IMG/VR virus record: IMGVR_UViG_3300042945_001153
Span: 1-26,751 of that record
From: a virus
Reading direction: 5' to 3' (one strand)
DNA length: 26,751 nt
Shown here: positions 1 through 26,751 of the stretch, one piece after another
Position numbering within the stretch: position 1 is the stretch's first letter
Layout of the letters: the number at the start of each line of letters is the position of its first letter
Program-made: the position numbers and the translations under genes
The notes under the pieces: model-generated
Told to the model about the DNA's origin: nothing
Seen by the model: the letters and a program-made list of their open reading frames with translations, nothing else
Databases searched by the model: none

Positions 1-726
1 TTTGAAATCTTTGGTAGGTAATGGGAATATTCTTAATTCATTATTTATCATTTCAAATGTAAATGCAGATTTACGCATTAGGTCATTAAATTCAATCGCT
101 TGAATACGAAGCAAGTCTGCATACATTGGCATCAACATAAAAGATACACCGGTTGAATAAGCACCGAATCCAAATGTATCTAACATCGCCTGATTACCCA
201 AATACGGATCATAGAAACGAATTGATGCCGGTGGACCATAGTGATGTACTTTTTTAATTTCTATTGAACCGGTTGGTACTTTTATATCACGGATAAGTGT
301 ATCGAGATTATATTTTTGCTGTCCTACCTTTACATCGATTGATGAAGAATAAAAATTTATGTTACCATTTGTAAATGTTTCACTTCCATATTCATTAGCA
401 ATTTGAATCAAACCACCCATATTACTTGATATGTTTCTATGGGTAAGATTTGAAGATGTTGGTGAACCCATTATACTCAACATATTTTGTTGAATATTAT
501 ATTGGTTTACATGATTTGAATATTCAGACACGGCTTCTTCAAAGCAAGCATAAAAATTTGTTGCTTGAAGTTCCACATCCATTAGTGGATAACCAAGTCT
601 TCTAGCACACCAATCCGCTACATTATCTGCATCGGATTGGAAACTAGATTCAGCATCATAAAATCCAAATGGTGTACTGCCAGTTGTAAAACTGGAACTA
701 CCAGGCCAAATAGGAATATCTGTCAT
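1..726 (-). CDS. Virion structural protein (partial, C-terminus beyond window)
   Basis: The reading frame starts with ATG at 726 and stays open to the window edge, giving 242 residues without a stop. It begins MTDIPIWPGSS and has a motif close to TPFGFYD followed by an acidic, Trp/Cys-containing segment (residues about 23-45). I recall this N-terminal pattern from conserved structural proteins of marine T4-like phages that have no settled function; that is memory of the family and was not searched. The start codon directly abuts the PhoH stop (727-729), so the two are probably co-transcribed and translationally coupled. A neck or connector role is possible from its place after the capsid genes, but nothing seen here proves it. 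Confidence 0.6.
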   Translation of the reverse strand, partial: MTDIPIWPGSSSFTTGSTPFGFYDAESSFQSDADNVADWCARRLGYPLMDVELQATNFYACFEEAVSEYSNHVNQYNIQQNMLSIMGSPTSSNLTHRNISSNMGGLIQIANEYGSETFTNGNINFYSSSIDVKVGQQKYNLDTLIRDIKVPTGSIEIKKVHHYGPPASIRFYDPYLGNQAMLDTFGFGAYSTGVSFMLMPMYADLLRIQAIEFNDLMRKSAFTFEMINNELRIFPLPTKDFK

Positions 727-1476
727 TTACTTCTCGGATTTTGTTTCTTCAAAATACTTTAATATATCATCAACAATAGGATGACGGTGGTTTGTTTTCA
801 ATTCATAAACCCCCAATCCATTTATTTTATCTTTCATATTAAATAAATATGGCAATCCAGAATCTTTTTTCTGTTTCAAGTCTATTTGTGATATATCACC
901 GGTTAGCATCATCTTTGAGTTAATACCTAAACGAGATAATATCATTTCCATTTGTGCCTTTGTTACATTCTGTGATTCATCAACAATAACGCAGGCATTT
1001 ACAAATGTTCTACCACGAAGAAAAGAAATAGGAGCAATTTCTATTTTATCTTCCATCATTAACTTTTCAATTTTCTCTTTATGATACAGTTGAAACATAT
1101 TTGCCTGTATAGGAGATAACCAAGGATCCATCTTTTCCTTTATATTACCAGGAAGAAATCCCAAATCTTCATTTGATACAGTTGGTCTTGTAATTATTAT
1201 TTTTTCAACCTCACGATAAAAGAAACATTCAAGAGCAATTTGTGTTGCTAATAATGTTTTACCCGAACCAGCCTTACCAACAAAAACAGAAATATCATCT
1301 TGTAAAGCATCCGCCTTTATCCTTTTTTGTTCCTCATTCAATGTTAATTGAAATTGGATTTTATTTTTTATAGTTTTTCTTCCTTTTTTTATACCCGTTG
1401 TATTCAGACTCGAAACTTCTTCTTCACTCAATAAAATTTCTTTGTTATCGACTTCTTCGTTATATTCAGAACTCAT
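727..1476 (-). CDS. phoH: PhoH-like P-loop ATPase
   Basis: This 249-residue protein carries a Walker A motif GKAGSGKT (residues about 67-74), a Walker B segment VIVDESQN (about 165-172), then a TGDISQIDL motif and a late NHRHP segment. This is the layout of the PhoH family, RNA-helicase-like ATPases related to the N-terminal half of PhoH2. The first 40 residues are an acidic then basic tail outside the ATPase core. ATG 1476 is preceded by AGGAG (1482-1486), which overlaps the stop of the upstream gene. phoH is frequent in marine phages, but its role in infection is unsettled, and the name alone does not show phosphate regulation. I see no PHO-box-like site. Confidence 0.9.
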   Translation of the reverse strand: MSSEYNEEVDNKEILLSEEEVSSLNTTGIKKGRKTIKNKIQFQLTLNEEQKRIKADALQDDISVFVGKAGSGKTLLATQIALECFFYREVEKIIITRPTVSNEDLGFLPGNIKEKMDPWLSPIQANMFQLYHKEKIEKLMMEDKIEIAPISFLRGRTFVNACVIVDESQNVTKAQMEMILSRLGINSKMMLTGDISQIDLKQKKDSGLPYLFNMKDKINGLGVYELKTNHRHPIVDDILKYFEETKSEK

Positions 1477-1484
1477 GTCAGCTC

Positions 1485-2084
1485 CTATAATAATTTAGAA
1501 AGGGTTTCTCCCATTGACTTTACATCCGCTTCAATTTTGGATAATATGTTATCCAATTTTTCTGGCTTATGGGTCCATTCAAAACCTACAATAGCAATAA
1601 ATTCCGATCCTTTTCTTATCGGATATACAACTGCTGATCTAGACCCTCTCTGTGAAAAAAATGCCTTAGTTATTAAGTCCTCTATATTATCTACAACTGG
1701 ATATACCGCCTTATGATTTATCACATCTTCTACGAAGTTGGAATAAAGTGACATCGGTAAGTTCTGATATTGCTTAAACTCTGTGCTAACACCTTCTTCG
1801 AGAGACTCGAATGATGTTGATAGTTTAGTCATGGATTTGCCTGTGTTGTATTTACCACCATTATGTCTTTGAAGTATAAATGCACGCTGACAGTTATATT
1901 CTTCTAATAGTTGGTCTAATATGGTTTGGATTAGTTTGGAATGAGAAATCTCTCGGTCAATTCTTTTTTGTTTGTATTCACCGTACTTGTATTTCAGAAA
2001 CCAAGATAGGAACACTCCAAGAAGTGTTGCTAAACTTGATACTCCTAATTTGAGTATATCTATGTATTGAATTTGAGTTTCCAT
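1485..2084 (-). CDS. Membrane-anchored protein with GAF-like soluble domain
   Basis: This 199-residue protein has one hydrophobic segment at residues about 11-31 (LKLGVSSLATLLGVFLSWFL), followed by a basic stop-transfer stretch. The soluble part contains ILQRHNGGKYNTG (about 70-82) and, near the C-terminus, SRSAVVYPI and FIAIVGFEW. This spacing suggests a GAF/PAS-like sensory fold facing the cytoplasm. The fold is inferred from pattern only, and the ligand is unknown. Similar HNGGKY-containing proteins occur in other tailed phages to my knowledge. ATG 2084 has no clear Shine-Dalgarno sequence, unlike its neighbours. It sits just after a terminator and leads into phoH, so a promoter probably lies at about 2085-2112. 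Confidence 0.6.
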   Translation of the reverse strand: METQIQYIDILKLGVSSLATLLGVFLSWFLKYKYGEYKQKRIDREISHSKLIQTILDQLLEEYNCQRAFILQRHNGGKYNTGKSMTKLSTSFESLEEGVSTEFKQYQNLPMSLYSNFVEDVINHKAVYPVVDNIEDLITKAFFSQRGSRSAVVYPIRKGSEFIAIVGFEWTHKPEKLDNILSKIEADVKSMGETLSKLL

Positions 2085-2112
2085 TTGTAATAAATAGCAA
2101 GTAGAAAATAAA

Positions 2113-2136
2113 AAAGGGTGACAATTATCACCCTTT
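2113..2136 (-). terminator. Rho-independent terminator after the gene at 2160-2906
   Basis: A perfect 9-bp inverted repeat (AAAGGGTGA / TCACCCTTT) with a 6-base loop lies in the 75-base gap. Read on the minus strand the hairpin is followed by TTTTTATTTT, the U-tract of an intrinsic terminator for leftward transcription. On the plus strand the tail is weaker (TATTAAAA). Confidence 0.85.
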
Positions 2137-2159
2137 ATTAAAAATTATTTTAGTAGGAA

Positions 2160-2906
2160 TTAAGCAAGTAATTTAGAAATTGTATCAGTTAAAAACTTAC
2201 CAACACCAACTTCACCAGCTTTAACCGCTGTTAGGGCAGCTTCAATACCAGCCATTACATTTGCACCTTGTGACGCCGCCTTTATAGCACCTGCACCGGA
2301 AGCAACTGCAAGAGAAGCAACAATAACAGTATGAACAACATTAGCAATCTTTTCTTGTTTATCTGATGGTAATTGTTTGAATCCAGGTATAAGTTGTAAT
2401 CCTTTCAAAATTAAAGCAGTAATTTTGTGATGCCATTTGTGACCAGCATGAATTAGTTTATCACCAGCTTTTCCAGTACCACCCAAAAGGATTGAAATAC
2501 TTTTTACAATCTTACCTATAAGTTGTACTATTGCTGGAACTGCAAGTGCAAGGGATGTTACAAACAATAATGTCAATTCTTCATTAACTGCTTGACGGGC
2601 TTTTCCTTCACTCAATGCTCTTTTTCTACGCTTTACAGATTCAGTTGCAATCTTAGCAAGTGCAGGTTGTTTTTTAAGAGCATCTTCAACTGCCTTTTCA
2701 TCATCTTTTTTCTTCTCAACATCAGCTCCAATTTTTCCAAAAGCAGCTTCCATATCTTTAGCAGCTTTTTCAAATGCCGCCATGACATCCTTTTCGTCTT
2801 GTGGATCAACCTCGTCTTCTTCTTTGAGATAACGAATAACTTCATTTCTAATGAGTCTCTTCAATTCAGACTCAGTAATAGTTGCTATTGTTTTTTTCTG
2901 TTTCAT
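2160..2906 (-). CDS. Candidate internal head protein with hydrophobic helices
   Basis: I place the start at ATG 2906 because GGAG lies six bases upstream; an in-frame ATG at 2918 has no ribosome site, and its following codon is part of that GGAG. The 248-residue product begins with a Ser/Thr-Leu-Lys-rich helix, TESELKRLIRNEVIRYLKEE (residues 11-30), resembling the N-terminus of the ADP-ribosyltransferase at 6025. A charged Ala/Lys/Glu coiled-coil-like part follows (about 35-85). The C-terminal half is hydrophobic, with segments at about 112-142 and 188-210 rich in Ala, Val, Ile and Gly. No enzyme motif is visible. The unit is bracketed by two terminators. I infer a head-packaged, membrane-active protein; a structural membrane or antitoxin-like role cannot be excluded. 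Confidence 0.6.
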   Translation of the reverse strand: MKQKKTIATITESELKRLIRNEVIRYLKEEDEVDPQDEKDVMAAFEKAAKDMEAAFGKIGADVEKKKDDEKAVEDALKKQPALAKIATESVKRRKRALSEGKARQAVNEELTLLFVTSLALAVPAIVQLIGKIVKSISILLGGTGKAGDKLIHAGHKWHHKITALILKGLQLIPGFKQLPSDKQEKIANVVHTVIVASLAVASGAGAIKAASQGANVMAGIEAALTAVKAGEVGVGKFLTDTISKLLA

Positions 2907-2982
2907 CAAACACTCCATTCATAAATTTCAAATGATATAATTTGCTTTAGAATAAATATCATATAAAAATAAAAAAAATAAA

Positions 2983-3010
2983 AAAGGAGTGAGAAAAATC
3001 TCACTCCTTT
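2983..3010 (-). terminator. Strong Rho-independent terminator after the capsid gene
   Basis: A perfect 12-bp inverted repeat (AAAGGAGTGAGA / TCTCACTCCTTT) with an AAAA loop begins 22 bases past the capsid stop. On the minus strand it runs into a long T-rich tract. It is the strongest terminator in the window and probably ends the head operon. Confidence 0.92.
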
Positions 3011-3032
3011 ATTTTGACTAACCCTGTTAAGA

Positions 3033-4685
3033 TTATATGTCACCAAGAGAATCGATTTGGATCAAACCGTAGAACTCAGGACGAACAATTTTCTTAGCAT
3101 AACGAGTCATCACGCCTTTTCTTGGTGTGAAGTTCGTTGGGTCGTATACCAATGGTGTCATTACAAGTGGAATGTATGGAGCATACACAGCACCAGTTTC
3201 GAGGAATTGTGTTCCACGGAAACCAACTAATACTTGGTTTTCAAGCATATATGGATTCTTGTAAACTGTGATACGGCCATTCAACTGACCAACTTTTTGA
3301 ACACCCATTGCGAATTTCATACCTTCACCATCAACTGCATAGCCAGGCATTGATTCAAGTATTGTAGCAACTTGTGGAGAACATACGAGGAAGTTTGCAC
3401 CACCACGAAGTGTTTTCTGATGAATTGTGTTAGATACTTTTTGAATCTTTGTGCCAAGTGTTTGGAACCAAGTTTGTTGGTTAAACGCAGAAGCAGCAGC
3501 TTGGTTTGTAGCATAATCACCGAATGAATTTGTAGCACCATCAAATGTGCGACCAATACGAGCAGACCACTTTTCTGTTGTTTGTGCATTCTTAATCAAC
3601 ATATCAAGAATTTCCAAATCAATTTCTTGTGAAATGTATTCAGAAAGCATAGATGTCAATTCAGCTTCTGCATCGATTGAGTGATATGCATTCAAGTCTT
3701 GTGCAAATTCAGGTGTCCATACTGCCTTCAACTTACGAGTTTTAGCAACGATGGATTCTGAACGCAATTCAAGATTGATTTCAGGAATAGCTGTTGTGTC
3801 AGCAAGTGCTGAACCTGTTGTGTCTTCAAAGTCACCACGGCTTGTAGCAGTAGGTTGCTTTTCGTATGTTACAACTGCATTACCTGGAACAGCAGATGCA
3901 GAAACAACAAATGTGATTTGTGAATTAGCTGCATTTGCAGTTGTGTATTGTGGGAAGTAACCCAAAATGTTTGAACCAGAAATCTTGAAAGCACGGATTG
4001 CCTCTGTATCATGTGTTGTCATTGATGCAGAAGATACTGTGATTGTGAAGATTTTACCACCTGCAAGAGATGCAGAGTAAGCATTCTGGAATTCTGTATC
4101 ATACTGATATGTTGCTGGTGTAGTATGTGATACTGAACCAGTTGCACAGTTTGTAGAATCAACTGTAGCAGCTGTTACAGTCAATGTAGCAGTTGCAGCT
4201 TCGTTGATAGAATAACCAAAACGACCTGCACCATAAAGACCGCCTGAAGGATCAGCGTCTTTTGCATCTTTACCAGTTACACCGAATACAGAGTCATTTT
4301 GTGAATCTTTACCGGCACCAGTTGTGAAACCAGGTTGTGCTGTACCATACTTGAAATCCAAGAAGAATACAAGACCAGAAGGCAAGTTCATTGGTTGAAC
4401 AGAAACGAAATCTTTCGCAGCAATTTCAGAGAAAATACGGCGAACCAATGGAAGTGCAACGCCAGCCCATTCTTCTGAACCAGCTGCTGTACCTGTTCTT
4501 GATGATTCATCGATAAGTTGTTTTGCCTGATTTTCGAGAAGAACTGCAATAGAGTTCTTTTCATATTCATTGTTCAAGTTATCAAGAAGACCTGTCTTTG
4601 CCCACTTATTGACAATCTGACGGTTTTCTTTGATAAGTGCTTTGTGGGGATTCCCAGAAGCATTTAAAATTGATTGTATACTCAT
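3033..4685 (-). CDS. 23: Major capsid protein, T4 gp23-like
   Basis: The 550-residue product is close to T4 gp23 in length (521). Its N-terminal 60 residues are a helical, charged propeptide. The sequence QLIDE/SSRTG (residues 56-65) offers an I-x-E site for the prohead protease, near the known T4 cut at residue 65. Core capsid patterns follow: EEWAGVALPLVRRIF (about 71-85), LDFKYG and, after an insertion, AKTRKLKAVWTPEFAQDL and QEIDLEILDMLI. The C-terminus ends RPEFYGLIQIDSLGDI, typical of the family. A Thr/Ser/Ala-rich stretch (about 160-290) probably corresponds to the surface insertion domain. ATG 4685 has AAGGAAA upstream, and the scaffold gene ends 20 bases before it. Confidence 0.93.
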   Translation of the reverse strand: MSIQSILNASGNPHKALIKENRQIVNKWAKTGLLDNLNNEYEKNSIAVLLENQAKQLIDESSRTGTAAGSEEWAGVALPLVRRIFSEIAAKDFVSVQPMNLPSGLVFFLDFKYGTAQPGFTTGAGKDSQNDSVFGVTGKDAKDADPSGGLYGAGRFGYSINEAATATLTVTAATVDSTNCATGSVSHTTPATYQYDTEFQNAYSASLAGGKIFTITVSSASMTTHDTEAIRAFKISGSNILGYFPQYTTANAANSQITFVVSASAVPGNAVVTYEKQPTATSRGDFEDTTGSALADTTAIPEINLELRSESIVAKTRKLKAVWTPEFAQDLNAYHSIDAEAELTSMLSEYISQEIDLEILDMLIKNAQTTEKWSARIGRTFDGATNSFGDYATNQAAASAFNQQTWFQTLGTKIQKVSNTIHQKTLRGGANFLVCSPQVATILESMPGYAVDGEGMKFAMGVQKVGQLNGRITVYKNPYMLENQVLVGFRGTQFLETGAVYAPYIPLVMTPLVYDPTNFTPRKGVMTRYAKKIVRPEFYGLIQIDSLGDI

Positions 4686-4705
4686 AGTTTTTTTTCCTTA
4701 AAAAA

Positions 4706-5782
4706 TTATTTCAAACCTGCTAATTTGCGTAAACGATTTGCCATACCATCGCCTTCATTCAAGATTGGCTTTGATGGGCGTGTGCTTGCTACTGGCTTAG
4801 ATGCAAAAGATTCTTTAAGTGGACGAACATTCGTTGATTTAAAGGATTCTGCAAGTGTAGCATATACCAACTTGACTTCACGAAGACTTGACGCACGGTC
4901 AAAGTTTTCGATTACAGTCATTTTTTGTTTTTCTGAAAGTGAGTGTTTGCGGAACAACTTGTTAGAGAAAAGCAATTTTGAATTTAAAAGATTAACTTCA
5001 TTGATTTTAGAACGCAAGAAAGAAATTACAGCATAAGCTTCACGAAGTTTTGCTTCTGCCATTTCTTTTTCCTTTTCTTCTTCTGCTTCTTCAACCTTTT
5101 CTTCTTCCTCTTCCTCACGGAGAGCACGAAGAACTTCTTTGATGTCTACTTCTTCTTCATCTTCACCTTCTTCAACCTTTTCTTCCTTTTCACCTTCTTC
5201 TTCTTCACGAAGAGAACGAAGAATTTCTTTGATTTCAGCAACTTCTTCTGAATCCTCATCTTCTTCTTCTACTAATTGGACAAGTTTTTCTTTCTTGTCT
5301 TCTGTGCTGTCATCAGATGCTGTTGCCGATGGTTTTTTGTTGTCACCGGTTCCGATTTCAGATGAATCCAACTCTTCTTCTAATTGACGAATTATTTCCA
5401 TCAAATCTTCATCCATTGGTTCTTCTTCATCTTCACCTTCTTCAACAGGTGCCTCTTCTTCTTCACCGCCTTCTTCAACAGGTGCTTCTTCTTCATCTTC
5501 ACCTTCTTCAACAGCGGGTTCTTCGTCTTCAGCTTCGGACATGGAACCTGGTTCTTCTTCAAACCAATCGTTTCCGTATTCCTCCTCAACAGGTGCTGAT
5601 TCCTCCTCACCTTCACCTTCTTCAACCGGCTCTTCAGCTTCGGCTTCTTCGGCGAGTTTTTTAGAGAGCATAGACTGCAAACGAGGAGTGAATGCTTCTT
5701 CCAAAGCGAGTTTTGCATTTGCTAACGCAACTTCCTTGACGGCCTTTGCATCTGCAATAGCTTCTTTCAATAAATCATTCAT
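4706..5782 (-). CDS. 22: Prohead core scaffold protein, gp22-like
   Basis: I start at ATG 5782, which has GGAG six bases upstream; an in-frame TTG at 5794 overlaps that site and is unlikely. The 358-residue protein opens with an Ala/Lys/Leu helix (KEAIADAKAVKEVALANA) followed by FTPRLQSMLSKKLAEE. Then comes a very acidic region of Glu/Asp blocks (about 45-240) with short repeated units such as EEGEDEEE and LRxLREEEE. The last 120 residues are a mixed helical domain ending NRLRKLAGLK. A helical, acidic protein directly before the capsid gene fits the gp22 scaffold, which is cut up by gp21 in T4. Many L-x-E and I-x-E sites are present. The repeats may vary in number between relatives. Confidence 0.82.
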   Translation of the reverse strand: MNDLLKEAIADAKAVKEVALANAKLALEEAFTPRLQSMLSKKLAEEAEAEEPVEEGEGEEESAPVEEEYGNDWFEEEPGSMSEAEDEEPAVEEGEDEEEAPVEEGGEEEEAPVEEGEDEEEPMDEDLMEIIRQLEEELDSSEIGTGDNKKPSATASDDSTEDKKEKLVQLVEEEDEDSEEVAEIKEILRSLREEEEGEKEEKVEEGEDEEEVDIKEVLRALREEEEEEKVEEAEEEKEKEMAEAKLREAYAVISFLRSKINEVNLLNSKLLFSNKLFRKHSLSEKQKMTVIENFDRASSLREVKLVYATLAESFKSTNVRPLKESFASKPVASTRPSKPILNEGDGMANRLRKLAGLK

Positions 5783-5802
5783 AAAAATCTCCAACTATTT
5801 TA

Positions 5803-5818
5803 GTGTTATTTTTAACAC
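5803..5818 (-). promoter_or_regulatory. Small hairpin in the scaffold leader
   Basis: GTGTTA and TAACAC form a 6-bp stem with a 4-base loop about 10 bases upstream of the scaffold ribosome site (GGAG near 5789-5792). There is no T-run directly after it on the minus strand, so it is more likely a leader structure or processing site than a terminator. The effect is unknown. Confidence 0.4.
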
Positions 5819-5841
5819 CAATCTTAATAAAATAATATATG

Positions 5842-5864
5842 ACTCTATAAAAAATGGATAGAGT
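5842..5864. repeat. Inverted repeat in the scaffold leader
   Basis: ACTCTAT and ATAGAGT form a perfect 7-bp inverted repeat separated by 9 bases. The U-tract expected of a terminator is poor on the minus strand. It could be a weak attenuator between the small ORF at 5892 and the scaffold gene. Confidence 0.4.
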
Positions 5865-5873
5865 ATTCAGCAA

Positions 5874-5890
5874 ATATAAGTATGTAGTAA
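5874..5890 (-). promoter_or_regulatory. 17-base leader motif, copy 1 (candidate promoter element)
   Basis: The plus-strand string ATATAAGTATGTAGTAA matches the string at 12409-12425 in 16 of 17 positions. Copies lie about 92 bases upstream of the scaffold start and 30 bases upstream of the portal start. On the coding strand it reads TTACTACATACTTATAT. A late-promoter role is inferred from position only. Confidence 0.35.
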
Positions 5891-5891
5891 T

Positions 5892-6032
5892 TTAGTTTTT
5901 TTCAATTTTTTGTGCAGATTTTTCGGAAGGACCATAATTAAAAATCGATTTAACATCATTTTCAGTATAGATATATCTTTTGTCCCTATCCTTCGTATCA
6001 ATTTTCTTTTCGGATTTTTTATCATCAGGCAT
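5892..6032 (-). CDS. Small charged protein, 46 residues
   Basis: A short frame runs from ATG 6032 to TAA 5892 and encodes a charged peptide that begins MPDDKKSEKKID and contains YIYTENDVKSIFNYG. GGAG lies seven bases upstream of the ATG, and the start overlaps the last eight bases of the ADP-ribosyltransferase gene, the normal spacing in this operon. These two points support a real gene. I recognise no family. Its place between the ADP-ribosyltransferase and the scaffold suggests a head-associated role, like the small head proteins near gene 21 in T4, but that is inference. Confidence 0.55.
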   Translation of the reverse strand: MPDDKKSEKKIDTKDRDKRYIYTENDVKSIFNYGPSEKSAQKIEKN

Positions 6033-7281
6033 AATTCTGCTCCACTAATACTTTGTAAATATTTCGTTTTTCATTAAATCCTTGAATAGTATATCTACAA
6101 TTTCTTGGAAGAGTTACTTCTACTTCATGGCAATAATCATTTGAATGACATGGAAGTGTAAGTACAGAAGTTCCAGAAGGAATTAAAAACTCAAAAAGTG
6201 GCAATCTTTTTTTATCACCACCTTCACAAATAAGTGGATTGAGTGAAGTTGTTACAAATGATGAATCAACCCATTGTCCTACATCTATAAATGATTGAAG
6301 GACTTCTTCATTTTCAACAGAACGATAAGTTACAATTTCAGAATCCAATCTCTGCATTTGTTCATCGAATGCATAGTCTAAACTACGAATCGTAAATGCA
6401 TTCATTGCACTATTAAAAATCTTTTCTCTCTTATCGCCTTCTTTTGGTTTACCTAACTTAAATTGTTTTTCAATTTCTTTGGTAGACATAATATCTTTAG
6501 CAAATCGTATGATATTATTTATACGGCCTGAATTTAGATAGTAATGTTGAAGTGCAGTTATCGTTTCTTTATCTAATTCTTTTTTACTTATTATACTGTG
6601 TTTAGACACTGCAATAGTTTCCACTCTCTTATAGAGTTTTTTCAAATCTTTTTTCTTACCAATAACAGAATCGTATAAGTCTAAAATTTCTTCATAATCA
6701 AAGTTCAGCAATCTATCTTGTGATTCCGGATATATTCCAGTTGTTTTCTTACCTATTTTTTCAACTTCTATTGGATTCAGAAAACCAACTGTTTTCAATC
6801 CAGTTTTTTCTTCATTAGGTGATTTTTCAGGTTCTTTTGGTTCTTCTTTTTTATCATCTTTCTTTTTATCTGCATCATCAGATTTTTTTTCGTCATCTTT
6901 TTTTTCTTCCGGTTTTTCCTCTGGCTTCTCCTCTGGTTTTTCCTCCGGCTTTTCTTCCGGTTTTTCCTCCGGCTTTTCTTCCGGTTTTTCTTCTGGCTTT
7001 TCTTCTGGCTTTTCTTCTGGAGTTTCAGATGGAGTTTCTGCAGGTTCTTCCTCTTCTTTTGTAGTTTTTTTAGATGATGATTTACTATGTTTTGCAGGAT
7101 CAAAACTATCTTTATTTATGTAATAAGATTTTCCACTTTCTTTATTGACCACAAGCATTTTATCTGGATCCTGACTTGCAGGTTTTTCATCCTCTTCATT
7201 TAAAGACAATGACCTTTCTCTGTGTTCAATAACTTTCCGCAATTCCTCACGGATTAGTTTTTTAATACTAAGAAAGGTCAT
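6025..7281 (-). CDS. ADP-ribosyltransferase with putative head-targeting N-terminus
   Basis: The 418-residue protein has three parts. Residues 1-30 are a helical segment, IKKLIREELRKVIEH, followed by LSLNEE with an L27-N28-E29 site. Residues about 75-160 are a charged linker with about ten EEKP units. Residues about 165-418 look like an R-S-E class ADP-ribosyltransferase: Arg320 in VTYRS, the S-T-S-like strand FVTTSL (342-347), and E386-V-E388 as the catalytic E-x-E. T4 Alt, a head-packaged ADP-ribosyltransferase that modifies host RNA polymerase, is a known precedent. The target here is unknown. The gene lies in the head operon between bS21 and the scaffold. GGAG precedes ATG 7281. Catalytic activity is inferred from motifs only. 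Confidence 0.82.
   Translation of the reverse strand: MTFLSIKKLIREELRKVIEHRERSLSLNEEDEKPASQDPDKMLVVNKESGKSYYINKDSFDPAKHSKSSSKKTTKEEEEPAETPSETPEEKPEEKPEEKPEEKPEEKPEEKPEEKPEEKPEEKPEEKKDDEKKSDDADKKKDDKKEEPKEPEKSPNEEKTGLKTVGFLNPIEVEKIGKKTTGIYPESQDRLLNFDYEEILDLYDSVIGKKKDLKKLYKRVETIAVSKHSIISKKELDKETITALQHYYLNSGRINNIIRFAKDIMSTKEIEKQFKLGKPKEGDKREKIFNSAMNAFTIRSLDYAFDEQMQRLDSEIVTYRSVENEEVLQSFIDVGQWVDSSFVTTSLNPLICEGGDKKRLPLFEFLIPSGTSVLTLPCHSNDYCHEVEVTLPRNCRYTIQGFNEKRNIYKVLVEQNYA
6901..7020 (-). repeat. EEKP-coding tandem repeat
   Basis: A 12-base unit encoding Glu-Glu-Lys-Pro repeats about ten times in the linker of the ADP-ribosyltransferase gene. On the plus strand it reads as variants of GGTTTTTCCTCC, GGCTTTTCTTCC and GGTTTTTCTTCT. 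Third-position drift between units suggests an older expansion, while the pattern still favours length variation by slippage. Confidence 0.85.
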
Positions 7282-7298
7282 TTATATTTCTCCACTGC

Positions 7299-7526
7299 TT
7301 AAAAGTTTTCATTATCAATTTTACGCTGTCTTCTAATAGCAGCGTTTCTTTTTTCAGCCTTCTTTTTTGACGGTTTGATATATTCCATACGATTTTTATA
7401 TTCTTCAAGAATACCAGCTTCTTTTACCTTGCGTTTAAAAATCTTAATCATTGTGTCTACATTCATGCCAGTATTCTTTACTTTTACATGAGCGGGTTTT
7501 GAGTTGGTATAAACTCTGTCTGTCAT
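7299..7526 (-). CDS. rpsU: Ribosomal protein bS21 homologue
   Basis: The 75-residue basic protein aligns by eye with bacterial bS21 (71 residues in E. coli). It has an N-terminal VKVKN strand, then IKIFKRKVKEAGILEEYKNR against FKRSCEKAGVLAEVRRR, then Y-x-KP-S and an Arg/Lys-rich C-terminal helix. bS21 sits near the anti-Shine-Dalgarno region of the 30S subunit and affects initiation. Phage-encoded bS21 is known from aquatic phages. It lies within the head operon between the DUF3008-like gene and the ADP-ribosyltransferase gene, with AAGG upstream of ATG 7526. I infer that it joins host ribosomes to favour phage mRNA; this is not shown. Confidence 0.85.
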   Translation of the reverse strand: MTDRVYTNSKPAHVKVKNTGMNVDTMIKIFKRKVKEAGILEEYKNRMEYIKPSKKKAEKRNAAIRRQRKIDNENF

Positions 7527-7538
7527 AACCTTGTTTCC

Positions 7539-8138
7539 TTATTTATTTTTTATTTCGTAAAATTTACCAAGTTGATTGCCTATGTTCTCATAGATAGATT
7601 CTAAGTTTCTTTGTAATTTAACAATTTTTTCTGATAATTTTTGAAACTCCAAAACAGATTCTTTTAATTTTTTAGAGTTTCTTCTATGTGATACTCCTTC
7701 AAACCAATCACCTGATTCTTCTACCATATTTTTACTAGCAAATTCAACCATTCTTTTAATGTCAGATACTACCTCTGGTAATTGTTTTGAACGATGAACT
7801 ACTGAGCGGTATTCATTGTATCTTGATATTGCTTCAATATATTGTTGTTTTTGTTCTGATGTCAATACTTTTGTATTAAGTTTTTCGGACATGACTTCTT
7901 GAACAGCATCTGCAACAAGTGTATTTATTTCTTCCCTTGTCATTGTTGTTTTTGTTTCACCAACTTTTTTAGGAAGACCTTTATGTGAGGTTGATGCATA
8001 TTTTTCTAATTCTTTTTCAGACATTGAACCGGCTAATTGTTTTACCGATTTACTTACATCGGATGCAGAAACTTTTCCTCTTTTGTAAGCGAGAGCCAAT
8101 CCCATAAGTTTTTGTTGTTGTTGTGAAAGAGCTGGCAT
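7539..8138 (-). CDS. DUF3008-like N-terminus with coiled-coil extension
   Basis: The first 60 residues (MPALSQQQQKLMGLALAYKR, later MSEKELEKYASTSHKGLP) match the DUF3008 pattern common in T4-like aquatic phages; function unknown. Most such proteins are short, so the further 140 residues are an extension. That part contains a TREEINTLVADAVQEVMSEK helix and long Lys/Glu/Leu helices to the C-terminus, likely a coiled coil. The ribosome site GGGAGA is formed by the last codons of the protease gene, so translation of the two is coupled. The location next to the protease suggests a head core or assembly role. Confidence 0.65.
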   Translation of the reverse strand: MPALSQQQQKLMGLALAYKRGKVSASDVSKSVKQLAGSMSEKELEKYASTSHKGLPKKVGETKTTMTREEINTLVADAVQEVMSEKLNTKVLTSEQKQQYIEAISRYNEYRSVVHRSKQLPEVVSDIKRMVEFASKNMVEESGDWFEGVSHRRNSKKLKESVLEFQKLSEKIVKLQRNLESIYENIGNQLGKFYEIKNK

Positions 8139-8140
8139 TT

Positions 8141-8800
8141 TTATCTCCCATCAAAGATACATTCACAAACATTGCCTATTTCACAAATAATGTTTGTTAT
8201 GTTGTTATTTATTCTTTGTAATTTAGGATCGATTTTTGCAATAGTTTCTAAACTAACACCTTCTCGTATTAACCCCTCTGCCATTTGTTCTGGATACATA
8301 AAAGCACCATGAGTGGATGGATTTGAAACAAAGTCCCATCCAATCAATTCAAAGTCATCTTGAACTTCAACAGTTCCTTCACTTATTTCCTCTACTGAAC
8401 CCAATCCTCTTGATGAAATACCAAGACGAATACCAGCACCAAGAAGTTGTTTCAAAATATTTCCAGACGGTGTTGGAAGAAGTTCAACTCTACCAACAAC
8501 ATCATTTCCCTTCCAATCAACACCAAGTACATTATGTGAAACATTACGAAGATTTATCACAGATGAATCTGGATGATCAAGTTCACCAAGAGCTCTATTT
8601 TCTTTTATATTAGTATCAGCATACTTTTTAACTTCACGCATTAAAATCTTTTTTGGGTAAACTCTACCGTTTTGATTTTTTGCCTCTGCTCTCTGTAATA
8701 CTCCTGTAACTATAACTTTACCATTATTCTTTTGTTCGGATTCTGCAATCATTTTTGGACTTGCACTAAAAAGTATAGTATCTACGAGTAGTTGTTTCAT
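8141..8800 (-). CDS. 21: Prohead maturation protease, gp21-like
   Basis: I start at ATG 8800, because AGGTG lies six bases upstream; a GTG at 8809 is part of that site. The 219-residue product shows the gp21 serine protease core: GRVYPK (about 46-51), His76 in GELDHPDSS, an SSRG motif with Ser129 or Ser130 as the likely nucleophile, and DFELIGWDFVSNPST (about 149-163). This enzyme cuts scaffold, capsid and internal head proteins at L/I-x-E sites in T4. The upstream gene ends one base before the start, and the next gene uses its 3' end as ribosome site. The last 45 residues are outside the core and contain a possible self-cleavage site (MAEG). Confidence 0.92.
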   Translation of the reverse strand: MKQLLVDTILFSASPKMIAESEQKNNGKVIVTGVLQRAEAKNQNGRVYPKKILMREVKKYADTNIKENRALGELDHPDSSVINLRNVSHNVLGVDWKGNDVVGRVELLPTPSGNILKQLLGAGIRLGISSRGLGSVEEISEGTVEVQDDFELIGWDFVSNPSTHGAFMYPEQMAEGLIREGVSLETIAKIDPKLQRINNNITNIICEIGNVCECIFDGR

Positions 8801-8801
8801 A

Positions 8802-9305
8802 TTATGCACCTAATTCGTGTATTTTTTTACTAATTCTATTTATTCTTTCAGCTATCTTAACAAGACGAGCACGAGATTCACCCCAAAGAGTTCTTTGATC
8901 AACAGACATCTCTGTTTTCAATCTTGAAGCGTGTTCAACTGCTCTTTCTACTTCATACATTATTCTATTTATGTTTTTAATAGAATCGTTTATTTTTCTA
9001 TTTGTACTTCGAGTTTCATCCTTACGAAATTCTTTATATGATCCCTCATTTAATGCAGACATTGCCTGTTTATATGTAGACTCAAAATTTCTACCCTTTC
9101 CTTTCGGAACAACAGTATATCCTTGATCCTTTGCCATTTCTTCACTATGGTCTTCAAATGCGTCTTCACTTGGAGCAAATGCCTTTGGTGTTTGATAACC
9201 AGCAACCATTCCAGTGACACTCGTTTCTTCTAAATACATCTCTTCTGTAAATTGACGATATTCTTCGGATTCTTTTATTTTTTTTATGAAGGAGTCTACA
9301 TTCAT
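8802..9305 (-). CDS. Head-operon protein of unknown function
   Basis: The 167-residue protein starts MNVDSFIKKIKESEEYRQF and contains YLEETS at residues 24-29, where L-E-E resembles a gp21-type cut site. It then has a TGMVAGYQTPKAF segment, a Gly/Tyr pattern I associate with other T4-like phage proteins from this neighbourhood. The C-terminal 80 residues are basic and helical, with SIKNINRIMYEVERAVEHAS suggesting a coiled coil. ATG 9305 has AGGTAA upstream, and the gene ends one base before the protease start. It is probably a head core component; the family was not identified. Confidence 0.6.
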   Translation of the reverse strand: MNVDSFIKKIKESEEYRQFTEEMYLEETSVTGMVAGYQTPKAFAPSEDAFEDHSEEMAKDQGYTVVPKGKGRNFESTYKQAMSALNEGSYKEFRKDETRSTNRKINDSIKNINRIMYEVERAVEHASRLKTEMSVDQRTLWGESRARLVKIAERINRISKKIHELGA

Positions 9306-9308
9306 ATA

Positions 9309-9620
9309 TTACCTAATCATTTGATTACGAATTAGAACATAACAATCTGCACCACTTTCTATTCTCTCAATAGATAATTCATGGATATAAGTTTTTGCTA
9401 AATTTCCTATATTGATACTACCACCACCAGTAAGATATGCAGTACCAGCTGCACTACTGTAAGGAATTATAGCACCTGCACCATAATTTGAACCGGTAAA
9501 CCAAACTGTTCCACTAACTGCAATAGATTTTAACCATTTTCCAGGATGACCCTTTCTATCAAAATCATTCGCTTGAGAAGCTGGAAAATTATAGGGATGT
9601 ACTTCATTGTATGTTGGCAT
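9309..9620 (-). CDS. Small putative virion protein, Gly/Ser-rich
   Basis: A 103-residue protein rich in Gly, Ala, Ser and aromatic residues, with segments WFTGSNYGAGAIIPYSS and AYLTGGGSINIG that look like beta strands. There is no signal peptide, membrane segment or catalytic motif. ATG 9620 overlaps the TAA of the preceding gene by one base, and GGAG lies six bases upstream. Context between portal and protease points to a capsid or decoration protein; this is inference. Confidence 0.55.
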   Translation of the reverse strand: MPTYNEVHPYNFPASQANDFDRKGHPGKWLKSIAVSGTVWFTGSNYGAGAIIPYSSAAGTAYLTGGGSINIGNLAKTYIHELSIERIESGADCYVLIRNQMIR

Positions 9621-10462
9621 TATTTACTCCACGATAAATCGTCTATTAAACTGTAATAACGAAGTAGGGCAGAAATATGATTTTCTTCCACTTTCTTTAT
9701 GTTTTCATATTCATCCAAAAGACCAACTACTTCTTTTAATTTTATTTTCAATGATTTATCTTTTACTCTATGTATATTTTTTGTAAAAAGATTTTTGATC
9801 GTAATCGCTTCTGTTTGAACAAGAGACTTTAAGTTGTTTGTATTACTTACATTTCCAATGTATTCTCTCAATAATACCTTTTGTGGTTCATTGAGTCCAC
9901 CATATTTTTCATTGAAACGCTCCACCATGTATTTGTACGCAAGTAATCTTACTTCTTTTGGCTCACGAGAAACTGCAATATCTTCTGTTAATACAGAATT
10001 ATTAGGTTTTGATGTTATTGTTTCGAGTATAGTTATCCGTGATTTAGTAAGTTCAACTGGATTCTCTAATTCATTATATTCAAAAATCTTGTATATTGAT
10101 GCAAGAAGTTTGTAATTTTGAACTTTGGTTTGAAAAAATGCATCAGTATCAAAGTTTTCTTTTATGGACTTTATCAACTGATATTTTTCTTCATAAAGTT
10201 TGTGTTTGTTTAATCCGCGTCTTGCCTTTAATGCAGCATCTATAAGCATATTGGCCTTTGTGTCTGATTTTAATTTTTCATCACAAAGAGTTTTATACAG
10301 ATTATACTCTTTTATCAATTCACTACCTTTTGAAAAATGTTTTTTCAAAATACCAATAGAAATTGATTCTTTTGATGCTAAAATATCGGATGTTATTTGA
10401 CGCGTTAATAATTCAAACAACATTGCAGTATTTTTGAACTTTGAATGTTTAATTTTCTTCAT
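9620..10462 (-). CDS. Conserved T4-like phage protein of unknown function
   Basis: The 280-residue helical, basic protein starts with KIKHSKFKNTAMLFELLTRQ and TSDILASKES. I recall KFKNT-LFELL-RQITSD as a signature of a conserved protein next to the portal gene in marine T4-like phages; no function is known to me. No catalytic motif is visible. Two ATGs are adjacent (10465 and 10462); the AGGA upstream is better spaced for 10462. The leader (10466-10513) contains two overlapping ATAAATA units on the plus strand. Confidence 0.65.
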   Translation of the reverse strand: MKKIKHSKFKNTAMLFELLTRQITSDILASKESISIGILKKHFSKGSELIKEYNLYKTLCDEKLKSDTKANMLIDAALKARRGLNKHKLYEEKYQLIKSIKENFDTDAFFQTKVQNYKLLASIYKIFEYNELENPVELTKSRITILETITSKPNNSVLTEDIAVSREPKEVRLLAYKYMVERFNEKYGGLNEPQKVLLREYIGNVSNTNNLKSLVQTEAITIKNLFTKNIHRVKDKSLKIKLKEVVGLLDEYENIKKVEENHISALLRYYSLIDDLSWSK

Positions 10463-10513
10463 CATTTCCTACTTATATTGTTTATTCACTACATAGAATA
10501 AATATAAATAAAT

Positions 10514-12379
10514 TTACAATTCATCTAATAAATTGTTTTCATCTAACAAATTTGGTTCGATTTCTTCTTTTACAGAAGGTTTTAGACTTTCTGATATTAT
10601 ATTTTTAGTCTTAACTCTCATTCCAGACATACTACCTATCAATTTCTCAACATCTTTATTTTCAAGAGAAAGTGGTGAATTACCTTTATGATTTGATTTA
10701 GGAGAATTATTCACTTTCAATGTATTACCAACATCTTTTCTTCCAATAGGATCTCTGCCGAACGGACTATTATCTGTTCCATAATCTAAATTTTTAGCAG
10801 GTCTACCTGCACCAGGCCAACCGCCTTCTGGAACTTCTACATCATTTATCACCTTAGCACCACCACGAATCTGCATACTTGCAATATCATGTGGAGTTCC
10901 GAAAGATTCTTTTGTTATTGCCGGGTCATTACCTTCGTTTTCAATTTGTTTTTGACGGAAAGCGTGTTTAATATCTTCAAGAACTTCATTCTTTTCAAAT
11001 TCTGCCTCGTCATCTGAAAGGTTGAATATGTTTGAATAAATATACTTCAATGAAAATAATTTCTTTTCAATTAGTGAACCGGCTAAATCTACTTTCTCTT
11101 TCATAAGAGCAACTTTCTCTTGTTCATAGATAATAGATGGACCAGTCAAACCAAGTTCAAAATTTACAAGGTCAGCATTTTCATAACCTTGTGAATAAAG
11201 ATGAACTATTGCAATCTTTGTTAATTCAGAAACAACTATTCTCTGTACTCTTTCGATTGTTCTGGCAAAACGAATATCAAGGGCAGCAAGTGTTGCCTTA
11301 CCTTCGATACTTTCATCATAGCCCAAATATGGTTTAGGAACTTTAAGAGCAGCAAAGATTTTTGATTTTAGATATTCAATATCTTCTATTGCCTGATATT
11401 GTAAACCAGCAAGAGTTTGTATTTCTGTTCCAGATTGTCCACCACGAACTGGAAGATAAAAGTCTTCCAAAAGGTTTTGCATATTGAAACGAAGATTATA
11501 GTCACCAGTTTGTTCGTTGATAACAGGTGTCTTCTTCATTCTATTCATAAGGTTGTTCATGTATTGGTCTACTTCTGCTGGTGGAATGTTACCAATATCA
11601 ACTTTGAATATCCTTTTTTCTGGTGCTCTCATAATACGGTGTATCAACATCGCATCTTCCATGAGAACTAATTGTTTGTAAAGTTTTCTAGCACCTTCCA
11701 ACATGGATTTACCGTAGGGAAGATAATTTGTATCACCAAGAAGACGGAAGTGGGCAATTTCGTAATTCTGAAATTCACCTTTTCCAAGAGGTCCTTCGTA
11801 AACAAATTTTGTCATATAGATATGTTCTGGATCAGTTCCCTCGTCTCTTTGCATTTCGTATGGTGAAAATGGAACAACATTAGTAACACCTAATTGTTCC
11901 TTAACATCAAGATACAAATAAAAATCACCATATTTACAAAGATTACGAATCCATGGCCATAAATTATATTCTATATTAAGAACATCATAAAAAAGATTTT
12001 TTAATATTTTACGAATGTTATCATTATCAGTTTTAATTGTTAGAACATCACCCTGATCATTCTTTAATGTACTTTCATCCGCATAAATGTCAAGAGCCGA
12101 TGAAATGATTGCATCGGTGTCCATTGCCTCATAATCAGTATAAAGGTCTATTTTTGTTGCAGAGAAAGAATTGTATTGATTGTAAACAGATATTGGGGTT
12201 CCTCTTGTTCCATGAAGTCTACCATATCTATCAATAACTTTTGATGTGTGTGGGTTTCCATCGGCTTGATAACGAGCAGTATCAACAACTTTTAACTTTT
12301 TACCACCAACATTGCGTACAACAACATTAGTAGAAAAAAGAGTTTTTAATCTGTCAAATAATGATTTATTTTGAGCCAT
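10514..12379 (-). CDS. 20: Portal protein, gp20-like
   Basis: The 621-residue protein matches the T4 gp20 portal pattern. It has an early DYEAMDTDAIISSALDIYAD segment (about 84-103), YGDFYLYLDV, then IHRIMRAPEKRIFKVDIGN (about 247-265), and YLGYDES followed by ALDIRFARTIERVQR. The portal forms the dodecameric DNA gate at the special vertex and nucleates head assembly. T4 gp20 has 524 residues; the extra length is mainly a C-terminal tail after about 490 that is Gly/Asn/Pro-rich, with a second charged end. AAGGTGA precedes ATG 12379. Tail sheath and tube genes, which in T4 lie between terminase and portal, are not here. Confidence 0.9.
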   Translation of the reverse strand: MAQNKSLFDRLKTLFSTNVVVRNVGGKKLKVVDTARYQADGNPHTSKVIDRYGRLHGTRGTPISVYNQYNSFSATKIDLYTDYEAMDTDAIISSALDIYADESTLKNDQGDVLTIKTDNDNIRKILKNLFYDVLNIEYNLWPWIRNLCKYGDFYLYLDVKEQLGVTNVVPFSPYEMQRDEGTDPEHIYMTKFVYEGPLGKGEFQNYEIAHFRLLGDTNYLPYGKSMLEGARKLYKQLVLMEDAMLIHRIMRAPEKRIFKVDIGNIPPAEVDQYMNNLMNRMKKTPVINEQTGDYNLRFNMQNLLEDFYLPVRGGQSGTEIQTLAGLQYQAIEDIEYLKSKIFAALKVPKPYLGYDESIEGKATLAALDIRFARTIERVQRIVVSELTKIAIVHLYSQGYENADLVNFELGLTGPSIIYEQEKVALMKEKVDLAGSLIEKKLFSLKYIYSNIFNLSDDEAEFEKNEVLEDIKHAFRQKQIENEGNDPAITKESFGTPHDIASMQIRGGAKVINDVEVPEGGWPGAGRPAKNLDYGTDNSPFGRDPIGRKDVGNTLKVNNSPKSNHKGNSPLSLENKDVEKLIGSMSGMRVKTKNIISESLKPSVKEEIEPNLLDENNLLDEL

Positions 12380-12408
12380 TTGTCACCTTATTGTGTAATA
12401 TAAACTTA

Positions 12409-12425
12409 ATATAAATATGTAGTAA
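12409..12425 (-). promoter_or_regulatory. 17-base leader motif, copy 2 (candidate promoter element)
   Basis: ATATAAATATGTAGTAA on the plus strand, one mismatch from 5874-5890. It is 30 bases upstream of the portal start in the only sizeable gap between terminase and portal. Its role as a late promoter is inferred from position. Confidence 0.35.
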
Positions 12426-12439
12426 AAATGTTAAACACC

Positions 12440-14032
12440 TTATTTTATCAACCAAGTTAAATCTTCATTTTGTCCATTTACCTTCATATTCCAACCATTA
12501 CTATCATCACCATATTGATATGATGGTTTATGTGGAATAGATGCCTTACCCATGTGATCTAAACTCATTCTTGTTTTCATCAGACCCTCTTGACGAAGTT
12601 TTATTGCAGTGTCTCTAACCCAAAGACCAATAGAGAATGACATAACCAAGTCATCGTTGTATCCTGTTTGTGCTTCTGCCTTTGAACCTTTCCAAACAAA
12701 TACAAGAAGTTCTTCGGTTAATCTTGCAGATTTTACTATTGGTGTTCTTTCACGAAAATAAGTTTCCAATTTAGAAATAAGAAGTGGTCTTGTTTTTGCA
12801 CTTGTAGTGAAACCTGGAACCATTTGTGCCTTATCCTTCAAGTCATATCCCTTTGGAATTTGAACAGATGGATCAACATAACCATCTTCTTTGTATGTAT
12901 AATAAAGATTTGGATAACCCCTATCAATGATTTGTTGAATTACTGCCCAACCTATATTAGCATTTTCAACAACTAACATTGCATCATTGTATTCCGTAGC
13001 AACTGATACCAACATATTACCATACGATTTTGTATCTAACTTTCCACGATATTCTGCAACTTGTTCCAAATTATCAACATCAATAACATGAAATGCTGAG
13101 TTATCGTTTCCATCACCACGAGCAACATCAGCTACTACTATGTAAGTTTTTGAAGGATCTGGATAATCCCATATCCAATATGCATCTTCCGCACCTCTTT
13201 TTTCTTTTGGTTCACAAACATAAGTTTCTCGATACCATTGAACCAATTCCCCATCAATAACAGAACGACCGGATGCAAGAAAGTTTCCATCACATTCTTG
13301 TTTTGCCATATCGGGTCCAAGAAGAATATCTTGTTCGTCTCTCCATGATTGGTCACGGTCTGGATGAACTTGCCATAATAATTCTATTGGATTGAATGCA
13401 CTTTCTTTTAGTGTTGCCTTTACCCATTGTTTATGGTAAAAGTTACCAACACCATTTGGGGTAGAGTTGATAATTGCCGTACCACCAGTTGCCAATGTTT
13501 GTTGTGCAGATGCCCATATCTTATCAATGTCATCAATAAAGGCGGCCTCATCTATAATCAGAAGTGAAAGTGCTTCAGAACGAGCAGAGTCAGCGGCAGC
13601 AGAAACGGCTTTAATTTGTGAACCGTTCTTAAAACGAAGTGATAATTTATTATCTTCTTGAACACCGGTCTTTAACCAACTTGGCATATTGTCATACATA
13701 ACACGAACTTTTGTAACCAAGTTCTTTGCAGTTTCTTGTTTCGTTGCAATAACAAGAATGTTTTTATCTTGATTGAATAACATCAACCAAAGTGAATACC
13801 CCGCAATTAAAGTAGAAATACCCAACTGACGAGATTTTAATACGATATTATATCGGTTATTATTAAATTCTTTTAGAACATCTTCCTGAAAAGGGTATAA
13901 TTCAAAAAGGATTTTGCCACGAGTAGGGTGTTGAATCTTTGCATACCTTTTCATAAAGTAAACAGGATTAGACGCACATTTTGCGTATTCCTCTTTGATA
14001 ATATCTTTTAGATTTTTAGTTACCGCACTCAT
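12440..14032 (-). CDS. 17: Terminase large subunit, gp17-like
   Basis: I start at ATG 14032, whose ATGA overlaps the stop of the upstream gene; this gives 530 residues (T4 gp17 has 610). The ATPase part shows KSRQLGIST (66-74) as Walker A, LLIIDE (157-162) as Walker B, and STPNG (190-194). The nuclease part shows Asp302 in VADVARG, Glu356 in VVENANIG and a late YNDDLVMS. These are the three acidic metal ligands of the RNase H-like fold. The usual Walker A Lys is Ile72, a deviation also found in some other phage terminases, with Lys66 or Arg68 as possible substitutes. It packages DNA into the prohead through the portal. No small terminase is visible nearby. Confidence 0.94.
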   Translation of the reverse strand: MSAVTKNLKDIIKEEYAKCASNPVYFMKRYAKIQHPTRGKILFELYPFQEDVLKEFNNNRYNIVLKSRQLGISTLIAGYSLWLMLFNQDKNILVIATKQETAKNLVTKVRVMYDNMPSWLKTGVQEDNKLSLRFKNGSQIKAVSAAADSARSEALSLLIIDEAAFIDDIDKIWASAQQTLATGGTAIINSTPNGVGNFYHKQWVKATLKESAFNPIELLWQVHPDRDQSWRDEQDILLGPDMAKQECDGNFLASGRSVIDGELVQWYRETYVCEPKEKRGAEDAYWIWDYPDPSKTYIVVADVARGDGNDNSAFHVIDVDNLEQVAEYRGKLDTKSYGNMLVSVATEYNDAMLVVENANIGWAVIQQIIDRGYPNLYYTYKEDGYVDPSVQIPKGYDLKDKAQMVPGFTTSAKTRPLLISKLETYFRERTPIVKSARLTEELLVFVWKGSKAEAQTGYNDDLVMSFSIGLWVRDTAIKLRQEGLMKTRMSLDHMGKASIPHKPSYQYGDDSNGWNMKVNGQNEDLTWLIK

Positions 14033-14400
14033 TGAACTGCCAAGACTATTCCTAAAACAGAAGCGGCTCCAGTTAGAAACCACAGAAATTTATTATCATA
14101 CCAACGAGGTTGTAGTTCCTCATTTATTTTTTCCAATTCTGCACTTCTCTTTTTACAAACATCGATTGTATTATCACGGTTTTTTAATTGTTGTATGAAC
14201 ATATCAGACCGAGATATGTATAAATCTATTACAGTATCTTGTACATTAACAACTGCAGTTAGATATTCAATGGAATCACGCAATAATTGAATTTTATTTG
14301 AGAGTTTAAGTATTTCTGGTTTGGTAAAACAAACAACAGAATCTTTTTCAGCAGCAAATGAAATTGAAACTGAAAATAATAATGCTATAACATACTTCAT
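14029..14400 (-). CDS. Spanin-like envelope protein with signal peptide and C-terminal TM
   Basis: The 123-residue product has a typical export signal, MKYVIALLFSVSISFA, with a possible cut before AEKD. A long helical, charged coiled-coil part follows (about 30-98), then a C-terminal transmembrane segment, FLWFLTGAASVLGIVLAVQ. A secreted coiled coil with a terminal anchor next to another TM-plus-coiled-coil gene suggests a spanin-type envelope fusion protein. There is no lipobox, so it is not a classic o-spanin. The stop overlaps the terminase start (ATGA). The role is inferred from topology only. Confidence 0.55.
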   Translation of the reverse strand: MKYVIALLFSVSISFAAEKDSVVCFTKPEILKLSNKIQLLRDSIEYLTAVVNVQDTVIDLYISRSDMFIQQLKNRDNTIDVCKKRSAELEKINEELQPRWYDNKFLWFLTGAASVLGIVLAVQ

Positions 14401-14403
14401 AAA

Positions 14404-14742
14404 TTACTCGTTTAAAAAGTTTTTAATATATTTGGTGGCTTCATCGGGATTTTTTATTTCTTTATCACGATAAACATAGAAGGTTTTTTTGATAATCAGA
14501 ACACTATCGGTTTTTATTTTTATGATAGAATCTAATTTATCAGCTTTATTTTTTAATTCAACATAATCATATTCATATTTTAGTAACAATGCTTCTAAAC
14601 TATCTTTTGTTTTTGTTGAAATTTTTATCTGTTCTTTTGATGTGTGATTATCATATACAATGTATATGAACAGTATTGCAAATACCCCCATGGCAAATAT
14701 TTTTATGTAATTGCCTATTTTAGTATCTAAAACATTTTCCAT
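14404..14742 (-). CDS. Type II membrane protein, i-spanin-like
   Basis: The 112-residue protein has a short N-terminal cytoplasmic part, one transmembrane segment at about 14-29 (FAMGVFAILFIYIVYD), and an 80-residue Lys/Glu/Leu helical region likely to form a coiled coil in the periplasm. This is the shape of i-spanins such as Rz. The next gene starts three bases past its stop. AAAGG precedes ATG 14742. A lysis role is inferred, since no endolysin gene is visible in the window. Confidence 0.5.
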   Translation of the reverse strand: MENVLDTKIGNYIKIFAMGVFAILFIYIVYDNHTSKEQIKISTKTKDSLEALLLKYEYDYVELKNKADKLDSIIKIKTDSVLIIKKTFYVYRDKEIKNPDEATKYIKNFLNE

Positions 14743-14744
14743 AA

Positions 14745-15089
14745 CTAACCTTTTGTGTATGTTGAAACCATTTTTGCTTTACCACGACCGGTTGCACCTT
14801 TTTTTCTTTTTCGTGTTACAGCACTTTTCTTTTGTTTTGATGACATTGAAGCAGCTTTTGATGCAGGAACACATTTTGGGTATGCCCTTTTTCCACCTTT
14901 ACGAGACTTACTACCAGCAGAAGCACCACAATCAGGATGTCCTCCACCTTTTTTCTTACGAGAAATATCTACCCAACGATCCTTAAACCAACGAGTTAAT
15001 CCCCCACTGGGTTTCTTTCCTTCGATTAAATATGTGGTTACATATTCACGAATAATTTCTCTAACCATATTTTCTTGTATTTTTGTCAT
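14745..15089 (-). CDS. Small basic phage protein, DUF5872-like
   Basis: The 114-residue protein has an N-terminal helical segment, MVREIIREYVTTYLIEGKKP, then GGLTRWFKDRWVDISRKKKG (about 29-48), HPDCGAS, AYPKCVPASKA and a Lys/Arg-rich end. The middle part matches my memory of DUF5872, a family in phages and some large viruses with no known function. Two conserved Cys (in PDCG and PKCV) could bind metal with other residues. The N-terminal segment resembles those of the proteins at 2160 and 6025 and ends with L-I-E, a possible protease site. ATG 15089 has no clear ribosome site. It is probably nucleic-acid binding by charge. Confidence 0.6.
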   Translation of the reverse strand: MTKIQENMVREIIREYVTTYLIEGKKPSGGLTRWFKDRWVDISRKKKGGGHPDCGASAGSKSRKGGKRAYPKCVPASKAASMSSKQKKSAVTRKRKKGATGRGKAKMVSTYTKG

Positions 15090-15109
15090 ACAGATAAATA
15101 TGATGTATT

Positions 15110-16294
15110 TTACAATAATACATCGCCAATTTTAATATATCCTGTAATATCATCCATTTTTAAGTTATTATTTGCAATTAGTTCGTCATATATTCTGTAT
15201 AATCTTTTTTTATTTTCAGTTGAGTAACTTCCAAAGTATTGAATTATATCTTGATTTGTTCCAGCAACTATTTTTACATTTTGGGGTAAATTACGAGCGT
15301 CCCCTTGTAAGAAAGAAACTAAGACATCAACATTTGTCATATTATTTACTAAGTAAACAAAATTTACAAAATCATATTTTATATCCAAATCAGATATTTT
15401 GCTGTTACCGATGTCATCTGTTCCTCCAGTACCTCCAGTTGAACTTGTTCCGCCAGTTGATGAAGTTCCGCCAGTTGATGAAGTACCACCGGTTGAACCT
15501 GTTCCTCCTGTTGATGAAGTTCCATCAGTACCACCTGTTGATGAAGTTCCACCAGTTGAGTTTGTTCCACCAGTTGATGAAGTTCCATCAGTACCTCCGG
15601 TTGATGCAGTTCCACCAGTTGAACTTGTTCCTCCGGTTGATGCAGTTCCGCCTGTTGAACCTGTTCCGCCTGTTGATGAAGTACCACCGGTTGAACCTGT
15701 TCCACCACTACCGTTTGATCCAGCCGAACCAGCAGATGCAGAACCTGATGTAGGTGTTGGTGCAGATATTATCCCAACCCAAGGCAATATAGCAGGAATC
15801 GGTGCAGGTAATGCGGGTACATTTCCATTATATGTTCCAGCTATTGTTGTTTGATGACTAACAAGTGTATTGTATAAAAAATTTACAAACGAATCAAAAT
15901 CAGGTTGATTGAATGCAATTTTTAAATCCTTTTCTAAATCATCTGGATTTCCAGGAAACAAAACAGTTGTGCCCTTTAATGGTGCAATACAAGGAGGCAT
16001 CATTGGTAATGGAGTGAATGTTGCAGTCAACCAGTATGAACAAAAACCAGTTGCCATTATTATGAATCCATCTTTTGAGTTTGTAAGTTTGTTTACATCA
16101 AATGCTGTTTTCAACATATTTTTTAATGATGTTTTATCACCGCCAGTAAGGGTAGAACCAAAAAATGTACAACTACTACCTATGTTTGCCAAATCATAAG
16201 CATCTGCAAGTATTTGTGCAGCATGGTCTGTATTGGTAACATTGTTTGTTCCCATTTCTGGTTTTAACATAGACTTGAAAGTTGTTGCGTTCAT
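15110..16294 (-). CDS. Virion structural protein with Ser-Thr-Gly-Gly-Thr repeat linker
   Basis: The 394-residue product has an N-terminal domain (1-175) with HAAQILADAYDLA and a Pro-rich end, a low-complexity linker of STGGT units (about 183-292), and a C-terminal domain (about 293-394) ending KIGDVLL. The N-terminal pattern recalls phage virion proteins with an AA-x-I-x-DAY helix, from memory. The linker is probably flexible and exposed. No enzyme motif is visible. It starts three bases after the previous gene, with a weak ribosome site. A base-plate, tail or head surface role is possible; the position alone does not decide. Confidence 0.6.
   Translation of the reverse strand: MNATTFKSMLKPEMGTNNVTNTDHAAQILADAYDLANIGSSCTFFGSTLTGGDKTSLKNMLKTAFDVNKLTNSKDGFIIMATGFCSYWLTATFTPLPMMPPCIAPLKGTTVLFPGNPDDLEKDLKIAFNQPDFDSFVNFLYNTLVSHQTTIAGTYNGNVPALPAPIPAILPWVGIISAPTPTSGSASAGSAGSNGSGGTGSTGGTSSTGGTGSTGGTASTGGTSSTGGTASTGGTDGTSSTGGTNSTGGTSSTGGTDGTSSTGGTGSTGGTSSTGGTSSTGGTSSTGGTGGTDDIGNSKISDLDIKYDFVNFVYLVNNMTNVDVLVSFLQGDARNLPQNVKIVAGTNQDIIQYFGSYSTENKKRLYRIYDELIANNNLKMDDITGYIKIGDVLL
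15419..15712 (-). repeat. STGGT-coding tandem repeats
   Basis: About 16 units of a 15- to 18-base repeat encode Ser-Thr-Gly-Gly-Thr with spacers such as Ser, Gly, Ala, Asn or Asp-Gly-Thr. On the plus strand the units read as variants of CCACCAGTTGATGAAGTT. Longer blocks that include GATGAAGTTCCATCAGTACC recur, which suggests duplication of multi-unit segments. Confidence 0.85.
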
Positions 16295-16297
16295 AAC

Positions 16298-16873
16298 TTA
16301 TGTTTTATCTATTGCACCTTTGCCACTTGACGGCCATCCAAATCTACATGACCAATATCTTGCCTTATGTCTTGGTCCAGGAGATTGACAGTTATGACGA
16401 GCACGGAATGATTTTCTACGAGCGGCATTACTCTTTTTAATACGCATTGTTTTCTTACCACCTTCACCCTTGTGTCCAAAATTTACCTTTACAATATTTC
16501 CGTTTGGTTTTTTAACATATACGGAAAATTTCTTTGGTCCACCGGGTGTTCTGAATGGTTTACCGAGAGAAACCTTTCTGCCACGATACTCTGCTTCATT
16601 CATCATATTAGGTTCACTTTCTTGTAAACGAAAATGTAGTTCGGTTATATTACCACAAGCATTTGTAGCATATCCTTCGAGTTGATACGATGGGTTGTTA
16701 ATTACTTCTTTTACATTACGGAATCCACCACCCGCAGCTTTATATGCCTTTACAAGTGCACCCGATGCATAAGCACTTGGCCACACTTTATACTTTTTCT
16801 TTATTCTTGACTTTATACTCGAATAAAGTTTTTTATTTGTTGGAACCGCTCTTTCAACTATCACTTGTTTCAT
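16298..16873 (-). CDS. Basic conserved phage protein with TPGGPKK...RARHNC module
   Basis: The 191-residue protein has two recognisable modules. Residues about 12-55 contain NKKLYSSIKSRIKKKYKVWP and SAYASGALVKAYKAAGGG, a pattern common in phage proteins. Residues about 105-180 contain LGKPFRTPGGPKKFSVYVKK, VKVNFG, ARRKSFRARHNC and KARYWSCRFGWPS. This second module is frequent in T4-like aquatic phages, with no known function. The Cys and His pair could bind metal. The start at ATG 16873 has GGAG upstream and overlaps the previous stop (ATGA). It is probably a nucleic-acid-associated or structural protein; no enzyme is claimed. Confidence 0.65.
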   Translation of the reverse strand: MKQVIVERAVPTNKKLYSSIKSRIKKKYKVWPSAYASGALVKAYKAAGGGFRNVKEVINNPSYQLEGYATNACGNITELHFRLQESEPNMMNEAEYRGRKVSLGKPFRTPGGPKKFSVYVKKPNGNIVKVNFGHKGEGGKKTMRIKKSNAARRKSFRARHNCQSPGPRHKARYWSCRFGWPSSGKGAIDKT

Positions 16874-17181
16874 CTATTTCTCCGTTTTCTTTTTGGCATT
16901 TCATCAACTATATCGTTATCATCTAATTCTTCATAATAATCACCATCTTCCATTTTTCTATATTTGGTTGCAAATTGTTCTGATGCAACTGAAAAAAGAC
17001 TACCAACAACTATGTAAAGAAATCCATCAAATATAAATTGTTCTATTTTCTTTTCATAAAAAGTTGATAATACTGCCATAAATATCATAACAAGAAAAGA
17101 AAAGAACATCATCATTCTTTTTGATGATAAACGACCTCTTATTCCACTAAAAGTTTCTGATACGGGATTAAATTTCTGCAC
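16870..17181 (-). CDS. Two-TM small membrane protein, holin-like
   Basis: The 103-residue product starts at GTG 17181, which has a strong GGGAGAGAGG site just upstream inside the previous gene; the two overlap by 14 bases. It has two hydrophobic segments, MMMFFSFLVMIFMAVLS (about 23-39) and FIFDGFLYIVVGSLFSVA (about 49-66), followed by a charged tail ending RKRRNR. Size, topology and the nearby spanin-like genes allow a holin, but this is inferred. It could also be an unrelated membrane protein. Confidence 0.5.
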   Translation of the reverse strand: MQKFNPVSETFSGIRGRLSSKRMMMFFSFLVMIFMAVLSTFYEKKIEQFIFDGFLYIVVGSLFSVASEQFATKYRKMEDGDYYEELDDNDIVDEMPKRKRRNR

Positions 17182-17791
17182 CCCTCTCTCCCAAATCCTC
17201 TTCTAATTTTTCAATAAAATTTTTCTTAAACTCTTCAAATTCTTTTTCTATTTTTTCCAAGAGTTCTTCTTTATTAAGACTTGTTTTCCATGTTTCAATA
17301 TCACCGAAATCATTACTAAATTCAAGTCTTGATAATTCATCCGCTATTAAATTTTTATCCTTTTCCGCTTCTTGCAACCAAGCAATGGCATTTTCTTTCA
17401 CTTTTCTCTTTTCGTATTCATCCCACTTACCTTCAAGACGAATTTTATGTTCCATGTCAATCACACAATCAAAACACATTCCATGAATACGACGCATTTT
17501 TTCATCTAATCTTTTTGGAAATCCACAAGTACAAGTTTCTTTCTGACAGTTTGGAAATGTGTTTAGATATTGATGTAATTCTTGTTGCCATTCTTTTCCT
17601 AATTTTACCTTATATCCATTCTTTTGTTCCCACTCATTTCCATCGGCATCAAACCATTTATCTCCAACTTGTCTTATTTCATTGTCTTCCGACTTTTCAC
17701 CACCATAGCCAACTTGTACTTTATTTTGACTATCGTGTTCACCTGCAAGAAGTTTTTTTACATCCTGCAAACTATCAATTTTAATTTCCAT
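17168..17791 (-). CDS. Cys-rich zinc-finger-like protein
   Basis: The 207-residue protein has QVGDKWFDADGNEWEQKNGY (about 41-60), then Cys pairs C-x4-C-x-C (about 82-89) and HGMCFDCVID (about 104-113), which may bind zinc. The rest is a charged coiled-coil tail rich in Glu and Lys. I recall GDKW-D-DGKEWEQKNGY followed by Cys clusters from other T4-like phage proteins, without assigned function. AAAGG precedes ATG 17791. Its 3' end carries the ribosome site of the holin-like gene, so the two are coupled. Confidence 0.6.
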   Translation of the reverse strand: MEIKIDSLQDVKKLLAGEHDSQNKVQVGYGGEKSEDNEIRQVGDKWFDADGNEWEQKNGYKVKLGKEWQQELHQYLNTFPNCQKETCTCGFPKRLDEKMRRIHGMCFDCVIDMEHKIRLEGKWDEYEKRKVKENAIAWLQEAEKDKNLIADELSRLEFSNDFGDIETWKTSLNKEELLEKIEKEFEEFKKNFIEKLEEDLGERGAEI

Positions 17792-17805
17792 AACATAACC
17801 TTTTA

Positions 17806-18552
17806 TTATTTTATTATTTCGTTGTAAACTTTATCCCAAAATTTTCGTGTAATCATGTGAAGTGGTCTTAACTCGCCTTCTTTTTTCTTTTCTACTTCTA
17901 TCATTTTACCACGGCGAGTATTGAATTTGGCAATAACTGAATTGAATATATCTGCATCAAACCAACCGAATATAGAAATGAATCTACTTTTCAGTTCGGT
18001 TAATTTTGCACTTCTATCTTCCAACGCCTTTCTTATTGATTTTGGATTCATTTCGCCAAATGACGGTATATCATATCTAACATGATTTGTGATGATATAG
18101 TATACATAAGGATTTTGAATATCTTTATACGGAAGTTTACTTGTTCCATTCCATCTCATTAGTCTCTTGTAATCTTTCAATTTAGAAACATCATCTTTAT
18201 CTACCGCATATATTACAATAGTATTTGAACTATCAAACTGTTCCAAAATTTCATTTGCATGAAATGGCATATTTGATTTCATAATATGTTTAACATTATG
18301 TCTTTTCATTATTGAATATTTTTCATCATACGATAAAGGTTTTTCTATTGAATCCATTGTTTCATCAGTTACAACAATAACATTATCTTTATCGAATTTA
18401 CGGCAAATTCTATCATATTCTTCACGATGATAAATTGCCATTGGTTGAAATTTACCAGGATATAAAACAACAACATCTTTATCTACCAACTCATTCTCAT
18501 TGAATATGGCAAGGTTCATTTCACGGATAAGTTTTAGAACAGGATTATTCAT
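17806..18552 (-). CDS. Nucleotidyltransferase-like protein with altered active site
   Basis: I start at ATG 18552 (GGAAG upstream); a TTG at 18579 is in frame but lacks support. The 248-residue product has VVLYPGKFQPMAIYHREEYD (about 22-41), DNVIVVTDET and LSYDEKYSIMKRHNV, then VIYAVDKDD. This is the layout of HxGH-type cytidylyltransferase-fold proteins, where GRFQPFHKGH is usual. Here the first His and the Gly of HxGH are replaced (AIYH), so activity is doubtful. The first 17 residues (NPVLKLIREMNLAIFNE) recall the N-terminal segment of other head candidates. It overlaps the previous gene by eight bases. Confidence 0.55.
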   Translation of the reverse strand: MNNPVLKLIREMNLAIFNENELVDKDVVVLYPGKFQPMAIYHREEYDRICRKFDKDNVIVVTDETMDSIEKPLSYDEKYSIMKRHNVKHIMKSNMPFHANEILEQFDSSNTIVIYAVDKDDVSKLKDYKRLMRWNGTSKLPYKDIQNPYVYYIITNHVRYDIPSFGEMNPKSIRKALEDRSAKLTELKSRFISIFGWFDADIFNSVIAKFNTRRGKMIEVEKKKEGELRPLHMITRKFWDKVYNEIIK

Positions 18553-19069
18553 TTGTTTCTTCCAATGGTGGCGGACCAAAAGGTGATGTTTCTGGTGCTT
18601 GAATTAACGGTTCAATACTACCAGGTTTTTCTGGCCACACTATTATCCAAGGATTTTCATAATTTGTTATGTCTCTTAATGCCTGACGATATATTTTCCA
18701 TGATTCTTTTTGTTGAGCAGTAAATGGAGCATCTTCTAATTGTGTCCAATCCGATTCTTTCAATTCAATATTTCTTCTTGATCTAACATTACCCCATTCA
18801 TTTATAGTCTCTGCTTGTATTTCATCAACTGTTTTTTCACGAACAAGTTCATGTTCTATAACCAAATCAGAAGTAATTTCAAATTCACTACCGTTGGATG
18901 CCCATTTTTCTGGTCTGGTTGTAGTATATCTATATTCATACGGATACCAACCAAACGATATTAAAGTTTGAATATCAAATTTATCAAAATTTGAAATATT
19001 ATTCCAAACATTAGGTAAAGGACGGTTAGCTTCTTTAACTATACCGCTTTCAACATAAGCATATTTCAT
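18545..19069 (-). CDS. Tail fibre assembly chaperone-like protein
   Basis: The 174-residue product has an N-terminal part with FGWYPYEYRYTT and a C-terminal segment ELKESDWTQLEDAPFTAQQK, WKIYRQALRDITN and PWIIVWPEKP (about 102-153). This matches the phage tail assembly chaperone pattern (SDWTQLPDAPLT..YRQALRDI..WP) found next to fibre genes. Such proteins help fold or attach tail fibres. It follows the RCC1 protein and glycosyltransferase cassette by gene order, which supports an adhesin role for that protein. ATG 19069 has no strong ribosome site. Confidence 0.78.
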   Translation of the reverse strand: MKYAYVESGIVKEANRPLPNVWNNISNFDKFDIQTLISFGWYPYEYRYTTTRPEKWASNGSEFEITSDLVIEHELVREKTVDEIQAETINEWGNVRSRRNIELKESDWTQLEDAPFTAQQKESWKIYRQALRDITNYENPWIIVWPEKPGSIEPLIQAPETSPFGPPPLEETNE

Positions 19070-19117
19070 TTGGATAATCCAATATTAAATAAAATAGTTC
19101 AAGTATAAATATCATTA

Positions 19118-19801
19118 TTAAGGAACTTTCTTTCCATAAAATTCTTCCAACGAATTATACATACCATTTGTATCAAAATTACCATCGATTATTTGATTAC
19201 ATCTTTTCTCGAACAAATCAATATGGTCATTCCATCTACTTTCAAACAAATGATAAATTTTATTTTCATAAAGTGTTCCAATTCCGTAATAACCATAATT
19301 AGATAATCGCCATACACCATCATTCTTTGGAACACCATCGAATTTTGTAGGATAAAGACAACGGTATCTCTTTCCATAATATTCAGCGGCATAACTTAAT
19401 TCCTCGGCAGTATCTCCTCTTTCCGATGGATATAATGATGGCATTCCTAACTCCTCATAACAAGAACGAGTTAGTATTAAAAAACATGGAGCAGCATAGA
19501 CATGAGTTTTCGGATGAATGTGATTTGAAACTTGTGCAGAACCAATAAATGTATTATTATCAACTACATACTTTATACAATCATCAACAACTTTTTTGTT
19601 AAGTGGAACACAATCCACTTCAAAAAATACATAAACATCTGATATAGTATTACGGCAAACACCGGTCATCCAAACACCTTGATTAACATTCATGTTCGTA
19701 TACTGGATATCAATTCCGAAATGATTGAAAACTTTTTTATGTGAGTTTAAAATTCGAGTATCTACATTATCCCAATGTAAAGTATGGTATGATATTTTCA
19801 T
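19118..19801 (-). CDS. Putative glycosyltransferase, GT-A-like
   Basis: I start at ATG 19801, whose ATGA overlaps the previous stop; a TTG at 19837 is in frame but less likely. The 227-residue protein contains DVYVFFEVDCVPLN (about 56-69), where E-V-D-C-V-P resembles the DxD metal site of GT-A enzymes. APCFLILTRSCYEELGMPS and a late ESRW-HIDLF follow. No membrane segment is visible. Substrate and donor are unknown. Being the last gene of an ATGA-linked cassette with a GT-B enzyme and a methyltransferase supports a sugar-modification role. Confidence 0.6.
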   Translation of the reverse strand: MKISYHTLHWDNVDTRILNSHKKVFNHFGIDIQYTNMNVNQGVWMTGVCRNTISDVYVFFEVDCVPLNKKVVDDCIKYVVDNNTFIGSAQVSNHIHPKTHVYAAPCFLILTRSCYEELGMPSLYPSERGDTAEELSYAAEYYGKRYRCLYPTKFDGVPKNDGVWRLSNYGYYGIGTLYENKIYHLFESRWNDHIDLFEKRCNQIIDGNFDTNGMYNSLEEFYGKKVP

Positions 19802-20580
19802 AATTCTATCTCTATTGAGTTCCACAATTCTTTCCAATCTAAAAAGGCATCTTTTTGTTCATTAAATCCCATGTGAAGTGCAAGCGAAGGAATAGGTGTA
19901 AATAATTTTGCTTCCCATCGCCAAATATGATTTATAGTTGTTCCTTCGTGAACCATATTTCTTTCACCCCAATCTGTCATATATTCGGTTGAAAGCATAT
20001 AAAATCTACTCCAATGTTTTCTTATTAGTTCTGGAGAACAAAGAAAAACAAATGTGGAATATTTGTTTGTTCTAAATCTTCTATTCTTACCAAGAACAAT
20101 TCTACATTCGTCTATGTATTCTGGTTTATAGTTGTCTGGATCATCAAATGGATGAATGCCTACCTCAACTCCAAGATTTCTTTTGAATGTTACATAGGAA
20201 TCAACCATTTCATCGATGGTAGTTGGATAATGTAAATAATCATCCTCTACAAAATAAACTAAATCTGCAGTTGATGATCTTCCTTTTTCAAATTGCATAT
20301 ATCCAGAATAATTCCATCCACTTTCTTCTAATGGTACAAATTCGTATGGATGTTTTGATTTTTTGAAAATATCATGGATATAATCAATCGTAGTCTGTGA
20401 AGAATGGTCATCTAACCAAATAAATTTTATATTACCACCTTCGTAATTATCAGCAGTATTTACGAGTGAAGTAACACATTTACGAATAAGAGTAGTTTTA
20501 TCAACACCACAATATCTCGGTTCTCTTGCTGGGTGAATATCTATCAAGTCGTGTGTTCGTAGTATAATATCTATATTCAT
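19798..20580 (-). CDS. Putative glycosyltransferase family 2-like
   Basis: The start is ATG 20580 with GAGGAA upstream; a frame extension to 20610 lacks support. The 260-residue product begins MNIDIILRTHD and continues with IRKCVTSLVN, FIWLDDHSSQ (about 53-62) and LVYFVEDDYLHYP (about 106-118). This order (N-terminal strand, D-D-x-S, E-D-D) is typical of GT-A family 2 enzymes. ATGA overlaps link it to the genes on both sides. A later HEGTTINHIWRWE stretch may contribute a catalytic acid. The sugar and acceptor are unknown. Confidence 0.75.
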   Translation of the reverse strand: MNIDIILRTHDLIDIHPAREPRYCGVDKTTLIRKCVTSLVNTADNYEGGNIKFIWLDDHSSQTTIDYIHDIFKKSKHPYEFVPLEESGWNYSGYMQFEKGRSSTADLVYFVEDDYLHYPTTIDEMVDSYVTFKRNLGVEVGIHPFDDPDNYKPEYIDECRIVLGKNRRFRTNKYSTFVFLCSPELIRKHWSRFYMLSTEYMTDWGERNMVHEGTTINHIWRWEAKLFTPIPSLALHMGFNEQKDAFLDWKELWNSIEIEL

Positions 20581-21188
20581 AATAATTCCTCTTTTTTTTG
20601 GACTACCCAAGTTTGTTCTGCGTATTTATATGCAGGTGCCTTTATAGTGGTTACATTTCTTTTACCAAAGTATTCATCAACGGCATTACTAACAGATGGC
20701 CAGGCATAATCATCACCGGAAATATATCCACCAACTTTTAATTTTGGAAACCAATGTTCTACATCTTCTTTAACACTTTTGTAATCATGTGCACCGTCTA
20801 TGAAAATAAAATCTAAACTTCCATCTTCATATAGTTTAGATGCTTCAACCGAAGTCATTCTTATTGGATTTATTACAGATTTAATTGGGTATGTGTTTTG
20901 TATGAACTCATTGTATAAACCATTTGGTATTTCGAGTAGTGGTTCGTATGAATCATTGTTTTTATCCAAGTGTTCCGGTGAACCTAACCATGTATCTACA
21001 CAATCAAATTTAATTTTCTTACCGCTGTTGATTATTTCAACACCCATGTAGGTTGATGATTTTCCTTTCCAACTACCAACCTCTAAGAAATGGTATTCAT
21101 CTGTGTCATTACAAGATAAAACCATTTGAGTGAATAGATTTTCTTGTACAAACCATCCTGGAATAGAGAAGTAATAATGTTGAATCAT
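20577..21188 (-). CDS. Class I SAM-dependent methyltransferase
   Basis: The 203-residue product has the SAM site FLEVGSWKGKSS (about 34-45), a second-strand acidic FDCVDTW, and LDFIFIDGAHDYKSVKEDVE with LKVGGYISGDDY (about 122-156). This matches the Methyltransf_24 type, often found with sugar or lipid modification genes. The target cannot be told. Its ATG overlaps the previous stop by four bases and its stop overlaps the next start, so it is one unit with the glycosyltransferases. Methylation of a sugar residue is a plausible inference. Confidence 0.85.
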   Translation of the reverse strand: MIQHYYFSIPGWFVQENLFTQMVLSCNDTDEYHFLEVGSWKGKSSTYMGVEIINSGKKIKFDCVDTWLGSPEHLDKNNDSYEPLLEIPNGLYNEFIQNTYPIKSVINPIRMTSVEASKLYEDGSLDFIFIDGAHDYKSVKEDVEHWFPKLKVGGYISGDDYAWPSVSNAVDEYFGKRNVTTIKAPAYKYAEQTWVVQKKEELL

Positions 21189-22192
21189 TTTCCATATCCT
21201 TCTGCCAATTTAGTAAGTTCTTCACGAATTTTTTGGAAAGGTGCTTCCCATTCTCCATATTTTTCTTGTCTAAATAGTCTTACTGAATCATACCAATGTG
21301 ATTTATCACCTGGAACAACCCAAGTATAATAAGGCATGATTGGTGTAACTATCCAAGTTGGTATTCCCATAGCAGCAGAAAGGTGTGCAACCGATGTACA
21401 AGATGTTATTACTACATCACAACCTGCAATAATAGAGGCAGTATCTTCCCAAGTCTTCATTTGTTCACGCATATCACCAAATGGAAGACCATCTACGAGA
21501 TTTTCGTCTCTTTGTAAAGAATAAAATGTTGTATTTGGAATATCGTGAAGACCAATCATCAATTCTGGTGGGAATCTTCGGTGTTGTTCGTCTTCAAAGT
21601 CTGGTGAACCACTCCAACGAATACCAACCTTCAATGTACCCTTCTTAGAAAACAAATTTCTCTTTTCTTTTGGAAACATATAAGGTTTTCCATCTAAATC
21701 GTTTAATTCAACACCCAAAACATAAGGAGCAGACATAGCTGGAACCCAATAGTCATAGTGTGCACACATAATTACTTCATTATCAACACAAATGAAACCG
21801 TGACGGGAGAATATTTCTTTTAATTCGGGTGCACATGAGACTAAAACTCTTGCACCCATCTCCTCAAATTTCTTAGCGAAACGAAAATTAAGAATTTGGT
21901 CCCCATAACCTCCTTCACATCTGAAAAGAAGTGTTTTGCCCACAAGTGGTTCATTTTTCCATATCTTTCCTGGTAATGCTGGAAGACCGAACACATTGAT
22001 AAATCTACCATAATTGAAGTGTTCAAATGCTTTCATCATGTTACCGTGACGCATTTCATGCCAACCTAAATTAAACAGAACACGGTAGTCTGTTTGTGGT
22101 TCATTTCTTAAAATTTCTTCACTCAAATTTGGATTACCACCGATAGATGCTTCTAATGCAACATCAAGTGGATGCATTTTATTTTTATCCAT
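21185..22192 (-). CDS. Heptosyltransferase-like GT-B glycosyltransferase with TPR-like N-terminus
   Basis: I start at ATG 22192 with AAGG upstream; TTG 22198 is in frame but weaker. The 335-residue product has a helical N-terminus (NLGWHEMRHGNMMKAFEHFN) that looks like a TPR unit. LLFRCEGGYGDQILNFRFAK follows, and the C-terminal half has KVGIRWSGSPDFEDEQHRRF, FYSLQ, IAGCDVVITSCTSVAHLSAA and MGIPTWIV with a WYDSVRLFRQ end. This is the pattern of glycosyltransferase family 9/41-like proteins, which can act on proteins or sugars. It is the first gene after the RCC1 protein, 70 bases downstream. No membrane anchor is visible. Confidence 0.82.
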   Translation of the reverse strand: MDKNKMHPLDVALEASIGGNPNLSEEILRNEPQTDYRVLFNLGWHEMRHGNMMKAFEHFNYGRFINVFGLPALPGKIWKNEPLVGKTLLFRCEGGYGDQILNFRFAKKFEEMGARVLVSCAPELKEIFSRHGFICVDNEVIMCAHYDYWVPAMSAPYVLGVELNDLDGKPYMFPKEKRNLFSKKGTLKVGIRWSGSPDFEDEQHRRFPPELMIGLHDIPNTTFYSLQRDENLVDGLPFGDMREQMKTWEDTASIIAGCDVVITSCTSVAHLSAAMGIPTWIVTPIMPYYTWVVPGDKSHWYDSVRLFRQEKYGEWEAPFQKIREELTKLAEGYGK

Positions 22193-22262
22193 AAACAAAA
22201 CCTTTTATTTTTAATATGTTAATTACAAATATACACTTTTTATACCAAATAACCAAATTATT

Positions 22263-25200
22263 TTATTGGGTATATTCTTTAACCAGTATTGTATGAGAAA
22301 CACCAGTTGATGGAAACTTCCAATTACTTAAAGTTCCAATTTGAACAGGCGATGATCGATTGATTGAATCATTATGTCCAAGTTGTCCATTTGTATTCAA
22401 ACCCCAACTCCATATAGTACCATTCGATTTTCTCGCAACAGTATATTGTGATCCAACTGATATGGTTGTATCACCCCAACTTGTGTTAAAATCTCCAACT
22501 TGTGTTGGTGAAGATCTAGCTGTATTGAATGTTAGAACTTGACCAAGTACAGCAGCAGAATTTATACCCCAAGATGCAAGTGTTCCATCGTTTAGTAATG
22601 CAATACCGTGATTTTCTCCAAGAGATCCGGATGCAAAATCGGTTCTTGTTCCAATTTGAACTGGTGATGATCTAGCATTTATTGTAATTTCACCTTGGCC
22701 ATTTTGACCGTTAGAATTCAATCCCCATGACCATAATGTACCATCGGTTTTTCTTGCCAATGCAGATCCGAAAACAACCGATCCACCATCTTCGCCTGGA
22801 AATACATCTGACCAATTAGTTAGTGTACCAATTTGAACCGGCGATGACCTGTTTGTGGTAGAGTTATTTTGTGCCAGTTGTCCATAATTATTATTTCCCC
22901 AACCCCAAAGTGTACCGTCTGTTTTGACTGCAAGTGTAAAATAACCACCACCTTGAACCTTTGACCAATTAGTTAAAGTACCAATTTGCACAGGTGAACT
23001 AACTCCGGTTGTAGTATTTCGTCCACCTTCACCTCTAACAGAAGCACCCCATGTCCATAATGTACCATCTGACCTTACTGCCATAGAATGATTTGATCCA
23101 GCACCAATCCATGTCCAATCATTACGAGTTCCAATTTGAACAGGAGATGAACGATTTATTGAGGTTGCAATATTCTGACCAAGTTCTCCGTTTCCATTGA
23201 ATCCCCATGACCAAATAGTTCCATCTGTTTTAAGTGCTAATGCATGATTATTACCAACAGCAAGTGTAGACCAATTAACAAGTGTTCCTATTTGAACAGG
23301 TGAAGATTTTGCGGTAGCAGTACCATCACCAAGTTGTCCAAAAGTATTGAATCCCCATGACCATAGAGTACCATTTGTTTTTATTGACATGGTATAACGA
23401 AATGCAGCAAATACTTTTGACCAATTATTTAGAGTTCCAATTTGAACTGGTGATGATGTTGTTGATGTAGTATTACCTATACCGAGTTGTCCATCAGAGT
23501 TTTGACCCCAACCCCATAGAGTCCCATTGTCTGAAACTGCCATTGAATGTGAACCACCGGCTGATAGGTTAGTGAACTTTCTCTGTGTCATTACTCTGGC
23601 AATTTCTGAAGCAGGATGAAATATACCAAGTTGATGATTGAGTGCATATCCCCATGCCCATAATGTGCCGTCTGACCTAGTAGCAAAACCTATTGTAAAT
23701 GCACTCGGAGTACCTTGAGAAATATCAGTCCAATCGCTCCTTGTTCCAATTTGAACAGGAGAAGATCTAGTAACACTAGTATTGTCACCAACACCTCCTT
23801 GACTATTATCACCCCAACCCCATAGAGTTCCAGTTGTTGTTATTGCATACGAAACATCTGCACCTGCACTAATTTTACTCCAGTTTGTATTACCACCTAC
23901 TTGAACTGGAGAGTTCCGAGTAAAAGGTGATGTTATATTTTGACCAAGTTCACCTGTTCCATTATATCCCCATGACCATAGAGTACCATCATTTTTCAAA
24001 GCAAGTACATGAGCATATCCAGCTGAAATTTTTGTCCAAGTATTAAGTGTTCCAATTTGAACTGGTGAAGATTTGTTAATGCCAGTCCCATCACCTAGTG
24101 AAGCAAGATTATTATTTCCCCATGACCACATAGTACCATCCGATTTCAGTGCAATAGTATGTGAAGCACCACATGATGCAGATACCCATGTTGTAAGTGT
24201 CCCAATTTGAACAGGTGAATTTTTAGTAACAACTGTGCCGTCTCCTAACTGACCTTGTGTATTAAAACCGAATGCCCAAAGACTACCACTTTGACTTATT
24301 GCAATCGTATGGGATCCACCAGCAGAAACCGATTTCCAACTGGAAAGTGTTCCAATTTGTACTGGAGATATTGCATTAAAACTATAACCAGTATTAAATT
24401 GACTAGTATTTCCAGATGAATATAATTTACCAGTTGTATCTATTGCGAATGTAGTACCTTCTCCTACAAAAATATTTCTCCATGATAAATCAGATCTAAG
24501 TTGTATCGGTGATGACTTACTTATTAGAGTACCATCTCCTAACTGACCTTGTGAGTTATTAACTCCCCATCCCCATAGGGTATTATCGGTTCTTATTGCA
24601 AGTACCGCATTGAATCCAACAGCTGCTGATTGAACATTTGACCAATCATTACGAGTTCCAATTTGAACGGGTGAAGATCTATTAACAGTTGTATTATCTC
24701 CCACTTCACCAGAACTACCTCTACCCCAACCCCATAGAGTACCGTCTGTTTTTATTGCATGTGTATTTGCACTGGCAGCAGTTATTCTTGACCAATTATT
24801 GAGAGTTCCAATTTGAACTGGCGAATATAACGGAGCAACAGCATTAGCAGAATCTAATGTATTGTCTCCTCTAGCACCGTTTGGATTTGCACCCCATGCC
24901 CATAGAGTACCATTAGTTTGAACAGCCATTGTGTGTGATGTTCCAACTGATACCCTTGACCAATTAGTTAGTGTACCAATTTGAACAGGTGATGATAAAA
25001 GATTCGGTCTTCCTAAGAATAAATGAATACCTACCGAGTATAAACCACCTGGAGAATTTGTTGCAAACATTGCATTGGAATTTATATCGGCAGTAAGCCA
25101 ATTATTAAGTGTTCCAATTTGAACTGGACTTGAACGACTGATAAATGTACCATCACCGAGTTGTGCGTTTATATTATATCCCCATGCCCATAGAGTACCA

Positions 25201-26630
25201 TCTGTTTTTATTGCCAAAGATGATCTTAAACCGGCAAATATTTTTGACCAAGTATTAAGTGTTCCAATTTGAACTGGTGATGATCTATGAGAATTTACAA
25301 ATGCAATATTCCCAATTCCTAACTGACCTGCATCATTATTACCCCATGACCAAATAGTTCCATCCGTCTTTAATCCGAGTACATGGGTATTAACAGAAAC
25401 AGATGCCCAATTTGTTTCAGTACCAAGTTGAACAGGTGATGATCGGTATGCAAAACCAGAGGTATTATTTCCTAAATTCCCATAATTATTTTGACCCCAA
25501 ATCCAAAGTGTTCCATCTGTTTTGATTGCAGCAGTATTAGAATAACTAAAATCGTTTTTTGTTGTGGATGCACTTGACCAATTATTAAGAGTTCCAATTT
25601 GAACAGGCGAAGATTTATTAACGCCAGTATTATCACCTAATTGGCCATTATTATTTGAACCCCAAGCCCAGAGTGTTCCGTCTGTTCTAATAGCAATCGT
25701 ATGTTCATTACCAGAATAAACATTATTCCAAGTTCTCGTTCCAATTTGTACGGGCGATGATTTGTTTGAAGTAGTATTATCACCCAATTTACCACTACTC
25801 GCCTGTCCCCAACCCCACATAGTACCGTCTGTTTTTATTGCCATATTATGGTTTGATCCAGCCGATACCTTTGACCAAGTATTCAAAAGTCCTATTTGAA
25901 CAGGTGAGTATTTATTATTTGCACTTCCTATTGGTCCTTGTCCAATTTGACCTAAGTTATTTTGTCCCCATGACCACATAGTTCCATCATTTTTTAATGC
26001 AATAGTATGTGATGTTCCAGTTGAAGCAGAAACCCAAGTTGTACCACCATCTATTGGCAAAAGTTCTATTGAGGAAGAACCCCACCCCAACATACCGTAT
26101 CTATGATCACCCATACCCCATAAAGTACCATCACTCCTTATCATCATCGAGACACCTACACCTGTGCTAATATCACCGGTCCAAGTATTCAATGTTCCAA
26201 CTTGAACTGGACTTGAACGGAGTGTAAAATCATTTAATCCTAATTGACCACTGACATTTTGACCCCATGACCAAAGTGTACCGTTAGTTCTCGTTGCAAT
26301 CGTATGGTAGTCTCGTGATGATACATTATACCAGGTGTTTAATGTTCCAACTTGTACCGGTGAAGATCTATTAACCACATCACCGAGTTGACCAAAAGCA
26401 TTACCACCCCATGACCATAGAGTTCCGTTTGATTGTATTGCAAAACCATGTTGAGAACCAGCAGAACCAGATACCCATGTAGTTGCAGTTCCAACTTGTA
26501 AAAAATTATATTGTGATAAACTATTATCTAATTGTCCAAACTGAAAACTACCCATACCCCACATTTCAGTAAATGTTGTTGGTGGAACAGGTGGTGTTTT
26601 TCTAGCATTTGTTAAAATATCTTTAATCAT
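22263..26630 (-). CDS. Giant RCC1-repeat beta-propeller protein, putative adhesin
   Basis: The 1455-residue protein begins MIKDILTNARKTPPVPPTTF and is otherwise made of about 50-residue RCC1-type units of the form W-S-x-V-S-A-G-x-x-H-T-x-A-I-K-x-D-G-T-L-W, then WGxNxxGQLGDxT and SSPVQIGTLN. I count 27 complete units by eye, plus a half unit at the N-terminus (MWGMGSFQFGQL) and a half at the C-terminus (WKFPSTGVSHTILV). Joined, they give 28 blades, equal to four seven-bladed propellers. There is no signal peptide or membrane segment. Its place before a fibre chaperone-like gene and after a possible fibre gene suggests a tail adhesin. AAGG precedes ATG 26630. Binding partners are unknown. Confidence 0.85.
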   Translation of the reverse strand: MIKDILTNARKTPPVPPTTFTEMWGMGSFQFGQLDNSLSQYNFLQVGTATTWVSGSAGSQHGFAIQSNGTLWSWGGNAFGQLGDVVNRSSPVQVGTLNTWYNVSSRDYHTIATRTNGTLWSWGQNVSGQLGLNDFTLRSSPVQVGTLNTWTGDISTGVGVSMMIRSDGTLWGMGDHRYGMLGWGSSSIELLPIDGGTTWVSASTGTSHTIALKNDGTMWSWGQNNLGQIGQGPIGSANNKYSPVQIGLLNTWSKVSAGSNHNMAIKTDGTMWGWGQASSGKLGDNTTSNKSSPVQIGTRTWNNVYSGNEHTIAIRTDGTLWAWGSNNNGQLGDNTGVNKSSPVQIGTLNNWSSASTTKNDFSYSNTAAIKTDGTLWIWGQNNYGNLGNNTSGFAYRSSPVQLGTETNWASVSVNTHVLGLKTDGTIWSWGNNDAGQLGIGNIAFVNSHRSSPVQIGTLNTWSKIFAGLRSSLAIKTDGTLWAWGYNINAQLGDGTFISRSSPVQIGTLNNWLTADINSNAMFATNSPGGLYSVGIHLFLGRPNLLSSPVQIGTLTNWSRVSVGTSHTMAVQTNGTLWAWGANPNGARGDNTLDSANAVAPLYSPVQIGTLNNWSRITAASANTHAIKTDGTLWGWGRGSSGEVGDNTTVNRSSPVQIGTRNDWSNVQSAAVGFNAVLAIRTDNTLWGWGVNNSQGQLGDGTLISKSSPIQLRSDLSWRNIFVGEGTTFAIDTTGKLYSSGNTSQFNTGYSFNAISPVQIGTLSSWKSVSAGGSHTIAISQSGSLWAFGFNTQGQLGDGTVVTKNSPVQIGTLTTWVSASCGASHTIALKSDGTMWSWGNNNLASLGDGTGINKSSPVQIGTLNTWTKISAGYAHVLALKNDGTLWSWGYNGTGELGQNITSPFTRNSPVQVGGNTNWSKISAGADVSYAITTTGTLWGWGDNSQGGVGDNTSVTRSSPVQIGTRSDWTDISQGTPSAFTIGFATRSDGTLWAWGYALNHQLGIFHPASEIARVMTQRKFTNLSAGGSHSMAVSDNGTLWGWGQNSDGQLGIGNTTSTTSSPVQIGTLNNWSKVFAAFRYTMSIKTNGTLWSWGFNTFGQLGDGTATAKSSPVQIGTLVNWSTLAVGNNHALALKTDGTIWSWGFNGNGELGQNIATSINRSSPVQIGTRNDWTWIGAGSNHSMAVRSDGTLWTWGASVRGEGGRNTTTGVSSPVQIGTLTNWSKVQGGGYFTLAVKTDGTLWGWGNNNYGQLAQNNSTTNRSSPVQIGTLTNWSDVFPGEDGGSVVFGSALARKTDGTLWSWGLNSNGQNGQGEITINARSSPVQIGTRTDFASGSLGENHGIALLNDGTLASWGINSAAVLGQVLTFNTARSSPTQVGDFNTSWGDTTISVGSQYTVARKSNGTIWSWGLNTNGQLGHNDSINRSSPVQIGTLSNWKFPSTGVSHTILVKEYTQ
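22270..26570 (-). repeat. RCC1-coding repeat array (about 150-base units)
   Basis: About 28 units recur, each with the plus-strand string GTTCCAATTTGAAC or a one- to two-base variant (coding VQIGT) and a nearby CCCCATGACCA-type string (coding WSWG). The VQIGT codons are nearly fixed between units while other parts differ. Confidence 0.85.
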
Positions 26631-26639
26631 AGTATAACC

Positions 26640-26751
26640 TTAGAAGTTTTGTGAACCAATAAAACCATACCAATTTGTACCTTGATTGAGTGAAATGAAT
26701 CCATAAAAATCCTTTTTACCGTTTGTACTTGTAACTGTTGGGGCAGTTCCA
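26640..26751 (-). CDS. Possible fibre or structural protein, C-terminal end (partial)
   Basis: The last 36 residues end NWYGFIGSQNF with a TAA at 26640-26642. The frame is open to the window edge. It is rich in Gly, Thr, Asn and aromatic residues, as in phage fibre tips, but too short to assign. Its stop lies ten bases upstream of the RCC1 gene start, so the two are probably co-transcribed. Confidence 0.5.
   Translation of the reverse strand, partial: GTAPTVTSTNGKKDFYGFISLNQGTNWYGFIGSQNF

Follow-up and report, generated by a model that had tools for sequence, protein, structure and literature searches.

A viral protein of 28 contiguous RCC1 units, very probably a linkerless chain of four seven-bladed propellers carried with the tail fibres of a T4-like phage

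The window, by which we mean the whole stretch of 26,751 nucleotides that was analysed, is IMG/VR virus record IMGVR_UViG_3300042945_001153. It is a 26.7 kb virus fragment with T4-type Gp23 capsid, Gp20 portal and terminase genes. Among isolates, Microcystis phage Mel-JY01 has the closest capsid protein (70%). The gene under study coincides exactly with an ORF that is read on the minus strand, from 26630 to 22263 (Table 1). It is located among tail-fibre genes. Directly upstream is a collagen tail fibre gene that ends nine bases before it, and the last 36 residues encoded there match the C-terminus of the collagen-repeat tail fibre of a relative, L174. Downstream, the gene for a 337-residue protein is followed by those for a methyltransferase, a glycosyltransferase and a tail fibre assembly chaperone. 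Matches of the 337-residue protein to glycosyltransferase family 9 are weak (10 of 11 orthologues, best E=4e-4), and a search of solved structures with it returned no significant match. This glycosyltransferase-9-like protein may modify the fibre.

Table 1. Features at and around the RCC1 gene (positions in the window)
Feature	Position	Strand	Basis
3' end of preceding gene (...GKKDFYGFISLNQGTNWYGFIGSQNF*)	26640..26750	minus	C-terminus of the collagen-repeat tail fibre of L174
RCC1 ORF, 1455 aa, 28 RCC1 units	22263..26630	minus	ORF, Pfam, segmentation, cyclic-profile parser
N-terminal tail, 21 residues (MIKDILTNARKTPPVPPTTFT)	26568..26630	minus	partly conserved among 28-unit relatives
Putative propeller 1, units 1-7, residues 22-371	25518..26567	minus	unit table, counted from the N-terminus
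Putative propeller 2, units 8-14, residues 372-732	24435..25517	minus	unit table
Putative propeller 3, units 15-21, residues 733-1085	23376..24434	minus	unit table
Putative propeller 4, units 22-28, residues 1086-1455	22266..23375	minus	unit table
337-aa protein, weak glycosyltransferase family 9 match, directly downstream	21185..22198	minus	profile matches
Tail fibre assembly chaperone (Phage_tail_APC), same cluster as the RCC1 gene	18545..19069	minus	Pfam

The 1455-residue protein consists almost entirely of RCC1 repeats (Pfam RCC1, E=2e-194; WD40_RLD, the RCC1-like domain, E=4e-268). It scores 630 bits against the RCC1 family profile PF00415, whose curated cut-off is 21.7, and 24 of the 26 matched units are above this cut-off. 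Segmentation by hand gave 28 units, from residues 22-67 for the first to residues 1403-1455 for the last. A cyclic-profile parser, with no preset unit number and with a profile built partly from relatives and the protein itself, also returned 28 units, each above 50 bits. A strict per-unit motif count was dropped as a counting method because it misses degenerate blades. All 28 units are complete when read in the phase DGTLWxWG...NWxxVSAGxxHTxAIKT. The SPVQIG phase gives 27 full units and two complementary halves, which is equivalent. Both methods thus bear out the preliminary description, which had counted 27 full units plus end halves, or 28 blades, and would have been contradicted by a total not divisible by seven; 28 is 4 x 7. 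It had also called a protein of 1455 residues made almost wholly of RCC1 units in a phage tail region unusual. Far larger ones exist, with 56 units in 2873 residues and about 91 units in 5017 residues.

The units leave out no more than residues 1-21 and a few residues at the C-terminus, and the N-terminal tail is a possible attachment peptide. The mean identity between units is about 44%. Units seven positions apart are no more alike than other units, and the protein is therefore not the product of recent copying of a seven-unit block. The junction between units 14 and 15 reads AIDT/TGKLYSSG and is devoid of the usual DGTLW turn; it is also altered in the relatives L185 and L046. The total of 28 is kept in L174 and L009, which are 84% and 97% identical to the protein, respectively. 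Unit 26 of L009 is short by about 22 residues inside the blade, which is either a real deletion or an assembly collapse.

Units were counted in complete ORFs from some 330 fetched loci. The commonest count in viral RCC1 proteins is seven. Among non-redundant viral arrays of at least nine units, 47 of 58 are exact multiples of seven, compared with about 8 expected (binomial p ~8e-30, with related proteins treated as independent). These comprise arrays of 14 (24 cases), 21 (12), 28 (6), 35 (1), 42 (2), 49 (1) and 56 units (1). The pattern is strict at the syntenic locus, defined by an RCC1 gene directly before the conserved 337-residue glycosyltransferase-like neighbour and restricted to complete ORFs. 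All 36 complete RCC1 proteins there have 7, 14, 21, 28, 35, 42, 49 or 56 units, a count that accepts units of at least 20 bits, on which the divergent member L214 depends. In the 28 complete arrays whose neighbour has an identity of 60% or more, every count is a multiple of seven, from 14 to 56 with each multiple in between represented. The 56-unit viral protein (L310 8326-16944, the same as L029 from 2436 on) is at this locus. The largest array, encoded on the plus strand of L242 from 4154, amounts to 91 units (13 x 7) if one split unit is merged and the tail left out. Strict sevens at a single gene position, from one to eight rings, point to selection for whole propellers in these genes.

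We inspected the 11 arrays that are not multiples of seven. Two reach 56 and 28 units when their degenerate first unit is included (L179 and L194, respectively), L012 is cut by a contig end, and L158 and L333 are single rings with other N-terminal domains. The exceptions that appear real are L188, L192, L183 and L209, with 40, 26, 19 and 19 units, all 5 modulo 7, and L162 with 27 units. The clade of the first four (L188 742, L192 11172, L183 11863 and L209 1653) has an irregular unit of about 64 residues with a B-strand-like start. The two non-multiples listed at the syntenic locus are a contig-edge fragment, L012, and a broken ORF, L011. In L011, a close relative, the RCC1 frame is split into ORFs 3-2480 and 2413-3252, by a frameshift or a sequencing error.

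Instead of selection for closure, the totals could reflect the copying of entire blocks of seven units. Units seven apart are slightly more similar in some 14-unit proteins, consistent with such copying. This signal is absent from the 1455-residue protein, and a comparison of two longer arrays at the syntenic locus also argues against it. L175 (2953-9378) has 42 units and occurs in identical form in three contigs; L178 (3092-10546) has 49. The counterparts of L175 units 6-13 in L178 are units 17-24, an offset of 11, which is not a multiple of seven. DNA identity is 80.8% at this offset, compared with 67.5% at the same positions (offset 0). Eight blades have shifted by 11 while the totals are still 42 and 49, indicating that blades can move out of ring phase with the totals kept at multiples of seven. 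This one clear case favours selection for closed rings over simple block copying, which we regard as unlikely.

Since blocks of blades can be shuffled out of phase, selection appears to act on the total blade count and not through whole-ring copying. We tentatively extend this idea to a class of linkerless poly-propeller fibres in phages whose length is quantised. Blades would be shuffled freely, only totals that are multiples of seven, up to 13 rings, would survive, and the register of the rings would follow from the count starting at the N-terminus, with no such information in individual blades. The extension is plausible, if somewhat short of what we would expect to hold. If true, these arrays would show, as an experiment in natural recombination, how the evolution of repeats is constrained by propeller closure, and they would represent a novel modular architecture for receptor binding. 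The set of arrays is a rare natural test of propeller closure, of which blade totals survive recombination.

Relatives in which foreign segments interrupt the array indicate where rings end, and in the clearest of them the interruptions follow multiples of seven units. L138 encodes, from 2913, a protein of 2461 residues with RCC1 units arranged 7/7/7/7 and split by long collagen-like TGETGTTG segments. L160 has 7/7/7 units, and its interrupting segments are Ig-like by eye. Linkers follow seven units in L232 (7/7) and in the cellular L249 and L289 (7/7), and in Clostridioides phage ES-S-0173-01 spacers are present after units 7, 14 and 21. With the automatic parser, linkers in the very long or divergent L242, L230, L195 and L212 do not sort cleanly into sevens. 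Every seven-unit block of L138 and L160 starts and ends in the half-unit phase, which indicates that each block closes by itself. Single-ring relatives, with seven units, have the same half-unit phase at both termini as the 1455-residue protein, so that its terminal halves represent the ordinary closure phase of one ring. The arrangement of L138 resembles a beads-on-a-string fibre with four seven-unit RCC1 rings.

The contiguous arrays contain no boundary insertions; the length of the presumed ring junctions is constant and the same as that of other junctions. First units of inner rings differ modestly in sequence, as judged from related sequences. They have tyrosine at column 5 in 20% of cases, compared with 6% elsewhere, and the turn [DN]GT[LMI]W in 46%, compared with 65% elsewhere (p=4e-4). 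A covariation test for ring closure lacked power, as it failed to pick up closure in single-ring proteins as well.

Taken with the multiples of seven in relatives, the terminal halves of single-ring proteins and the linkers after 7, 14 and 21 units indicate that the 28 units most likely form four propellers. We consider it very probable that the protein is a linkerless chain of four complete seven-bladed RCC1-type beta-propellers. The chain is most likely borne by tail fibres of a T4-like phage, where the array would serve in adhesion or receptor binding. While the 28 units and the rule of sevens across relatives are observed, closure of the rings is inferred from this rule, the single-ring relatives, the linker positions and the established fold of RCC1, UVR8 and HERC. 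The rings would comprise units 1-7, 8-14, 15-21 and 22-28, in a row without linkers, with membership set by counting from the N-terminus. Each ring would most likely close on itself, its own first half unit joined with its own last. By sequence, the best relatives of solved structure are UVR8, HERC and RCC1, with E down to 6.7e-56. AlphaFold models of units 1-23 and 6-28, two phases of the array, had mean pLDDT of 35 and 37, too low for a usable model, with a shallow alignment of eight relatives.

One of the readings offered in the preliminary description was four propellers in a row with closure shared between the ends of the whole chain. Its first part is supported by the comparative counts (36/36, 28/28 and 47/58) and by the linkers after 7, 14 and 21 units. 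Its second part is not supported. In such an arrangement, three rings would be built of sequential blades and a fourth would be closed by the two ends of the chain, the first half pairing with the last. The arithmetic is equally good, and the unchanged length at the presumed boundaries of contiguous arrays would agree with it. However, single seven-unit relatives carry the same terminal halves, and the blocks of L138 and L160 are self-contained. In addition, the odd residues of the first units of inner rings occur at the start of units 8, 15 and 22 (columns 3, 5 and 18), and not at the D/A junction that shared closure requires. We therefore consider shared closure quite unlikely.

The gene position suggests that the protein is tail-fibre-associated, with a probably adhesive function. 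RCC1 genes are also found among tail-fibre genes in isolates, including Clostridioides phages LIBA6276 and phiCDIF1296T and Synechococcus phages S-SRM01 and BUCT-ZZ01. For a distant relative, the RCC1-like protein GAP_001 of phage GAP32, presence in virions has been reported from mass spectrometry (PMC5259590). Together with gene order, this makes a tail-fibre location most likely. Adhesion is the weakest step, and is reasonably likely. The sequence of the RCC1 gene changes very fast, whereas the adjoining 337-residue protein is highly conserved, with 73-97% identity where the RCC1 gene next to it has 28 to 56 units. Ring number thus evolves fast beside a near-constant neighbour, as expected for parts involved in host recognition.

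The guanine nucleotide exchange and chromatin-binding functions of RCC1 are not expected to carry over to the phage protein; to our knowledge, a bacterial host has no Ran and no nucleosome. DNA packing is one published guess for the function of phage RCC1-like proteins. It was raised by the phAPEC6 authors as a possibility, based on the eukaryotic name, that these proteins organise DNA in an inner body or condense it (PMC7247149), and the PHROG category, nucleic-acid metabolism, follows from name transfer. For the protein described here such a role is very unlikely, as the gene is located in tail-fibre clusters across distant phages and changes very fast beside its highly conserved neighbour.

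The seven-bladed fold of RCC1, UVR8 and HERC domains is well established. RCC1-like domains (RCC1, UVR8 and the RLDs of HERC1/HERC2; PF00415, PF25390) share with the 1455-residue protein a unit of about 50 residues, and in these domains seven units make a closed ring. They form one ring per domain, and in HERC2 other domains separate the rings, whereas the phage protein has four sets of seven without linkers. A single large superhelix, open or closed, with about seven units per turn and no separate rings, would suit blocks that are not separated by linkers. It is highly improbable, since single seven-unit relatives occur in the same phages, the well-characterised RCC1-type relatives are seven-bladed rings and other totals would not be forbidden; the large ring or superhelix of the preliminary description is not needed and leaves the multiples of seven unexplained.

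RCC1 repeats, tandem RCC1 domains, phage RCC1 genes and long blade arrays in other propeller families are already known; linkerless RCC1 arrays of such size with totals in multiples of seven appear to be new. We found no description of them in the literature searched, which under-represents subscription journals, and no account of such arrays in the literature on phage RCC1 tail fibres and receptor binding. Tandem WD40 propellers include 15 blades arranged as 7+8 and 47 blades in a Penicillium NACHT protein (Pereira and Lupas 2022, PMC9218822). These highly repetitive propellers resemble the RCC1 arrays in build, with long uninterrupted rows of blades, amplified from single blades. However, their blades are nearly identical and the totals described for them do not follow multiples of a single number, whereas the RCC1 blades are about 44% identical and their totals are almost always multiples of seven.

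Other phage RCC1-like proteins (PHROGs 7220, 4219 and 16766; GAP32 GAP_001; eleven in phAPEC6; Clostridioides phages) have the repeat in common with the protein. Several share its tail-fibre neighbourhood, and one is reported to be present in virions (PMC5259590). The nearest isolate in build is Clostridioides phage ES-S-0173-01 (7+7+7+about 4), but its rings are separated by linkers. RCC1-like genes of jumbo coliphages mostly encode one ring per gene, compared with a probable four here. In the stretches shown of the jumbo phages Hallingskeid (L341 2690-9837) and UB (L342 9375-23583), single-ring RCC1-like genes are arranged in rows.
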